This document shows, one piece after another, positions 1-64,000 of a stretch of DNA of 64,000 nucleotides (position 1 is the stretch's first letter; every line of letters starts with the position of its first letter). Both the position numbers and the translations under genes were made by a program. A model generated the notes under the pieces. It saw only the letters and a list, made by a program, of their open reading frames with translations. It had not been told where the DNA came from and did no database searches. The stretch is from the NCBI GenBank assembly GCA_028289285.1, contig JANQRF010000003.1, positions 62,001 through 126,000 of the forward strand, read 5' to 3'. Source of the DNA: Alphaproteobacteria bacterium. GTDB taxonomy: Bacteria > Pseudomonadota > Alphaproteobacteria > Micavibrionales > Micavibrionaceae.

Positions 1-1
1 T

Positions 2-1105
2 GGCGTTGGCCTTGGCGGTCTGAAAGAACCTGAAACGGCCCTTGAGATGGGCAATAGCGGGACCTCCACGCGGCTTTTGATCGGGCTTGTGGCCGGGCAT
101 GCGATCACGGCCACCTTTACAGGCGATGCGTCTTTATCAAAGCGCCCGATGGGCCGGGTGATAAAACCGCTTGAGATGATGGGCGCAACTTTTAAAGCCC
201 GTGATGGCGGTAAATTGCCGCTCACCGTCACCGGGCCGAAAGATGTTTTGAATATAGAATATCGTCTGCCTGTGGCCTCCGCGCAGGTGAAATCGGCAGT
301 GATGCTCGCGGGCCTCAATGCACGCGGACGCACAACCGTGATTGAAGATAAGCCCACCCGGGATTACACAGAAAATATGCTGCGCCATTTCGGGATTGAT
401 GTTGCCGTTGAAGATTTAAACGATGGTGCGCAGGCCATTCATGTCAAAGGTCACACAGACCTCATTGCGCCGAAAGAAAAAATTATTGTGCCTGCCGATC
501 CAAGTTCGGCTGCTTTTCCGGTTGTGGCTGCGGTGATCAATGAAGGCTCTGAGATTATTTTACCGGGCATTGGCATGAATCCGCGCCGCACCGGTCTCTA
601 TGAAACACTCACTGATATGGGCGCGGATATTAGGTTTGAAAATAAACGCATTGAGGCCGGTGAACCGATTGCCGACCTGCATGTCAAAGGCACAGGTGCC
701 TTAAAGGGTATTGATGTGCCTGAAAGCCGCGTGCCCAGTATGATTGATGAATTTCCGGTTCTGGCCGTGGCGGCAGCTTGTGCAAACGGGACAACGCGTA
801 TGACGGGTTTGGCCGAACTGCGCGTGAAAGAAAGCGACCGGCTTTTGATGACGGCCAAAGGACTTGAAGCCTGCGGCGTTAAACTTGAAATGGGAGAAGA
901 CAGCCTGACCATTCACGGCAACAGCAAGCCGCCGCAAGGCGGCGCAAAAATCGAAACGGCGCTCGATCACCGGATCGCGATGAGTTTTCTTGTTTTAGGA
1001 ACAGCTACTGAAGAGCCGATTTCAATTGATGATGCTACGCCCATTCAAACCAGTTTTCCGGATTTTGTGCAGCTGATGAATGATCTTGGCGCACAGATTT
1101 CCTAG
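2..1105 (+). CDS. aroA: EPSP synthase (3-phosphoshikimate 1-carboxyvinyltransferase), 5' end cut by window edge
   Basis: Shikimate-pathway enzyme that joins phosphoenolpyruvate to shikimate-3-phosphate in the cytoplasm. The frame is open to the left edge, so the N-terminus is missing; about 367 of the usual 430-450 residues are present. Recognisable segments in order are GNSGTSTRLL near the cut end, LPVASAQVKSAVMLAGL, DPSSAAFPVVAA, RVKESDRL and DHRIAMSF near the C-terminus. In many alphaproteobacteria aroA lies directly upstream of cmk-rpsA; here it is on the opposite strand and convergent with that block. Its TAG stop overlaps the stop of the leftward lipoprotein gene within one CTAG. Identification is secure. 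Confidence 0.96.
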   Translation, partial: GVGLGGLKEPETALEMGNSGTSTRLLIGLVAGHAITATFTGDASLSKRPMGRVIKPLEMMGATFKARDGGKLPLTVTGPKDVLNIEYRLPVASAQVKSAVMLAGLNARGRTTVIEDKPTRDYTENMLRHFGIDVAVEDLNDGAQAIHVKGHTDLIAPKEKIIVPADPSSAAFPVVAAVINEGSEIILPGIGMNPRRTGLYETLTDMGADIRFENKRIEAGEPIADLHVKGTGALKGIDVPESRVPSMIDEFPVLAVAAACANGTTRMTGLAELRVKESDRLLMTAKGLEACGVKLEMGEDSLTIHGNSKPPQGGAKIETALDHRIAMSFLVLGTATEEPISIDDATPIQTSFPDFVQLMNDLGAQIS

Positions 1106-1722
1106 TGCGTCTCTTTTTCTTTATCCTCGTCCGGGCGCCAGAACGCCGCCCAGGTTTTTAAAGGCAGAATATAAGGCTCTTTGCCGTGAGGGCGGTAATA
1201 GCTATCGACGACAAATATTTCTCCTGTTTCTTTTTCACGGATGGCTGCGCTGTTATGCGGCCAGGCGCCATCAATAAAGAAGCCACGATGCACGGGCGGC
1301 GCTTTTTCATGAAATTTCAGGATTTCCGCTTCATGAATAAAATCAAGATAGAGCGCTGCATTGATCGTTTCATCAATGCAATCCATTTGGGTTTCGCGCT
1401 GCTCTTCAAAGGTTTCGGCTTTGGCCTTGTCTTCGGTGAGGCCGGACGATTTGCCGGCATAAATTTCAATACGCTTCATTGCTTTTGCAATTTGTGTGCG
1501 TTCTTTTTCAGCCGTTTTTGCCCGTGGCCTGAACTCCCGTAAAACCCGCTTCCACTGGCTTTTTGTCATCTTTGCTTCGGTGCGGTAGTAACAGCTATAA
1601 CCGGAACACACCGCAAAGTTATGAGGTGTAAAAGAGGCGTCCTGATAGGGTTGTAAATTCATACCGCGATTATTGCACCCGGCTAAAATCAAAACACAAA
1701 TGAGTAAAGACAGGCGCAGCAT
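1102..1722 (-). CDS. lipoprotein, possible transglutaminase-like cysteine peptidase
   Basis: 206-residue predicted lipoprotein. The N-terminus is a short hydrophobic signal ending in the lipobox LAGC (Cys16), so the mature protein should be lipid-anchored in the envelope. No family is firmly recognised. The C-terminal half carries QMDCIDET (Cys115), PHNSAAI (His156) and IFVVDSYY (Asp173); a Cys, a His roughly 40 residues later and an Asp after a short strand is the order of the catalytic triad in bacterial transglutaminase-like cysteine peptidases, so that fold is inferred, not proven. It is the last gene of the leftward trp block, 6 bases beyond the trpA stop. Confidence 0.72.
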   Translation of the reverse strand: MLRLSLLICVLILAGCNNRGMNLQPYQDASFTPHNFAVCSGYSCYYRTEAKMTKSQWKRVLREFRPRAKTAEKERTQIAKAMKRIEIYAGKSSGLTEDKAKAETFEEQRETQMDCIDETINAALYLDFIHEAEILKFHEKAPPVHRGFFIDGAWPHNSAAIREKETGEIFVVDSYYRPHGKEPYILPLKTWAAFWRPDEDKEKETH

Positions 1723-1728
1723 GTATGT

Positions 1729-2520
1729 TTAAGCAGCTTTCAGCGCATCTTTAAGAGCCTGCACCTGCGTGGAAATTACTGCGCTGTTTGCGCCCGCGCC
1801 GATTTGTTCCACCAGCGCAGAGCCGACAACAATCCCGTCCGCAATTTCGCCCATGGCGGCGGCATCGTCCGGGGTTTTAATACCAAACCCAACGACAACA
1901 GGCAGATCGGTTTGGGTTTTAATCTCTGCAATATGTTTGCCGACCTCATCAACATTGGCTGATTTCGTTCCTGTCACCCCGGTAATAGAGACGTAATAGA
2001 GGAACCCGCCTGCCCCGTTCAAAATGTTAGGAAGGCGCTGCATATCCGTCGTCGGGGTTAAAAGCCGGATCAGGTGCAAACCGTTTTGCTGTGCAAGTGG
2101 CGCAATTTCATCTGCCTCTTCCGGCGGTAAATCGACAAGGATAAGCCCATCGACACCGCACTCCGCGCAGGCTTTTGTAAATGCTTCAGGGCCGAACGCT
2201 AAAACCGGGTTCATATATCCCATCAGGACGATCGGCGTGGTATTATTCTTTGTCCGGAATTGCTGCACCATCTCCAGCGTTTTGTGCATATCTGCGCCAC
2301 TATCCAAAGCCCGCAAGCCCGCCGCCTGAATCGCCGGCCCGTCCGCCATCGGGTCGGTAAACGGCATGCCGATTTCAATGATATCCGCGCCGCTGCCTGG
2401 CAAGGCATCTAAAATTTCCTGCGCCGTGCCGGCATCCGTATCACCGGCCATGATAAAGGTCACAAGCGCTTTTCGGCCTTCGGCTTTCAGGGTTTCAAAT
2501 ATTGTGTTGATTCGGTTCAT
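1729..2520 (-). CDS. trpA: tryptophan synthase alpha subunit
   Basis: Cleaves indole-3-glycerol phosphate to indole and glyceraldehyde-3-phosphate; the indole is channelled to TrpB in the alpha2-beta2 complex. At 263 residues it has normal length. The catalytic acids are visible as Glu49 in IIEIGMPF and Asp60 in DPMADGPAIQ, matching enteric numbering. VSITGVTGTK and VVVGFGIKTPDDA are the phosphate-binding loops of the TIM barrel. Its ATG overlaps the stop of the HNH-like gene by 4 bases (ATGA), which suggests translational coupling. TrpB is present but separated from trpA by two genes foreign to the pathway. Confidence 0.97.
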   Translation of the reverse strand: MNRINTIFETLKAEGRKALVTFIMAGDTDAGTAQEILDALPGSGADIIEIGMPFTDPMADGPAIQAAGLRALDSGADMHKTLEMVQQFRTKNNTTPIVLMGYMNPVLAFGPEAFTKACAECGVDGLILVDLPPEEADEIAPLAQQNGLHLIRLLTPTTDMQRLPNILNGAGGFLYYVSITGVTGTKSANVDEVGKHIAEIKTQTDLPVVVGFGIKTPDDAAAMGEIADGIVVGSALVEQIGAGANSAVISTQVQALKDALKAA

Positions 2521-3188
2521 ATAATTTCACAACCTAGTAATTCAGCTATCCGGGAATAGTTAAGCGAATCATTTTCTTCACGAAATCCGCCTGGAATATA
2601 AGGCACTTTACTTGTTTTATCTCTAAACTCAATCGTTAAAACAGTTTCTGTATTGCGGCCATATATTTGCCAATGGATATACGTGCTTCTTAATTGATTA
2701 AGGTATTTTGGTATAGCAAGCAGGTTGTCTTTGTCATTAGTGCCTCCCCAAGCTATAGGTCTATCGTGCTCTAACGATATATCCAGGGCAAAGCTTTCAG
2801 ATTGGTTTAATTTTCCAAAAACCGGAACATTACCATAGCTTTGCATATAGGAAATTTCATCCCAGGTAAGTCCCATTTTTTTAAAGCTTTGAGCCCAGAT
2901 TTGCGCTAGCTCACGAAAAATACCTTTTTTTGCGCTCTTAAATTCTTTACGCAGTTTTCTGACTGTTTCTCTATCACTAGGTTCATAGGGGAGTACCCCC
3001 AGTGTTAATTCATTAGAATTTTGAACTCGTTCTGTAACGGCTCTAAAATTAGAAATGTTACGGGTTAGTCTACGGATATCTTTGTGTCTTTGAGACCCGT
3101 TAGGCTTTCCCCGCGCGGCGGCAAGCTCTTGAAGTCTTGCCTCCATTCTATCTATAGAGCCTTCCAGTGTTTGTTCAACAATACTCAT
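2517..3188 (-). CDS. HNH-like endonuclease domain protein inside the trp operon
   Basis: 223-residue protein of uncertain function. Residues 140-168 read EHDRPIAWGGTNDKDNL followed by an Asn and Arg at 164-167, matching the HNH pattern (D/E)H..P..GG.ND..NL......N..R but without the zinc-binding cysteine pairs many HNH proteins have. The first 100 residues are charged and probably helical. No secretion signal is seen. The gene is visibly more AT-rich than trpA and trpB. It begins 12 bases after the GyrI-like gene and overlaps trpA by 4 bases, so it must be co-translated with the trp genes. The family assignment rests on the motif only; a diverged non-nuclease is possible. Confidence 0.7.
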   Translation of the reverse strand: MSIVEQTLEGSIDRMEARLQELAAARGKPNGSQRHKDIRRLTRNISNFRAVTERVQNSNELTLGVLPYEPSDRETVRKLRKEFKSAKKGIFRELAQIWAQSFKKMGLTWDEISYMQSYGNVPVFGKLNQSESFALDISLEHDRPIAWGGTNDKDNLLAIPKYLNQLRSTYIHWQIYGRNTETVLTIEFRDKTSKVPYIPGGFREENDSLNYSRIAELLGCEII

Positions 3189-3200
3189 TATACGCAGTTT

Positions 3201-3680
3201 TTATTCTGTACTAATACACACCAAAACTTCATGCAGGCCCTCTTCAAAAAAGCGGGGGCCGTAAATTTCAAGATCGCAGTCAAAGCTGCGGTTTAAATCG
3301 GCTTTCCAGATCGCGCTCCAGGTTTCGATGAGCGCTTTTGGTTGTTCGCCTGTTGCTGCAAAAATCTGGTAATTGCCTTTAGGGACAAAGATACTGTCTA
3401 ATCCCTCTTCCAGCGTAAAGTCATCTTTGGCGACCCGGCAGCCAATGGTGAGTTTATAAGGTTTTGTATGATCGCCTTCATAAGAATGATAAACGGCGTA
3501 AATCGCCTCGCCGTCCTTGTGCGGGACTTTATCGCCGATGGCTTGTTCAAAAAAACGCTGCCACAAGGCGTTAATATCATCTGTCGCCTGATCATCTTTA
3601 TTGCAGGTTGTTGCTGTAATACCGACAACAGTAAACCCGCCTAAAGATTCTTCCGGCGATTCTTTTTCAACCGCACTCAA
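3201..3680 (-). CDS. GyrI-like / AraC effector-binding domain protein
   Basis: 159-residue stand-alone small-molecule-binding domain. The pattern fits the GyrI-like family: [11 protein letters not shown] at the start, [11 protein letters not shown], a central [12 protein letters not shown] strand, a V.KG.Y..F segment (about residue 100), then W..IW....[11 protein letters not shown]. Such domains sense ligands in AraC-type regulators, or act alone as multidrug binders or DNA gyrase inhibitors. No DNA-binding domain is attached. The start overlaps the trpB stop by 4 bases (ATGA). Its ligand cannot be told from sequence; a link to indole or another aromatic is only suggested by the operon position. 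Confidence 0.75.
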
Positions 3681-4909
3681 AGTTCGACTCCAAGCTTATC
3701 TGCAACGGTGAAAATATCTTTATCGCCGCGTCCGCAAAGATTCATGATCATGAGGTGATCTTTGGGTAAGTCGCCCGCGATTTTTAAGACATGCGCAAAG
3801 GCATGGGATGGTTCAAGCGCCGGGATAATGCCTTCCAGTTTGGAGAGTTTCTGGAAAGCATCCAAAGCTTCCTCATCTGTGACACTCACATATTCCGCGC
3901 GTTTGAGATCGTGCAGCCAGGCATGTTCCGGGCCAATGCCCGGATAATCAAGACCTGCAGAAATAGAATGAGCCTCAGTGATCTGCCCGTCTTCATTTTG
4001 TAAGAAGTAAGATTTCATGCCGTGCAAAATACCTTCTGTGCCACCATTTAAAGAGGCCGCATGTTTATCCGTTTCGACGCCATGCCCGCCGGCTTCGACG
4101 CCTATTAACCGCACGGACGGATCGTCTAAAAACGGGTAAAATAATCCCATCGCGTTCGATCCGCCGCCGATACAAGCGACCACGCTATCGGGCAGTCGGC
4201 CCTCAGCTTCCTGAAGCTGGTCTCGTGTTTCCTGTCCGATCACGCTTTGAAAATCACGCACCATTTCAGGATAAGGATGCGGACCTGCGACCGTGCCAAT
4301 CAGGTAATACGTGTCATGCACATTGGCGACCCAGTGGCGCAGCGCTTCATTCATCGCATCTTTGAGCGTTGAGGAGCCGGAAGTAACGGGCACGACTTCC
4401 GCGCCAAGTAGTTTCATCCGGAACACATTCGGGGCCTGGCGCTGCACATCTTCTGCGCCCATAAAGACCGTGCAGGGCATATCAAACAGCGCGCAGACAG
4501 TCGCGGTTGCAACGCCGTGCTGGCCTGCACCTGTTTCGGCAATAATCCGGCCTTTGCCCATGCGCCGCGCGACCAGAATTTGCCCAAGGCAGTGATTGAT
4601 TTTATGCGCGCCTGTATGGTTCAGCTCATCGCGCTTAAAATAAATTTTGGCGCCGCCCAGATGCTCCGTCGTTGCTTTTGCAAAATAAAGCGGGGAGGGG
4701 CGGCCGATATAATGTTTGGCAAGATCTTTAAATTCTTCCCAAAAGGCCGGATCTTCTTTGGCTGCATGCCAGGTCTTTTCAACCTCGAGGATCAGCGGCA
4801 TGAGTGTTTCAGCCACATAGCGCCCGCCATAGGGTCCGAAATGGCCTTTTTCGTCCGGCCCGGTGTGTAAAGAATTAGCCGGGTGCTGTGTCTGTGCAGG
4901 GTCTGTCAT
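3677..4909 (-). CDS. trpB: tryptophan synthase beta subunit
   Basis: PLP enzyme that condenses indole with serine to tryptophan, partner of TrpA. The start is placed at the ATG giving [10 protein letters not shown] (410 residues, normal for alphaproteobacteria); the frame extends 12 codons upstream to a TTG, which is less likely. HTGAHKINH contains the PLP lysine (Lys103); GGGSNAMGL is the phosphate-binding loop, and LEPSHAFAH lies near the C-terminus. A gap of 41 bases separates it from trpF. The downstream partner is normally trpA, but here a GyrI-like and an HNH-like gene intervene. Confidence 0.97.
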
Positions 4910-4950
4910 GGCAACTTTTTTAAAGGGCGGGGACCCAAAAGGCAAAGCTT

Positions 4951-5580
4951 TTATAGCTGCGCGGCTTTGGTTAAAAACGTCCTGATTTTCTCAGGGTCTT
5001 TCACGCCGCGGCTGCTTTCCACGCCGCTTGAGATATCCAGCGCAGATGGCGAGAGTACATCCAATGCTGCAGTAATATTCTCTGCATGAAGCCCACCGGC
5101 CAGAAACCAGGGTTTGGACAGCGGGCTCTCTTGTAGATATTGCTGCAGAATCGACCAGTCGAACGTCTCGCCCGACCCGCCGCTTTTGGCATCAAACATC
5201 AGCCAGTCGGCAGCGGCCTCATAGCCCGGCACTTTTTCCAAATCGCTTTCGCCTGATACAGGCAGGGCTTTAATCACAGGCATGCCGAAAGCGGTTTTGA
5301 TTTCTGATACACGCCCCGGGCTTTCGTGTCCGTGCAGCTGAATCATGTCCAGTTGAACCGTGTTTAAAACATCTTCAAGCGCAGCATTGTCAGGATCAAC
5401 AAATAGTCCAACTGTCCGCACGCCTGTCGGCACATAGCGCGCCAGATAGCCCGCGATTTCCGTCTCAACAAAGCGCGGGGAAGGCGCGTGAAAGACAAGC
5501 CCGGCAAAACGCGCGCCGCCGTCTATCGCGGCAGTCATCGCTTCGGGCGTCGTGATCCCGCATATTTTAACATCCGTCAT
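4951..5580 (-). CDS. trpF: phosphoribosylanthranilate isomerase
   Basis: Amadori rearrangement of phosphoribosylanthranilate, third step of tryptophan synthesis. At 209 residues it is a standard single-domain TIM barrel. Cys7 in VKICGIT is the expected catalytic cysteine and Asp130 in [12 protein letters not shown] the catalytic aspartate; [10 protein letters not shown] near the C-terminus is the phosphate-binding end. The ATG overlaps the pyrF stop by 4 bases, tying pyrimidine and tryptophan genes into one transcript, an order common in alphaproteobacteria (pyrF-trpF-trpB-trpA). Confidence 0.96.
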
Positions 5581-6266
5581 AACGTGTCCAGAATATCCTG
5601 CACGGCTTGTGCCGGGTTATCTGCTTTTGTGATCGGGCGGCCGATGACAAGATGGGTGGCGCCTGCGGTGAGAGCATCCTTTGGAGTCATGACGCGCTTT
5701 TGATCTCCAGTCTCTGATCCGGCCGGGCGGATACCGGGCACCATCAGGGCGAAGTCAGGCCCGCACGCCGCGCGAATGTCTGCGATTTCATGGGCAGAAC
5801 ATACAACGCCATCTAGTCCAGCTTCCTGCGTGAGTTTAGCCAGCTGCACCACGCGGTCTTTGAGGCCGTCCTGATATCCAATGCGCGTGGCTTCTGCTTC
5901 ATCAATAGAAGTTAAAAGCGTGACGGCGATGAGTTTTGTTCCCGGTGCGCAAGATTCTTTTGCGGCCTTCATCATCTCAAGACCGCCGGAAGCATGGACA
6001 TTTAAATAAGAAACACCAAGCGTGCTCGCCGCGCGCACGGCGCCTGCGACCGTGTTTGGAATGTCATGATATTTGAGATCAAGAAAGATAGATGTGCCTG
6101 GCACATCCTCTATCATCTCTTTTACGCCTTGCGGGCCAAACGCGTTGAAAAACTCCATGCCGAGTTTAACGCCGCACCCCGCAGGCACAATCTGGCTAAT
6201 CAGATTTTTGGCATGCGCAATATCCGGCGTATCAATGGCGCAATAAATTTTGGGCAGGTTTGTCAT
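5577..6266 (-). CDS. pyrF: orotidine-5'-phosphate decarboxylase
   Basis: Last step of de novo UMP synthesis. 229 residues. The catalytic DxKxxD motif is seen in IFLDLKYHDIPNT (Asp63, Lys65, Asp68), and VPGIRP near residue 175 is the phosphate-gripping loop. The ATG lies inside the 3' end of the lapA-like gene (35-base overlap) with AAGAGA just upstream as ribosome binding site. It overlaps trpF by 4 bases. Confidence 0.96.
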   Translation of the reverse strand: MTNLPKIYCAIDTPDIAHAKNLISQIVPAGCGVKLGMEFFNAFGPQGVKEMIEDVPGTSIFLDLKYHDIPNTVAGAVRAASTLGVSYLNVHASGGLEMMKAAKESCAPGTKLIAVTLLTSIDEAEATRIGYQDGLKDRVVQLAKLTQEAGLDGVVCSAHEIADIRAACGPDFALMVPGIRPAGSETGDQKRVMTPKDALTAGATHLVIGRPITKADNPAQAVQDILDTL

Positions 6267-6576
6267 TCTCTTCTTTATCCTGTTTTAAATTTTCATTTGC
6301 AGCCAGACTGTCATTTAACTCTTTTTCAAGTTTTTTGACTTTCTTTTTGAGGCTGCGTTTTTCCGCGCGCACGCTGCCTAAAGATACCCAGGTAGTCAAC
6401 ATCCCGATCAGCAGGCCGACTGCAAACAGGCCAAGCCCAAGCGCATAAAGCGGCAACTCAATCGCCGGGTGATAGGGGCTGTAGGTAAAGCTTATCTGAG
6501 CATCATTCGCCAGCGCAAATAACACTGCCGCAACAATCAGCGGCACAATCATAATCCAGCGGTAAAGTGTAAACAT
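6232..6576 (-). CDS. lapA: LapA-domain (DUF1049) inner membrane protein
   Basis: 114-residue protein with two N-terminal membrane segments (about residues 7-24 and 42-66) followed by a charged coiled-coil tail rich in Lys and Glu. This is the layout of LapA/YciS-type proteins, which in enterics work with LapB in control of LpxC and LPS synthesis. In alphaproteobacteria this gene regularly sits between ihfB and pyrF, as here. The function is inferred from family and position. The C-terminal 11 codons overlap the start of pyrF. Confidence 0.85.
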   Translation of the reverse strand: MFTLYRWIMIVPLIVAAVLFALANDAQISFTYSPYHPAIELPLYALGLGLFAVGLLIGMLTTWVSLGSVRAEKRSLKKKVKKLEKELNDSLAANENLKQDKEENDKPAQNLLRH

Positions 6577-6601
6577 GTCTTTTGTGCCTTACGGCGCGGC
6601 C

Positions 6602-6934
6602 TTAAAAAGAATCGCGATTATAAAAATCATCTTCCTTGGCGCTTGAATCATCGCTTTCCCCGTTAAGCCGTTCGCGCAGGGCTTTGCCTGTTTTGAAAAA
6701 CGGCAACCGCTTGGCTTCGACGTGAACGGTTTCGCCTGTGCGCGGGTTACGGCCTGTGCGTGCTTCACGGTGTTTCACTGAAAAGGCGCCAAAGCCGCGC
6801 AGCTCCACCCGGTCGCCGCGGACAAGGGCGGCGGTAATATCTTCAAAAATAGTGTCGACGATTTTTTCAATATCACGCAGGAACAGATGCGGATTGCGCT
6901 CTGCCAGCTTTTGAATGAGTTCGGACTTGGTCAC
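6602..6934 (-). CDS. ihfB: integration host factor beta subunit
   Basis: DNA-bending nucleoid protein, forms a heterodimer with IhfA. 110 residues. The core [29 protein letters not shown] and TGRNPRTGE (DNA-inserting arm with its proline) is typical; a 15-residue acidic tail extends beyond the usual ~94. Translation starts at GTG with TAGGAG 7 bases upstream (6942-6947), which supports this start. It follows rpsA after a terminator, so it probably has its own promoter. Confidence 0.95.
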
Positions 6935-7045
6935 GCCTAAGCTCCTAAAACAATTAAAAACGCTTATATATCAAGAGCATGACTCAGATTCTCCGGCCCG
7001 TCAAGGCAATTCCCTGATTATAAAGGGTTTTTTGTGAATCCTATA

Positions 7046-7075
7046 AAAACCGGGCCATCCATACGGACGGCCCGG
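7046..7075 (-). terminator. rho-independent terminator of rpsA
   Basis: On the minus strand an 11-base stem (arms 7050-7060 and 7065-7075, one G-T wobble, tetraloop) is followed directly by GTTTTTATAG. It lies about 60 bases beyond the rpsA stop, separating rpsA from ihfB. Confidence 0.85.
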
Positions 7076-7137
7076 CCTTTCCAACCTTTTCTATCAATCC
7101 CATCCTAGGAGATGGAGAGAGATTTAGAAAAGGAACT

Positions 7138-8904
7138 CTATTTATCGTCTTTGGCGTCAGCCTCGGCAGATGCTTCTTCTTCCGCCGGAGCCTCTTCTTT
7201 CTTCTCACCGGATTTATCCAGCGCAGCGCCCAGAATATCGCCAAGGGAAGCCCCGGATTCGGTCGAGCCGAACTGTTCCAGAGCCATCTTGTCTTCTTCC
7301 AGTTCGCGGGCCTTGATCGACAGCGTCAGCGTGCGCTTCTTGCGGTCCACGGTCAGAATTTTCGCATCGACTTTTTCACCAACAGCAAAACGATCCGGAC
7401 GTTGTTCTGAACGCTCACGGGACAGATCGGCCTTCTTGATGAAACCGGTGACGCTGTCATTGACGGTGACATTAATGCCTTTATCCGTGATCTCGGAGAC
7501 CGTACAGGTGACGACCGCGCCTTTGGCAAGACCTTTCATCGCACCTTCAAACGGATCTTCAGTGAGCTGTTTAATGCCCAGAGCCACCCGTTCTTTTTCA
7601 GGATCAATGTCGAGGATCTTCACCTTCACGCTTTCCCCTTTTGTAAACGGCTTCAGCGCATCTTCGGTTTGATCTTCCCACGAAATGTCAGACAGATGCA
7701 CCATCCCGTCCAGCTCATCGGCAACGCCGACAAACAGGCCGAACTCGGTGATGTTGCGAATTTCGCCTTCCAACTCATCATCGACTTTGTTGTTTTCGGC
7801 AAAGACCGCCCATGGATTTTCCTGACATTGTTTAATGCCAAGGGAAATCCGGCGTTTTTCCATGTCGACTTCCAGAACCATCACATCAACCTCTTGGGAC
7901 GTTGAAATGATTTTGCCCGGATGCACGTTCTTCTTTGTCCAGGACATTTCAGAAACGTGTACAAGACCTTCAATTCCGTCTTCCAGTTCAACAAACGCAC
8001 CGTAATCAGTGATGTTTGTCACGCGGCCTTTATATTTGGCCTGAAGTGGATATTTGGAGTCTACGCCTTCCCACGGATCGCTTTCAAGCTGTTTCATACC
8101 AAGGGAAATCCGGCCATTCTCTTCATTAAAGCGAATAACCTGTACGTCGATATTCTGGCCGACCTGAAGTACTTCAGATGGGTGGTTCACACGTTTCCAG
8201 GAAATGTCGGTGACGTGCAAGAGCCCGTCAACACCGCCCAGATCCACGAACGCACCGTAATCTGTGATGTTTTTCACCACGCCCTGAACAACAGAGCCTT
8301 CCTTGATGGTTTCAAGAAGATCGCTTCTGGCTTCATCACGGGATTCTTCCAATACCGCACGGCGGGAGACAACAATGTTCCCACGGGCCCGGTCCATCTT
8401 TAAAATGTGAAATGGTTGCGGTGTGCCCATCAATGGAGACACATCGCGCACCGGACGGATATCAACTTGTGATCCCGGTAGGAACGCAACAGCGCCGCCA
8501 AGATCGACCGTAAAGCCGCCTTTGACTTTACCAAAGATAATGCCTGTGACGCGTTCGCCTTTCGTGTGGAGTTTTTCAAGATCCACCCAGACTTCTTCAC
8601 GGCGGGCTTTTTCACGGGATAAAACCGTCTCCCCGTCATGATTTTCCATCCGGTCAACATAGACCTCAACCAGATCGCCAATGCGCACTTCCGGGTCTTG
8701 TCCCGGCGTTGAAAATTCGCGCAATGAAATCCGGCCTTCAGATTTCAAACCGACATCGACGATGACAAGGTCTTCTTCGATATCAATCACTTTTCCTTTT
8801 ACGACAGAGCCTTCAAAGGCCTGTTCTTTCATTGAGTCTTCTAAGAGGGCGGCGAATTCGCCGGACTCTTCCCTATCTGTTAAATTTGCAGCAGCATGTG
8901 CCAT
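7138..8904 (-). CDS. rpsA: 30S ribosomal protein S1
   Basis: Ribosomal protein S1, which recruits mRNA to the 30S subunit. 588 residues from the chosen ATG (MAHAAANLTDREESG), where AAGGAAG sits about 10 bases upstream; an in-frame extension to 9024 exists but would run into the end of cmk and has no support. Repeated S1 (OB-fold) domains are visible, with characteristic copies such as ITDYGAFVDLGGVDGLLHV, ITDYGAFVELEDGIEGLVHV and ITEFGLFVGVADELDGMVHL. The C-terminal tail is Glu/Ala rich. The gene is co-transcribed with cmk, the classic cmk-rpsA pair. Confidence 0.97.
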   Translation of the reverse strand: MAHAAANLTDREESGEFAALLEDSMKEQAFEGSVVKGKVIDIEEDLVIVDVGLKSEGRISLREFSTPGQDPEVRIGDLVEVYVDRMENHDGETVLSREKARREEVWVDLEKLHTKGERVTGIIFGKVKGGFTVDLGGAVAFLPGSQVDIRPVRDVSPLMGTPQPFHILKMDRARGNIVVSRRAVLEESRDEARSDLLETIKEGSVVQGVVKNITDYGAFVDLGGVDGLLHVTDISWKRVNHPSEVLQVGQNIDVQVIRFNEENGRISLGMKQLESDPWEGVDSKYPLQAKYKGRVTNITDYGAFVELEDGIEGLVHVSEMSWTKKNVHPGKIISTSQEVDVMVLEVDMEKRRISLGIKQCQENPWAVFAENNKVDDELEGEIRNITEFGLFVGVADELDGMVHLSDISWEDQTEDALKPFTKGESVKVKILDIDPEKERVALGIKQLTEDPFEGAMKGLAKGAVVTCTVSEITDKGINVTVNDSVTGFIKKADLSRERSEQRPDRFAVGEKVDAKILTVDRKKRTLTLSIKARELEEDKMALEQFGSTESGASLGDILGAALDKSGEKKEEAPAEEEASAEADAKDDK

Positions 8905-8992
8905 AGTAATTAAACTTCCTTTCGAAATATAAGTCTGCGCTATTTGACTTTGTGACAGGCCGCAGCCCAAGCCAAAAACGCAGCTTTTGTTT

Positions 8993-9658
8993 TTAGAGGG
9001 ATGTTCTGGCTTTGATTTTGGCAAGCGCCATGTTTAAAACCTGATCTGCGCTTAAATCCGATGTGTCTATCACATAGGCATCATCGGCCGGGCGAAGGGG
9101 AGAGACGGATCGCTCCGAATCCCGCGCATCGCGGATGCGCATCTCCTCTAAAACGGCCTCATATGTAGCGGCCCCGCCCTTATTTTGCAACTCTTTAAAT
9201 CGCCTATCCGCGCGGGCTTCTATGGATGCAGTTACGTAAAATTTAACAGGTGCGTTCGGGCAAATCACGGTGCCGATATCCCGCCCGTCCAGCACCGCTC
9301 CACCCTTACCATCCGGGGGATTGATTGCAAAATCCGTCTGTAAATCCCTTAAAATCCGCCGGACGCTGTCATATTGGGCGACTTTGGAAGCCGCAGCGCC
9401 TGTTTTATGGTCGCGCAGGGCCGGGTTTTTAAGCGTTTCCGGGCTGATTTTGCTTTTAAGCGTTTCCGCTGCCTTGATCGCGGCCTGCTCATCCGCCGGG
9501 TCTTGCCCGGCGTCCAGCACCAAAACCCCCACCGCACGGTAGAGCGCGCCTGTATCCAGGAAGGCCAGGTCCAGCCGGTCTGCGAGTTCGCGCGCCAGCG
9601 TGCCTTTGCCCGCCGCCGCAGGTCCGTCAATGGCAATGATGAGGGGTGCATCAGTCAC
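8993..9658 (-). CDS. cmk: cytidylate kinase
   Basis: Phosphorylates CMP and dCMP with ATP. 221 residues. The P-loop GPAAAGKGT is at residues 12-20; FLDTGALYRA and LDGRDIGTVICP are the nucleotide-binding segments, and RIRDARDSERSVSPL is the lid region. The start codon is GTG. It lies 88 bases upstream of rpsA on the same strand. aroA, often the preceding gene, is absent here and found at the window's left end instead. Confidence 0.96.
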   Translation of the reverse strand: MTDAPLIIAIDGPAAAGKGTLARELADRLDLAFLDTGALYRAVGVLVLDAGQDPADEQAAIKAAETLKSKISPETLKNPALRDHKTGAAASKVAQYDSVRRILRDLQTDFAINPPDGKGGAVLDGRDIGTVICPNAPVKFYVTASIEARADRRFKELQNKGGAATYEAVLEEMRIRDARDSERSVSPLRPADDAYVIDTSDLSADQVLNMALAKIKARTSL

Positions 9659-9704
9659 ATGGTTGTTCTAACTCACAGAAAAGCAATAATAAACCGGAAT
9701 ATTA

Positions 9705-9733
9705 TTGACATAATAATTATTTTTATTTATATA
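9705..9733 (+). promoter_or_regulatory. sigma-70 promoter, leaderless start of the 9740 gene
   Basis: TTGACA at 9705-9710 and TATATA at 9728-9733 are separated by exactly 17 bases. The expected start of transcription, 6-7 bases past the -10, coincides with the ATG at 9740, and no Shine-Dalgarno sequence is present, so the mRNA is predicted to be leaderless. The core TTGACATAATAAT recurs before two other orphan genes in this window. Confidence 0.75.
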
Positions 9734-9739
9734 TAGATC

Positions 9740-10321
9740 ATGCCAGTCAAAGAAAAGAGTGCCCTGTTAACGGCCATTGATCTTCCACTCACCAGTCCTC
9801 ATAGTTCTGAGAGTTTCTTGAGGGATATTTTTGGAGATAAGGTTGGTTTATCCCAACCTCATCCTGTGCTTAAAGGGGCCGACCCGGGTCATTATTCCCT
9901 GTCATGGGGATTTGATCTCGAGATCAAATTTCCATCTGTGTATTTTCAGTTTTACAGGCATGATGGGGAAGGACAAGTGCCTTTTGGTAATAATAATGTC
10001 ATTATCAAGGGTGAAGATGCTGAAAAGATTTTTAGGCCTCTTGGAAAAAGTTTCCGAGAATATCTTATTGAAAATCCTCCAGACACATGGCAAGAGGGAG
10101 ATAATTTACCGGCAGTCTTCCGTAGATTTTCTGAAGGTCATAGAAATACGGAATTTGATAATGAAAAGATACAGGCTTCTATCGATAAACTAGGTTTCCA
10201 ACTCGGTGAATGGTTTGATACAGAGAGGGATCGCGATGTTGCTGTATCTCTCTACACATTGATCGCGAGCGAGTTTTCTACGATCCTTCCTTATGAAGAT
10301 CGTTTGGACTGGAAGTTTTAA
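9740..10321 (+). CDS. hypothetical orphan protein
   Basis: 193-residue soluble protein with no recognised domain, signal peptide or membrane segment. It is rich in aromatic residues (HYSLSWGFDLEIKFPSVYF around residues 50-70) and acidic overall. Base composition is distinctly AT-rich compared with the flanking cmk and rpoN genes. It stands alone behind a near-consensus promoter and is convergent with rpoN; the two TAA stops share one TTAA at 10318-10321. These are the marks of an acquired accessory gene. No function is proposed. Confidence 0.75.
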   Translation: MPVKEKSALLTAIDLPLTSPHSSESFLRDIFGDKVGLSQPHPVLKGADPGHYSLSWGFDLEIKFPSVYFQFYRHDGEGQVPFGNNNVIIKGEDAEKIFRPLGKSFREYLIENPPDTWQEGDNLPAVFRRFSEGHRNTEFDNEKIQASIDKLGFQLGEWFDTERDRDVAVSLYTLIASEFSTILPYEDRLDWKF

Positions 10322-11775
10322 GCCAGATTTTTCTTCACCTTGCGGCGCTGGACGGAAGACGGGATATGCATCATCTCGCGGTATTTGGCGACGGTGCGCC
10401 GCGCAATATCCACCCCTTCGCTTTTCAGGATATCGACAATCTTATCATCGGAAAGCACCTTTTTCGGGTCTTCTTCATCGGTCAGGGTTTTAATCCGCGC
10501 CTTGATCGATTCTGCGCTGTGCGCCACGCCGCTTTCAGAGACCAAGGCCGTGGTGAAGAAATATTTAAGTTCAAAAATGCCGCGCGGCGTACCGATATAT
10601 TTATTGTTAGTCACGCGGGAAACGGTGCTTTCATGCATGTCAATTTCTTCGGCGATATCTTTGAGCGTCAGGGGCTTTAGAAATTCGATCCCGAAATTAA
10701 AAAACGCGTCCTGTTGTTCCACAATTTCAGCGGCCGTTTTGAGAATTGTCTGCGCGCGTTGATCGAGCGCTTTGACAATCCAGTTGGCGGAGGACAAGTG
10801 GTTATTGAGGTATTCTTTATCTTTTTTATCTTTTGCCGCGCTGGCGACGGTTTTGTAATATTCGTTATTCACCAGTACGCGCGGCAGCGTTTCGGTGTTC
10901 AGCTCCACGCGCCAGCCGCCGCCAAGATGTTTGGGCTGTTTTTTCATCAGCACATCCGGAATGGCGGTCTGCACAACGAGCGTTTCAAAATCCGAAGCCG
11001 GGCGCGGGTTGAGCGCTTTCACTTCCTCGATCATATCGGCAAGATAAGTTTCATTCACATCGCAGATTTTGGCCAGTGCCTGCCGGTCATGGGCCGCCAG
11101 CAGGTCGAGATTCTCCAGTAATTTTTCCATCGGCGCATCCAGCCTGCCCTGATCGGCGAGCTGAAGGCTCAAGCATTCCTGCAAATCGCGGGCAAACACC
11201 CCGCACGGGTCAAATTGTTTAAGTGTGTCCAGTAAACGTCCAATCCGTTCTGTTGAACAATCGAGGCGCTCTGACAATTCGGTGACGCTGGAGCGCAGAT
11301 AGCCGGTTTCATCCAGGCTATCGATTAACAATGCGCCGATCATCCGATCACGCGGATCATCAAAGGCGATATTCAATTGGTCGGTGAGATGTTCGTTCAG
11401 TGTTTGAGGTTTGCTCATCGAGTTTTCAAACGCATTATCCAGCGTATTGAAAGACGTATCCCCGCCAGCCCCGACATTGGCCATGCTTGAGCCTGCATCA
11501 AAATCCTGCGCACCGGAGTCGGGTTCCTCGTATGAGCTATCGAATTCTTCCTGAATATTATCGTGTTCGGAAGGTTTCGGCGCTTCTGGTGTTTCGCCTT
11601 CGGGTTGGCGCTCATCTTTTTCAAGCAGCGGGTTATTGGCAAGCTCTTCTTCGATAAACTCATTCAGCTCGACATTATTGAGCTGCAGCAATTTGATCGC
11701 CTGCTGCAGCTGCGGGGTCATGACGAGGTTTTGCGATTGCCGCAAATCAAGACGCTGGGACATATTCTGGTTCAT
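10318..11775 (-). CDS. rpoN: RNA polymerase sigma-54 factor
   Basis: Alternative sigma factor for -24/-12 promoters, needing AAA+ activators. 485 residues. Region I (MSQRLDLRQSQNLVMTPQL, glutamine and leucine rich) is at the N-terminus, an acidic region II at about 55-110, the core-binding domain follows, and the diagnostic RpoN box ARRTVAKYRE lies at about residues 458-467. It follows lptB with 28 bases between, as in many proteobacteria; the usual hpf and ptsN neighbours are not here. Confidence 0.97.
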   Translation of the reverse strand: MNQNMSQRLDLRQSQNLVMTPQLQQAIKLLQLNNVELNEFIEEELANNPLLEKDERQPEGETPEAPKPSEHDNIQEEFDSSYEEPDSGAQDFDAGSSMANVGAGGDTSFNTLDNAFENSMSKPQTLNEHLTDQLNIAFDDPRDRMIGALLIDSLDETGYLRSSVTELSERLDCSTERIGRLLDTLKQFDPCGVFARDLQECLSLQLADQGRLDAPMEKLLENLDLLAAHDRQALAKICDVNETYLADMIEEVKALNPRPASDFETLVVQTAIPDVLMKKQPKHLGGGWRVELNTETLPRVLVNNEYYKTVASAAKDKKDKEYLNNHLSSANWIVKALDQRAQTILKTAAEIVEQQDAFFNFGIEFLKPLTLKDIAEEIDMHESTVSRVTNNKYIGTPRGIFELKYFFTTALVSESGVAHSAESIKARIKTLTDEEDPKKVLSDDKIVDILKSEGVDIARRTVAKYREMMHIPSSVQRRKVKKNLA

Positions 11776-11803
11776 GAGGCTATTTTAACACGGGATTTGG
11801 TTT

Positions 11804-12562
11804 TTACAGCGAAAATCCTTCGCCAAGATACACCCGGCGGACATCGTCGTGGGAAACAATATCATCCGGCGTGCCGTCCATGAGCACGCGCCCGTCATGC
11901 AGGATGTAGGCGCGGTCGACAATCTCAAGGCAGTCGCGGACATTGTGATCGGTGATCAGCACGCCGATGCCCTTGGTTTTGAGATAAGAAATCAAGCTGC
12001 GGATATCCCCGACGGCAATCGGGTCAATCCCGGCCAGTGGCTCATCGAGCAGCATGAAAGACGGTCGGCAGGCGAGCGCCCGGGCAATTTCAACGCGGCG
12101 GCGTTCCCCGCCGGACAGAGCCGGTGTTGGTGTCCGGCGCAGATGCGTGATTGAAAATTCGGACAAAAGTTCTTCGAGAAGCCGTTCCTGCTTATGACGG
12201 CTAAGGTTCTGCGCCTGAATCACGGCACGTAAATTATCTTCGACATTGAGGCCGCGAAAGATAGAACTTTCCTGCGGCAGATAGCCTATCCCCAGCCGCG
12301 CGCGGCGATACATAGGCAAATCGGTGACATCCTGCCCGTCGAGCAAGATCTGCCCGCTATCAGCATTGATGAGCCCCGTCATAATATAAAAGCTGGTGGT
12401 TTTCCCGGCGCCGTTGGGTCCAAGCAGCGCAACCGCTTCCCCGCGCTGAACGTGCAGCGAGACATCATGCAGCACCGGGCGCTTTTTATAGCTCTTCGAT
12501 AAATGCTGCGCGACGAGGCCCTTGGGCACGGTTTTAAATTTTGAATAGGTCGGTTCGGTCAT
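11804..12562 (-). CDS. lptB: LPS export ABC transporter ATPase
   Basis: Cytoplasmic ATPase that drives LPS extraction through LptF and LptG, encoded at 49.7-51.9 kb. 252 residues. Walker A GPNGAGKTT is at about 48-56, the ABC signature ALSGGERRR near 147, Walker B FMLLDEPLAGIDP near 170 and the switch His in LITDHNVRD. The order lptC-lptA-lptB-rpoN is classic, but here an exporter gene lies between lptA and lptB. Confidence 0.96.
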   Translation of the reverse strand: MTEPTYSKFKTVPKGLVAQHLSKSYKKRPVLHDVSLHVQRGEAVALLGPNGAGKTTSFYIMTGLINADSGQILLDGQDVTDLPMYRRARLGIGYLPQESSIFRGLNVEDNLRAVIQAQNLSRHKQERLLEELLSEFSITHLRRTPTPALSGGERRRVEIARALACRPSFMLLDEPLAGIDPIAVGDIRSLISYLKTKGIGVLITDHNVRDCLEIVDRAYILHDGRVLMDGTPDDIVSHDDVRRVYLGEGFSL

Positions 12563-12568
12563 AGTCTT

Positions 12569-13213
12569 CTATTTCGATGTGAATGCCAGTTTCAATCCTA
12601 AGCCAATGAGGGCCGCGCCGCAAATCCTGTCGATCCAGTGAGAGGCTTTCAAAAACGCGGCTTTAAGGGATGGGTGCGTTAAAAATAAAGCAACAATAGA
12701 AAACCAGATGAAGGTCATGACCACACAGGTTCCGCCATAAAGAATTTTAACACCTATAAGGGTTTCAGGCCCTATAAACTGTGAAAAGACGGCAAGAAAA
12801 AACATAGTCGCTTTTGGGTTAAGGAGGTTTGTTAAAAACCCGCTTATGAAAGATTGCGAAGGTGACAGAAACGTACGCCGTTTCTGATACAGTTTTTCAT
12901 CTTCAAATCCTTTAGAGCGTAAGGCCTGAAATCCTATATAAAGAAGGTAGGCGGCCCCTGCATATTTAATCACGTTAAAAAGCAAAATGGACTGTGAAAT
13001 AATGGCTGCAAATCCAATCAAAACATATGTCACGTGAATACAAACACCGCATGCAAATCCAAGCGCTGTGAATATGCCTGACATGCGCCCAAAGCTGAGT
13101 GTGTTTCGAATGGAAACAACGAAGTCGGGTCCGGGTGAGACAAGACCAATGCCGAATACGCCGATCAGTAGCACCCAATTTAAAAGCCATCCATTTGAAA
13201 GATCAAATTCCAT
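12569..13213 (-). CDS. LysE/RhtB-family amino acid exporter
   Basis: 214-residue inner membrane protein with about six hydrophobic segments. GIGLVSPGPDFVVSIRNTL at the N-terminus is the hallmark of the LysE/RhtB family, which exports amino acids such as homoserine, threonine or lysine. The substrate cannot be predicted. It sits between lptA and lptB (3-base gap from lptA, 6 bases before lptB), so it is transcribed with the LPS genes, yet it is more AT-rich than they are, suggesting later insertion. Confidence 0.9.
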   Translation of the reverse strand: MEFDLSNGWLLNWVLLIGVFGIGLVSPGPDFVVSIRNTLSFGRMSGIFTALGFACGVCIHVTYVLIGFAAIISQSILLFNVIKYAGAAYLLYIGFQALRSKGFEDEKLYQKRRTFLSPSQSFISGFLTNLLNPKATMFFLAVFSQFIGPETLIGVKILYGGTCVVMTFIWFSIVALFLTHPSLKAAFLKASHWIDRICGAALIGLGLKLAFTSK

Positions 13214-13216
13214 TTA

Positions 13217-14266
13217 CTATTCCTCTGATCCGGCTTGAAAGGCACTGCCGGCGGCACGGGCGGCATCTTCAATTTGTTGTGAAGGCCGGACATATTGGTT
13301 TTGGACTGGTTGATTTTGCTGCACCTGAACGGGTTGTTGTACAGGTTCGGTTTTGACAGGTTCGGGCGGGGCTTCAATAACAGGCAACGTTTCGGGAGCA
13401 GGTTGTTCAATTGGTTGTTGAACTGGCGTAGGTGCTGCGGGGGCTGCTTGTGCATTTGTCTCATCCGATCCGGGGAAGAATATCCCGCGTACGCGCCCGT
13501 CTTCACCGCGTGTGCCAACCTGCCCAACAGCAGCAGTAGGTGCATCGCCGAACATCTTGCTGATATTGGTGGTGAGGTTGACTTCCGCACGCGCGCCTTC
13601 AAGTTCATTCGGCCCGCGCACAATTTTGACATTCCCAATCAGGGTGGCCGTGTCATTTGCTGCGTTATAGGTGCCGCGATCCCCGGTCAGGACTTCTTCA
13701 GGTGTGGTGATGGTAACATCGTCATAGGCTTCGATGCGGTCGACGGATGATCCGTTCGCATTTTTCTGTTCCGAGAAAAAGGCAGTGATTTTGCGCGCGG
13801 TAATCACATCTTCCCCGCGATCGACTTTCGCATTGCCAATCGCTGAGGCTTCTCCCTTAAAGCGCCAATAATCAAGCGCATCACTGGCCGTGATGGTTTG
13901 ATCGGGGGAGACAAGTTTTAAATCCCCGCCTGTGAGCCGTGCATAGCCCTGGCCGACATTATAAGTGCCGCGCGCACCTGTGGCCGTATTCTCTATATCG
14001 CGTAGAACAACATTGCCGACAGCGAGGAGATGTGTGATGCGGGTTTTCCCTTCCGCGTCTTCATCATAATCCGCGGTCAGCGTATCGCAGGTGAGGAACA
14101 TATCACCTTGCTGCACTTCGACGGCGCCGCGCGCAATATATTGTTTGGCGTTCCGGTCCCATTCAAGGGTTTCAATCGCTGAAATTTCGACAGGGTCCTG
14201 CTGCGCAAACACAGGTGATGCGCCGAGCAGAAAAATACAAAAAAGAAGATAAATAAATCGCATCAC
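13217..14266 (-). CDS. lptA: LPS transport periplasmic protein with long Pro/Gln-rich tail
   Basis: Periplasmic bridge protein carrying LPS from LptC to the outer membrane. 349 residues, longer than the usual 180-250. A signal peptide (residues 1-21, ending PVFAQ) is followed by OstA/LptA beta-jellyroll repeats containing GAVEVQQGDMFLTCDTL, ALDYWRFKGEASAIGNA and VLTGDRGTYNAANDTATLIG. The last ~90 residues are low-complexity Pro, Gln and Glu. It abuts lptC with no gap. Confidence 0.9.
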   Translation of the reverse strand: MMRFIYLLFCIFLLGASPVFAQQDPVEISAIETLEWDRNAKQYIARGAVEVQQGDMFLTCDTLTADYDEDAEGKTRITHLLAVGNVVLRDIENTATGARGTYNVGQGYARLTGGDLKLVSPDQTITASDALDYWRFKGEASAIGNAKVDRGEDVITARKITAFFSEQKNANGSSVDRIEAYDDVTITTPEEVLTGDRGTYNAANDTATLIGNVKIVRGPNELEGARAEVNLTTNISKMFGDAPTAAVGQVGTRGEDGRVRGIFFPGSDETNAQAAPAAPTPVQQPIEQPAPETLPVIEAPPEPVKTEPVQQPVQVQQNQPVQNQYVRPSQQIEDAARAAGSAFQAGSEE

Positions 14267-14923
14267 TTATAGTCCTGTATTTTCGCTTTCCGGGTAGAGT
14301 GTTAATTTCCCGGGGCCCTTAAATATCACATGGCCTTTTTCCGAATAGGCTTCCAGTCCGCGCGCTTCAATCACTTCCGCCGGGCCGGTCAAAACCACAT
14401 CCTTATCGGAAAAGGCTTCGCGCGTTTTTAAATCTACGCGCATTTCACTTCCCGTTAAAGTATATGTACGGTCATAAATCAACTCGACATCGCCGGACAG
14501 CGAGAGTTTTTCGGAAGCCTGCGCAAAAATTCCGTTTTGGGCTTTTACATCCAGCTGTCCGCCATCTTTAAGCGCAATATCTGCAATCGGCGCATCAAGG
14601 TAAATCAAATCGGGCTGGTCCTGGCGTTGCGTGGCTTTATCGGCGGTGACGATGAACGGGTTTAAATCCTGATCCGCACTTTCATAGCGGGGATTGAGAA
14701 GCTCCGTTTCGCTTAAATTAGCTTGCGGGAGCAGCTCTTCTTTGCGGATGGGTTCAATCGTGCGCTCGGCTTCCGGCCAGGTCAGAAGCACGGCGAGCAT
14801 CCCCAGCGCGCCAAGCGGCAGCGCTATGCGCATCACTTTTACAAAAGCGCTGTAAGCGCGATTGACTTTGCGCGCGGGCCCGCGCGGCGCGATTTGATCC
14901 AGACGCTGAGGGTTATTTGCCAT
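14267..14923 (-). CDS. lptC: LPS export protein LptC
   Basis: Bitopic inner membrane protein that passes LPS from LptBFG to LptA. 218 residues with one membrane segment at about 32-52 (IALPLGALGMLAVLLTW) and a periplasmic LptC/YrbK domain. The assignment rests on topology, size and its place between kdsD and lptA. Confidence 0.88.
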   Translation of the reverse strand: MANNPQRLDQIAPRGPARKVNRAYSAFVKVMRIALPLGALGMLAVLLTWPEAERTIEPIRKEELLPQANLSETELLNPRYESADQDLNPFIVTADKATQRQDQPDLIYLDAPIADIALKDGGQLDVKAQNGIFAQASEKLSLSGDVELIYDRTYTLTGSEMRVDLKTREAFSDKDVVLTGPAEVIEARGLEAYSEKGHVIFKGPGKLTLYPESENTGL

Positions 14924-14952
14924 AGATACTAGATGTAGCCCAAATACGGCTT

Positions 14953-15957
14953 TTATGCGACGCCTTTTTGGATGCAGTCCTGCAGGCGGATGAGACCGCT
15001 TAAAGCCCCGCTTTCATCGGTGACAGCCAGGCTGGTGATATATTTTCCGGGCGTTTTGGTCATGATATTCATGGCTTCGACGGCCAAAGCCTCCCCGGAA
15101 ATCGTTTTCGGATTACCGCTCATAATCTCTGCAGCGGTTTTCTCAAGAAGGTTTTGGGCCATATGACGCTTTAAATCGCCGTCTGTAATGATGCCCGTCA
15201 GGTCTTTATTATTTTCACTGACCAATGCGCAGCCGAGATTTTTTTCCGTCATGATCAACAGCACCTGATCCATTTTGGTAGTGGGTGCCACCAAAGGCAG
15301 GTCGGCATGGCCTGTCATGATGTCGGACACTTTCAAAAGCTTCTGACCAAGCTTACCGCCCGGATGCCAGACGCCAAATTGTTCCTTTGTCAGGCCCATC
15401 CGTTCCAACAGCGCAACTGCGATTGCATCACCTAGCGCAAGCGTCATGGTCGTGGACGTTGTTGGGGCCATACCGTTTGGGCAGGCTTCAGGCATTTTCG
15501 GCATGATCAGAGGCATATCTGCATGTTGTGCCAGAGTACTGTCTGCATTGGATGTGATACAAATCAGCGGAATTTCAAAACGGCGCGTATAGGCGATGAG
15601 ATCGGAGAGCTCTGCATTCTCGCCTGAATTGGAAATCATCAGGACAACATCATGTTCTGTGATCATCCCAAGATCACCATGACTGGCTTCCCCCGGATGG
15701 ACGAAATGCGATGGTGTGCCGGTGGAGGCTAATGTGGCGACAATCTTTTTGGCAACATGTCCGCTTTTGCCGATCCCGGCGACGATCAGGCGGCCGTGCC
15801 CGTCTGTTTTCATGGCATGGATCGTCTCTATGGCTTTGACGAACTGATCATCCAAAGCATCGGCCAGGGCTTTGAGACCGTCTATTTCGGTCCCGATCAC
15901 CCGGCGGGCTGTGTCCAGATCGTTCGCGTTTTCAGTTTTTTTAGGCAAAGCAGTCAT
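14953..15957 (-). CDS. kdsD: arabinose-5-phosphate isomerase
   Basis: Converts ribulose-5-phosphate to arabinose-5-phosphate, the first step of Kdo synthesis for LPS. 334 residues: an SIS sugar-isomerase domain (VAGIGKSGHVAKKIVATLAS, HPGEASHGDLGMI, MISNSGENAEL) followed by two CBS repeats from about residue 215. Located just downstream of the RNase D-like gene and upstream of lptC, as is common. Confidence 0.95.
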   Translation of the reverse strand: MTALPKKTENANDLDTARRVIGTEIDGLKALADALDDQFVKAIETIHAMKTDGHGRLIVAGIGKSGHVAKKIVATLASTGTPSHFVHPGEASHGDLGMITEHDVVLMISNSGENAELSDLIAYTRRFEIPLICITSNADSTLAQHADMPLIMPKMPEACPNGMAPTTSTTMTLALGDAIAVALLERMGLTKEQFGVWHPGGKLGQKLLKVSDIMTGHADLPLVAPTTKMDQVLLIMTEKNLGCALVSENNKDLTGIITDGDLKRHMAQNLLEKTAAEIMSGNPKTISGEALAVEAMNIMTKTPGKYITSLAVTDESGALSGLIRLQDCIQKGVA

Positions 15958-15963
15958 ATCGGT

Positions 15964-16581
15964 TTAATCATGCGCGAAAATATCAATTTCCGCCCAGCCT
16001 TCCAGATCCAGCTGCGCGCGCGCCGGCAGACAGGCGAATAAATCTTTGGCAAGCTCTGTCCGGTTTTCACGGGCCAGCATGTCATCAAGTCTTGCTTTGA
16101 ACTGATGTAAATACAAAACATCATTGGCGGCGTATTTTTGCTGTTCGTCGGTCAGTGTGTCCGCGCCCCAATCCGAAGATTGCTGTTGCTTGTCGAGATC
16201 AATTCCCAAAATGTCTTTGGCCAGATGACGCAGCCCGTGCTTGTCGGTAAAAGTGCGGGTCAGACGCGAGGCGATTTTTGTGCAGTAAATCGGATGCGTA
16301 TCCACACCTAAATATTGTTTCATCACGGCAATATCAAAGCGTGCGTAATGAAAAATCTTTATCACGTTCGGATCCGTTAAGAGCGCTTTTAAATTTGGTG
16401 CATCGTAAGTACTTCCCGCATCAAATTTCACCAGATGCGCCGTGCCGTCTCCTGCGGAAAGCTGCACCAGGCACAAACGGTCACGCCCGGGCTGCAGGCC
16501 CATGGTCTCTGTATCAACAGCCACGGCGTCACCGAAGCTCAGATCTGCCGGGATATCGTCTTTATGCAGGGTAATGCTCAT
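15964..16581 (-). CDS. RNase D-like 3'-5' exonuclease
   Basis: 205-residue single-domain DEDDy exonuclease. Asp23 and Glu25 in AVDTETMGLQPG, the Asp in HYARFDIAVM and the Tyr/Asp pair in YAANDVLYLHQF supply the metal-binding catalytic set. The HRDC domains of full RNase D are absent, so it is the short form common in alphaproteobacteria, probably acting on structured RNA ends. It is first in the kdsD-lpt operon, downstream of tRNA-Leu. Confidence 0.92.
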   Translation of the reverse strand: MSITLHKDDIPADLSFGDAVAVDTETMGLQPGRDRLCLVQLSAGDGTAHLVKFDAGSTYDAPNLKALLTDPNVIKIFHYARFDIAVMKQYLGVDTHPIYCTKIASRLTRTFTDKHGLRHLAKDILGIDLDKQQQSSDWGADTLTDEQQKYAANDVLYLHQFKARLDDMLARENRTELAKDLFACLPARAQLDLEGWAEIDIFAHD

Positions 16582-16644
16582 TTATTTCCTTAATATTGGC
16601 CGCGCCGGGCGTAGCCTGTTCAAAGCCCGTCTTCACCCTTCGGG

Positions 16645-16722
16645 CTATGCCGGGCAGGTTGGCTTGCCAGGCGAAGCATTACGTTAGCCCCGCTTCGTCC
16701 TACGGACTACGCCGGGCAGGCT
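16645..16722. repeat. short imperfect repeats downstream of tRNA-Leu
   Basis: CTATGCCGGGCAGGTT (16645-16660) recurs as CTACGCCGGGCAGGCT (16707-16722), with related GAAGC and GGCAGG pieces through 16600-16760. The stretch is GC-rich, non-coding and lies on the 3' side of the tRNA gene. Confidence 0.55.
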
Positions 16723-16760
16723 TCTCGCTAAATTCGCTACGCTCATTAAGCTGCGAAGCC

Positions 16761-16846
16761 TGGTGCGGCTGAGAGGACTTGAACCTCCACGACCATACGG
16801 TCACTAGCACCTGAAGCTAGCGCGTCTACCATTCCGCCACAGCCGC
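16761..16846 (-). tRNA. tRNA-Leu (anticodon CAG)
   Basis: The reverse strand reads a class II tRNA beginning GCGGCTGTGGCGGAATGG, with anticodon arm GCTAGCTTCAGGTGCTAGT (anticodon CAG), a short variable arm stem and the T arm GGTTCAAGTCC. The acceptor end is GCCGCA with CCA encoded in the gene. The size of 86 bases fits tRNA-Leu. Confidence 0.96.
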
Positions 16847-16871
16847 AATTTTTCGCTTTCAAGCAGGCTCT

Positions 16872-16900
16872 TTCCTACGCCAGCAGCCGGGTTTTGTCAA
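16872..16900 (-). promoter_or_regulatory. probable tRNA-Leu promoter
   Basis: On the minus strand TTGACA (16895-16900) and TAGGAA (16872-16877) are 17 bases apart, placing the start of transcription about 20 bases upstream of the tRNA 5' end. Confidence 0.55.
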
Positions 16901-16971
16901 TTCTGCGCCTATTTTCAGAGACAGGCAGAGTTCTTCTTTATTTTTTAAGATCCTGCGGGCACAATAGAGCC

Positions 16972-17802
16972 ATGAAAAGTCTGATCATCGACCGGGATTC
17001 TCTGTCCGTACAACTCTTAAAAAGCAAGCTGGAAGAGCTTGGCCATAAGGTATTTGACGAGCAGGTTAAAAATGACGCTTTGCCGCTGATTAAAGAGCAC
17101 AGGCCGGATATTATCTTTTTCGATCACTTACCGCTGCCTGACCCCCAGCCGCTTCTTTTGGAGATCAAGCGCACGGCGGTGAAAGTACCCTACCTGGTGC
17201 TGCTCTCCCAGAACACGTCCAAAGCCGATGCGATTAAGGCGGGTTGTAATGACCTGCTTCAAAAGCCGATTAGCGGAGATGCCGTGCGTGAAGTTGCGGA
17301 TAACGGTTTGAGGCTTTCGCGCCTTATTGATGCGATGGGCGATGAGCGTGAAGATTTCCCGAGCGCAGGCGGCGTGATTGCCAAATCGGCTTTCAACCAG
17401 CTTTTCCGGGCGGCGATCGACCGGGCCTGCCGCTATGCAGAGCTGTCCTATGTGGTGATGATCACGGTTGAAAATTACGACGATATTAAAATCGATTACG
17501 GGGCCTATGCCTCTGATTATGCGGTGTCCAAGATGGCCTATCATCTGGCGCAGCTGCGCCGTCAAAGCGATATTATCGGCCAGACAGGCAAGAACCAGTA
17601 TGCGCTGCTCCTCCAGCGTCCTTTGGATGAAATAGAGCCGGTGGATGCAGCCTCGCGGTTTGCAAGCGGTTTGAATGCGCTGGATGATATAGCGCCTCCT
17701 AAATGCAGCTCCGTGCAGATTTCAGTGAAATTGATTCACCTGCCGACAGGCACCCTGACGGCTGAACACCAGATCGAAGCCAAAGACCCCAGCCTGTCTT
17801 AA
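16972..17802 (+). CDS. receiver domain fused to a degenerate GGDEF domain
   Basis: 276 residues from the ATG at 16972; the frame runs further upstream without a convincing start. Residues 1-115 form a receiver domain with acidic pocket Asp7 and Asp9, phospho-acceptor Asp51 (IIFFDHLPL) and Lys98 in LLQKPI. The C-terminal part aligns in layout with a diguanylate cyclase core, but where GGDEF is expected (after LRRQSDIIGQ) it reads TGKNQY, so cyclase activity is unlikely. It probably works as a phosphorylation-dependent scaffold or regulator. No kinase gene is adjacent. Confidence 0.8.
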   Translation: MKSLIIDRDSLSVQLLKSKLEELGHKVFDEQVKNDALPLIKEHRPDIIFFDHLPLPDPQPLLLEIKRTAVKVPYLVLLSQNTSKADAIKAGCNDLLQKPISGDAVREVADNGLRLSRLIDAMGDEREDFPSAGGVIAKSAFNQLFRAAIDRACRYAELSYVVMITVENYDDIKIDYGAYASDYAVSKMAYHLAQLRRQSDIIGQTGKNQYALLLQRPLDEIEPVDAASRFASGLNALDDIAPPKCSSVQISVKLIHLPTGTLTAEHQIEAKDPSLS

Positions 17803-17918
17803 GCGGTTTTCCCGCTTGTCCACAGTCTAATCCTCCTTCTTTTGCCTTTTTCATGGTCAAAAGCGCTGCCTTTACGTCATCATGAATTATCCAGTTTGAA
17901 TGATTCTATTGCGGCACC

Positions 17919-18338
17919 ATGACAAAAACAGCGCGTAAGAAATCTTTTTCCGCCCGGATGAAATGGGCTTGTCTGTGCATTTTTTGCGCAGGCCTGATTC
18001 TGTCTTTTGTGCAAACAGATACCCAGCGTGCGCAAAATTATTTTGACTCCGGTATGGTGTTTTTAAGTGCGGCGCAGGCACAGCAGCTTTCTGAAGAGAC
18101 CAAAGAATCTTATCTTGGTGCTGCGCAAGATGCGTTTCTTCTGGCATTAAAAACGGATATGTCTTTGGGCAAAGGCTGGCAGGCGCTAGGTCACACCTAT
18201 CAACAATCCGGCAGATCCGAAGAGGCCCGCCAGGCTTACAACGTCGCCGTGCTTTTAGGCGCGCGCGAGGATGATTTGAAAACAGCGCCAGCCTATCATG
18301 TTGCTTTTGCAGATTTAAAATCTCTCGCGCTGCGCTAA
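17919..18338 (+). CDS. membrane-anchored TPR-like protein
   Basis: 139 residues with a basic N-terminus, one membrane segment at about 16-30 and a periplasmic region resembling tetratricopeptide repeats (YLGAAQDAFLLALKTD then GWQALGHTYQQSGRSEEA). The partner is unknown. It is 10 bases upstream of the next membrane protein gene and probably in one operon with it. Confidence 0.7.
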   Translation: MTKTARKKSFSARMKWACLCIFCAGLILSFVQTDTQRAQNYFDSGMVFLSAAQAQQLSEETKESYLGAAQDAFLLALKTDMSLGKGWQALGHTYQQSGRSEEARQAYNVAVLLGAREDDLKTAPAYHVAFADLKSLALR

Positions 18339-18348
18339 GATACTCAAC

Positions 18349-19023
18349 ATGACATTTTCTTTGACGATGTTTTTGCTGTGCCTGACAGCATCTTTTGCGC
18401 TTTTGTCTTTTGCGCCAAGCGCGCTCTGGGCCAGCGCAGCGTTGCTTTGTGTCTGGGGGGCATTTGGCATGCTGCGCTTTGGGGCCTTTGAACGCGCGGA
18501 AAATTATCATGACACTCTAGCAGCATTGTCGCAGCAAACAACGGCGCAAAAAATTTTAAAAGCCTTTCACCTTGACCGGACGGCGCAGGGCCGGGCGCAG
18601 ATCGCATTTATGCAGGCGCATAAAAATATCTTCTGGATCAGCGCAGGTGTTTTATGTATCGCAACTTTTGGGATGATGGTTTTTCACGTGCCGGCTTCCG
18701 GCTTGCCGGAAAATCTTCTGACACAAACGGATATCCCTGACTCTTTGAAAGGTCAGCCATCATCATCACACTGGCCTGTTTATCTACAATATGGGGCAGG
18801 GGCGCTGGCCCTTTTTGCAGCCTTTGCCTGTCTCTTGAGCTTTGCAGCAGATCGTTCGGCGCGGATCATTACAGGAATCTTCAGCCTTGTCTGGTTTTTA
18901 TGCCTGATATTGCTTTATCAGGCCTTTTTCCCGCCTGTCCTGTTTGCATCTGGAATACTGGTTTTCTGGGGGCTCAGCGCGGCTTTGGCCGGGCGAAACC
19001 AGCCTTCAAAGACGAGCGCTTGA
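18349..19023 (+). CDS. hypothetical multi-pass membrane protein
   Basis: 224 residues with about six hydrophobic segments (near 5-22, 25-40, 94-112, 145-163, 172-192 and 195-212) and a cytoplasmic or periplasmic loop of about 50 residues between the second and third. No family is recognised. It follows the TPR-like gene closely, suggesting a small envelope complex. Its TGA stop is embedded in the -35 box of the next gene's promoter. Confidence 0.7.
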   Translation: MTFSLTMFLLCLTASFALLSFAPSALWASAALLCVWGAFGMLRFGAFERAENYHDTLAALSQQTTAQKILKAFHLDRTAQGRAQIAFMQAHKNIFWISAGVLCIATFGMMVFHVPASGLPENLLTQTDIPDSLKGQPSSSHWPVYLQYGAGALALFAAFACLLSFAADRSARIITGIFSLVWFLCLILLYQAFFPPVLFASGILVFWGLSAALAGRNQPSKTSA

Positions 19024-19048
19024 CAAAAGAACAAAAATAGAACATTAT
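19020..19048 (+). promoter_or_regulatory. sigma-70 promoter for the 19136 gene
   Basis: TTGACA at 19020-19025 (containing the stop codon of the upstream gene) and CATTAT at 19043-19048 are spaced by 17 bases. Transcription would start near 19055 and give an 80-base leader that contains the hairpin at 19081-19108. Confidence 0.6.
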
Positions 19049-19080
19049 GAGGGCGACATTACCACAAATGCGTCTTTTTT

Positions 19081-19116
19081 CCGCTGCGGGCCCACGTGCT
19101 TTCAGCGGTTTTTTTA
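19081..19116 (+). terminator. rho-independent terminator or attenuator in the leader of the 19136 gene
   Basis: CCGCTG (19081-19086) pairs with CAGCGG (19103-19108) and is followed by seven or eight T residues. It ends the upstream operon, but because a good promoter lies before it and the ribosome binding site of the next gene after it, it may also act as a conditional attenuator. Confidence 0.7.
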
Positions 19117-19135
19117 TTTCACAAAAGGAGAAACT

Positions 19136-19480
19136 ATGATGACGACTTTACTACCCAAAGATGCCGACAATAATGTAATCCAGGCGCTGCGCTTTAAAGA
19201 TAACAGCGCGCATTCCATTGCAGCAACGGCAACGTCTGCACGCAATGTAACTGCTTTTGGCACAGAAACCAAAGTGATTAGCCTCTATGCGACTGTACCG
19301 GTCTATCTGGCTTTTGGCGATTCAAGTGTCACCGCAACGACCGGCGATCATTATTTTCCAGCCGGAGTTTATTACGATGTGGCGATTAGCGGCGGGACAA
19401 ATAAAAGCGCGCAGGAAACACATGTCGCTGTGCTGCGCGCTGTAGATGACGGAACGGTCTATGTCTCGGAAAAAGTTTAA
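19136..19480 (+). CDS. small hypothetical protein, possibly phage-structural-like
   Basis: 114 residues from the ATG at 19136, preceded by AAAGGAG about 5 bases upstream; an upstream in-frame extension would read through the leader hairpin and is rejected. The protein is rich in Thr, Ala and Val with short beta-type stretches (VISLYATVPVYLAFGDSSVT, YFPAGVYYDVAISG), reminiscent of small phage or tail-associated beta proteins, but no phage genes surround it. There is no signal peptide. The strong ribosome binding site suggests high expression. Function unknown. Confidence 0.72.
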   Translation: MMTTLLPKDADNNVIQALRFKDNSAHSIAATATSARNVTAFGTETKVISLYATVPVYLAFGDSSVTATTGDHYFPAGVYYDVAISGGTNKSAQETHVAVLRAVDDGTVYVSEKV

Positions 19481-19486
19481 GAGGTT

Positions 19487-20185
19487 TTAGCGGCTCCAGA
19501 GCAGCTTGACGGCGAAATATTCTCCGGCTGCGCGTTGTACGCAGAACAAATCCTGCCCGCTATAAGGCGCTGCATCTGCGATGTTCGGCGATGCTGCTGC
19601 GGTGTAGCCGCCAGTAAAATAGCCAGGCGCAGCTGTGAATGTATCCGCCGTCGTTGGTGGATTCAGGCCTAAAATCGTGTTCATAGCTTCACACGCATCT
19701 ATCGATACATATGGCAGAAGTAAAAGCAGGTCCGGCGATGCGCTTAAGCTGCCATCTATGTTCAGTGCGCCTGTGATGAGCCATCTTCCATATGTACCTT
19801 GCGCGCTATAGGCGCTGTTCAGCCAGCTTTGATCCGGTATGGTGTAATTGATATTGCCGCCGCCGATTGCAAAAACGCGGCAGGATGCGGCCGAGCAGGC
19901 GGCATTGGAATAATCACTGACAATCGTGTTTTCAAAATCTATCTGTGTTTCAGAGATGCCGCGCAGGCGAAGTTTATCGACGGCTTTTGAAACCGTTTCT
20001 GAAAAGCTGATGATTTCCTGGGCTGCCAGCCTTGCTTTATCACTTGTCAGCACATCCCCAGAGGTCCGTGAATTGCGGTTAACGGCATAGGTCAGCGCTG
20101 CAATCAGGGCAACGGCGAGCAGGATATAAAACATGGCGCCGCCATATTCGCTTCTGTCAGGCGTGGTTTTCATCGTTCTTATCAT
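19487..20185 (-). CDS. pilin- or pseudopilin-like single-pass protein
   Basis: 232 residues. A short basic and polar N-terminus (MIRTMKTTPDRSEYGGA) precedes one hydrophobic helix at about 18-33, then a long Ser/Ala/Gly-rich outer domain with four cysteines that could form disulfides. This resembles type IV pilin-like or minor pseudopilin architecture, but the glutamate five residues into the helix that marks true prepilins is missing. An alternative ATG lies 12 bases inside. It is convergent with the 19136 gene. Family assignment is tentative. Confidence 0.65.
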   Translation of the reverse strand: MIRTMKTTPDRSEYGGAMFYILLAVALIAALTYAVNRNSRTSGDVLTSDKARLAAQEIISFSETVSKAVDKLRLRGISETQIDFENTIVSDYSNAACSAASCRVFAIGGGNINYTIPDQSWLNSAYSAQGTYGRWLITGALNIDGSLSASPDLLLLLPYVSIDACEAMNTILGLNPPTTADTFTAAPGYFTGGYTAAASPNIADAAPYSGQDLFCVQRAAGEYFAVKLLWSR

Positions 20186-20230
20186 GCCATGAAATGCGTG
20201 GACCTGCGAGAGGGGATTTTGCGGCTTTAC

Positions 20231-20259
20231 TTGTGTTTAAACGCCGAAAACGGTAGAAT
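20231..20259 (+). promoter_or_regulatory. probable ftsK promoter
   Basis: TTGTGT (20231-20236) and TAGAAT (20254-20259) are 17 bases apart. Downstream in the leader, GCATCTG (20264-20270) and CAGATGC (20279-20285) form a 7-base stem followed by a T-rich run. Confidence 0.45.
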
Positions 20260-20318
20260 TTAGGCATCTGTTCTTTCGCAGATGCTCTTTCTTTTTCTCG
20301 TTCAAGGCGTATCTTCTC

Positions 20319-22757
20319 ATGGCCCGCAAATATAAAATCAAACGCAAAAAATCCTCTTTTCTCTCAAAGCTTCTGCCTGAGTCCGTGCAGGCCTTTTTGG
20401 CGCGCCGGATTTTAGAAGTGACAGGTCTGGCCTTTTTGGCATGCGGCGGCTTTTTGATGCTGGCCCTGATTAGCTATGATGCGCGCGATCCGTCCTGGAA
20501 CAGCGCAGGAACCAATGAATCCGGCCTGTCCAACTGGATGGGTGCCATGGGCGCGAATATATCTGATCTGATGCTGCAGACATTCGGTGCAGCGTCTTTC
20601 TTTGCCGCCATTGCGTTTGGTATTTGGGGCTTTCGTATTTTCAAACGCATCAAGCTGTCTTTATTCGTGCTGCGTTTTGTTGCGCTGGCAGGCGCGCTTC
20701 TCACAGGCGCCGTTGCCTTTGCCGTGATCCCTTCCTTTGGCTGGCTGGCCCAGCCTTATCTCGGCGGCAGTGCCGGTCAGATGATCTTACAATCGGTTGC
20801 AGATTTTGTGCATATAACAGGGCTATCTCATCCGCATCTTTATGTCGCTGCAGGTGCAGCAATTTTAACGGCTTTTTGTGCCTCTTTTGCGATGACGATG
20901 CGCGCCGCCCAATGGCGCTATGCATTCGCCTGGCTTTGGACCGCAGCAAAATGGAGTGCATTCACTGCGATTGATCTCATCACAGGCTTTGTCGATTGGG
21001 TCCGCCATTATGGCGATGAATCCTATGCCCCGCGCAAACGCCGCGCGCCGCAAATTTCAAAACCTGAACTCACCCAGCGCACAGAACCTGTCTTGCTTGA
21101 ACAAAACCCGCAAATTCTGGAAGAAGAAAATACGCCTCAAAGCGATATCAAGGTTGTTGTGACGGAGGCATCCAAGCCTAAATCCACCATGACCCAGACT
21201 CGCTTTAAGCTCTTCGATGGCGGGGAATGGGAACTGCCGTCAATTGATTTGCTGCAGGAAATTCCTGAAGACCATCATGACGATATGCCCGACGAAAAAG
21301 CGTTGCGCATGAATGCGGAACTGCTTCAAAACGTACTGAGTGATTTCAACATTCAGGGCGAGATCGTGTCCATTCATCCGGGGCCGGTCGTGACGCTCTA
21401 TGAACTGGAACCTGCGCCAGGCACAAAATCCGCCCGCGTGATCGGGCTTGCCGATGATATTGCGCGCTCCATGTCGGCAGTCTCTGTCCGCGCCGCCGTC
21501 GTGCCGGGGCGCAATGTGATCGGGATTGAAATTCCAAACAAGGTGCGCCAGACGGTCTTCCTGCGCGAGCTTTTGGCCTCACGCGATTACGATAAAACAA
21601 AAGCCAATCTACCGCTGGTGCTCGGGAAAGATATTGGTGGCAAGGCCATGATTGCTGATCTGTCCCGCATGCCGCATTTGCTGATTGCGGGAACGACAGG
21701 CTCCGGGAAGTCGGTTGCGATTAATACAATGCTGCTCTCTTTACTGTATCAGTTACCGCCAGAAAAATGCCGCTTCATCATGATCGACCCGAAAATGCTG
21801 GAACTCTCCGTCTATGACGACATCCCGCATTTGCTAGCGCCTGTTGTGACTGAACCCGGCAAAGCTGTTGTTGCGCTCAAATGGGTTGTGCAGGAAATGG
21901 AAGAGCGCTACCGCGCCATGTCCAAGCTCGGCGTCCGTAATATTGACGGCTATAACGCCCGCCTTTCCGAAGCCCGCAAGCGCGGTGAAGAATTGATGCG
22001 CAAAGTCCAGACGGGCTTTGATCCTGAAAGCGGCAAGCCTGTTTATGAAGATCAGCCGATTGATCTCACCGATCTGCCATACATTGTTGTCATCGTCGAT
22101 GAATTTGCCGACCTCATGCTGGTGGCCGGCAAGGATGTTGAAAATGCTATCCAGCGCCTCGCCCAAATGGCGCGTGCAGCTGGTATTCACCTTATCATGG
22201 CGACGCAGCGCCCATCCGTGGATGTGATTACGGGCGTGATTAAAGCAAACTTCCCGACGCGGATTTCTTTTGCCGTGACCTCCAAAATCGATTCCCGCAC
22301 CATTCTTGGCGATGGCGGGGCAGAGCAACTTCTCGGGATGGGCGATATGCTCTATATGGCCGCTGGCGGGCGTATCACCCGCGTGCACGGCCCGTTTGCA
22401 TCCGATGAAGATGTCGAGAATGTTGTGACGATGCTTAAATCCCAGGCCGAACCGTCTTACCTTGAAGATATCACCGAAGGCGGCGGCGGCTTTGAAGGCA
22501 ATGAAATCATGGAAGCCATGTTCGGCGGCGGAGACAGCGAAGGCGGCGGCGTGGATGAATTATACGATCAGGCCGTGGCTCTGGTTGCCCGCGAGCGCAA
22601 AGCTTCCACCAGTTTCATTCAGCGTTACCTGCAAATCGGCTATAACCGCGCAGCGCGGATTATCGAGGAAATGGAACGTCAGGGCGTGGTCGGCCCGGCG
22701 AATAAAGTCGGAAAGCGTGACATTCTGATCGGCGATCATTCGTCCGGCGCTGCCTAG
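20319..22757 (+). CDS. ftsK: DNA translocase FtsK
   Basis: Septum-located ATP-driven DNA pump for chromosome segregation and dimer resolution. 812 residues: four membrane segments in the first ~195 residues, a short linker (much shorter than in E. coli), a RecA-like motor with Walker A GTTGSGKSVAIN near 457 and Walker B-region VVIVDEFADLM, and a C-terminal winged-helix gamma domain from about 745 (LYDQAVALVARERKASTS) that reads KOPS sites. It opens a rightward group that continues to lolA and recR after an insertion. Confidence 0.97.
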   Translation: MARKYKIKRKKSSFLSKLLPESVQAFLARRILEVTGLAFLACGGFLMLALISYDARDPSWNSAGTNESGLSNWMGAMGANISDLMLQTFGAASFFAAIAFGIWGFRIFKRIKLSLFVLRFVALAGALLTGAVAFAVIPSFGWLAQPYLGGSAGQMILQSVADFVHITGLSHPHLYVAAGAAILTAFCASFAMTMRAAQWRYAFAWLWTAAKWSAFTAIDLITGFVDWVRHYGDESYAPRKRRAPQISKPELTQRTEPVLLEQNPQILEEENTPQSDIKVVVTEASKPKSTMTQTRFKLFDGGEWELPSIDLLQEIPEDHHDDMPDEKALRMNAELLQNVLSDFNIQGEIVSIHPGPVVTLYELEPAPGTKSARVIGLADDIARSMSAVSVRAAVVPGRNVIGIEIPNKVRQTVFLRELLASRDYDKTKANLPLVLGKDIGGKAMIADLSRMPHLLIAGTTGSGKSVAINTMLLSLLYQLPPEKCRFIMIDPKMLELSVYDDIPHLLAPVVTEPGKAVVALKWVVQEMEERYRAMSKLGVRNIDGYNARLSEARKRGEELMRKVQTGFDPESGKPVYEDQPIDLTDLPYIVVIVDEFADLMLVAGKDVENAIQRLAQMARAAGIHLIMATQRPSVDVITGVIKANFPTRISFAVTSKIDSRTILGDGGAEQLLGMGDMLYMAAGGRITRVHGPFASDEDVENVVTMLKSQAEPSYLEDITEGGGGFEGNEIMEAMFGGGDSEGGGVDELYDQAVALVARERKASTSFIQRYLQIGYNRAARIIEEMERQGVVGPANKVGKRDILIGDHSSGAA

Positions 22758-22769
22758 AGCAAGAATATA

Positions 22770-22797
22770 TTGACATAATTTAAAATTTCTTTATGAC
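22770..22797 (+). promoter_or_regulatory. candidate promoter of the glutamine-synthetase-like gene
   Basis: TTGACA at 22770-22775 is followed by TAATTT and, 16 bases on, by TATGAC (22792-22797). The -35 region TTGACATAAT matches those of the 9740 and 61089 orphan genes; the -10 is weaker. Confidence 0.5.
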
Positions 22798-22825
22798 AAT
22801 AGCATAAAAGAAGTTTTAGGCTGCT

Positions 22826-24382
22826 ATGCTTACAAGTCATTATCAAGAGGTTGTGTCGGAAGGGGGAATAGATCCCCGCTTATTTTATGATCCGCAAAGA
22901 GCCCCTGAATTCCCTTTGCAGGCAGATATACGCGAAGAAATTCTCGCTTGCCTGGATCGTTTCGGCACACACGGCATAGAAGTCAAAACAGGTCTGGAAC
23001 TGGAATTTCATATTTCTCAAAATCCAAAATCCTATTCGGATTTTTGTCAAAAAGCGAAACGGAAACTTGCTTTTCATTTTTTTACGGGAGCAAATGGCGG
23101 ACCTGTGAGAAATTTGTCTCAACGACTGGACTTTGAACATTTTACGCCGCGGGAAATTTTACTGGCAGAAATATATGAAAAATTTAAAGATATTCTGGAA
23201 CCTCGCTTTGGAGGTATGCATCCTAAAAGTGAGTTTGATAAGTCCGGATATTACGATGGATATAATCAGGAAGTGAGACTAAAACCTTCCAGTGTTACCG
23301 ATCTTCTTGATAATCGTGAGCGTGTTTTAACATTTCTTGCCGAACGGCTGTCAGCATACGGCTATACGCCTGATGAATTTTATTTTGAAAGTAATCATCT
23401 CAATATTAGCTTTTGGGATTCAGACGGAAATAATATTTGTTCTATTACTCCTGAAATGTCTTACAGCTCTGTCGCTGAAAAATTAAAATCCATTACAGGC
23501 GGCCTTTTAAAGGGAATGCACGATGGTCTTATTGCAACACATTCTCCGGGCTATCTTCAGCTTTTGGAAAATGAATTTAAATCCTGGGGCACATTACAAA
23601 AAATTAGTGTTGGCCTTGGCAATGGACATTATATTCAGCATCGAAATAAAAAAGACTCAAAATATGCGCGTCTTGAAATAAGGAAACAAAGGAATTACGG
23701 CGCAGATTTTGATCTGGAAAATTTTTACATGTCAACATTATGTACTCTTGCCGGAGCTCTATATGGTTTGGAGAAAAGATTTACAATAGGTTTGAAGTTT
23801 GATGCGCTTCCAATTGTTAAATGTTACTCAACAGCTTTAAGAATATTAATAAGATCCAGTTTTTTTACGCCTTTATCAGAGGATAGGGCTCAAATTAGAG
23901 TGAATAAGCATGCATTGCGACCGCACAAGCTGCTTAAACTTGGGAAAAGAATGGGTTTTGTAGATGACTCAGTCATGTCTTTGCAGGATATTTCTAAAAA
24001 ACAATTTCTAACGATGGAGAAAGAAATTTATGGCCATGTAGAAGATATTGTTCTTTTAAAAGAACAAGACGGCTTATGGTACATTTACCCAGAAGCAGAT
24101 TCTCCATTGGCAGATATGATTCTTGGTGATCCTGTATCCTCAAGATTTGCTCTTTCCAGCCAAATAAAATATGATGTTTCAGGCGGGTTTGGACAATATT
24201 TTCAGAGCATATTAAAAGTCTACCGCTTTTCAACTTCTAAAGTTTTCAATAGCGTTTTTCAAAATGGAAATCTAGCGCGGGAGTTTCCTTTACTGGTTAT
24301 GACAGGTGATACCTTGCAAGACGGTGTATCTTATGATTTGCGTCGGGATTCTCCTGAAATATATGAACCCGGCTGCCAGTAA
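22826..24382 (+). CDS. divergent glutamine-synthetase-fold protein (carboxylate-amine ligase superfamily)
   Basis: 518-residue orphan. The order of motifs follows glutamine synthetase: TGLELEFHI (Glu58, Glu60; the GxExE metal strand), YDGYNQEVRLKP (Glu149), FESNHLNISFW (His191, the place of the NGSGMHVH loop), GGLLKGMHDGL (about 225-235, like GGLLKHA) and YARLEIRKQRN followed by a long helix ending AGALYGLEKR (Arg282, Glu284, Arg286), matching the R.E.R element and AGL.GI helix. Overall it is too different to be a normal GlnA; the C-terminal ~200 residues are unlike GlnA. It may join another amine and acid. AT-rich and inserted between ftsK and lolA. Confidence 0.72.
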   Translation: MLTSHYQEVVSEGGIDPRLFYDPQRAPEFPLQADIREEILACLDRFGTHGIEVKTGLELEFHISQNPKSYSDFCQKAKRKLAFHFFTGANGGPVRNLSQRLDFEHFTPREILLAEIYEKFKDILEPRFGGMHPKSEFDKSGYYDGYNQEVRLKPSSVTDLLDNRERVLTFLAERLSAYGYTPDEFYFESNHLNISFWDSDGNNICSITPEMSYSSVAEKLKSITGGLLKGMHDGLIATHSPGYLQLLENEFKSWGTLQKISVGLGNGHYIQHRNKKDSKYARLEIRKQRNYGADFDLENFYMSTLCTLAGALYGLEKRFTIGLKFDALPIVKCYSTALRILIRSSFFTPLSEDRAQIRVNKHALRPHKLLKLGKRMGFVDDSVMSLQDISKKQFLTMEKEIYGHVEDIVLLKEQDGLWYIYPEADSPLADMILGDPVSSRFALSSQIKYDVSGGFGQYFQSILKVYRFSTSKVFNSVFQNGNLAREFPLLVMTGDTLQDGVSYDLRRDSPEIYEPGCQ

Positions 24383-24415
24383 ATTTTTTATAACTATTTT
24401 AGTGCGGCGTTAAAA

Positions 24416-24769
24416 TCAGCTTAGTCTTTGTGCCCGTAATCCCATTTTTTTGCATCGGGACGGCGCAAGAATAGGGATGTTTGGGAAGCGGGGGTCAGCA
24501 ATTGAAGCCCTTGCTGCAATCTGTCTTGCTGCGTCTTTAAATGGCCATGAGATATCTGCAGGGAAATCTCTTTTAATCAGGCAACCATTTTCAAGCATTA
24601 CAGGTTTGTGCGTGGATTGATTTTGTGATTCATGACCTGCTACTTCAAGTTTCCAGCGCGTTTCTTTTCCGCTCATACTGACAACAGCAACAAGTCCCTG
24701 ATTCCCATCCTCAAAGTGACAGGTCAATCCCTCTCTTACGATAACGGTTTCTGTAGTTGCTTGTGGCAT
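24416..24769 (-). CDS. hypothetical small protein
   Basis: 117 residues with no recognised domain, signal or membrane segment. The first half looks beta-rich (VIVREGLTCHFEDGNQG, LVAVVSMSG), and the C-terminus is basic. AAGGA lies just upstream of the ATG. It faces the glutamine-synthetase-like gene tail to tail with 33 bases between, so the two may have come in together. Function unknown. Confidence 0.6.
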   Translation of the reverse strand: MPQATTETVIVREGLTCHFEDGNQGLVAVVSMSGKETRWKLEVAGHESQNQSTHKPVMLENGCLIKRDFPADISWPFKDAARQIAARASIADPRFPNIPILAPSRCKKMGLRAQRLS

Positions 24770-24877
24770 CTCATTCCTTACGTTTAGAAATGCACTTAAG
24801 CATATAATTTTTCATAAGTAAAACAGGTTTGAACCATATTGCGGCCCGTTCAATCGCCCTGTAGGATTTGCCTCACC

Positions 24878-25984
24878 ATGTCCAAGCACCACCCCGTTCT
24901 TCTGGCATTTGCCTCTGTTACTTTGTCTGTTGTTTTTTGTCTCATCATTTTAGAGGTGATACTGCATTTCCTGCCGGTAAATTCCTATATCCCTTTACAG
25001 CCCGTCACTGCTGAAGATCCGGTTGTACGCGGTCCGCCAAATATCAGGCAAACTTATTCGGCAGGCTGGTATTTTGATGCGCGGCATAGCAGTAAAACCA
25101 ACGCGCAAGGCTATGTCAGCGGTATTGATTTTGAAAATAATCCAGAGAGGCCGCTTGTTGCTGTTGTTGGCGATTCATATATTGAAGCGCGGATGATTCC
25201 GTTTGAGCAAACGCTGCAGCAAAGATTGAATGTTGCGCTGGGGGATGGGACGGATGTGTACGGCGTTGGCGTGGGTGGCGCGCCGATGAGCCAGTATCCG
25301 ATTTTCGCGCAAATGATGTGGGAAAAATATGATCCTGACTTTCTCATTGTCTCTATTGTTGAAAATGATTTTGATGAAAGCCTGCCGGAATACAAAAACA
25401 TGCCGCGCTTTCATTATTTTGTCGAAGATGAGAAGGGCCAGTTACGTCCGACCCTGATCGGCGAACATCGGCCCGGCTTTTTCAAGGAGCTGATGTCTAA
25501 ATCCTCGCTGGTGCGCTATCTCTATTTCAATCTTAACCTGTCCTACATTGTGAACAGAGTTCAGTTTGCTGCGCGCAGTCCGGACAATGCTGCGCCATCT
25601 GAAGAAGCCGCAGCAAAAGATGAGACAAGGGTGACGAAATCCAAACAGGCGGTTGATGCGTTTTTAAAACTTTTGCCAGACTATGCGGGCCTGCCGAAAA
25701 ACAAAATTCTCATCACGGTTGATGCGGGGCGGGCCTATATTTATGCCGGGGAAAAACTCCCCGAAGATGATTATTTTTACCAGGTGAGAAATCATTTACT
25801 CTCTAATGCGCGCCGACAGGGCTATCATACGCTTGATCTGCAGGAGGTGTTCGAAAAGGAATATGCAGCCCACGGCAAATCCTTTGAATATACTGAAGAC
25901 CGTCACTGGAACCCTTATGCGCATGGCGTGGTGGCCGATGCGATTTTGGACACAGGCCTGCTCAACCGCTATAAAAACCGTTGA
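24878..25984 (+). CDS. membrane-anchored SGNH hydrolase (AlgX/AlgJ-like)
   Basis: 368 residues from the ATG at 24878 with TAGGA about 10 bases upstream; an earlier TTG start is less likely. The N-terminal hydrophobic segment (about 8-31) anchors the protein, and the rest should be periplasmic. VAVVGDSYIEA holds the nucleophile Ser100, and EDRHWNPYAHG near the C-terminus gives Asp341 and His343, the D.HW form seen in AlgX/AlgJ-type O-acetyl-handling hydrolases. The substrate, perhaps a polysaccharide acetyl group, is inferred. It lies just upstream of lolA. Confidence 0.82.
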   Translation: MSKHHPVLLAFASVTLSVVFCLIILEVILHFLPVNSYIPLQPVTAEDPVVRGPPNIRQTYSAGWYFDARHSSKTNAQGYVSGIDFENNPERPLVAVVGDSYIEARMIPFEQTLQQRLNVALGDGTDVYGVGVGGAPMSQYPIFAQMMWEKYDPDFLIVSIVENDFDESLPEYKNMPRFHYFVEDEKGQLRPTLIGEHRPGFFKELMSKSSLVRYLYFNLNLSYIVNRVQFAARSPDNAAPSEEAAAKDETRVTKSKQAVDAFLKLLPDYAGLPKNKILITVDAGRAYIYAGEKLPEDDYFYQVRNHLLSNARRQGYHTLDLQEVFEKEYAAHGKSFEYTEDRHWNPYAHGVVADAILDTGLLNRYKNR

Positions 25985-26058
25985 TATTCCCGGGGGTTTT
26001 CGTTCAATTTCCCCCTTTTCGCCTTTCTTTCGCCGCCTTTATCCCGTATCAAAAAAGA

Positions 26059-26667
26059 ATGCGGTTTTTATTAATTTTAACTCTTTGTCTTTTGGCTTTA
26101 CCTGCAGGCGTGCAGGCAGCGCAGATTTACAATGAGAAGGTTGCAAAGGCCGAGGCTTACCTCAAAAACCTGACCACGGCCAAAGCGGATTTCATTCAGC
26201 GTTCTTCCATGGGCGGGATGCTCTCCGGGCAATTTTATCTCGACCGGCCGGGCAAGCTGCGTTTTGAATATAATGAAGTTGAAGACTTTATCGTCGCCGA
26301 TGGGTTCTTTATTTATTTTTATGACTCTGAACTTGGCGAACAAACCAATGCGCCGATCGGCCAGACGCTTGCCGATTTTTTGCTGCGCGAAGATTTAACG
26401 TTACGCGGAGATATGAGCGTGCGGGAAGTGTTTCAGCGCGGCGGTTTTACGCATCTCGTGGTCGTACAAACCGCTGATCCGGAGGCGGGAAGTGTCGAAT
26501 TGATTTTCTCCAATATTCCCTACCGTCTCTATAAATGGCGTGTGACCGATCCCCAAGGGGAAGTCACGGAAATTGAGCTGAAAAACATGCAAACCGATGT
26601 GGCTCTGCGCGGCAGCTTGTTTGGATATATTGATCCAAAGCACGGCAAGGGCCATATTAACGAATAA
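26059..26667 (+). CDS. lolA: outer-membrane lipoprotein carrier protein
   Basis: Periplasmic chaperone ferrying lipoproteins from LolCDE to the outer membrane. 202 residues from the ATG at 26059, which begins a clean signal peptide ending AGVQA. The mature part shows the LolA pattern: KAEAYLKNLTTAKADFIQ, GQFYLDRPGKLRFEY and IADG..IYFYD-type strands. In alphaproteobacteria lolA often follows ftsK directly; here the glutamine-synthetase-like, 117-residue and SGNH genes separate them. Confidence 0.9.
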   Translation: MRFLLILTLCLLALPAGVQAAQIYNEKVAKAEAYLKNLTTAKADFIQRSSMGGMLSGQFYLDRPGKLRFEYNEVEDFIVADGFFIYFYDSELGEQTNAPIGQTLADFLLREDLTLRGDMSVREVFQRGGFTHLVVVQTADPEAGSVELIFSNIPYRLYKWRVTDPQGEVTEIELKNMQTDVALRGSLFGYIDPKHGKGHINE

Positions 26668-26671
26668 TCTC

Positions 26672-27271
26672 ATGTTAGACGGGCCGTTCGAAAAACTTGT
26701 AAAACAAATTTCTGTCCTGCCGGGACTTGGCGGTCGCTCGGCACGGCGGATCGCGCTACATCTTCTGACCGATAAAACCGGCGCGATGAAAACACTGGCC
26801 GCAACATTATCCGAAGCCTCCGCGTCTGTGAAAACCTGCTCTATCTGCAACACGCTGGATATATCCGATCCGTGTAAAATCTGCCGTGATCCTGCGCGCA
26901 GTGAAGAGGTGATTTGCGTTGTGGCAGGCGTTGCCGATCTCTGGGCAATTGAGCGCACGGGCGCCTTCCGGGGAAGTTATCATGTGTTAGGTGGCTTGCT
27001 CTCTGCGCTCGATGGCATAGGCCCGGATGATTTATCGATTGCCGGGCTCATGCAGCGCCTGTCCGGCGGGCAAACAAAAGAAGTCATTTTAGCTTTAAGT
27101 GCAACCGTGGACGGGCAATCTACCGCGCATGTGCTTTCCGATCATATTACGCAGGCCGCGCCGGAGATTAAAATCAGCCGTCTGGCGCATGGCGTCCCGG
27201 TCGGCGGGGAACTTGATTATCTCGATGATGGGACGATTTCAACCGCGCTGAAATCCCGCGCAGCCGTTTAG
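26672..27271 (+). CDS. recR: recombination mediator RecR
   Basis: Forms RecFOR complexes that load RecA at gaps. 199 residues from ATG 26672, 4 bases after the lolA stop. A helix-hairpin-helix (VLPGLGGRSARRIALHLL), the C4 zinc finger with Cys56, Cys59, Cys68 and Cys71, and a Toprim domain (VICVVAGVADLWAIE) are in the usual order, and SRLAHGVPVGGELDYLDDGT is the family's C-terminal signature. Its stop abuts the convergent purD stop with no gap. The usual upstream dnaX and ybaB are absent. Confidence 0.96.
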   Translation: MLDGPFEKLVKQISVLPGLGGRSARRIALHLLTDKTGAMKTLAATLSEASASVKTCSICNTLDISDPCKICRDPARSEEVICVVAGVADLWAIERTGAFRGSYHVLGGLLSALDGIGPDDLSIAGLMQRLSGGQTKEVILALSATVDGQSTAHVLSDHITQAAPEIKISRLAHGVPVGGELDYLDDGTISTALKSRAAV

Positions 27272-28570
27272 TTAAGCCGCTTTTGCTTTCCCAGCCTTAA
27301 CGGCGCGCCAGCCAACATCACGGCGGCAAAATCCGTCCGGCCAGTCAATCACATCTACGGCGTCATAGGCTTTTTGCTGCGCTTCTTCGATCGTTTTACC
27401 GTCGGCCACAATATTCAGAACACGCCCGCCGCAATTGACCAGGTCGCCATTCTCACTGCGCGCCGTACCAGCATGAAATATCTGAACGTCCTCCATCTGC
27501 GCGGCTTTATCAAGATTTTGAATCACTGTATTTTTCGGGTAACCGCCCGGATAGCCTTTGGCAGCCATCACCACGCACAAAGCCGGATCGTCCGACCATT
27601 TCAAACCATCTTTATATTTTTGTAAGTCGCCTGTTGCGGCAGCATAAAGCACATCCACCAGATCATCTTCCAGCCGCACCATTAACGCCTGACATTCCGG
27701 ATCGCCGAAGCGCACATTATATTCAATCAGCTGCGGCTCGCCGTTCACGATCATTAGGCCTGCAAAGAACACACCGCTAAACGGATGCCCGTCTGCCTGC
27801 ATACCTTTAACAGTCTGCTGGATAATCCGGTCCATAATTTTATCATACAGATCATCCGTCATTAAATGCGCAGGGGAATACGCGCCCATTCCACCTGTAT
27901 TCGGCCCCGTATCGCCATCCCCGACACGTTTATGATCTTGCGCAGAGGTAAGCGGGACAACATTTTCCCCGTCACATAAAGCAAAGAAGCTCAGCTCTTC
28001 GCCGTCTAGAAATTCTTCAATCACGACTTCCGCGCCTGCCGCGCCAAACGCATTGCCAGAGAGCATATCTTTGACCGCTTCAATGGCCTCCTCTTCGCTT
28101 TGGGCAATGATCACGCCTTTGCCTGCAGCGAGACCATCGGCTTTCACAACAATCGGCGCGCCGTTCTTGCGGATGAAATCAATCGCTTTATTTTCTTCGG
28201 TAAAGCGCCCATAGGCAGCAGTTGGAATATCATATTTGCTGCACAAATCCTTGGTGAATCCTTTGGACCCTTCAAGCTGCGCGGCTGCTTTTGACGGGCC
28301 GAAAACGGGAATATTTTCGGCCTGCAAGGCATCGGCCAAACCTGCACAGAGCGGGGCTTCCGGGCCGACGACAACAAAATCAATATCGTTCTCTTTTGCG
28401 TAAGCAACGATCCCGTCAATATCTTCCGCGCCGATATCAACGCAGGTCGCAAGCTCTTCCATCCCGGCATTCCCGGGCGCGCAGATCAGCTCTTCACATT
28501 TCGGGGACTGTTTTAATTTCCAGGCCAGCGCATGTTCACGTCCGCCCGATCCGATCAATAATATTTTCAT
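27272..28570 (-). CDS. purD: phosphoribosylamine-glycine ligase
   Basis: Second step of purine synthesis: ATP-dependent joining of glycine to phosphoribosylamine. 432 residues from the ATG beginning [19 protein letters not shown]; a TTG five codons upstream is less likely. [33 protein letters not shown]-grasp residues around [11 protein letters not shown] and [12 protein letters not shown] are all typical of GARS. Confidence 0.96.
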
Positions 28571-28585
28571 GGGCGCATAGTGCAA

Positions 28586-31500
28586 TTATTCTTCTAACAT
28601 GACAAGAGAGGCATTCCCGCCCGCGGCTGTCGTATCAGTCGAAATCACTTTCTCTGTGGCAAAACGCTGCAAATAATGCGGCCCGCCTGCCTTCGGGCCT
28701 GTGCCGGAAAGCCCGCGCCCGCCAAAAGGTTGAGAGCCGACCACCGCGCCAATCGTGCTGCGATTGATATAAATATTTCCTGCTTTGATTTTCTGCGCGA
28801 GTTCTTTTGCGAAGGTTTCAATCCGGCTATGGACGCCGAATGTTAGCCCGTATCCGGTCTCGTTAATCTGCTGCACAATATAGTTCAGATCGCGTTTTTC
28901 ATAGCGGATGACATGCAGCACCGGGCCAAAAATTTCCTGTTCCAGCGCCTCAAGCGAGGAGATTTCATAGGCAATCGGGGCGAAGAAATGTCCGTTCTGA
29001 ACCTCTTGTTCTTCTAAAGGCGTTTCAGCGATTTTTTTGCCAAACCCGTCCAGCCGCGATTTATGCCGTTGCAACATAGACAGCTGATCCTGGTCGATAA
29101 TCGGGCCGATATCTGTTGAAAGGTCCATCGGGTCACCGACTTTCAATGCATCCATCGCGCCGCGCAGCATTTTGATCGTGTGGTCAGCAACGTCATTTTG
29201 AATAAACAGCACCCGGCAGGCGGAGCATCTTTGCCCTGCCGATCCGAACGCACTGAGGATCACATCATCAATGACATGTTCGGTAAGCGCAGAGCTATCG
29301 ACAATCATTGCATTTTGTCCGCCGGTTTCGGCGATGAACGGCACGATCGGCCCGTCCTTGGCCGCCAGCGCCCTGTTGATCTTCTGGGCCGCGGCGGTTG
29401 AACCTGTAAAGGCCACCCCTGCAATATTTGGGTGATCAACAAGCGCCGCGCCAATCTCGCCATTGCCTGTCAAAAGATTTAAGGCATTGGTCGGGATACC
29501 TGCCTGATGTATCAATTTAATCGCGGTTGTCGCAATGAGAGGCGTTTGTTCCGCCGGTTTGACAATGACGGCATTACCTGCCATAAGTGCAGCAACAATC
29601 TGCCCTGTAAAAATCGCCAGCGGAAAATTCCACGGGCTGATACAGGCAAAGACGCCCCGGCTTTCAAAGAGATAGAGATTTTCTTCCCCTGTCGGGCCGG
29701 GCAAAGGCGTGCCGCTTTCATCAAAAAGGGCCTGACCTTCCGCAGCGTAATAGCGGCAGAAATCAACCGCTTCACGGATTTCAGCCAACGCATCCGGAAT
29801 TGTCTTTCCGGCTTCGCGGACACAGAGCGCCATTAAAAGATCAGAGTTTTCTTCATAGAGATTCGCAATCCGGAACAGGATTTGCGCGCGGTCTTTTGCG
29901 CTGAAAGAGGACCAGTCTCGATATCCTTTCTGGGCGCTGTGTACAGTCTTCTCAACATCTTGTCCCGTTGCCGGAATACATTGCCCGAGCCTGTGATATT
30001 TATCTGCCGGATTTATAATATCGGTATATGGGCCTTTTTTAACGGGCTTTCCATCAAGCAGCGGCGCAGCATCTTCGGGAAGCTCCTGCATTTCAAGCGC
30101 ATGCAGTAATGTGTCTGTTGTTTGTTGATCGGCAAGGTCCAGGCCTTTTGCATTTTTGCGGGCTTCACCGAATAAATCTTCAGGTAAGGGAATGTGCGGG
30201 TGGTGTTTCGGCTCTACCTCTTTTGCTTTTTGAACCGGGTCTTCGGCAAGCGCTCCCGGGTCGATAGAAGGCTCATAAATTTTATTCACGAAAGAGGAGT
30301 TTGCGCCATTCTCCAAAAGCCTGCGCACAAGATAAGGCAGCAAATCCTGATGAATGCCGACAGGCGCATAGATGCTAACGGTTGCCTCCTGTTCGGCGAT
30401 GATGTGATCATACAGCGCATCGCCCATGCCGAAGAGTTTTTGAAATTCAAACTCCGCCCTGTTGTCTTTTGCCATGGTGAGAATAGCCGCCACGCTATGC
30501 GCATTATGTGTGCCGAACATCCCATAAATCCGCCCCGGATTTTGCAGCATTTTTTGCACGCAGGCGAGGTAACACAGATCCGTATTCACTTTGCGTGTAA
30601 AGACCGGGTAATCGGGCAGGCCAAGCTCCTGCGCGCGTTTGACTTCCGTATCCCAGTAGGCACCTTTCACCAGCCGTACCTGAAGCGTGCGGTTATTCTG
30701 CCGGGCCATGCCGATGAGGTGTTCGATCAATGGCAAAGCGCGTTTTTGATAGGCTTGTACGGCCAGACCCAACCCATTCCAGTCTTTGAACATATCTGCG
30801 CTGCAGATTTTGGAGAGAATTTCGATAGAGAGTTCAAGACGATCAACCTCTTCTGCATCAATGGTGAGGGATAATCCGTTTGCCATCGCAAGCGCACACA
30901 GCTCTGCCAGACGGTCTGTCAGAATAGGCACGCAGGTTTCAGCATGTGCGAATTCATAGCGCGGATGCAGGGCAGACAACTTCACCGACAGGCCGGGGCG
31001 TAAAAGCGCTTTTGAGTTTGAAGCGCGTTCAATCGCATCTTTATACTGCTCAAAATATGTTGCTGCATCTTCTGCTGTGCGTGCGCCTTCGCCAAGCATA
31101 TCGTAAGACAGCCGATAGCCTTTGCTTTCATAAGCCTGCGCGGCTTTCATGGCCTCGTTGATATTTTGGCCAAGCACAAACTGCCCGCCGAGTAATTTCA
31201 TGCCTTGGGCCACGGCGGTACGGATCACGGGCTCGCCCAGTTTGGAGAGCATCGAATTCATCGTGCCCGCGCTTAAATTCAGGCCAAGCCCGGCCGCGCG
31301 TGTCATCCAGTCGCCGCCGCTTTGCAATCCCTCCAGCCAGGCCGTCCCGGCAATTTTATCGCGGATCAGATCATTGGCGGTTGGGCCATCCGGAATGCGC
31401 AGCAAAGCTTCGGCCAGACACATCAGCGCAATGCCTTCTTTGGTATTCAGCGCATATTGCTGGAAGAAGCTTTCCAGGCCGCCGGTTTTGCGCGGGGCGT

Positions 31501-31639
31501 TACGAATGGTGCGGATCAGGTCAACGGCGCGGTTATGGGCTGTCTTTGCCGTTTTGTCTTCCCAGATGAGGGCATTCAGGATGTCCTCCACGAGCTCTGC
31601 TTCGGGTTTAAACAGATGGGCGGAAAGGGATGACATCAT
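28586..31639 (-). CDS. putA: bifunctional proline dehydrogenase / P5C dehydrogenase
   Basis: Oxidises proline to glutamate in two steps with channelled intermediate. 1017 residues: a proline dehydrogenase FAD barrel (about 75-450; VRLVKGAYWDTEVK, YAPVGIHQDLLPYLVRRLLE) and an aldehyde dehydrogenase domain (about 520-1000; FIAETGGQNAMIVDSS with the catalytic Glu and AGQRCSACRVLF with the catalytic Cys). The ribbon-helix-helix DNA-binding domain and long C-terminal part of enteric PutA are missing, so it is the short enzyme-only form. It is 27 bases from the divergent xseA. Confidence 0.96.
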   Translation of the reverse strand: MMSSLSAHLFKPEAELVEDILNALIWEDKTAKTAHNRAVDLIRTIRNAPRKTGGLESFFQQYALNTKEGIALMCLAEALLRIPDGPTANDLIRDKIAGTAWLEGLQSGGDWMTRAAGLGLNLSAGTMNSMLSKLGEPVIRTAVAQGMKLLGGQFVLGQNINEAMKAAQAYESKGYRLSYDMLGEGARTAEDAATYFEQYKDAIERASNSKALLRPGLSVKLSALHPRYEFAHAETCVPILTDRLAELCALAMANGLSLTIDAEEVDRLELSIEILSKICSADMFKDWNGLGLAVQAYQKRALPLIEHLIGMARQNNRTLQVRLVKGAYWDTEVKRAQELGLPDYPVFTRKVNTDLCYLACVQKMLQNPGRIYGMFGTHNAHSVAAILTMAKDNRAEFEFQKLFGMGDALYDHIIAEQEATVSIYAPVGIHQDLLPYLVRRLLENGANSSFVNKIYEPSIDPGALAEDPVQKAKEVEPKHHPHIPLPEDLFGEARKNAKGLDLADQQTTDTLLHALEMQELPEDAAPLLDGKPVKKGPYTDIINPADKYHRLGQCIPATGQDVEKTVHSAQKGYRDWSSFSAKDRAQILFRIANLYEENSDLLMALCVREAGKTIPDALAEIREAVDFCRYYAAEGQALFDESGTPLPGPTGEENLYLFESRGVFACISPWNFPLAIFTGQIVAALMAGNAVIVKPAEQTPLIATTAIKLIHQAGIPTNALNLLTGNGEIGAALVDHPNIAGVAFTGSTAAAQKINRALAAKDGPIVPFIAETGGQNAMIVDSSALTEHVIDDVILSAFGSAGQRCSACRVLFIQNDVADHTIKMLRGAMDALKVGDPMDLSTDIGPIIDQDQLSMLQRHKSRLDGFGKKIAETPLEEQEVQNGHFFAPIAYEISSLEALEQEIFGPVLHVIRYEKRDLNYIVQQINETGYGLTFGVHSRIETFAKELAQKIKAGNIYINRSTIGAVVGSQPFGGRGLSGTGPKAGGPHYLQRFATEKVISTDTTAAGGNASLVMLEE

Positions 31640-31666
31640 GGGTATAACTTACTACTATTTGGCGTC

Positions 31667-33055
31667 ATGACAAATGAGGATCTTTTTAGTGTAGCCCAGA
31701 GGCCGCAGGATCAAAGCCCTGCAACAAACGTGCCGGAGATGAAGGTCAGTGAGCTTGCCTTTGCGCTGAAGAAAACGCTCGAAGACACGTTCGGGCGGGT
31801 GCGCGTGCGCGGCGAAATCTCGGGCCTGAAGATCGCTTCTTCGGGTCATATGTATGCGGATCTGAAAGACGAAGAGGCCGTTATCAATATTATTTGCTGG
31901 CGCTCTGCGCTTGGGCGTCTTTCCGTAAAACCGGAAGATGGGTTGGATGTGATTGTCACGGGCAAAGTGTCCAGCTATCCGAAATCCTCGCGCTATCAGA
32001 TCATTATCGACTCCATGGAGCTGGCGGGCGAAGGCGCGCTTTTGAAAATGCTCGAAGAGCGCAAAAAGAAACTCGCTGCTGAAGGGCTGTTTGCACCAGA
32101 GCGCAAAAAAGAACTTCCTTTTCTGCCCTCAAAAATCGGGGTGATTACATCTCCGACCGGGGCTGTGATCCGCGATATTTTGCATCGGCTGGAAGATCGT
32201 TTTCCGCTGCCCGTTTTGCTTTGGCCTGTGGCGGTGCAAGGCGATGCGGCAGCTGATCAAATCGCCGCGGCCATTCGCGGCTTTAATGAGATGCCGGACG
32301 ATCAAAAACCGGATTTGCTGATTGTTGCGCGCGGCGGCGGATCCCTTGAAGATCTGATGGCCTTTAATGAAGAAAGCGTTGTGCGTGCAGCCGCAGACAG
32401 TGACATCCCGCTCATCTCTGCTGTTGGGCATGAAACGGATGTCACGCTGATTGATTATGCGGCCGATCAGCGCGCGCCAACCCCGACCGGGGCCGCGGAA
32501 ATGGCGGTGCCTGTGCACGCTAATCTGATGGCGCAAATTTTAGATGATGAACAAAGATTGCTCGGGGCGGCGTCCCGCCTGATAGAGCAGGCGCGTACGC
32601 GCATTGAAAATGCATCTGCGCGGCTTGGCGATCCGGCCCAGCTTTTGGAAATTAAAACCCAGACGCTGGATTTTGCGAGCGATAAGCTCATCAATACATT
32701 CCGCGCCCTGCTGCAGCAAAAACAAAATGATCTGACGACAAATGCGGCGCGTTTGCGGCATCCGAAAGACAGGTTGGCAGAGGCTCAAAAAATGCTCGAT
32801 ATGCATACGCAGGCGCTTTTGCGGACAGGCGAAAGCCTGCTGAAGGATCCGCAAAAACGCCTTGATCATGCGGGGAGATTATTGGAAAGCCTCTCCTTTA
32901 AAAGCGTTTTGGAGCGCGGCTATGCCGTCGTACGGAATGCGGACGGACAGGTGATTTCACGGGCTGCGCAGGCCAAAGACGGGCAGGAGGCCCGTATTGA
33001 ATTTGCCGATAAAACACTGGACGCAACGCTCGGGAAAGTTGTAAAACGCTCATGA
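31667..33055 (+). CDS. xseA: exodeoxyribonuclease VII large subunit
   Basis: Large subunit of a single-strand DNA exonuclease used in repair. 462 residues. The N-terminal OB fold (VRGEISGLKIASSGHMYADL) is followed by the catalytic region with IGVITSPTGAVIRDI, IVARGGGSLEDLMAFNEE and SAVGHETDVTLIDYAAD, then a long coiled coil and the C-terminal ERGYAVVR segment. xseB is not adjacent. Confidence 0.96.
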   Translation: MTNEDLFSVAQRPQDQSPATNVPEMKVSELAFALKKTLEDTFGRVRVRGEISGLKIASSGHMYADLKDEEAVINIICWRSALGRLSVKPEDGLDVIVTGKVSSYPKSSRYQIIIDSMELAGEGALLKMLEERKKKLAAEGLFAPERKKELPFLPSKIGVITSPTGAVIRDILHRLEDRFPLPVLLWPVAVQGDAAADQIAAAIRGFNEMPDDQKPDLLIVARGGGSLEDLMAFNEESVVRAAADSDIPLISAVGHETDVTLIDYAADQRAPTPTGAAEMAVPVHANLMAQILDDEQRLLGAASRLIEQARTRIENASARLGDPAQLLEIKTQTLDFASDKLINTFRALLQQKQNDLTTNAARLRHPKDRLAEAQKMLDMHTQALLRTGESLLKDPQKRLDHAGRLLESLSFKSVLERGYAVVRNADGQVISRAAQAKDGQEARIEFADKTLDATLGKVVKRS

Positions 33056-33105
33056 AAGCCCTGTAAAACCCTAGGGAATATAAGCCTTTTAAGGTATAAT
33101 GAAGT

Positions 33106-33606
33106 ATGCGCGTTACTTTTAAAGAACTGATGGATTCGCTGGGCGTCGGGTATGAACTCTCCGCTTATGAAACCTGTCCGTGGAGCGTCTATGACGGCGA
33201 AAAGGCCGCCACTTGCAGCGCGGAAGTGCGCATGAATCATGACGGCGATGAAATCGAGGCTGAGATTCAGATGATGCATGACACGCCGCCTGAAAGCGGT
33301 GCGCCGATTGAACGGAAATTTTACGCTCTTTATAAACCCTCTGCCGATCAAAAATGGGAAGCCAAAAAAGTGATTGCCCTGGAGAATGACGGCGAAGGGG
33401 TTTATGACTGGGCAACGAAAGCGGCCTCTTTTTTCCATGCGTGTGTGCAGGCGCTGAAGATGGATCAGATTCCGGATTTTGAAGCGCTCTATGAACAAGA
33501 AATCACATCGAAAGAAAAATATGCCGGCGGACGCGGTGGCTCAAGTAAAGCACCAAAAATCAAACCGCAACAGCTCCTCGATATGAAACAGGGACGTGGA
33601 TTCTAA
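33106..33606 (+). CDS. conserved-looking hypothetical protein
   Basis: 166-residue acidic soluble protein, no signal or membrane segment. Aromatic and charged patterns (AETCPWSVYDGEKAATC-like region near 20-37; KFYALYKPSADQKWEAKKV near 68) suggest a folded alpha-beta domain, and the tail is basic and Gly-rich. Composition matches the neighbours. It follows xseA by 50 bases and may be in its transcript. No family recognised. Confidence 0.68.
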   Translation: MRVTFKELMDSLGVGYELSAYETCPWSVYDGEKAATCSAEVRMNHDGDEIEAEIQMMHDTPPESGAPIERKFYALYKPSADQKWEAKKVIALENDGEGVYDWATKAASFFHACVQALKMDQIPDFEALYEQEITSKEKYAGGRGGSSKAPKIKPQQLLDMKQGRGF

Positions 33607-33612
33607 TAAGGC

Positions 33613-34281
33613 TTAAGCCGGAATATCCTGTAAAACGACAATGCCGTAACCCGCGGCGATTTTAACAAGGCCGCCGTCTCGCGGTTCGCCAACGGCTCTG
33701 AATGTCCAGTCCTGGCCGACCCGCTCCAGCTCTCCGACAATCAGGCCCGTACTTTCAGAACAGAGTTCTTCATCCAGTTCATAGCGCAGCAATTCATGCT
33801 GCGTGTCCTGATTGACCAGCCGGAAATAGACATTTTTCACATGGGTGAAATTGTTATCGCTCATATCCAGATCATAGATAGAGACAACAAAAACAATTTT
33901 TAACACATCAAAGGGGATTGCGTTTAAATCCAGTATGATCGTTTCATCATCGCCTTCGCCGGCACCTGTCCGGCTGTCACCTGTATGAGATACGGCGCCA
34001 TCGCAGCCTGATAAATTGTGATAGAAAATAAAATCTTCATCGACCCGGGTTTTATCGTTTTTATCGAGGAGAAAGATGCTGGCATCCAGATCCGGCGGAT
34101 CACGGTCATATTCCTTTAGATCCCACCCAATGCCGACCAGCGCGCTTTTGAAGCTTGGGTCTTTTTTGGACAGATTAATCTCTGCACCTTTTTGAATCAG
34201 ATTATCTTTTTCAGGCGCGACATAAAGCTCCTTGCTTTTGCGCTCGGCCTGCGGGTCGAAATACGGATCATCTTCAGCCAT
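33613..34281 (-). CDS. TerD-family calcium-binding stress protein
   Basis: 222 residues, mostly one TerD domain. Family hallmarks are VGIGWDL, DLDASIFLLD and the Ca2+-binding stretch NLSGCDGAVSHTGDSRTG followed by GDDETIILDLN, then VYFRLVN and the C-terminal WTFRAVGEPRDGGL. TerD proteins bind calcium and are linked to tellurite, phage and general stress responses. The gene is 14 bases after a Ca2+ antiporter-type gene on the same strand. Confidence 0.9.
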   Translation of the reverse strand: MAEDDPYFDPQAERKSKELYVAPEKDNLIQKGAEINLSKKDPSFKSALVGIGWDLKEYDRDPPDLDASIFLLDKNDKTRVDEDFIFYHNLSGCDGAVSHTGDSRTGAGEGDDETIILDLNAIPFDVLKIVFVVSIYDLDMSDNNFTHVKNVYFRLVNQDTQHELLRYELDEELCSESTGLIVGELERVGQDWTFRAVGEPRDGGLVKIAAGYGIVVLQDIPA

Positions 34282-34295
34282 TCAAACCTCAGCTT

Positions 34296-35294
34296 TTAGA
34301 GTGTGACAACATCCTTTGCCAAGTATAACCCATAAATAAGCCCGATGTACAAAACATAGAGTGTCAGAAATATAATACCGACCGGCTTATTGATTTTCTT
34401 AAACAGCAGTAAAAGAAGCGAAAAAACCGCTGCGGTGGCAAACATCACCCAGATATCCAGGCTGACAACCTGCGGCGCGATAGATGCGCTTTCAATCGGT
34501 TTGATCAGCGCCGTTGCACCGATAATCATCAGAATATTAAAGACGTTTGATCCGAGGATATTCCCGATAATGATATCTGTTTGCCTGCGCATCGCAGCGA
34601 TAATACAGGTCGATAGTTCCGGCAAAGACGTTCCGATGGCAATCACGGACAGGCCGATTACATCTTCTGGCACACCAATCCCGGCAGCTGTAACCTTGGC
34701 CCCGCGCACCAGAAATTCTGCGCCAAGGCCGATCCCGATGAGCCCGGCAACCATTACGCCAAGCGCGCCGAAAATGGAATTAAAGCTGCGCCCGTTATAA
34801 TCTTCCGGGTCAATGTTATCGTGCCGTGCCATGTGATATTGCCAGAAGATAAAGGCCAACAAGGCCGCAATCATAATCCCGCCGCCGACACGGTTGATAT
34901 CGCCTGTCATCATCAGCCCCATCATCAGAATGGTCGCCAGCATCATCATAATCAGGTCACGCAAAATCTCCCGCGGAATGACGATAAGCGTTGCAAAAAT
35001 AGCAGTCGCTCCGATGACCAAAAGGATATTGGCGATGTTCGATCCGATCACATTCCCGATTGCGATCCCGGGAGAACCTGCCAGATTGGCATTGATAGAG
35101 ACCAAAAGCTCCGGCGCGGATGTCCCAAAGGCAACAATCGTAAATCCGATAATCAGCGGCGCGATTCCAAAATGCCGGGCGATATAAACGGCTGCGTCAA
35201 TCGTCCACTCCCCGCCTTTCAGCAGCAAGATCATCCCAAGTCCTAATGCGCCTAGGGCGAGAAACAGGATTTCCATGTTTGAAAGACCGTCCAT
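34296..35294 (-). CDS. calcium/sodium antiporter (CaxA/YrbG family)
   Basis: 332-residue membrane protein with about ten hydrophobic segments and the two inverted alpha repeats that form the ion site: FGTSAPELLVSINA with GNVIGSNIANILLV, and IGTSLPELSTCIIA with GNILGSNVFNILMI. This is the prokaryotic K+-independent Na+/Ca2+ or H+/Ca2+ exchanger family. An inner ATG six codons downstream is an alternative start. Sandwiched between two Ter-domain genes, it hints at a calcium-linked stress unit. Confidence 0.92.
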   Translation of the reverse strand: MDGLSNMEILFLALGALGLGMILLLKGGEWTIDAAVYIARHFGIAPLIIGFTIVAFGTSAPELLVSINANLAGSPGIAIGNVIGSNIANILLVIGATAIFATLIVIPREILRDLIMMMLATILMMGLMMTGDINRVGGGIMIAALLAFIFWQYHMARHDNIDPEDYNGRSFNSIFGALGVMVAGLIGIGLGAEFLVRGAKVTAAGIGVPEDVIGLSVIAIGTSLPELSTCIIAAMRRQTDIIIGNILGSNVFNILMIIGATALIKPIESASIAPQVVSLDIWVMFATAAVFSLLLLLFKKINKPVGIIFLTLYVLYIGLIYGLYLAKDVVTL

Positions 35295-35319
35295 TTTTAT
35301 TGTTTTCTTTTGTTAGGGG

Positions 35320-36066
35320 TTAATCCTTCGCGCCGTCTTCCCATTCAAGGCCAAAACCAAAAGCGCGGTCTAAAGACGGGTGGCCGGGATAATATTCGGT
35401 GATGTTTGTCATTTTGATTCCGTTGCGGACATTTTCAAGATGGGCCACGGCGCAAACATGCAGTTCCGATTTATAGGTATGCAGCGTGACGATCATCGGT
35501 TTTTCATTCGGCACTTCGACGCGCACCTGCGGGGCGACATCGGCCCAGTGCGGCGCCCCGTCATAGATATAAAGGTAAATCAAAAGCCGTTTGATCTCCG
35601 GCCATTTCGGACCGTTCAGCAGGAAAAATTCATCCAGCCCGTCCACATCATCGTGATCTTCACCTGTGCGGTCATCACCGGAGAGATGAATATAAGGCGG
35701 CTCATCATACGCGCCGTACAAATTTCCAAATCCCTGTAGCGCACCTTTGGTTCCGTCTTGTAATTCATACATGCAGGCAAGGTCCAGATCGATAAAGTGA
35801 TCGGTTTCACGTTTGAGCATTTTGCCGAAAAAACTTTCATCCGGTTTGCGTTTGGGTTGCCAGGCAGCGCCGATGCGAATTTTGCCAAACCCGCCTTCTT
35901 GTGGTTGAAAAATTGTGGTCTCTCCAGTCGTTCCTAAAAAGTCGACAGAGCTGTCATCCGTATCGGAGACATAGCCTTTCGCGCCTTTTGCACCCCCATG
36001 TCCTGAAAAAGAAGCGCGGCTGCGCGTCGCATCTAAAATGGATTCTCTGGAATCGTATTTTGACAT
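35320..36066 (-). CDS. TerA-like / TerD-domain tellurium resistance protein
   Basis: 248 residues from the ATG giving MSKYDSRES; a 15-codon extension upstream exists. After a low-complexity Gly/Ser linker, residues from about 75 match the TerA/TerD fold: IRIGAAWQPKR, DLDLACMYELQDGTKGALQG and YIHLSGDDRTGE, followed by a paired-domain strand pattern ending EYYPGHPSLDRAFGFGLEW. It is likely co-transcribed with the antiporter and TerD genes. Function in metal or membrane stress is inferred. Confidence 0.82.
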   Translation of the reverse strand: MSKYDSRESILDATRSRASFSGHGGAKGAKGYVSDTDDSSVDFLGTTGETTIFQPQEGGFGKIRIGAAWQPKRKPDESFFGKMLKRETDHFIDLDLACMYELQDGTKGALQGFGNLYGAYDEPPYIHLSGDDRTGEDHDDVDGLDEFFLLNGPKWPEIKRLLIYLYIYDGAPHWADVAPQVRVEVPNEKPMIVTLHTYKSELHVCAVAHLENVRNGIKMTNITEYYPGHPSLDRAFGFGLEWEDGAKD

Positions 36067-36153
36067 AGGGATCAGCGCTCTTTTCTTCTGTTTCCTGTCT
36101 ATGCTAAACAATGTGGGTCAAAAAGCAAGGAAGGCTAGAAAAAGGAAAACACA

Positions 36154-37830
36154 ATGTCCGGCGCCCAGTATATGTATGTTATGAACGGTCTGACCAAGAC
36201 CTGGCCAAACGGCAAGACGGTCTTATCCGAGATTACGCTCAGCTTTTATCCGGGCGCGAAGATTGGTGTACTCGGCCCGAACGGCGCCGGGAAATCCACC
36301 TTGCTCAAGATTATGGCAGGTGTGGATAAGGATGTGCAGGGCGAGGCCTGGGTCGCGGACGGCAAGCGCGTGGGCTATTTGGAGCAGGAACCACAGCTCG
36401 ATGCGTCCAAGACCGTTGCTGAAAATGTCATGGACGGTCTGAAAGACAAAAAGGCCAAGCTGGATAGGTATAACGAAGTGGCCGCCGCCATGGCTGATCC
36501 CGATGCTGACTTTGAGGCGCTGACCGAAGAGATGAGCAAGCTGCAGGAAGAGATCGAAGCTGACGATGCCTGGAATATCGACCGCGATGTTGAGATGGCG
36601 ATGGAAGCTTTGCGCTGCCCGCCAGGTGATGCGTCGGTTGATCATCTCTCCGGCGGGGAGCGCCGCCGTATTGCGCTTGCGCGCCTTCTTTTGGAAAAAC
36701 CGGATCTGTTATTACTCGACGAACCGACCAACCATTTGGATGCAGAGAGTGTGGCGTGGCTGGAACGGCATTTAAGTGATTATACAGGCACGGTTGTAAT
36801 GATCACGCACGACCGGTATTTCCTCGATAACGTCACCGGCTGGATTTTAGAACTCGATCGCGGGCGCGGCATCCCCTATGAAGGCAATTATTCTGCTTAT
36901 CTTGATGCGAAAGCCAAGCGCCTTGCACAGGAAACCAAGGAAGAAGAAGCACGGCAGAAAACGCTTTCCCGCGAACTGGAATGGATTCGCCAGACACCTG
37001 AAGGACGGCGCAAAAAATCCAAGGCCCGTGTCAGCGCTTATGAAGATTTGCTTCGGGAATCACAGGATGTCAAAGTGCGTAATGCGCAGATCGTGATTCC
37101 AACCCCGCCGCGCCTCTCGCAGCAGGTGATTGAAGCAAGCGATATCTCCAAGGGCTTTGATGATCGCTTACTGATTGACGGTTTATCCTTCAAACTCCCT
37201 CCGGGTGGGATTGTCGGTGTCATCGGTCCGAACGGGGCAGGAAAATCGACGCTCTTTAAAATGATCACAGGCTCCGAACAACCCGATAGCGGGACCTTTA
37301 CGGTCAATGAGAATGTTGTTCTGGGGTATGTCGACCAGAGCCGCGATGCGCTGGGCGATGATAAAACCGTGTGGGAGGAAATCTCCGGCGGGAATGATTT
37401 GATCAAACTCGGCAATGTCGAAATGGCCTCGCGGGCCTATGTTGCTGCGTTTAATTTCCGCGGTCCGGATCAGCAAAAGAAAGTCGGGTCTTTATCAGGC
37501 GGAGAGCGGAACCGCGTCCATCTGGCCAAGATGCTTAAAAGCGGTGCGAACGTGCTCCTGCTCGATGAGCCGACCAATGATCTGGATACGGAGACCCTGT
37601 CCGCGCTGGAAGAAGCGCTTGAACGCTTTGCAGGGTGCGCGGTCATCATCTCTCACGACCGGGCGTTTCTGGACCGGCTGGCGACCCACATCCTGGCCTT
37701 TGAAGGTGAGTCGCACGTGGAATGGTTTGAAGGCAATTACGAGGACTACGAAGCCGACTTCAAACGCCGCACAGGACAGGACGCTGATACCCCCCGGCGG
37801 ATTAAGTACAAACCTTTAAAGGCAGCTTAA
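36154..37830 (+). CDS. ettA: energy-dependent translational throttle protein (ABC-F)
   Basis: Soluble ABC-F ATPase that binds the ribosomal E site and couples translation to energy status. 558 residues. Two ABC domains carry GPNGAGKST (P-loops near 48 and 360), [15 protein letters not shown] and [15 protein letters not shown], and [15 protein letters not shown] and [15 protein letters not shown]; the arm and linker lie between. AAAGGA precedes the ATG. Divergent from the Ter genes. Confidence 0.96.
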
Positions 37831-37980
37831 TAAAACGCTGCTTATTCTATTTACCGTAATCTGGAATCGCTTAGTTCGTTTGCTACTTTGGGGCTTTTAG
37901 GAGCCCGTTGACGGCAATTTATTTTCCAATAATCGTAATTTGTTCAGTTCGTTTTCCGATTTTTTTGTTTTTTTATTCTG

Positions 37981-38014
37981 CCACTTTTTTATATTACATA
38001 ATATAAAAAAGTGG
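37981..38014. repeat. perfect 16-base inverted repeat
   Basis: CCACTTTTTTATATTA and its exact complement TAATATAAAAAAGTGG are separated by CA. A cruciform or RNA hairpin of this length is unusual; no T-run follows on either strand, although the 3' half of ettA's transcript could end here. Confidence 0.8.
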
Positions 38015-38057
38015 CGTGCTTAAGGTGTAAATACGAGCATAGCAGGCGACATGACAT

Positions 38058-38084
38058 AAAATAAAAAACGGCCCCTTCGGGCCG
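38058..38084 (-). terminator. leftward rho-independent terminator with no obvious gene
   Basis: On the minus strand CGGCCC and GGGCCG (arms 38069-38074 and 38079-38084, tetraloop) are followed by TTTTTTATTTT. The nearest leftward gene ends at 38971, nearly 900 bases upstream, with a rightward gene between. Confidence 0.7.
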
Positions 38085-38198
38085 CCCGCAACTGTCCTGT
38101 TTGCGAGAAACAGTTTACCACAAACACAGCCGGAATCAGAGAAGAAATACCGGGCGTGCAACGTTCTTTCGCCCCCTCACCCAGCTTCACCTAATCTC

Positions 38199-38218
38199 CC
38201 CCGGATCGGAGTCCGGGG
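38199..38218. repeat. GC-rich palindrome
   Basis: CCCCGGA, loop TCGGAG, TCCGGGG. Part of a cluster of REP-like intergenic palindromes. Confidence 0.6.
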
Positions 38219-38235
38219 TCGATAAGGTTGCACAA

Positions 38236-38258
38236 CCCTCTCCCCGGCGGGGAGAGGG
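38236..38258. repeat. GC-rich palindrome
   Basis: CCCTCTCCCC, loop GGC, GGGGAGAGGG: a 10-base perfect stem of the type found as dispersed intergenic repeats in many proteobacteria. Confidence 0.7.
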
Positions 38259-38377
38259 AGGGGCCCGCGCGCAAGCGATGTAGGTGGCGTGTGACTTTTG
38301 ATAGCGAGCCAGACAGGTTAAAGCCCCTTGTCGCCAGATGGGCTACATAAAAGAAGATACCAAGGAGGAAAAGAACC

Positions 38378-38443
38378 ATGCTATTTTACGGTATTATGAA
38401 TGTAGCGCATTCCGATTTATCTAAAAAACAGGCTTTGCTTTGA
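38378..38443 (+). CDS. possible 21-residue small protein or leader peptide
   Basis: ATG to TGA frame encoding MLFYGIMNVAHSDLSKKQAL plus one Leu. The support is a very strong ribosome binding site, AAGGAGG at about 38362-38368, 9 bases before the ATG. The next gene starts 4 bases after the stop without its own Shine-Dalgarno sequence, so this frame may feed ribosomes to it. Confidence 0.4.
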   Translation: MLFYGIMNVAHSDLSKKQALL

Positions 38444-38446
38444 AAT

Positions 38447-38953
38447 ATGGAGCAACTGTTTATTCAATTTACAGGGGCGTTAATAGCAGGCTTAATAGGC
38501 GTGCTAACTTCTCTATATATACATCGCGTAGAAAAGATAAAACTTGCCCTGAGATCATCTGCTGTTTTTAGGGAAGAGATTGGCGCAGCAGCCTATAAGA
38601 TTAGTCTTATTGTACATGGTCAGGGAGATTTTAAAAATTTTGCAAGGCTCAAATTTTTAAAAACCCGTCTTGATTTTTATAAAAATACAGTGGGTTTTCT
38701 AGGAGATTTAGACTATGCGGATGCTTCTGATGTTGCGTTTTTTTATCATGTTTTAGAAGAAATTATGCATATTGTGGATATAGAAGATAGTTTTCTCTCT
38801 GATTTGAATAATGAAGGCGTAATAGAAAAACTTAAACTCGCTTTGCATGTTGGAAATAGAGTAAGCAATTCTTTAGAGAGATTTGAAGTTAAATCTTCCT
38901 TACCATTTTGGGATGATATCCAATACAAATTAGGTTTTTTAAAAATTCCCTGA
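38447..38953 (+). CDS. hypothetical single-pass membrane protein
   Basis: 168 residues with one N-terminal membrane segment (about 5-25, FTGALIAGLIGVLTSLYI) and a cytoplasmic, helix-rich, charged domain. AT-rich and unlike the surrounding genes in composition; no family recognised. It follows a 21-codon frame with a strong ribosome binding site and precedes an XRE regulator on the other strand. Probably an accessory gene. Confidence 0.62.
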   Translation: MEQLFIQFTGALIAGLIGVLTSLYIHRVEKIKLALRSSAVFREEIGAAAYKISLIVHGQGDFKNFARLKFLKTRLDFYKNTVGFLGDLDYADASDVAFFYHVLEEIMHIVDIEDSFLSDLNNEGVIEKLKLALHVGNRVSNSLERFEVKSSLPFWDDIQYKLGFLKIP

Positions 38954-38970
38954 CCGGTCTGCGCTAAGGC

Positions 38971-39174
38971 CTATTTAAATAAATCCCCGATATCGCATTT
39001 GAGCGATTTGGTCAGTTGCTCAAGCGTTTTGAGCGTGGTGTTTTGCTGGGCGATTTCAAGCCGGTTCACAGTTGCCCTGCTAATTCCCAGCTTTTTGGCA
39101 AATTGACCTTGGGTCAGCTTGCCGCGTCTTTTTTTGAGATTATCTGCTAAACGTCTTGCCAAGCTCATGTTCAT
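38971..39174 (-). CDS. small XRE-family transcriptional regulator
   Basis: 67 residues, almost entirely a lambda-repressor-like helix-turn-helix: LTQGQFAKKLGISRATVNRL, then TTLKTLEQLTKSLKCDIGDL. The start is taken at the ATG giving MNMSLARR; a third codon ATG is equally possible and an upstream extension is not favoured because it crosses the operators. Two inverted repeats overlap and precede the start, suggesting autoregulation and perhaps a leaderless mRNA. Divergent from a 52-residue gene. Such small XRE genes are common in toxin-antitoxin and mobile elements, but no toxin is identified. Confidence 0.85.
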   Translation of the reverse strand: MNMSLARRLADNLKKRRGKLTQGQFAKKLGISRATVNRLEIAQQNTTLKTLEQLTKSLKCDIGDLFK

Positions 39175-39185
39175 ATGTGAACATG
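39166..39185. promoter_or_regulatory. probable operator overlapping the XRE start codon
   Basis: CATGTTCA, spacer TATG, TGAACATG: perfect 8-base arms, with the XRE start codon(s) inside. Confidence 0.6.
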
Positions 39186-39189
39186 ACAG

Positions 39190-39209
39190 AAAGTACACAT
39201 ATGTACTTT
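39190..39209. promoter_or_regulatory. probable second operator of the XRE regulator
   Basis: AAAGTACA, spacer CATA, TGTACTTT: perfect 8-base arms with the same 4-base spacing as the neighbouring palindrome, 24 bases centre to centre from it. Confidence 0.6.
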
Positions 39210-39225
39210 TTAAAACATCCCTAAA

Positions 39226-39254
39226 TGTCATCCCGGGTTAAGCCCGGGATGACA
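39226..39254. repeat. palindromic intergenic repeat
   Basis: TGTCATCCCGGG, loop TTAAG, CCCGGGATGACA: a perfect 12-base stem. This sequence type recurs as a dispersed repeat in many alphaproteobacterial genomes (recalled, not searched). It lies between the divergent XRE and 52-residue genes. Confidence 0.75.
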
Positions 39255-39291
39255 AAAGAGGAAAAGAAAGGCTTGCAAAGGAAGATTAGTC

Positions 39292-39450
39292 ATGTCACCG
39301 GATGAACGCATTGAAATTATTGAGATTTCCGAGCGCCTGCAGTGCGTGCTTGATGAGTTGGAGCGTGTGGAAAATATTATTCCCGTGATTGACGATATGG
39401 CTTGCCGTCTGAAGTTGATTGCCATGGTGAAACCTGCGCCGGACAGGTAA
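39292..39450 (+). CDS. small acidic helical protein (52 residues)
   Basis: ATG to TAA frame giving MSPDERIEIIEISERLQCVL and on to KPAPDR. AAAGGAAG lies about 8 bases upstream. The sequence is heptad-like (leucine and isoleucine spaced in a charged helix), suggesting a coiled coil or a dimerising peptide. It is divergent from the XRE gene and could be regulated by it. No family recognised. Confidence 0.55.
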   Translation: MSPDERIEIIEISERLQCVLDELERVENIIPVIDDMACRLKLIAMVKPAPDR

Positions 39451-39565
39451 ACGGACAAGCATCTTTTATATTTAATATCAATATGTTACCATTGATTGGT
39501 GGCGCTTTGCCACAGTCCTGCCCAAATTCGCATTCGCGATGAGGCCTATGATATACTTTATATGT

Positions 39566-39579
39566 GAAAATCGATTTTC
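39566..39579. promoter_or_regulatory. 14-base perfect palindrome upstream of the first dotA-like gene
   Basis: GAAAATCGATTTTC lies 8 bases after a TATACT that could be a -10 box (39552-39557) and 35 bases before the start codon; a plausible operator. The -35 region is weak. Confidence 0.4.
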
Positions 39580-39614
39580 GTGAGAGATGGCGGCGTAAGC
39601 CATAAAAGGGTGTA

Positions 39615-42455
39615 ATGGGCGAGGCACAGGTAAAATCTAGACAATCATCAGGTCGAAATGTTGTCCGGTACATGTTGTTTCCGGAAATTTTGCCGCGTAT
39701 TCAGGAGCTTGGCGGAAGCGGCTTTGGCTATCTCGCGTTTCTGATCGCCTCTGTTTACAACGCCGTACGCATTCTGCCTTCCAGCCATCCTTACACCAAC
39801 CCGTCCAATATCGGTACCTTTACGATCCGCCAGGTGATCGGCGCAGCCGCAGCTAACGTCAAACTCGACCGCAAACATCTGGACCAGGTTGTTATCTTTT
39901 TTGCCATTCTGGCCGGTATCGTTGTACTGGCGCTCCAATTTATTTTATTGGTTGTTGCCATCTTTTCCGGGCAAGCGTTTGCACAAGAAACAGGCGCGGG
40001 TGCAGGATTTGACGGATTATTTACCACGGTCAATCCGACGGATGATATCGCCTTTATGATGCTGGATCATGTTTTCGGTATTCCTGAATTTTTTAACTCT
40101 AAAGTTATGGCGGACGGACAAACACCTTTGCATATTGCGCTACAGGCTTTGTTCCGTTTTTACAATATGGCTATTTTGATTGTTGCTGTTCTCATCTTTT
40201 TATATTTTGTGTTGGTTGTTGTCACGGAGACAGCACAAACTGGTACGCCTTTCGGTCAGCGTTTTAATTCGGTTTACGCCCCGCTGAGACTAGTTTTTGC
40301 CATCGGCCTTTTAGTCCCTCTGAATTACGGATTTAATGCCAGCCAGTATATCACCCTGATGGCCGCTAAGATGGGATCCGGTCTCGCCACTAATGGCTGG
40401 ACGATTTACAATAACACGCTCAAAGACGCGGAGAGTAATCCGCTGGGGGTTACGAACAAACAGCTTATCCCGGATGTTGTCCATCCGAACATCGATAACC
40501 TCGCCTGGTTTGCAACGGTCGTCCATACCTGTATTGCTGCCTATGCAGAAACATATGATAAAGACATTAGAGGATATATTCTTTCCAACGGAAAAGCGCA
40601 TCAATTCACAAACAGTCCGGGATCACTTGTTGGTGATTTTGCTACCGGTGACGGTGTTGATTTAAATACGGCCCGAAAGCTGTCAAAGGGCGGAAATATT
40701 GAAGTCGTCTTTGGAGAATTATCAGAAGATGAAACAGATGTAGATCCTCTTTGTGGAAGATTGACAATCTTTCTTTCAGCAACGAATCCTGAAGTTTTTG
40801 CTGGTGCGGTTTCAAGTGACCCAAACGCACCTGCAGGAACAGCCAGCGCCGGGCCTGAGGCAATTCAAGACGCTTATTATCTGATTACAAGAATGTTTTT
40901 TGAAGGACAAAATGAAGGCAAGTTGGCTATGCTACTTGGTGAAAGATTTGCAAGCACATATACAGTTTTAAGAAACGGTGTGGGATCTGCCGGGTCTGAA
41001 ACCAAAACCTGTATTCACAGTGGTGAGTTTGGAGATTCAGATAACTGCGCAACAACATTCAGACCTCCTGATACTGTAAAAGAGAGCATTCGCACCGGCA
41101 TGAAGCCGTATCTTGAAGGTGTTGTAAAAACAAATATAGAAAACTCAAGAGAAGTAGCAGATTTCACCATCACCGATGATATTCTCAAACGTGGCTGGGG
41201 CGGCGCCGGGATGTGGTATAACAGAGTTGCTGATGCAGGCGGAGCGATGGTTTCAGCGATTAAAGCGTTTCCGACACAAAAAGCCTATCCGGAAGTCATG
41301 CAAAAAGTACGCTCCGCGCGTGGACAACAAAGCGGACAAACCGATGCCTGCGATTTATATGCTGTCGACCAGGCGGCAGGAGAAAAAATTAATTGGCAAG
41401 GTAAAGATATGATTATCGCGCAGGCCTTGGCGGCATCTTATAAATACTGGTGTAAAGATATTGATACGGAAAAAGGGATGACCGGAAATGCTATCTGGGA
41501 TGCCATGCATATTATTTTTGGGACGAACGGCTTGTTCGATTTACGGACCAATTCAGGCAATGAAGTGCATCCTCTCGCCCAGATGACGGCAGTTGGGCGA
41601 TCTCTGGTTGAAAGCTCCATTAAAAACGTCATGGGCGCGGTCGGGTTTTCGGTTGCCGGCGGTGTTGTCGGCGCGCTCGGCGGCGCGGCAGGACAATTCG
41701 GCGCAGCTATGGATGCGATGAGCGGGTTTTTTGTTTCCATCGCGCTGATCGGCCTCGTGGCCGGATTTATCTTATTTTATATCCTGCCGTTTTTACCGTT
41801 TATCTATTTTTTCTTTGCGGTTGGAAAATGGGTCAAAACAATCTTTGAAGCGATGGTCGGCGCACCGCTTTGGGCACTCGCGCATTTGCGTATTGACGGG
41901 GACGGATTCCCGGGCCGGTCAGCGTCTAACGGATACTTCCTGATTTTTGAAATTTTCATCCGGCCGATCCTGGCAGTCTTTGGCCTGATCGGCGGGCTTG
42001 CAATTTTTACAGCGCTTGCCCTTATTCTAAACGAGCTTTTCAATATTGTTGTTTTTAATCTGACAGGCGCAGATCTTATTGATCCGGAAAACTCCGTCGG
42101 TGGAACAGTCAGTACAGGGTTTGAAGATTTCCGCAGGAACATTGTCGACCAGTTTTTCTTTACCATCGTTTATGCCGTGATCATGTATATGATGGCCATC
42201 TCTTCCTTCAAGATGATTGATCTTGTGCCAAATAATATTCTGCGCTGGATCGGGGCGGGTGTATCTTCTTTCTCTGATCAATCCCAGGATGCGACAGAAG
42301 GGCTTGTCCAATATGCTGCGATCGGTGGATACACACTTGGTGGGCAGCTGGTAGGCGCAACACAAACAGCTGCGAAGGGAGTCGGTCAGACACTTGGTGC
42401 AGGTGTTGGTCTTGCTGCATCCGGTGGACAGCAGGGAGGAGATAGGCCGCAATAA
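39615..42455 (+). CDS. DotA/TraY-family inner membrane protein, copy 1
   Basis: 946 residues. DotA (Dot/Icm) and TraY (IncI conjugation) are polytopic inner membrane parts of type IVB secretion systems. Family features seen: an N-terminal ILPRIQELGGSGFGYL block, a membrane segment at about 93-118 ending AFAQE, TAQTGTPFGQRFNSVYAPLR followed by GLLVPLNYG, a large periplasmic loop, then EAMVGAPLWALAHLRIDG and FEIFIRPILAVFGL, and a Gly/Gln-rich tail. First of three tandem paralogs; the stop TAA shares its last base with the next ATG (TAATG). Confidence 0.88.
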   Translation: MGEAQVKSRQSSGRNVVRYMLFPEILPRIQELGGSGFGYLAFLIASVYNAVRILPSSHPYTNPSNIGTFTIRQVIGAAAANVKLDRKHLDQVVIFFAILAGIVVLALQFILLVVAIFSGQAFAQETGAGAGFDGLFTTVNPTDDIAFMMLDHVFGIPEFFNSKVMADGQTPLHIALQALFRFYNMAILIVAVLIFLYFVLVVVTETAQTGTPFGQRFNSVYAPLRLVFAIGLLVPLNYGFNASQYITLMAAKMGSGLATNGWTIYNNTLKDAESNPLGVTNKQLIPDVVHPNIDNLAWFATVVHTCIAAYAETYDKDIRGYILSNGKAHQFTNSPGSLVGDFATGDGVDLNTARKLSKGGNIEVVFGELSEDETDVDPLCGRLTIFLSATNPEVFAGAVSSDPNAPAGTASAGPEAIQDAYYLITRMFFEGQNEGKLAMLLGERFASTYTVLRNGVGSAGSETKTCIHSGEFGDSDNCATTFRPPDTVKESIRTGMKPYLEGVVKTNIENSREVADFTITDDILKRGWGGAGMWYNRVADAGGAMVSAIKAFPTQKAYPEVMQKVRSARGQQSGQTDACDLYAVDQAAGEKINWQGKDMIIAQALAASYKYWCKDIDTEKGMTGNAIWDAMHIIFGTNGLFDLRTNSGNEVHPLAQMTAVGRSLVESSIKNVMGAVGFSVAGGVVGALGGAAGQFGAAMDAMSGFFVSIALIGLVAGFILFYILPFLPFIYFFFAVGKWVKTIFEAMVGAPLWALAHLRIDGDGFPGRSASNGYFLIFEIFIRPILAVFGLIGGLAIFTALALILNELFNIVVFNLTGADLIDPENSVGGTVSTGFEDFRRNIVDQFFFTIVYAVIMYMMAISSFKMIDLVPNNILRWIGAGVSSFSDQSQDATEGLVQYAAIGGYTLGGQLVGATQTAAKGVGQTLGAGVGLAASGGQQGGDRPQ

Positions 42456-45175
42456 TGTTTACGCGTGGTGATATTTTCAGATATGTCTTTTTGCCGCAAA
42501 TAGCCCCGCGGCTGCATGGTCTTTTAGGATCAGGCTTTGGCCACCTGGCTTATTTCATTGCGCAGATTTACCGCGCCGCCCGTCTTATTCCGGCCGGGCA
42601 CCCGTGTTTACAAGCGCGTTCCATCGGAGATTATCATTTGCGCGATGTGATGGGAATTGCCGCCTCTAATTTGAAATTCACAAAAGGTAATATCGATCAG
42701 ATCATCGTTTTCTTTGCCATTATCGCAGGGATTGTGATGCTCTGTGCGCAGTTCTTTATTTTACTGCTGAGCTTTTTAGTCAATCCGGCTTTCGCGCAGG
42801 ATATGCCTGACAGCTATGGGGATTACTTTGTCTTGAATGCCAATCCAGCTGAAACGGATATCGCTTTCCGGCTTTTACGCCAGGTATTTGGAGTGCCGGA
42901 CATATTTGGAAGCGCCGCAGGCGAAAATATTCCGACGACATTCCATCATGCGCTGCACGGACTGTTTCAGATTTACAGTACTGCGCTTTTGGTGATCGCC
43001 GTTCTTATTGCACTTTATTTTATCATCGCTGTGCTGGCGGAAACGGCGCAAACAGGTACACCGTTCGGCAAACGCTTTAATCACGTCTGGGCACCGATCC
43101 GGCTTGTGATCGGAATTGGCGCGCTTATTCCGCTTGGATACGGGCTGAACAGTGCGCAGTGGGTGACGCTTTATGCCGCGAAGTTTGGATCAAGTTTTGC
43201 GTCTAATGGTTGGGCTATTTATCACGAAACACTTAAGCAGGAATATCTGGGCAATCCTGAAAGCCTGGTCGGGACGCCGCAAATTCCCGAGTTTCAGCAT
43301 CTGCCCGCTTTTATGATGCTGGTTAAGACCTGCAAGATTGCTGAAGAAGAGAGAAGAGGTGTTGGCAGAACGATCGACCAAGGCAATGGCGGGATAGATG
43401 CCTATCTGGTTAAAAATACCGCAGAGGGTGGTGCAAATATAAAAATTAGCGATAAGAGCACCTGGAAAGACGCTGTCGAATTTTTTAACTATGGTGATAT
43501 CCGCATTCGTTTTGGATCCTACAATAATGAAACATATAAAGATTACCGCGGGCATGTTTTCCCCTATTGCGGAGACCTTGTTTTACAAACAACAAGCCAT
43601 CCGGAAGGTGAACCAGGCTCTGTCAGTATGCATGAGTTCTATTATCAGCTGATTAAAGATTTATGGACAGGCGATCATTTCGGAGACTATCCGCGGCAAT
43701 TCGCAGAATATTATGCGCCTAAGAAAGATCGCGCTACAGGGGCAAATCCACCATCTATTGATGATTCATTTAAAGAGCAGATATACACAAGCCTTCAAAC
43801 AGAATTTGAAAATGCCATAAATGAAGCTGTTGAGGCACAAACCGGATCTGAAAACTGGAAAAATAATATTGTTAGACTAGGTGGTGATGAGATCAATATT
43901 GCCGAATATGGCTGGGGCGGCGGCGGTGTCTGGTACAACAAGGTTGCGCAGATTAACGGCGATCTTATGACATCTGTGCTGAATGTGCCGCGTCCGAAAG
44001 AATATCCGTTTACTTTGTCTGTGATTCTCGTTGAGAAAATGAAAGAGGATCAAAATCTCACTGAAGAAGATAAGTTTAAGCCATATCATTCGGATGGCCG
44101 GCCTGTGAACTTCCCATATCTTGGAGATGAGAGAATCGCAGATGCGCTCAATCATGTTTATTTGTACTGGCATGAGACAGGCTACCGGAGTGATTCTCTT
44201 GCAGCGCATACAAATCTGACAGGCAATGCCTTTATTGATGCGATTAACGCGATTTTAGGAACGCAAGGGCTGTTTGATATTTGTAAAAATACGCTAATTC
44301 ATCCGCTGGCCCAGCTCTCCATGGTTGGAAAAGGGATCATGGAAGCTGCAATCCGCAACCTGGCTTCTTCTGTGACAGGCGGTATTTTGGCCTCTGCAGC
44401 TATCTTCCAGGAATATCAGGCCATTCCAGGCCTGTTAAAAGCAGCTTCAAGTTTTTACAGCGCTGTGGCGGGTGTCGGAATCATTATCGGCTTTGTGATG
44501 TTTTATATAGTCCCTTTCATGCCGTTTTTATATTTCTTCTTTGCTGTCGGTGGCTGGGTGAAAGGTTTGTTTGAAGCGATGGTCGGCGTCCCGCTCTGGG
44601 CACTTGCGCATTTACGCATTGATGGAGAAGGATTGCCGGGGGACGCAGCAGCAGCTGGATACTTCCTTGTCTTTGAGGTATTTGTCCGGCCCATTTTGAT
44701 TATATTTGGCTTGCTTGCCTCGATTGCGATTTTCTCTGCGATGACCAAAGTTCTAAATGAGATTTTCTATCTGGTTGTGTCCAATATGTCCGGATTTGAC
44801 GTTGCACAAACAACTTGTGGTCCGGATGGACAAAATTCAAATGCAAGCAGCCCCGAAGCCGGGAGTGCAGAATTTTTCCGCGGCCCGATTGATGAATTCT
44901 TTTTTACGATTATTTACACCATCATTATTTATATGATGGGAATGTCGAGCTTTAAGCTGATCGACCTTATTCCAAATAATATTCTACGCTGGATGGGCCG
45001 CGGGGAAGCAAGCTTTGGTGATCAGGCTGGAGAGCCTGCAGAAGGCTTGATGCAGCGTATGTCCACAGGTGGTTATGCGATTAGTAACTCCTTGCAAGAG
45101 GCAGGCAGAGGCTTAAGTGGCGCCGCAGATGCAGCCGCTCAAGGGGTGAAAGCAGGAAGCCAGCAGCAGTCATAA
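42455..45175 (+). CDS. DotA/TraY-family inner membrane protein, copy 2
   Basis: 906 residues, clearly paralogous to copies 1 and 3. Matching blocks: IAPRLHGLLGSGFGHLAYFI, a hydrophobic stretch ending PAFAQD (about 110-116), TAQTGTPFGKRFNHVWAPIR, YAAKFGSSFASNGW, GGGVWYNKVAQ and EAMVGVPLWALAHLRIDGEG followed by FVRPILIIFGLL, then an SSFKLIDLIPNNILRW end block. The central loop (about 230-560) is the most diverged from its neighbours. Translationally coupled to copy 1 by TAATG. Confidence 0.88.
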   Translation: MFTRGDIFRYVFLPQIAPRLHGLLGSGFGHLAYFIAQIYRAARLIPAGHPCLQARSIGDYHLRDVMGIAASNLKFTKGNIDQIIVFFAIIAGIVMLCAQFFILLLSFLVNPAFAQDMPDSYGDYFVLNANPAETDIAFRLLRQVFGVPDIFGSAAGENIPTTFHHALHGLFQIYSTALLVIAVLIALYFIIAVLAETAQTGTPFGKRFNHVWAPIRLVIGIGALIPLGYGLNSAQWVTLYAAKFGSSFASNGWAIYHETLKQEYLGNPESLVGTPQIPEFQHLPAFMMLVKTCKIAEEERRGVGRTIDQGNGGIDAYLVKNTAEGGANIKISDKSTWKDAVEFFNYGDIRIRFGSYNNETYKDYRGHVFPYCGDLVLQTTSHPEGEPGSVSMHEFYYQLIKDLWTGDHFGDYPRQFAEYYAPKKDRATGANPPSIDDSFKEQIYTSLQTEFENAINEAVEAQTGSENWKNNIVRLGGDEINIAEYGWGGGGVWYNKVAQINGDLMTSVLNVPRPKEYPFTLSVILVEKMKEDQNLTEEDKFKPYHSDGRPVNFPYLGDERIADALNHVYLYWHETGYRSDSLAAHTNLTGNAFIDAINAILGTQGLFDICKNTLIHPLAQLSMVGKGIMEAAIRNLASSVTGGILASAAIFQEYQAIPGLLKAASSFYSAVAGVGIIIGFVMFYIVPFMPFLYFFFAVGGWVKGLFEAMVGVPLWALAHLRIDGEGLPGDAAAAGYFLVFEVFVRPILIIFGLLASIAIFSAMTKVLNEIFYLVVSNMSGFDVAQTTCGPDGQNSNASSPEAGSAEFFRGPIDEFFFTIIYTIIIYMMGMSSFKLIDLIPNNILRWMGRGEASFGDQAGEPAEGLMQRMSTGGYAISNSLQEAGRGLSGAADAAAQGVKAGSQQQS

Positions 45176-45189
45176 TAAATGTATGAGCC

Positions 45190-47910
45190 ATGAACAAGAC
45201 AGTTACGATTACAAAAGGAGATGTTGCACGGTATATGCTTTTACCAGGCATTTTGCCGCGTATTGCACGTCTTACACGTAGCGGGTTTTATAACCTGTCT
45301 TTTCTCATTGCCTCAGTCTTTAGCGCTTTACGTATTTTGCCTGCAGGCCATCCATATTTACGGCCAGATTCCTATGGCACATACGGCATTCGTCACGTGA
45401 TTGCGCAGGCGGCAAACCACATTGAGTTTAAAAAAGAGAATTGGGATAAAATTCTTGTCTTTTTCTCTATCATTGCCGGCATTGTTATTTTGTGTCTGCA
45501 GTTTTTACTCATTATCATAAGCGTTCTTATCCGCCCAGCGCAGGCGCAAGGTGCGGCTGCCATGCCGGCAGATTATGCCGGTTTTTTTGTCACTCAAAAT
45601 CATGAAACAGATCTGATCTTTAAAACTCTAGACCGCGTTTTTGGTGTGCCGGATCTTTTTAACTCTGAGGTGATCGCAAACGGACCCACACCGATGAATC
45701 TTGCGCTTCAGGCTTTGTTTGAGTTTTACAGTATCGGACTTCTATTTATTGGCTTCTTCATCATCTTATATTTTGTCACAACAATTGTTGCTGAAACCGC
45801 CCAGACAGGGACACCCTTTGGCAAGCGGTTCAGCCATGCCTGGGCGCCGATCCGGCTTGTTCTTTTCTTTGCCCTTTTGATTCCAGTGACATCGGGTTTA
45901 AATGGCGGGCAAGTCCTGACACTCTGGGCGGCCAAATACGGATCTGGCCTGGCCACCAATGGCTGGCTGACATTTGCAGAGGTGCTTTATGGCGCTAAAT
46001 CAGATGCCGATATGGGCAATGCAGAGACCAATGAAACACTAGCCGGATCTAAAGAACAGGTCATCGCCGAACCGAATCCGCCGGAGCTTGCCTATCTGCC
46101 GGCCTATATGTTGATCGCGCGGACTTGCCATTATGTTGAAAAATCTTATGGGCAGGAGATTGATGGCTATGTTTTACACGGGGCCGGTCATGAAAAGCTG
46201 GCAGGTGCTGATCTTCAAAGCATTTTAGAAGAGTCAAAAGGAGCCCGTGTTCTCATCCGTTTTGGGTATGAGGAAACGCTTGAAGGATCTCCCCATAAAG
46301 GAGGAATCGTTCCGGTATGCGGTGAGCTTTCGATGAATATCGGCAGTATTGCCGAACCCGGCGTTGCGTATATTCAAAATATATATGCCGAACTTATACA
46401 GGATATGTGGGTGAGTGGAAAATACGGTATCGATGAGCGTGCAGAGAAGATGAATATAAAACATTCTACTTTGGATGGAAGTGATTCCACAATTGATACA
46501 GGTGTTAATAACGAATATTTTTCAAAAGCCGCAAAAGAAATTTATGACGAAGTCAGTGCAGAAATTCCAAATGCTATCGAAAAACAAATGGAAAGCGGGG
46601 GATTAAAACCTGAAGATAAAATGAGCGAATATGGATGGGCAGGAGCAGCCATCTGGTATAATGAAATCGCCAAGCAAAACGGCGCTTTCACAGAGGCTAT
46701 TCAAAGCGCGCCAACAGTTTTATCCATGCCAATTGTTATGGAGAGGACACGTCAGGCCAAAATGCTCAGCGATATGAATATCGATGTGAAAACCATGTAT
46801 AATCCGGATGTGAGATCCAGCGATTCTGCAGATGAAGAAGATCCGGCAGACAATGCAAAAGCCTATATCATGAACAAGCCTTATGAAGCTTTTATAGAGT
46901 CAGGCTTTAGGTCGGATGATCTTTCTTTTCAGACCAAAGCAACAGGGAATATGTTCATCGATACGGTTAATCTTTTATTTGGAACGCGCGGGTTATTTGA
47001 TTTGTGTAAGAATGTGGATATTCACCCCCTGGCCCAAATGTCCTCTGTCGGAAAAACCCTGATTGAAAATGCGATCCGGTCTGTTGGTATTTCTATTTTT
47101 GCAGGGGCTGCCGGCGGGGCGATGGCGCTTATTCAGGAAGCACAAAAATTCTCTCCGGCTGCTTTTAGCTTTGCCAGCTTTTATTTTACGGTGGCCGGTG
47201 TGGGTGTCTTGATTGGCTTCCTATTGTTTTATGTATTGCCGTTCATGCCGTTCATCTATTTCTTTTTTGCCGTCGTTGACTGGGTGAAAGGCCTGTTCGA
47301 GGCGATGGTCGGTGTCCCGCTCTGGGCTTTGGCGCATTTGCGTATTGATGGGGAGGGTATGTCCGGGGAAGCGGCATCCGGCGGCTACTTCCTGATTTTT
47401 GAAATTTTCATCCGGCCGATTTTAATCGTTGTAGGCCTGTTGGCCGCCATTACAATTTTCAGTGCCATGGTCAAGGTGATGAATGAGATTTTCTATCTGA
47501 TGGTTGGAAATCTTGCCGGGCATGATCCGGAGACAACGGCATCGTGCTTTGAATCTCCTGCTGCCAGCGGTGAGAATAGCGGGCCGGGAAGTGATGCACC
47601 ACCGTCTCCTGAGACAATGTTCCGCGGCCCGGTTGATGAATTTTTCTATACGGTGATGTATGCGATTATTGTGTACATGATCGGGATGTCGAGCTTCAAA
47701 CTTATTGATATGATTCCGGACAATATTCTGCGCTGGATGAATGCAGGTGTCTCTGGCTTTAGTGATAAGTCTGGTGATCCGGCCGAAGGTCTTTCCAAAT
47801 ACATTGCCGGTGGTGGCGCGCTTCTTGGCGGCCAATTAAAAGGCGGACTGGCCGGTGTAGGTGGTGGTATTCAACAAGCCTTAAGCGGTGGTGGCAGAGG
47901 CGGGGGATAA
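45190..47910 (+). CDS. DotA/TraY-family inner membrane protein, copy 3
   Basis: 906 residues, third tandem paralog. The same order of blocks is present: ILPRIARLTRSGFYNLSFLI, a hydrophobic segment ending AQAQG (about 117-121), TAQTGTPFGKRFSHAWAPIR, WAAKYGSGLATNGW, EAMVGVPLWALAHLRIDGEG, FEIFIRPILIVVGL and SSFKLIDMIPDNILRW, with a Gly-rich C-terminus. Starts 14 bases after copy 2. Other type IV secretion genes are not in the window, so whether the system exports proteins or DNA is open. Confidence 0.88.
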   Translation: MNKTVTITKGDVARYMLLPGILPRIARLTRSGFYNLSFLIASVFSALRILPAGHPYLRPDSYGTYGIRHVIAQAANHIEFKKENWDKILVFFSIIAGIVILCLQFLLIIISVLIRPAQAQGAAAMPADYAGFFVTQNHETDLIFKTLDRVFGVPDLFNSEVIANGPTPMNLALQALFEFYSIGLLFIGFFIILYFVTTIVAETAQTGTPFGKRFSHAWAPIRLVLFFALLIPVTSGLNGGQVLTLWAAKYGSGLATNGWLTFAEVLYGAKSDADMGNAETNETLAGSKEQVIAEPNPPELAYLPAYMLIARTCHYVEKSYGQEIDGYVLHGAGHEKLAGADLQSILEESKGARVLIRFGYEETLEGSPHKGGIVPVCGELSMNIGSIAEPGVAYIQNIYAELIQDMWVSGKYGIDERAEKMNIKHSTLDGSDSTIDTGVNNEYFSKAAKEIYDEVSAEIPNAIEKQMESGGLKPEDKMSEYGWAGAAIWYNEIAKQNGAFTEAIQSAPTVLSMPIVMERTRQAKMLSDMNIDVKTMYNPDVRSSDSADEEDPADNAKAYIMNKPYEAFIESGFRSDDLSFQTKATGNMFIDTVNLLFGTRGLFDLCKNVDIHPLAQMSSVGKTLIENAIRSVGISIFAGAAGGAMALIQEAQKFSPAAFSFASFYFTVAGVGVLIGFLLFYVLPFMPFIYFFFAVVDWVKGLFEAMVGVPLWALAHLRIDGEGMSGEAASGGYFLIFEIFIRPILIVVGLLAAITIFSAMVKVMNEIFYLMVGNLAGHDPETTASCFESPAASGENSGPGSDAPPSPETMFRGPVDEFFYTVMYAIIVYMIGMSSFKLIDMIPDNILRWMNAGVSGFSDKSGDPAEGLSKYIAGGGALLGGQLKGGLAGVGGGIQQALSGGGRGGG

Positions 47911-48576
47911 TTAATTACCGCGCAGGTGGACGAGCAATGCCTGAATATCTCCGCCGCCGCGTTGGATCACACTTGAAAAGTCAGAGCGTTGTGTGAGCGA
48001 CATGCTTACCCCTTCAATAATCACATCAACGATTTTATAGCGGCCTTTTTTATACCGTACCCGCCAGTCGACCTGAATCTCCTGCCCGGCGTCCGGAACA
48101 ATGTAGGAGGTGACAATTGTATCTTTGTCCCCGTCTCTGCGAAAAGAGCGCACGTCTAAATCTTGCCCCTGATATTCTTCAAACCGGGCGGAATAGACAT
48201 CCACGACCATTTTTTCAAACAGGCGCTGATATTCCTTTTGCTGGGCTGATGTCGCGCTGCGCCAGTAGCGGCCAAGCGCAAAGCGTCCAATGGTTTTCAG
48301 GTCAAAAGAGGTGCGCAGCAACTTTCTGAATTCAGCTTGCTTTTGCGCTTGGGAGAGCGAACCGTTGCCTAAAAAGCCGATCGCACGCTTGCCCATAGTA
48401 TCGACGAATTTTTGCGCCCCCGTGCCAATCGGATTGGCGGCTGTCGATATTTCTGAAACCAGTTGGGGGGCTGCCCGTTGCTCTGAAATATTTATTGTAT
48501 AAGCTTGCGCCGTACCAAGAGGTATAAAAAGCCCAAGGGCGCAAACCGGAATAAGAAATTTTCCTGTTTTGATCAT
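47911..48576 (-). CDS. mlaC: phospholipid-binding periplasmic protein (MlaC/Ttg2D family)
   Basis: 221 residues with a signal peptide (residues 1-25, ending GTAQA). MlaC shuttles phospholipids between MlaA at the outer membrane and MlaFEDB in the inner membrane. The family core is visible: ISEQRAAPQLVSEISTAAN, FRKLLRTSFDLKTIGRFALG, YWRSATSAQQKEYQRLFEKM and VDWRVRYKKGRYKIVDVIIE. It lies downstream of mlaA, separated by a terminator, and meets the third dotA-like gene tail to tail. Confidence 0.9.
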   Translation of the reverse strand: MIKTGKFLIPVCALGLFIPLGTAQAYTINISEQRAAPQLVSEISTAANPIGTGAQKFVDTMGKRAIGFLGNGSLSQAQKQAEFRKLLRTSFDLKTIGRFALGRYWRSATSAQQKEYQRLFEKMVVDVYSARFEEYQGQDLDVRSFRRDGDKDTIVTSYIVPDAGQEIQVDWRVRYKKGRYKIVDVIIEGVSMSLTQRSDFSSVIQRGGGDIQALLVHLRGN

Positions 48577-48644
48577 GGAAAAAGCCCTCTTTGTGATCGT
48601 AAGTCTTATGTAACTATATAGAAGAAATATGGCCAGACAAGGGC

Positions 48645-48680
48645 TAAAAAAACAGCGCCTTGTAATAAAGGCGCTGTTTT
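48645..48680 (-). terminator. rho-independent terminator after mlaA
   Basis: AAAACAGCGCCTT (48649-48661) and its complement AAGGCGCTGTTTT (48668-48680) form a 13-base stem; the minus strand continues with a T-run. It may work in both directions. Confidence 0.85.
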
Positions 48681-48698
48681 AAAAGAATAATTCAGCTA

Positions 48699-49463
48699 TC
48701 AGTCATAATCCGGAATAGCAGGTCCTGCGGAAATATCCGGGTTCTCATCACGGATCAGAGCGGCCCGTCTTTGAATATAGGCACTCCGTAGAGCTGCGTA
48801 ATAATCAAAGGAATTCCGGCGCAGATCATCCAGAACATTGAGAAGCTCTTCACGCTGATCGACGATGCCTGCACCCAGGCGGCCATAATGCCATGCTTCC
48901 TGATCGGTATTGAACAGATACAGGCGCAGCGGATCAGCATAGGCATCGACAAGCATGCCGAAACTATCACGCGTTGTCGTCGGGCCGAGAATCGGGATCA
49001 CGAAATACGGCCCGTTATCCACGCCCCAGACGGCCAGGGTTTGTCCGAAATCTTCAGGCTGGTATTCAATACCGCCGTCAGCTGCGAGATCTAAGATACC
49101 GCCAAAGCCGGCCAGTGTATTGATCACCATCCGGGCGGTCGCATTGCCGACGCCTTCAAGATCACCCTGCAGTAATTCATTTCCAATAATGATCGGGCTT
49201 TTCAGGTTGCGCAGGAAGTTACGCAGTGCATAGCGGAAAGCTTTTGGTGTGGCTGCGCGGTATCCGCGGGCTACAGGTTCTAAGAGCACAGTATCAACGC
49301 CTTCATTGACATCCAGCATCGCCCGGTTAAAGCCTTCATACGGGTCATGGACTTCGATGTCCCCTACATAAATAGGTTCTTTAGTTGTTGAACAGGCCGC
49401 AAGCGAAAGCGAAAAAACGGCGATCAAAACGATATGTGCGTGTTTTAAAGATGTTTTATTCAT
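48699..49463 (-). CDS. mlaA: outer membrane lipoprotein MlaA (VacJ)
   Basis: Removes misplaced phospholipid from the outer leaflet of the outer membrane. 254 residues; lipobox SLAAC with Cys24, then the VacJ core DPYEGFNRAMLDVNEGVD, RNFLRNLKSPIIIGNELLQG, DFGQTLAVWGVDNGPYFVIP and a GPTTTRDSFGMLVD segment. Works with MlaC encoded downstream. Confidence 0.94.
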   Translation of the reverse strand: MNKTSLKHAHIVLIAVFSLSLAACSTTKEPIYVGDIEVHDPYEGFNRAMLDVNEGVDTVLLEPVARGYRAATPKAFRYALRNFLRNLKSPIIIGNELLQGDLEGVGNATARMVINTLAGFGGILDLAADGGIEYQPEDFGQTLAVWGVDNGPYFVIPILGPTTTRDSFGMLVDAYADPLRLYLFNTDQEAWHYGRLGAGIVDQREELLNVLDDLRRNSFDYYAALRSAYIQRRAALIRDENPDISAGPAIPDYD

Positions 49464-49572
49464 TGTTGTATGTACGTCCCCAATATCACCCCAGATTAAA
49501 ACCTAACCCGAATTGGTTTGTTTATCCTTAACGTCCTCTAAAATTTGAAATATTATACGCAGTGTTTTTTCA

Positions 49573-49603
49573 TAAAAAAATAAGTTGATAAAAGCTCAAC
49601 TTA
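49573..49603 (-). terminator. rho-independent terminator after lptG
   Basis: TAAGTTGA (49581-49588) and TCAACTTA (49596-49603) form an 8-base stem, followed on the minus strand by a run of seven T. It ends the lptF-lptG operon about 70 bases after lptG. Confidence 0.8.
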
Positions 49604-49670
49604 CATTCCATACCCGAAATAACCATAGGTCAATTTGAAAATCAACGGGATAGGCCCCTTTGCACAGAAC

Positions 49671-50774
49671 TTATCCGTCCTCGAGTGACATAATTGCACC
49701 AATACCTAACATAAGGCAGATCACCGGCGCGAACCAGGCGGCCAGAATCGGCGGTAACTGGCCCGAAGCGCCAAGCGCCTGAAGGAAACTCGACCCAAGA
49801 AATATGCAAAACCCGATCACAACTCCAATAATAATCAACTGGCTGGTACCGCCGCTGCGTTGCGGTCGAAGCGCAACCGAGGCGGCCAGAAGAATCATGG
49901 CCATGAGTAAAAGCGGTTGGGCAAGAAGTGTTTGCTGATGGATTCGCACGGCGGTCGAATCAAAGCCGGTGGCATCTAAAACATCAATAAATCGTTGCAA
50001 CCGCCAGAACGGAACGGTCTGCGGATCGGCAAAACTTTCTTCAATGTCCGGAATGGTGAGATCGGTTGCCAAAGATAAGAACGCATCGTTTTGAGCCGCC
50101 ATGCCCGGAATATTTGTCACCGCAGAGTCGAAATTCCACTGACCGTCTCCCAGATTTGCCTTTGGCGCGTCAATGCGGCGGAGAAATTTATCATTTTCAG
50201 TGAAGAAAAGCGCCATCGTGTTCTGCAAGGTCCAGTCCGGCATATCGACTTTTTCTGCATTCAAAATCACATAGCCGTCATCCGTTTCCTGACGCAGCCA
50301 GAGACCCTGCGCAGAGAAACTAATAAGGTTTGGGCTTCTGTCCAGGTGCACTTTTTCAAGCGCATCAAAGCGGCTGAGCAAAAGTGCGCCAAACGGATTA
50401 ATCACAGTGATCTGCAAAACACCGATCAGGAGCGCAATCCCTGCAATAGGTCCTAAAAACTGCCAGGCGGACAGGCCGGCAGCGCGGAAAATCACAAGCT
50501 CGGAGCGGCGGGACAGCGACCAGAAAGTGAGCAGGGCACTGAACAAAACGGCGAAGGGCAAAATAATCTGCCCAACTTCAGGGAGTTTTAAAAACCCCAT
50601 CTGAATGACAAGGGAAAGCGGCACGTCATCGAATTTATTGGCGCGGCGGAACAGCTCAATCGTATCGAATAAATAGACAAGGCCGAGAAGCCCTAACAGC
50701 ATCACGAGAAAACTTAACGCATAGCTACGGCTGATATAGCGGCTTAAGGTTGAAGGGAAAAAGCTTTTGGTCAT
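49671..50774 (-). CDS. lptG: LPS export permease LptG
   Basis: One of two membrane permeases of the LptB2FG LPS extractor. 367 residues, YjgP/YjgQ family: TM segments at both ends (about 12-40, 55-115 and 270-365) flanking a periplasmic beta-jellyroll. FPSTLSRYISRSYALSFLVM at the N-terminus and LRPQRSGGTSQLIIIGVVIG near the C-terminus are characteristic of LptG. The ATG overlaps lptF by 4 bases. Confidence 0.94.
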   Translation of the reverse strand: MTKSFFPSTLSRYISRSYALSFLVMLLGLLGLVYLFDTIELFRRANKFDDVPLSLVIQMGFLKLPEVGQIILPFAVLFSALLTFWSLSRRSELVIFRAAGLSAWQFLGPIAGIALLIGVLQITVINPFGALLLSRFDALEKVHLDRSPNLISFSAQGLWLRQETDDGYVILNAEKVDMPDWTLQNTMALFFTENDKFLRRIDAPKANLGDGQWNFDSAVTNIPGMAAQNDAFLSLATDLTIPDIEESFADPQTVPFWRLQRFIDVLDATGFDSTAVRIHQQTLLAQPLLLMAMILLAASVALRPQRSGGTSQLIIIGVVIGFCIFLGSSFLQALGASGQLPPILAAWFAPVICLMLGIGAIMSLEDG

Positions 50775-51898
50775 GCGGCCCCCTCTTTTTGTTGATAGAG
50801 CAGCCTGTGGCGCAGGCGCTCTGCATAGGGGCTGAGGATAAACAAGCTGGCCGCAATCGGCAGAAGGATCAAAGCATAGAGGAGATAAATGCCAAGCGCA
50901 TTTTGTGTCGCCAGATTACTTGCGCCAAGGACAGCCGCCTGAACGCTGATGATTAAAGCCGTTGCTAAAATAATACGCTTTGATTGTCCTCTGCGATTCA
51001 CCGGCCCGATCAAAAGACAACATAAGGCAATGCATCCAAAACTGAGCGGCAGGAACGGAACGATCAAGCGCCGCTGCACTTCGGTGCGGAATATATCGAG
51101 GTTATCGACATCACGCTGGTTGGACATGTTCGGGTTTAAAAGCTGAATAATAGTGCGCTCTTCGGGTTCACGCCAGCGAACGCGCACGCCTTCGGGTTCG
51201 GGCAGATCCAGGGAATATTGCGTAAAATCAAGCCGGGTGAGCACGGCACTTTCCGGGTTAAAGCTCTGGCGCACACCGTCATAGACAATGACCTGCTGGC
51301 CTTCATCTGTTTCAACAATGACGCCGCGCGCGGCCATAATTGTGATCGGGCGTTCGAGGGTTTCTCGGCTGTCATGGATAAGTAGTCCGATTAGCTCGCC
51401 GTCTTCATTACGGCTGCGGACATAGACGGTGATATCATCGCCAAGCTCGTTAAACACGCCTTCGCGGAACAAGATAGTGGAATATTCGGCCTTGATAATC
51501 TGCCGCATATTTTGCATGAGCGAAAGCGAGACGGGCCCGAGCCACATGACAATATAAAACATGATTAGGGTAATCAGACCGGCAAGCATAAGGACCGGAC
51601 GGCCAAGGCGCATTGGTGACAGGCCTGCCGTGCGCATCACGGCCATTTCACTGTCTTGTGCCAGGCGGTTATAAATAAAGAGAACGGCAATGCCTAAAGC
51701 AAGCGGCAGGATCACTTCAAGAAAGCGCGGCAGAGCCAAAAAGGTCAAAATCCAAAATGATATGCCGGATGCCCCTGCATCAATCACCAGCTCTAAAAAA
51801 CGCAAAGACTGGGTGAGCAGGATAATCGCAGCCAGCGTCAGGGCGACAAAGAGCGTTGCCCATCCAATTTGCCTGAAAATATATCTGTCCACAATCAT
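50771..51898 (-). CDS. lptF: LPS export permease LptF
   Basis: Partner of LptG in LPS extraction. 375 residues with the same six-TM plus jellyroll layout; MIVDRYIFRQIGWATLFVAL, a RLAQDSEMAVMRTAGLSP coupling helix (contact with LptB) and LPLSFGCIALCCLLIGPVNR are typical. Divergent from pepA; the lptF-lptG/pepA arrangement is widespread in proteobacteria. Confidence 0.94.
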   Translation of the reverse strand: MIVDRYIFRQIGWATLFVALTLAAIILLTQSLRFLELVIDAGASGISFWILTFLALPRFLEVILPLALGIAVLFIYNRLAQDSEMAVMRTAGLSPMRLGRPVLMLAGLITLIMFYIVMWLGPVSLSLMQNMRQIIKAEYSTILFREGVFNELGDDITVYVRSRNEDGELIGLLIHDSRETLERPITIMAARGVIVETDEGQQVIVYDGVRQSFNPESAVLTRLDFTQYSLDLPEPEGVRVRWREPEERTIIQLLNPNMSNQRDVDNLDIFRTEVQRRLIVPFLPLSFGCIALCCLLIGPVNRRGQSKRIILATALIISVQAAVLGASNLATQNALGIYLLYALILLPIAASLFILSPYAERLRHRLLYQQKEGAA

Positions 51899-51996
51899 GC
51901 GTGCATGCCTTTAAAACCCCTCTGGTCGATGGGCTCTAAAGGCTTTATATAAGAAGAGACACAAAAAACCAAATCAAGAAGAGCCTAGAAAAAACC

Positions 51997-53517
51997 ATGA
52001 CCCTGACCTGTTCCTTTACGTCCAAAGCCCCTGCGAAAGCTGATGCCTTTATCCTGTGTACGGGCGCCGATTTAAAGCCGGATCTATCCGTCCTGTCCAA
52101 AGGCGATAGCGCGCTTGTTAAAGCAGCCATGAAAAACGCCAAAAACTTTAAAGGTGAAAACGGGCAGGTTTTGAGCGTGCCATTATCTTCGGCGGCAAAA
52201 GCGGGGCGCGCCCTTGTGCTTGGGTTGGGCGATTTAAAAAAGCTGGATGCTTTAAAGGCGGAAGCGGCTGGCGGGAAAGCGCTGCCGTTTTTAAAATCCA
52301 TGGGGATTGAAAGCGCCTCTATTTTTGGCGCAAAGCTGCCTGCAAAATCAAAAATCAGTGAAAGCGATGTGGCTGCCCATATGGCGTTAGGCTTACGTCT
52401 GCGCAGTTATCATTTCGATGCGTATAAAGGCAAAGACGCCAAAGCCAAGGCTGCCAAAAAACCAAAGCTGAAAAAAGCAGTTTTTGTCGGCGGCAAATTT
52501 GCAGCCGCCTCGAAACTGTATAAACGCCTGGCCGCGAGCGCAGATGGAATAGAGCTTGCGCGTGATCTCATCAATATGCCGCCAAATGATCTCTATCCGG
52601 ATAGCTACGCAAAATTAATTGCCAAAGAACTGAAACCGCTTGGCGTGCAGGTGGAAGTTTTAGATGAAAAGAAAATGAAAACGCTTGGCATGGGCGCGGC
52701 ATTGGCTGTCGGGCAGGGCTCTGCGCGTCCATCCCGCGTTGTTGTGATGCGCTGGAACGGCGCATCAAAAACGAAAAAAGGCGGGCCGATCGCCTTTGTC
52801 GGCAAGGGTGTGACTTTTGATACGGGCGGCATATCCATCAAGCCTGCGGGCGGTATGGATGAGATGAAAATGGATATGGGCGGGTCTGCAGCTGTGGTGG
52901 GGCTGATGAAATCCCTGGCCACGCGCAAAGCCAAAGCGAATGTGGTCGGTATTGTCGGGCTGGTTGAAAATATGCCGTCGTCAAACGCGTATCGTCCGGG
53001 CGATATCATTACCTCGATGGCGGGAAAAACGATTGAGGTTTTGAATACGGACGCGGAAGGGCGCCTTGTGCTGGCCGATGCACTGACCTATGTGCAGAAA
53101 AAATATAAACCGAAAATGATTGTCGATCTGGCAACCCTCACAGGCGCGATCATGGTTGCGCTTGGCTTTGAATATTGCGGTGTCTTTTCAAATGATGACA
53201 CGCTCTGGAAGAATATGAGCGCAGCGGCTGAAAAATCCGGTGAGAAAATCTGGCGCATGCCGCTTGATGAAGCGTTCCGCACCGAAATGGAAAGCAGTGT
53301 TGCGGATTTAAAAAATCTTGGCTCGCTGGGGCGCTGGGGCGGGGCCTGTTCTGCCGCAGGGTTTTTAGAGCATTTCATTGATAAAGATGTGAAATGGTCG
53401 CACTGGGATATTGCAGGGACGGCCTGGTGGAAATCCGATAAGCCGACAACGCCCAAAGGTGGGACTGGCTTTGGTGTACGTTCGCTCGATCAGTTAGTGG
53501 AAGAGGCTTATGAGTGA
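51997..53517 (+). CDS. pepA: cytosol (leucyl) aminopeptidase
   Basis: M17 metallo-aminopeptidase. 506 residues: a variable N-terminal macro-like domain (1-170) and the catalytic domain with VGKGVTFDTGGISIKPAGGM, DMGGSAAVVG and the signature NTDAEGRLVLADAL near residue 350, where the two metal ligands lie. An Ala/Lys-rich segment near residues 145-165 is longer than usual. Overlaps holC by 8 bases. Confidence 0.96.
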   Translation: MTLTCSFTSKAPAKADAFILCTGADLKPDLSVLSKGDSALVKAAMKNAKNFKGENGQVLSVPLSSAAKAGRALVLGLGDLKKLDALKAEAAGGKALPFLKSMGIESASIFGAKLPAKSKISESDVAAHMALGLRLRSYHFDAYKGKDAKAKAAKKPKLKKAVFVGGKFAAASKLYKRLAASADGIELARDLINMPPNDLYPDSYAKLIAKELKPLGVQVEVLDEKKMKTLGMGAALAVGQGSARPSRVVVMRWNGASKTKKGGPIAFVGKGVTFDTGGISIKPAGGMDEMKMDMGGSAAVVGLMKSLATRKAKANVVGIVGLVENMPSSNAYRPGDIITSMAGKTIEVLNTDAEGRLVLADALTYVQKKYKPKMIVDLATLTGAIMVALGFEYCGVFSNDDTLWKNMSAAAEKSGEKIWRMPLDEAFRTEMESSVADLKNLGSLGRWGGACSAAGFLEHFIDKDVKWSHWDIAGTAWWKSDKPTTPKGGTGFGVRSLDQLVEEAYE

Positions 53518-53959
53518 AATCCGGTTTTATCACCTGACCCGTCAGCCGCTTGATCAGGCGCTGCCTGCGATTTTGATGAAAGCCTATACGGGCGGGCGCA
53601 AAGTGCTTGTGCATTGTGCGGATAAAAACATGGCTAAAAAAATGAGCGAGCAGCTTTGGACCTACCGGGATGACTCGTTTTTACCGCACGGGCTTGCGAA
53701 TGAAGATCATGCAAATCTGCAACCGGTTTTGATTTCAGACACAGATGAAAACCAAAATGAGGCGGATGTGCTTATTCTGTGCGGCGGTGCATTGAGTGAA
53801 AAACTAAATGATTTTTCTTTATGTTGCGAAATGCTGGAAGATCATCAGAGCGATCAGGTCGAGGCGGCGCGGGCGCGCTGGAAAGACTATAAAGAGGCCG
53901 GGCATGAGGTGACCTACTGGTTTCAAAGTGAAACAGGCGGATGGGAACAAAAAGCCTGA
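53510..53959 (+). CDS. holC: DNA polymerase III chi subunit
   Basis: Clamp-loader accessory subunit that binds SSB. 149 residues: IRFYHLTRQPLDQALPAILM at the N-terminus and VLVHCADKNMAKKMSEQLWT-type core, FLPHGLA and QPVLISDT strands are typical of HolC. The pepA-holC pair is conserved in alphaproteobacteria. Starts within the last codons of pepA. Confidence 0.94.
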   Translation: MSEIRFYHLTRQPLDQALPAILMKAYTGGRKVLVHCADKNMAKKMSEQLWTYRDDSFLPHGLANEDHANLQPVLISDTDENQNEADVLILCGGALSEKLNDFSLCCEMLEDHQSDQVEAARARWKDYKEAGHEVTYWFQSETGGWEQKA

Positions 53960-53960
53960 T

Positions 53961-54899
53961 TTATATCCCTGAATAATTAGCTTCTTTAAATGCCTGGGAC
54001 GCTGCTGCTTCCGCTGCCAGACAGCCTTCCAGACCAAGCTTGTAATTCGGATAGCGGAGCTGTACGCCAAGCTCTTCTTTAATCCGGTTGTTCAGCACAT
54101 GTTTGTTGTCTTTATAAAAGCTGAGCGCGATCGGCGCCATGTCCGCTTCGTTGAAGGGGATGAGCGGCGGGACTTCAAGTTCCAAAAGTTCACACGCATA
54201 GCGGATCACTTCATGACTTGGTTCAGGCGCATCATCGGCGAGGTTATAGGCTGCGCCCGGGTTAGGGCGGTGAAAAGAAGCGATAATCGTTTGGGCAATA
54301 TCTTCGACATGAATGCGGTTAAAAACCTGCCCCGGCTTATCGATGCGCCGGGCGACACCTGCGCGCACGCTGTCCAGCGCGCTTCGGCCTGGACCGTAAA
54401 TCCCGGCAAGACGGAAAATATGCACGGGCGTTCCGTAATCGCGGTACAGGGAGAGCCATTGGTCTTCAGCCAGCGCACGGCGTGACCCGCGCTTGGACGT
54501 CGGGCGTATTTCCGCGCTTTCATCTACCACGCCGCCCTGCCGGTCGCCATACACGCCTGTCGTGGAGAGATAGCCGAGCCATTGCAAATTCGGCATGCGG
54601 GCAATGTCATGTGCGTGCGCCAAAAACGCCGGGTCGCCTTCATCATCGGGCGGGGTTGAAATCAGAACATGCGTCACATCACGTAAAATTTTATCCGCAT
54701 CAGGGAGCGGATAATTATAATCAAACAGATGGGTACGGATCCGGCGGGTAAGCAGGTTCTTTCGTTTGTCCTGATCGCGGGTGGTGCCGCTCAACGTCCA
54801 GCCGCCAAGACGCTGCAGCTCATAGCCGAGATAATCGCAGCTATAGCCGTAGCCGAAGCAAAAAAGTCGTTTGCTTTTATCGTCTAAAGACATAAACAC
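53961..54899 (-). CDS. NAD-dependent epimerase/dehydratase (extended SDR)
   Basis: 312-residue Rossmann-fold protein. FCFGYGYSCDYLGYELQRLG is the NAD-binding turn, YLSTTGVYGDRQGG holds the Ser-Tyr active site region, and FRLAGIYGPGRSALDS and AYNLADDAPE are later family marks. It resembles YeeZ-type proteins of unknown substrate. It meets holC tail to tail with a single base between. Confidence 0.85.
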   Translation of the reverse strand: MFMSLDDKSKRLFCFGYGYSCDYLGYELQRLGGWTLSGTTRDQDKRKNLLTRRIRTHLFDYNYPLPDADKILRDVTHVLISTPPDDEGDPAFLAHAHDIARMPNLQWLGYLSTTGVYGDRQGGVVDESAEIRPTSKRGSRRALAEDQWLSLYRDYGTPVHIFRLAGIYGPGRSALDSVRAGVARRIDKPGQVFNRIHVEDIAQTIIASFHRPNPGAAYNLADDAPEPSHEVIRYACELLELEVPPLIPFNEADMAPIALSFYKDNKHVLNNRIKEELGVQLRYPNYKLGLEGCLAAEAAASQAFKEANYSGI

Positions 54900-54956
54900 C
54901 CACCAAAATGATTTTAGCGCCCCTTACATGACTAAGGAGCGCTTTATAATTCTTTT

Positions 54957-55625
54957 TTAAAAATCGACGTCTTCGTAATGATCAACCGGCATGAAGCCCG
55001 GAATACGGTCTTCCAAAAGCGGCTTGAAGCTGGGGCGGGATTTTACCCGCGCGTACCAGTCATGCGCCGCCTGATGCTCATCCCAGGGCACATCGCCGAT
55101 ATAATCAATGGCTGAGAGATGCGCCGCGGCGGCAATGTCGGCGAGCGAAAATTCCTCGCCTGCCAGCCATTTGCGCTTGTCGGTCAGAAAACCGATATAA
55201 TCCATGTGATAATGAATATTGGCATGGCCTGCACGAATAGACGGTCCGTGCGGCTCGCCCAATTTTAAAAACCGTTTCATGAGCTTTTCACCAAGAAGGT
55301 TATCCGAAACTTCACGGTTAAACTTGACGTCAAACCAGCTGACCAATCGGCGCGTTTCTGCGCGCTGAACCGGGTCTTTGCCGAGCAGATCGACATCCGG
55401 GTAAACCTCTTCAAGATATTCGCAAATCACCTGCGAATTGGCGAGCTTGGTCCCGTCTGGTTCGACCAGAACGGGCACATCGCCCGCAGGGTTCATGGCC
55501 AGGAAGTCTGTGCGGCGCTCCCAGATTTTCTCAATCTGCAGATCGGCTTCCAGCTTTTTTTCACCCAGCACGATTCGCACTTTGCGCGAAAACGGGTGCA
55601 ACCAAAGGTGATAGAGCGTTCTCAT
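54957..55625 (-). CDS. glutathione S-transferase family protein
   Basis: 222 residues from the ATG giving MRTLYHLWLHPFSRKVRIVL. N-terminal thioredoxin-fold domain with VPVLVEPDGTKLANSQVICE (cis-Pro and the Ser that binds the glutathione gamma-glutamyl group) and a helical C-terminal domain. Ser13 of the PFSRK turn is the likely activating residue. Substrate unknown. Confidence 0.9.
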   Translation of the reverse strand: MRTLYHLWLHPFSRKVRIVLGEKKLEADLQIEKIWERRTDFLAMNPAGDVPVLVEPDGTKLANSQVICEYLEEVYPDVDLLGKDPVQRAETRRLVSWFDVKFNREVSDNLLGEKLMKRFLKLGEPHGPSIRAGHANIHYHMDYIGFLTDKRKWLAGEEFSLADIAAAAHLSAIDYIGDVPWDEHQAAHDWYARVKSRPSFKPLLEDRIPGFMPVDHYEDVDF

Positions 55626-55701
55626 GATCAGAGAAGAGTAGCCCAAGATGGACAATTTTCATAGCCCCTAATTGTGGATAAGGTCTGTAGGTAGTTGAAA
55701 T

Positions 55702-56898
55702 TTATGGTTGTCTGGCGATGAGGGAAATCTGAACTGCAACATCCGCACCCACCGTATCCGTATTTTGCCAGTCCCCCTGGCCGATTCCGTAATCCAGGCG
55801 GTTTAAATCTGCTGTGGCGGTGACCTCAGCCGTTTTTCCCTGAATCTCCAGTGTAAAATACAGCCGGACAGGCATGGTGACGCCGCGTAAAGTCAAATCC
55901 CCGATAGCGAGATAATTGGACCCTTCCATCTGTTCAATCACACGGCTTTGAAAAATGGCTTCGGGATAGCTTTCTGCGAAAAACCAGTCTTCAGTTGTGA
56001 TTTGCGAATCCCGGTCCGCATTGCCTGTGACGGCAGAGTTCGTGCGGATACGCACAGTCAGATTGCCTGCACTTAAATCGTCAGGATTAAAAATGATATC
56101 GGCATCATAATCATTAAATATGCCTGTGAAATTCTGGCCATACATGGACGCTTCAAAATTGATCGAGGTATTTTCTTTGTCGACAATCCAGCTATGGGGG
56201 GGCAGGGCATTATCCGTTTCTGTCTGGGTGATTTCAATTTGCGTATCAGTTGTTTGAATTTCTACCTGACTTTTAAAAAGCGGCATAAACGTGAAATAGG
56301 CGACAGTCGCAAAGAACGCACCGAGAATACCGATCAGGCCAAACACGGCGGCCGGATGTTTTGCGAACATCATGCGTGACAGCGTTTCATCTTTATCAAT
56401 GATGTGATGTTTGAATGCGCCTGCTGCGTGCAGGCCGATGACGCCCATCAGACCATAGGCCAAAAGCCAGTGCGTGAATTTGGAGAGTTCAAAAAGCGTT
56501 TCATCTTTCCCGGTCAAAGGCGGCAAAGTCAGACCGAAGAATGTCACCGGAAATTCTCCTGCGGAGGACATGACCCAGCCCGAGAGCGGCATGGCGATCA
56601 TCGCAAAATATAAAAAGAGATGCGCACCTTTGGCGAGAAGTTTTTCCCAGGCCTGATGTGTGGTTAAAGCAGCCGGAGCAGGGGATAAAAATTTCCAGCC
56701 GATCCGCAGCAAAACCAGAAGCAGGATGAGGAGGCCAAAAGATTTATGATTGGCATAGAGCTGCAGCTTTTCCGGGCTGTAGGCCATATCAACCATAATA
56801 AAGCCGACAATACACAGACCCAGAATAATGAAGGCGCCGGCCCAGTGCAAAAGCTTGGCCAGCGCCCCATATTGTGTGTCTGTGTTTTTAAATGACAC
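55702..56898 (-). CDS. cytochrome b561 fused to a YceI domain
   Basis: 398 residues. Residues 1-180 form a four-helix cytochrome b561 with LHWAGAFIILG, a YANHKSFGLLILLL helix, LFLYFAMIAMPLSGWVMSS and GLHAAGAFKHHIIDKDETL; the His residues in these helices are the expected haem b ligands. After a fifth helix (about 188-208) residues 235-398 are a periplasmic YceI lipocalin-like domain (SWIVDKENTSINFEASMYG, GDLTLRGVTMPVRL). Suggests quinone-linked electron transfer at the inner membrane. Encoded next to a stand-alone YceI gene. Confidence 0.93.
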   Translation of the reverse strand: MSFKNTDTQYGALAKLLHWAGAFIILGLCIVGFIMVDMAYSPEKLQLYANHKSFGLLILLLVLLRIGWKFLSPAPAALTTHQAWEKLLAKGAHLFLYFAMIAMPLSGWVMSSAGEFPVTFFGLTLPPLTGKDETLFELSKFTHWLLAYGLMGVIGLHAAGAFKHHIIDKDETLSRMMFAKHPAAVFGLIGILGAFFATVAYFTFMPLFKSQVEIQTTDTQIEITQTETDNALPPHSWIVDKENTSINFEASMYGQNFTGIFNDYDADIIFNPDDLSAGNLTVRIRTNSAVTGNADRDSQITTEDWFFAESYPEAIFQSRVIEQMEGSNYLAIGDLTLRGVTMPVRLYFTLEIQGKTAEVTATADLNRLDYGIGQGDWQNTDTVGADVAVQISLIARQP

Positions 56899-56908
56899 TT
56901 ACTAAAGC

Positions 56909-57502
56909 CTATTCGTTGACGACCTCGCCGCCTTCACGGAAGCCTTCGACTTCAAGGCGGATTTCAATGTCATCACCGATCATCGGCAGACCGTAAGTCA
57001 TGCCGAAATCAGAGCGTTTTACGGTCGTTGTGGCCGAAAGACCGGCGACAAATTTCTGATTAAACGGATGTACGCCTGATTTATTGTGCACGGTTTTAAG
57101 TGTGACGGGTTTCGTCACGCCAAGGATCGTTAAATCACCCATGATGTTGGCCGTATCGTCACCGGTCACTTCAATGCCTGTGCTTTTGAATGTCATTTCC
57201 GGGAACTCATCGACTTTGAAGAAATCATCATTCTTCATATGATCGTTCCATTTCTCGTGATCCATGTCGATGCTGTCGGTTTTGATGGTCACCTCGACTT
57301 TGGATTTTTCAGGCTCGCCGCGGTTAAATTCAAAAAACCCGTCATAGTTGTGGAACTCGCCCTGCGACATGGAAAAGCCCAGATGATCGACAAAGAATAA
57401 AATCTGGGTATGGGCTTTATCGAATGTATAGCGTTCAATCTGTGCGTGGGCAGGCACAGAGATCAGAGCAAAAACTGTAAGCAGAGGGAAAAGAAAGCGC
57501 AT
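56909..57502 (-). CDS. secreted YceI-family protein
   Basis: 197 residues with a signal peptide (1-20, ending PAHAQ). YceI proteins are periplasmic lipocalin-like isoprenoid binders. RYTFDKAHTQILFFVDHLG, GTSMDHEKWNDHMKNDDFF-type spacing and GDLTILGVTKPVTLKTVHN are typical. It precedes the b561-YceI fusion by 10 bases and is very likely co-transcribed with it. Confidence 0.93.
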   Translation of the reverse strand: MRFLFPLLTVFALISVPAHAQIERYTFDKAHTQILFFVDHLGFSMSQGEFHNYDGFFEFNRGEPEKSKVEVTIKTDSIDMDHEKWNDHMKNDDFFKVDEFPEMTFKSTGIEVTGDDTANIMGDLTILGVTKPVTLKTVHNKSGVHPFNQKFVAGLSATTTVKRSDFGMTYGLPMIGDDIEIRLEVEGFREGGEVVNE

Positions 57503-57560
57503 AAAATTCTCCTGATGTTGCGATTATCTATTGATCAACCTAGAGGGCGCATGCCTAAAA

Positions 57561-57767
57561 TCAAGAGAGAAAATAAGCCTCATAGATCCATAAGGCGGCC
57601 CAGGCCCCAAAGCCTGCAAAAATCCAGACAGCCAGCCCATAGGTCCAGCGCAGGGATTTATTCTCTATCAGCTCTGATTTTGACCGGGCACGAAGGAAAA
57701 TGCCGATAATGCTCACCCCAAAGGCAAAACCGAACACAAAACCTATAATGCCGACAAATGCCGTCAT
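57561..57767 (-). CDS. small two-pass membrane protein
   Basis: 68 residues with two hydrophobic segments (about 3-25 and 43-64) and a basic loop between. GAAAGG lies about 8 bases before the ATG, supporting translation. No family recognised. It is divergent from uppP. Confidence 0.6.
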   Translation of the reverse strand: MTAFVGIIGFVFGFAFGVSIIGIFLRARSKSELIENKSLRWTYGLAVWIFAGFGAWAALWIYEAYFLS

Positions 57768-57791
57768 TGCGTGCCTTTCCGTTTCCTGATT

Positions 57792-57807
57792 AACTAAGAG
57801 CTTAGTT
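57792..57807. promoter_or_regulatory. palindrome between the divergent 57767 and uppP genes
   Basis: AACTAAG, spacer AG, CTTAGTT: a perfect 7-base inverted repeat 24 bases before the uppP ATG. A possible operator. Confidence 0.35.
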
Positions 57808-57830
57808 TAACGCTGTGAAACCGTCTGTCC

Positions 57831-58643
57831 ATGCCTCTTTTTTCGCTCATTATACTCGCGCTGGTCCAGGGTATTACTGAATTTTTACCTATCAGTTCCA
57901 GCGGGCATTTGGTGCTGACTCATCATCTTTTAAGTGGGGAGAGCGTTGATCTGTGCTGGACTCAAAACCGCACGCTGGATGTCGCTGTGCATGTTGGAAC
58001 GTTACTTTCGGTTCTGGTCTATTATCGTAAAGATGTGGCTGAGATGGTCTGCGGGTTTTTGCAAAAAGGCTCGGCTGGTCAAAAGCTTTTTGCACATATT
58101 ATTCTGGCTTCCGTGCCTGCCGTGATTGCAGGGTTTTTGCTGCATAAAGCGCAGCCTTCTTTTGTGTGTCTTCTGACAGTTATGGCCTGGATGACTCTGA
58201 TCTTCGGGATTGTTTTGTGGGTGGCGGATAAATATTTTACAGGCACAAAAACACTGAAAGATATGACGGCCAAACATGCAAGCCTGATCGGGTTTGCGCA
58301 AATATTGGCGCTGGTGCCGGGCACATCGCGCTCTGGTATTACCATGACTACCGCTTTGTTTCTTGGCTATAGCCGGATGGAAGCTGCGCATTTTTCATTG
58401 TTGTTGGCGATTATTGCGATTGCAGGCGCAGGGACGCTGTCCGGGATTGATCTGGCGCAAAGCGGGAATTTACAACTTGGTGCGGATGCGTTTATGGCTG
58501 CGGGCCTTGCTTTTGTCTCCGGCTGGGCGGCGATCGCATTGATGATGAAATGGCTCGAAAAACGGTCTTTCGCACCGTTTGCACTTTATCGGATTATTCT
58601 TGGAATTGTTTTGCTCGGCCTGATTTATACAGGCGCATTTTAA
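57831..58643 (+). CDS. uppP: undecaprenyl-diphosphatase
   Basis: Recycles undecaprenyl pyrophosphate for peptidoglycan and LPS synthesis; overproduction gives bacitracin resistance. 270 residues, about eight membrane segments. LALVQGITEFLPISSSGHLV carries the catalytic Glu/Ser region and LVPGTSRSGITMTTALFLG the second active-site motif. Confidence 0.96.
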   Translation: MPLFSLIILALVQGITEFLPISSSGHLVLTHHLLSGESVDLCWTQNRTLDVAVHVGTLLSVLVYYRKDVAEMVCGFLQKGSAGQKLFAHIILASVPAVIAGFLLHKAQPSFVCLLTVMAWMTLIFGIVLWVADKYFTGTKTLKDMTAKHASLIGFAQILALVPGTSRSGITMTTALFLGYSRMEAAHFSLLLAIIAIAGAGTLSGIDLAQSGNLQLGADAFMAAGLAFVSGWAAIALMMKWLEKRSFAPFALYRIILGIVLLGLIYTGAF

Positions 58644-58646
58644 GGC

Positions 58647-58829
58647 TTACTGATTTTCTTCAATCACACCGTTTGGATCCTGCTCTACAAGATCGGCGAC
58701 CTGATCGAACACAGAAGCATTTTCATCCATTTGTTCTTTGAGCGGCGGGTTTTGCTCAGAGATGGTTCTGAAAAACGTGGCGGCATCGCGAAGAAGTTTT
58801 GCGGCAAGCTGGGCGTGTGAAGGCATCAA
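58647..58829 (-). CDS. small conserved-type hypothetical protein
   Basis: 60 residues, helical and acidic: MMPSHAQLAAKLLRDAATFF, then QVADLVEQDPNGVIEENQ. The author recalls similar short proteins in alphaproteobacterial genomes, without a function. It is convergent with uppP (3 bases) and follows pheA on the same strand by 69 bases. Confidence 0.65.
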   Translation of the reverse strand: MMPSHAQLAAKLLRDAATFFRTISEQNPPLKEQMDENASVFDQVADLVEQDPNGVIEENQ

Positions 58830-58898
58830 TATTGTCCAATCTTTAAAGTTAACTTAAGAGCGACCCTATCATAGCTTTTTGGCGATGCCAAATTAACT

Positions 58899-59732
58899 CT
58901 AGCTGCGAAAAGGATGCGCTTTATAGGTGCCCATAATGGTGACATCACCTGCAAAAAAGCCAAGCTCTTCCATGGCAAGCTGGAGCGGGCGCTGTTCCGG
59001 ATGGCCCACGACGTCGGCGTAAAATTGCGCGGCCTGGAACTTCTCATCGACATAGGATTCCAGCTTGACCATATTCACGCCGTTGGTTGCAAATCCGCCA
59101 AGCGCCTTATAGAGCGAGGCCGGGATATTGCGCACGGAAAAGAAAAAGCTTGTCATATATAAAGTGCCTTCTTCATAGGCAGGGACATCAGCTTCGCGCG
59201 CCAGGATCAAAAAGCGGGTCGTGTTGTGATCGGCGTCCTGCACATCATCACGCAGGATGTCGAGGCCGTAAATGTCAGCCGCCAGGGCCGAGGCAATCGC
59301 AGCATGGGTGGGGTCGCCTTTTGTCGCAACATCCTGCGCGGCGCCTGCCGTATCGGCATGAACATGGGATTTCAGCCCGAGCTCATTGATGACCTTGCGG
59401 CATTGGGGCAGGGCGTGGATATGGCTGTGGACGTGCTTCAGAGCCTCTATCTTCGCGCCTTTCGGGGCCATCAGCGCGTGCTGGATCGGCTGAAAATGCT
59501 CGCCGATAATCGAGACGCCGCTATGAGGCAAAAGCCGGTGCACATCAGCCACGCGGCCCGCAAGCGTATTATCAATCGGGATCATGGCCAGATCGGCCTT
59601 ACCGTCGATCAGCGCCGCAAACGCATCATCAAACGTCTCACAAGGAAGCGTTTCCCAGTCCGGATAAACGGCGCGGCAGGCCATATCCGAGTATGCGCCT
59701 GCAAAGCCCTGAAATGCGATTGTTTTGCTCAT
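58899..59732 (-). CDS. pheA: prephenate dehydratase
   Basis: Converts prephenate to phenylpyruvate for phenylalanine synthesis. 277 residues: dehydratase domain (1-180; AFQGFAGAYSDMACRAVYPD, LAMIPIDNTLAGRVADVH, and NTTRFLILAR with the catalytic Thr) and a C-terminal ACT domain (NIPASLYKALGGFATNGVNM, then LESYVDEKF) for phenylalanine feedback. No chorismate mutase domain is attached. Divergent from the cytochrome c gene. Confidence 0.95.
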   Translation of the reverse strand: MSKTIAFQGFAGAYSDMACRAVYPDWETLPCETFDDAFAALIDGKADLAMIPIDNTLAGRVADVHRLLPHSGVSIIGEHFQPIQHALMAPKGAKIEALKHVHSHIHALPQCRKVINELGLKSHVHADTAGAAQDVATKGDPTHAAIASALAADIYGLDILRDDVQDADHNTTRFLILAREADVPAYEEGTLYMTSFFFSVRNIPASLYKALGGFATNGVNMVKLESYVDEKFQAAQFYADVVGHPEQRPLQLAMEELGFFAGDVTIMGTYKAHPFRS

Positions 59733-59913
59733 GGTATTTGACCTTTATCATTTTTATAGCCTGCCTGCCTGCGATAATAAATATCTGTGCATGGGGGGCG
59801 CCTTTGCCCCTCGACAAGCCTTGGATGATCTTGATATAGTCTAAAAACGTAAAGAATGACAAGTCACCTCAATCAACAGCTTCCACAAGCTTCCACGAAA
59901 ATAGGGTCAACAT

Positions 59914-60546
59914 ATGGGCGGAATGGAATTTAACAAGATTTTTGCAGCGCTGCTTGTGGCCGGAATCGTGGCGTCCCTGTCCGGGTTTATTTCCAAAAAA
60001 CTGGTCCATCCTGAAGAGCTGGAAGAAAATGCCTTTCATGTGGAAGTGGCAGAAGGCGGCGCGGCGGGCGCGGCTCCTAAAATCCAGCTGCCTGAGCCTG
60101 TATTGCATCTTGTGGCTGCCGCAGATATCGCCCGCGGGGAAAAGCTCGCCAAGGCCTGCGCGGCCTGTCACAGCTTTGAAAAAGGCGGTCCGAACGGGGT
60201 TGGCCCGTATCTTTGGAATACGGTGAATAAACCAAAACATCATGCCAGCGGGTTTAGCTATTCCGGCGCGCTGACCGCTAATGGCGTAGCGAACTGGACC
60301 TATCAATCACTGAACTATTTCCTGTGGAAGCCCAAGAAATATGCGCCGGGCACAAAAATGAACTATCTGGGCATTAAAAAGCCTGAAGACCGCGCGGCGA
60401 TGATTGCCTGGCTGCGTACGCTGGCCGATAGTCCTGCGCCTCTGCCAAGCGCAGCTGAAATCGCAACTGAAAAAGCCGAATTTGCCCCTGAGCCGGAAGA
60501 AACAGCAGAAACAGCTGCAGCCGAAGAGCCTGCAGCAGGGGAATAG
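59914..60546 (+). CDS. membrane-anchored class I cytochrome c
   Basis: 210 residues. An uncleaved N-terminal helix (about 6-26) anchors the protein; the haem c site is CAACH (residues about 81-85) and the Met ligand is in GTKMNYLGIKKPEDR. This matches the CycM/cytochrome c552 family that carries electrons to terminal oxidases in alphaproteobacteria. The last ~40 residues are an Ala/Glu/Pro-rich tail. Neighbour of pheA as in many relatives. Confidence 0.92.
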   Translation: MGGMEFNKIFAALLVAGIVASLSGFISKKLVHPEELEENAFHVEVAEGGAAGAAPKIQLPEPVLHLVAAADIARGEKLAKACAACHSFEKGGPNGVGPYLWNTVNKPKHHASGFSYSGALTANGVANWTYQSLNYFLWKPKKYAPGTKMNYLGIKKPEDRAAMIAWLRTLADSPAPLPSAAEIATEKAEFAPEPEETAETAAAEEPAAGE

Positions 60547-60552
60547 ATCAAG

Positions 60553-61089
60553 TTAGGCTGGTTGCCTTGTTTGTTTATTTCCGATGGATGAATGGACTGC
60601 CAGTTCTTTTTCAAGAGCGTTAAAAAACTCTACAACATCCTTGTGAATTGTATCGAGGGCTTCTCTTAATTCCGGAATCTTGATGTCGCTTTTTTGTTCG
60701 TCTGTTAGGTCAAAAGATTCAATCATTTGATCAAATTCTGTTAGAGCATCTACAAAGCCTGTAATGACTTGATCTTGATAGCCGATATGTTGTGCCATCG
60801 TTCTTTTCCAGGTCGTACAGTAAAGAGAAAAAGTCTCAATCACAGTTTCAACATGGCCGGTTGTTTTTAAAACAGCAGCGCGGATATTTAGAGAGTCTTC
60901 CGGACATCCTTGCTCCGGCAATGCAACTGTATAAGGTGTATTCGGCCTGCGGTCTGTTATGACAGGTATCCCGTATTGAGCCGTATTTTGTAAGATCCGT
61001 TCAGTAAGCTGCGCATAGTTATTGGCCTGAATTTCATTTTGTCTCAGTAACGCTTGTAAAGCTAAACTGTTTGCAACCATGGTCGCCAT
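60553..61089 (-). CDS. hypothetical orphan protein
   Basis: 178 residues from the ATG at 61089, with GGAGAG 8 bases upstream; an upstream extension exists but is not favoured. Two helical parts: residues 1-45 (MATMVANSLALQALLRQNEI) and 100-170, with a middle segment containing two cysteines (PEQGCPEDSLNIRAAVL). No signal peptide or domain recognised. AT-rich relative to chrR and cytochrome c, and behind a promoter of the TTGACATAATAAT type. Function unknown. Confidence 0.72.
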   Translation of the reverse strand: MATMVANSLALQALLRQNEIQANNYAQLTERILQNTAQYGIPVITDRRPNTPYTVALPEQGCPEDSLNIRAAVLKTTGHVETVIETFSLYCTTWKRTMAQHIGYQDQVITGFVDALTEFDQMIESFDLTDEQKSDIKIPELREALDTIHKDVVEFFNALEKELAVHSSIGNKQTRQPA

Positions 61090-61111
61090 GTCTTCTCTCC
61101 GAAAAAGAAGA

Positions 61112-61140
61112 CATATAGCCAATATTCATTATTATGTCAA
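61112..61140 (-). promoter_or_regulatory. sigma-70 promoter of the 61089 orphan gene
   Basis: Minus strand: TTGACA (61135-61140) and TATATG (61112-61117), 17 bases apart. The -35 context TTGACATAATAAT is the same as at 9705 and close to that at 22770. Confidence 0.7.
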
Positions 61141-61159
61141 TAATAATGATGTGGTTTTT

Positions 61160-61840
61160 TTACTTTAGAAACGGATTAAAGAGACGCTTCCAGCCTGTGA
61201 GCTTGATCGGGGCTGTGGTGACGACCAGGCAAATGCAGCCTGTGCGCTCATCCGCGATTGGCTGATGGGTATAGTCCTCATCAACGATGATTAAATCGCC
61301 GCGGCTATAGGTGCCGCTTTCATCGTGAAAGGCGCCATCGAGCATCAAAGTCATTTCAACACCGCGGTGAGAATGTTCAGGGGTTTTCACACCCGGATCA
61401 ACTTTCAACAACCTGGCTTTTGATTTGAGGCAAGATGTTTCAATATTCTGAATGGCCATGCCCGGATAGATGTTCTGCCAGCTTGGCTGGTCGAGATAGT
61501 CTTTCAAACAGCTTGGCAAAGACACACCTTCAAAGTGACAAGGCTGTGCGGATGTTTGTTCATCTTTAGTCTCTGCACGTTTTTGATCCAGCTGTGCCAT
61601 GACACAATCCAGAGCATCTTTTTTCATGGAGATAGGCTCGCAATGGGCACTTAACATCGCCCCGCCCAAACACTCATATTTTTTGAGCATCCGGCGCGCA
61701 TAAGGAGACAAGGAGGCATGCGCACCCATGACCAGGGACTGGGCTTCATCAAGAACCCCGGCGGCATATTCCATCAACATTGTTTCGTATTGCGTTTGCA
61801 TTTTATCCTTCATCTCATGTTGCGTTAAATCGGTACTCAT
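61160..61840 (-). CDS. ChrR-family cupin anti-sigma factor lacking most zinc ligands
   Basis: 226 residues. In ChrR the N-terminal zinc domain holds the ECF sigma factor and the C-terminal cupin senses singlet oxygen or oxidants. Here the C-terminal cupin is intact: TPEHSHRGVEMTL (His156, His158, Glu162) and His192 match the HxH...E...H set. The N-terminal fold is recognisable (LMEYAAGVLDEAQSLVMGAH), but after His41 the family's HxxxCxxC reads HASLSPYA, so both cysteines are replaced, and the more N-terminal His is not in place. The gene lies 7 bases after its sigma partner. Confidence 0.88.
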   Translation of the reverse strand: MSTDLTQHEMKDKMQTQYETMLMEYAAGVLDEAQSLVMGAHASLSPYARRMLKKYECLGGAMLSAHCEPISMKKDALDCVMAQLDQKRAETKDEQTSAQPCHFEGVSLPSCLKDYLDQPSWQNIYPGMAIQNIETSCLKSKARLLKVDPGVKTPEHSHRGVEMTLMLDGAFHDESGTYSRGDLIIVDEDYTHQPIADERTGCICLVVTTAPIKLTGWKRLFNPFLK

Positions 61841-61847
61841 TGTCGGT

Positions 61848-62495
61848 TCACTTTCCTAGGGCTTTCACTGCATTCTGACCGCGCAGCCGTTCGAGCGCGA
61901 GGCGGATCCGCGATTTTACCGTGCCAAGCGGGATTTTTGTTTCCGCTGCAATATCGCTATGGGTTTTATCTTCAAAAAAAGATTTGTAGAGGAGCTCGGC
62001 CTGCTCTTTTGGTAAGGTCTCAAGAGCTGTTTCCAAAATACCGGCTTCCTGCTCCGTGCCGATGCGTTCATCCGCATGAGGCATATCATCGGCGACAAGG
62101 GCCGGATCTTCAGGTTCGTAATCAGGTCTTTTCATGCGGCGCAGCGCATCAATTCTTTTATTTCTGGCAATGGTGAAAATCCATGTGCTGGCAGCGGCTT
62201 TATCGGGATTATATTTATCTGCTTTATCCCAGACAGCCAGCATGGTTTCCTGGGCCAGCTCATCGGCCTGATCCTGGCTGGCGCCACCTTTCATCAAATA
62301 GGATTTAATCCGCGGGGCAAAATGGGTGAAAAGCCGGGCGAAGGCATCCTTGTCCTGCTCTTTGGCCACATAGCCGAGCAGCGCTTCATGCGTTATTTCC
62401 GCACTTGCCTGAGATATGGACGGTTCCATCATCTCATTAACACGAAAGCGCAGCGGATTTACAAGCATATTTTCATACAAAAACTGTTGTTTCAT
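61848..62495 (-). CDS. rpoE: ECF sigma factor (RpoE/ECF11-type, ChrR partner)
   Basis: 215 residues. Region 2 (FTHFAPRIKSYLMKGGASQD then AWDKADKYNPDKAAASTWIF-type stretch) and region 4 (LPKEQAELLYKSFFEDKTHS, IPLGTVKSRIRLALERLR) are standard. It directs oxidative or singlet-oxygen responses in related bacteria and is bound by the ChrR protein encoded next. An in-frame ATG 27 bases in is an alternative start. A TGATCC/CGTA promoter just upstream suggests autoregulation. Confidence 0.93.
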   Translation of the reverse strand: MKQQFLYENMLVNPLRFRVNEMMEPSISQASAEITHEALLGYVAKEQDKDAFARLFTHFAPRIKSYLMKGGASQDQADELAQETMLAVWDKADKYNPDKAAASTWIFTIARNKRIDALRRMKRPDYEPEDPALVADDMPHADERIGTEQEAGILETALETLPKEQAELLYKSFFEDKTHSDIAAETKIPLGTVKSRIRLALERLRGQNAVKALGK

Positions 62496-62530
62496 AAGGC
62501 TTTGACCTTATTTTTGTCATTTTATCTGTT

Positions 62531-62556
62531 TACGAAACCGTATTGAGTTCGGATCA
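62531..62556 (-). promoter_or_regulatory. predicted ECF (RpoE-type) autoregulatory promoter
   Basis: Minus strand TGATCC (62551-62556), 16-base spacer, CGTA (62531-62534), about 36 bases before the sigma gene's ATG. This is close to the TGATC-N16-CGTA type used by ECF11 sigma factors. Confidence 0.6.
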
Positions 62557-62677
62557 CCCAAAAAGCCTGCCTTTGGATTTTTTAGGAAAAAGGCGCCTTA
62601 GGCCCTTGTGCTTTGCGCAAAAGGGCTTAAATTTGGGGATTATTTGTTAAAAATAAACGGCTAAGAGGACCTTATAG

Positions 62678-63199
62678 ATGACGTTTCAAATTACTGCCTT
62701 TAAGCATTTTGCGCTTGGCATTCTTATTCTGGTTGTAGGTGCAGGCGCTGCGCAGGCCTCTGAGCCAAAGCTTTTGAGCACGCATGATGCGTGGTCGGCT
62801 TATACGTTTAAGGAAAACGGGAATACGGTCTGTTATATGGCCGCTACGCCCATTAAAGAAGAAGGCAATTATACGCGCCGGGGCAAGATTTATGCGTTGA
62901 TCACGCACCGTCCGGCGGAAGGGTCTAAAAACGTTTTTAGTTACATTACAGGCTATCCGTATAAAGACGGCAGCGAAGCTACTTTGGATATTAGCGGGAC
63001 GAAATTTAAATTATTCACACAGGATGAATCAGCCTGGGCACCCGATGCGGACATGGATAACCGGATTGCAAATGCGGTTCGTAAAGGGTCCAGAATGGTT
63101 GTGAAAGGCACATCGCGCCGCGGCACGCTCACCACGGACACATTCAGCTTAAAAGGCTCTAGCGCGGCGCATGAGGCTATCACTAAGGCGTGTAATTAA
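62678..63199 (+). CDS. invasion-associated locus B (IalB) family protein
   Basis: 173 residues with a signal peptide (about 1-27, ending GAAQA). IalB proteins are small periplasmic or secreted beta-rich proteins widespread in alphaproteobacteria. HDAWSAYTFKENGNTVCYMA and GSRMVVKGTSRRGTLTTDTF, with a C-terminal ITKACN, are the family pattern; the two cysteines probably form a disulfide. Head-to-head with the sigma gene, so it could be a target of it. Confidence 0.85.
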   Translation: MTFQITAFKHFALGILILVVGAGAAQASEPKLLSTHDAWSAYTFKENGNTVCYMAATPIKEEGNYTRRGKIYALITHRPAEGSKNVFSYITGYPYKDGSEATLDISGTKFKLFTQDESAWAPDADMDNRIANAVRKGSRMVVKGTSRRGTLTTDTFSLKGSSAAHEAITKACN

Positions 63200-63205
63200 G
63201 GGATT

Positions 63206-63235
63206 AACGCGCTCAAAAGCGTTTTATGTATTTTT
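63206..63235 (+). terminator. weak terminator after ialB
   Basis: AACGC (63206-63210) and GCGTT (63219-63223) form a short stem followed by TTATGTATTTTT. Confidence 0.4.
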
Positions 63236-63340
63236 ATTGCGGTAATGGGAAAGGGAGTATGATAAGATAACAGCACGCGTTCGGTTTCTTACGATCGTAT
63301 GTCTTGCTCTTACAAATCTTGTCATTTACGCATATTTGGT

Positions 63341-64000
63341 ATGAATTTTACTCTTAAAGATTTAACGAATAGCATCATCACGTTAACGCGCACCTTGATG
63401 TCTAAAGCGGCAGAGATTGACTACAGCCCTGCCATTAAGACGTCAGAAAAGATTTTAGCCTATCTGAAAGTCAAAAGCGCAAAGCTGTTGATGCTCAAAG
63501 ACCGGTATTTGTATACGAAACAGGGCCATATGCGTTTGCGCTATCTTGTTCTTCCCATTGCTTTGATTCTCGTTGGCGTGCCAATGCTGGCCACATCTGT
63601 CATGGCGTTGCACAGCAATGCACCTGTCTATGATAAAACGTCGAACGATCAGGAAGGTATAGCGGGCATGCTGGATGGCAGCCTGTACGGGCAGCTTTCC
63701 CTTGTCTCTGCGATGACACGTTCGGCTCTACGCCCGACAGATAAAATTGTGACTGTTGAGCCCGGTGATGCGCTTGGCGCGATCATGGAAGAAGCAGGCA
63801 TCGGTCATAGCGAAGCCAATAAAGTTGTTGAATCTATGAAAGAGACATTCGATCCGCGTGATCTGAAAGCCGGGCAGGATGTGCATATGCATTTCACCCC
63901 GTCTGAAACGCAAGAAGGAAACCTTGAATTTGCACGGCTGAAAATTCCTTTAAGCCCGATTAAAACAGTCGTCGTTGAAAAAGATGAAGAGGGGTATGCA
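63341..64000 (+). CDS. M23-type peptidoglycan endopeptidase, N-terminal part (cut by window end)
   Basis: Open frame of 220 codons running off the right edge. A cytoplasmic N-terminus and one membrane segment (about 70-90, YLVLPIALILVGVPMLA) are followed by a LysM/OapA-like segment: KIVTVEPGDALGAIMEEAGI, then a KVVESMKE..DPRDLKAGQD stretch. This layout is typical of MepM/NlpD-like M23 proteins with the catalytic domain at the C-terminus, which is outside the window. The catalytic domain is therefore not seen. Confidence 0.75.
   Translation, partial: MNFTLKDLTNSIITLTRTLMSKAAEIDYSPAIKTSEKILAYLKVKSAKLLMLKDRYLYTKQGHMRLRYLVLPIALILVGVPMLATSVMALHSNAPVYDKTSNDQEGIAGMLDGSLYGQLSLVSAMTRSALRPTDKIVTVEPGDALGAIMEEAGIGHSEANKVVESMKETFDPRDLKAGQDVHMHFTPSETQEGNLEFARLKIPLSPIKTVVVEKDEEGYA

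Follow-up and report, generated by a model that had tools for sequence, protein, structure and literature searches.

Glutamine, glutathione precursors, polyamine adducts and Pup conjugates are all products of ligases with the glutamine synthetase (GS) fold, a fold whose new branches have tended to bring new amide-forming reactions. In GlnA, an N-terminal beta-grasp domain gives D50 to the neighbouring active site; GCS2 and PafA have no beta-grasp domain. The order of strands and helices in the superfamily core has been described (PMC2588565), and in carboxylate-amine ligases it carries GhExE, acidic residues on strands 2/3, [HQ]x[NH] on strand 4 and ExR on strand 6 (Iyer et al. 2008, PMC2588565). 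Two arginines, one on strand 5 and the other in the loop before it, are conserved in all superfamily members except GatB/GatE (PMC2588565).

Our window, the whole 64,000-nucleotide stretch of an alphaproteobacterial contig that was analysed, contains a GS-like gene at 22826-24382 (+). Its product (P0001, 518 aa) has a catalytic domain at about residues 28–320, and the rest is a C-terminal region. The frame comprises 518 stop-free codons, and same-base shuffles reach at most 136 codons in 500 trials; chance is ruled out as its source. What is known here is the GS fold, and what is new is a very rare, divergent variant of it. Compared with the GS catalytic domain PF00120 (which includes the gamma-glutamylpolyamine/ethanolamide synthetases), P0001 and its relatives have the same fold, the same motif order and the A-G-x-x-x-G-[LI] helix, and share equivalents of E129, E131, E220, H269 and E357 as well as of R355 and R359. 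However, identity is about 15–20% in structural alignments, and the family has no beta-grasp domain or flap and none of the glutamate-pocket residues, while it has an additional C-terminal region and an Asp near E212; the window copy alone is also without equivalents of R339 and R344. With the GCS2/YbdK and PafA/Dop branch, the family shares GhExE, the strand-2/3 acidic residues, [HQ]x[NH], ExR and the lack of a beta-grasp domain, yet the Pfam comparison gave no match to this branch, and searches by sequence and by structure both lead to GS proper. In contrast to PafA/Dop, there is no Pup-like gene nearby, and the strand-5/loop arginines are missing from the window copy. The two best viral fold matches carry the name of phage amidoligases (BFVD A0A6J5L9S8 and A0A6J5L6S9), but they are weak (E 0.007 and 0.009, TM-score <0.3), and no phage or viral contig with a close relative was found.

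Relationship to glutamine synthetase

An earlier, sequence-only reading had placed P0001 in the GS fold and superfamily, and sequence profiles, profile-profile alignment and structure comparison agree in supporting this. The Pfam profile Gln-synt_C (PF00120) matched P0001 below threshold (E 0.0027), and the GGputSyn profile matched it at E 0.0065. Gln-synt_C also matched the P0002, L043 and L045 proteins at E 0.004–0.008, and the L044 protein scored above its curated cut-off (33.0 bits vs. 24, E 4.5e-8). With P0001 alone as the query, PDB sequences gave no meaningful match. Using hhalign, the seven-member domain alignment, which is shallow (P0001 and six relatives), aligned to 19 GS-type proteins with a probability of 98.8% (E 5.8e-17 over 232 columns). 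Subgroups and P0001 alone reached 94–98% against GS (P0001 94.9%), and 60 column shuffles run as a control stayed at or below 0.6%. Family profiles retrieved ordinary GS-type proteins of other families and orders over the stretch from the His loop to R.E.R, and weakly retrieved solved GS chains (best E 0.005). When the seven-member profile was run against the whole class, matches outside the order were restricted to this same stretch, and those inspected were GS-type. The family shares ancestry with GS and is a member of the GS superfamily.

The GS landmarks, which had been described as occurring in the right order in a 518-residue protein, do so at the residues given in the next section, and the same motifs follow in the same order in all six relatives. 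Because of this recurrence, and of the profile-profile score against shuffles, the landmarks can be regarded as more than chance. GS also has a PROSITE-style signature, K-P...H...S. This is absent from the family and also from 13 of the 19 GS-type proteins used, and it was therefore dropped as evidence.

Comparing a predicted structure with GS had been proposed as a check, and a GS-family fold was recovered. In the AlphaFold model of full-length P0001, the core has a pLDDT of 70–89, and residues ~319–518 are not confident. A model of the domain (mean pLDDT 62.6, pTM 0.66; moderate confidence) has strands at residues 51–63, 148–156, 185–198, 260–265 and 282–287, with strand 2 not confidently modelled, and helices at 157–177 (after strand 3) and 300–320 (after strand 6), an order that agrees with the superfamily core of PMC2588565. 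For both models, all 50 PDB matches listed by VIA were GS-family, the top match being 5dm3 (Z 14.3, rmsd 3.3 over 204 residues), and the PDB matches listed by Foldseek were GS-family as well. No PafA, GCS2 or YbdK entry was among the best 50 PDB matches listed. As modelled, P0001 has the common fold of the GS superfamily.

Conserved and missing parts of the active site

With GS numbering from PMC6529630 and PMC5403932, and with residue equivalences that rest on two alignments, the motifs of P0001 can be set against the GS active site. GLELEF (22991-23008 (+), residues 56–61) contains the GhExE of core strand 1, G56-L-E58-L-E60 on strand 51–63, in which E58 and E60 correspond to the metal-site residues E129 and E131. 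The segment GYYDGYNQEVRL (23246-23281 (+), residues 141–152) holds E149, the equivalent of E220, and D144, near E212 and one column off it; D144 and E149 are invariant in all seven family sequences. Core strand 4 carries [HQD]x[NH], which in P0001 is H191-L-N193 at the start of HLNISFW (23396-23416 (+), residues 191–197; H191 = GS H269, N193 = GS H271), in L044 Q-L-H and in L042 H-L-S. The GGLLK helix lies at residues 225–229, and GNGHYIQ (23618-23638 (+), residues 265–271) has N266 and Q271 at the sites of R339 and R344. RLEIR (23669-23683 (+), residues 282–286), equivalent to R355, E357 and R359, includes the Ex[RK] of core strand 6, E284-I-R286 on strand 282–287, and LAGALYGL follows at residues 308–315. 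By position in the GS sequence, we take R282 to be R355 and N266 to be R339.

Metal-site residues vary somewhat within the family, since the second of the two GhExE acidic sites, both of which are kept in six of the seven members, is Asn in L046 (Asn for E60), and since L044 has Gln for H191. The L044 gene (3268-5715), in which the metal His is Gln, has the +2 His; the L046 gene with Asn for the second GxExE Glu is at 4995-6314. In P0001, the core appears to be retained with metal ligands E58, E60, E149, H191 and E284 and with the invariant D144, and these five ligands would be expected to cluster in one site. The strand-5/loop arginines (R...[LI]R) are present in all six relatives and replaced in P0001 alone, by N266 and Q271, so the relatives have the two arginines found across the superfamily and the window copy does not. 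These arginines, equivalent to R339 and R344, are those of the phosphate site. Since N266 and Q271 stand in their place, catalysis by the window copy itself is uncertain, and this copy may well be weakened or inactive.

The joint alignment contains no equivalents of the GS glutamate-binding residues N264, G265 and R321 or of the E327 flap. The beta-grasp domain is absent; ahead of the first core helix (33–48) there are only about 30 residues, too few for such a domain, and there is no Gln-synt_N match. Read from the alignments, the family conserves the metal and phosphate-transfer part of the GS active site, and the glutamate/ammonia part is gone.

Distribution and genomic setting

Among 142 genomes of the order, the search turned up a single clear relative, P0002 (L002, 630 aa; 29% pairwise identity to P0001, E 4e-17), and profiles added proteins of 815 aa, 841 aa and ~440 aa, the last cut by a contig end. 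A DNA pattern for EPxFG...G[WY][WY]D matched all known relatives and no viral contig. In 84,980 species genomes it found six stretches, all encoding the family, which is a lower bound because the pattern misses members that share the window copy's longer loop. Five of these stretches are alphaproteobacterial MAG contigs (four MAGs, one with two) and the sixth is a Ca. Woesebacteria chromosome (L045, CP066686.1, 2094-4316, 740 aa; 30% identity to L042 in an alignment). The gene is present in one of 57 genomes of the order to which this Woesebacteria genome belongs. This relative of alphaproteobacterial proteins in a Patescibacteria chromosome looks like a transfer between phyla. P0001 had been read as an orphan with the GS fold and possibly a ligase; the fold and superfamily part stands on profile, profile-profile and structural grounds, but the orphan part was wrong, as six relatives were found. 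The family is very small, very rare and previously unlabelled, with members in a few alphaproteobacteria and in a single bacterium of a candidate phylum. Scans of genome contigs, viral contigs, phages and plasmids with the single P0001 sequence gave chance-level matches or a weak GS match only. A phage or plasmid origin was considered and is not supported, since searches with the closer subfamily found no viral or plasmid carrier either. Defence-system models gave no match.

The gene was thought to be AT-rich and to interrupt the ftsK-lolA neighbourhood with a small gene tail to tail, and each of these observations held up. It lies in an AT-rich insertion of ~2.1 kb (22758-24838) between ftsK and an SGNH-hydrolase gene; in the sister species (G001) the order is ftsK, 44 bp, SGNH hydrolase, lolA and recR with no insert, and in two further genera ftsK adjoins lolA. 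The G+C content of the gene is 38.3%, compared with a mean of 49.9% (sd 4.6%) over 56 window ORFs, of which it is the second lowest. The small gene is an open frame of 117 aa (24416-24769 (-)) inside the insertion; it has no convincing relative. Across the order, its matches were weak and short, the best having E 0.002 and 31% identity over 54 residues, and several ran through stop codons. Both the window and the sister species have the SGNH-hydrolase/AlgX-like gene (24839-25984 (+) in the window) between ftsK and lolA; it was not found there in the two other genera of the family. Direct or inverted repeats of transposon type were not found at the insertion, where only short ones occur, and promoter and terminator matches were no better than in shuffles. 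Four further window ORFs are AT-rich (33–41% G+C) and without a Pfam match (38447-38953 (+), 2517-3188 (-), 60553-61122 (-) and 9740-10321 (+)); these could be other imports or frames that arose by chance.

A survey of the relatives for conserved neighbours, which the sequence-only reading had put forward, found none shared: family genes elsewhere are at unrelated positions, and no neighbour is common to the loci. In L042, for example, the genes on either side of the family gene look like lptB and rpoN on sequence inspection. At the G019 locus (L011), the GS-like gene is flanked by small proteins of no known family at 6523-7020 (-) (165 aa) and 9720-10166 (-) (148 aa), which are 32% identical to each other over 65 aa (E 4.6e-9); only 3 bases separate the end of the latter from the GS-like gene. 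Small tail-to-tail genes were considered as a shared partner and rejected, the window's having no convincing similarity to the others. G+C is far below the surroundings in the window and in L043, and not so in the other relatives. The distribution is consistent with a lone gene having been acquired repeatedly by horizontal transfer, given the unrelated positions, the absence of the insertion from the sister species and the AT-richness here and in L043.

Proposed activity and its alternatives

We favour, as reasonably probable, a horizontally spread, stand-alone GS-fold amidoligase, that is, a candidate carboxylate-amine ligase. Most likely it is a metal-dependent, ATP-using enzyme that joins an acid and an amine. 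Two Mg2+/Mn2+ ions and ATP would bind in the barrel, the substrate carboxylate would be phosphorylated, and the amine would attack the acyl phosphate to form an amide. Substrate recognition of its own is suggested by the extra C-terminal region together with the stand-alone gene, and the C-terminal region may perform it. Horizontal transfer would spread the family one gene at a time. In the window copy, the two replaced arginines may result in altered or weakened phosphate handling. Glutamate and ammonia are unlikely substrates, as the family lacks the beta-grasp domain, the flap and the residues that bind glutamate in GS; with these pocket features missing and the metal residues kept, an unusual acid and amine can reasonably be inferred. 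Neighbours, operon and phenotype gave no substrate clue.

Alternatively, the window protein could be a pseudoenzyme or an import in decay, which has lost its phosphate-site arginines and binds a ligand at most or has no function. N266 and Q271 stand where all six relatives keep arginines, and the AT-rich insertion that holds the copy has no counterpart in the sister species. However, the 518-codon frame is full-length, all metal ligands are intact along with R282, E284 and R286, which is not expected under decay, and the nearby R273 might take over; we regard this explanation as unlikely, if the most serious of the alternatives. A PafA-like ligase that modifies proteins, linking a small protein or peptide, through a carboxylate, to an amine on a target, appears quite improbable. 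GhExE and the strand-4 [HQ]x[NH] are as in PafA/GCS2 (PMC2588565), there is an extra C-terminal region, and both here and at two other loci the family gene has a small gene tail to tail with it, but the three small neighbours show no convincing similarity among themselves, only the two flanking the G019 copy being clearly related. None of the small neighbours has a Pup-like end, the neighbours of the remaining relatives differ, and the Pup ligase Pfam profile matched no member (E up to 5-10). Still more doubtful is a divergent glutamine or gamma-glutamylamine synthetase of the PuuA/GlnA3/GlnA4 type acting on glutamate: the nearest sequence profiles are GS and GGputSyn and reverse searches yield GS-type proteins, yet the family has no beta-grasp domain, flap or equivalents of R321 or N264-G265, and an ordinary GlnA is present elsewhere in the same genome.

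For the carboxylate-amine ligase that we favour, a more specific possibility, which we advance tentatively, is a new GS-fold amidoligase branch, with members in a few alphaproteobacteria and one in Patescibacteria, that acts on a carboxylate/amine pair not known from any GS-fold enzyme and possibly on a macromolecule recognised by the C-terminal region. A family that appears to have kept the metal/ATP machinery and lost the glutamate pocket, that has gained a C-terminal region and that seems to have crossed phyla as a single gene would be a good candidate for an undescribed reaction.
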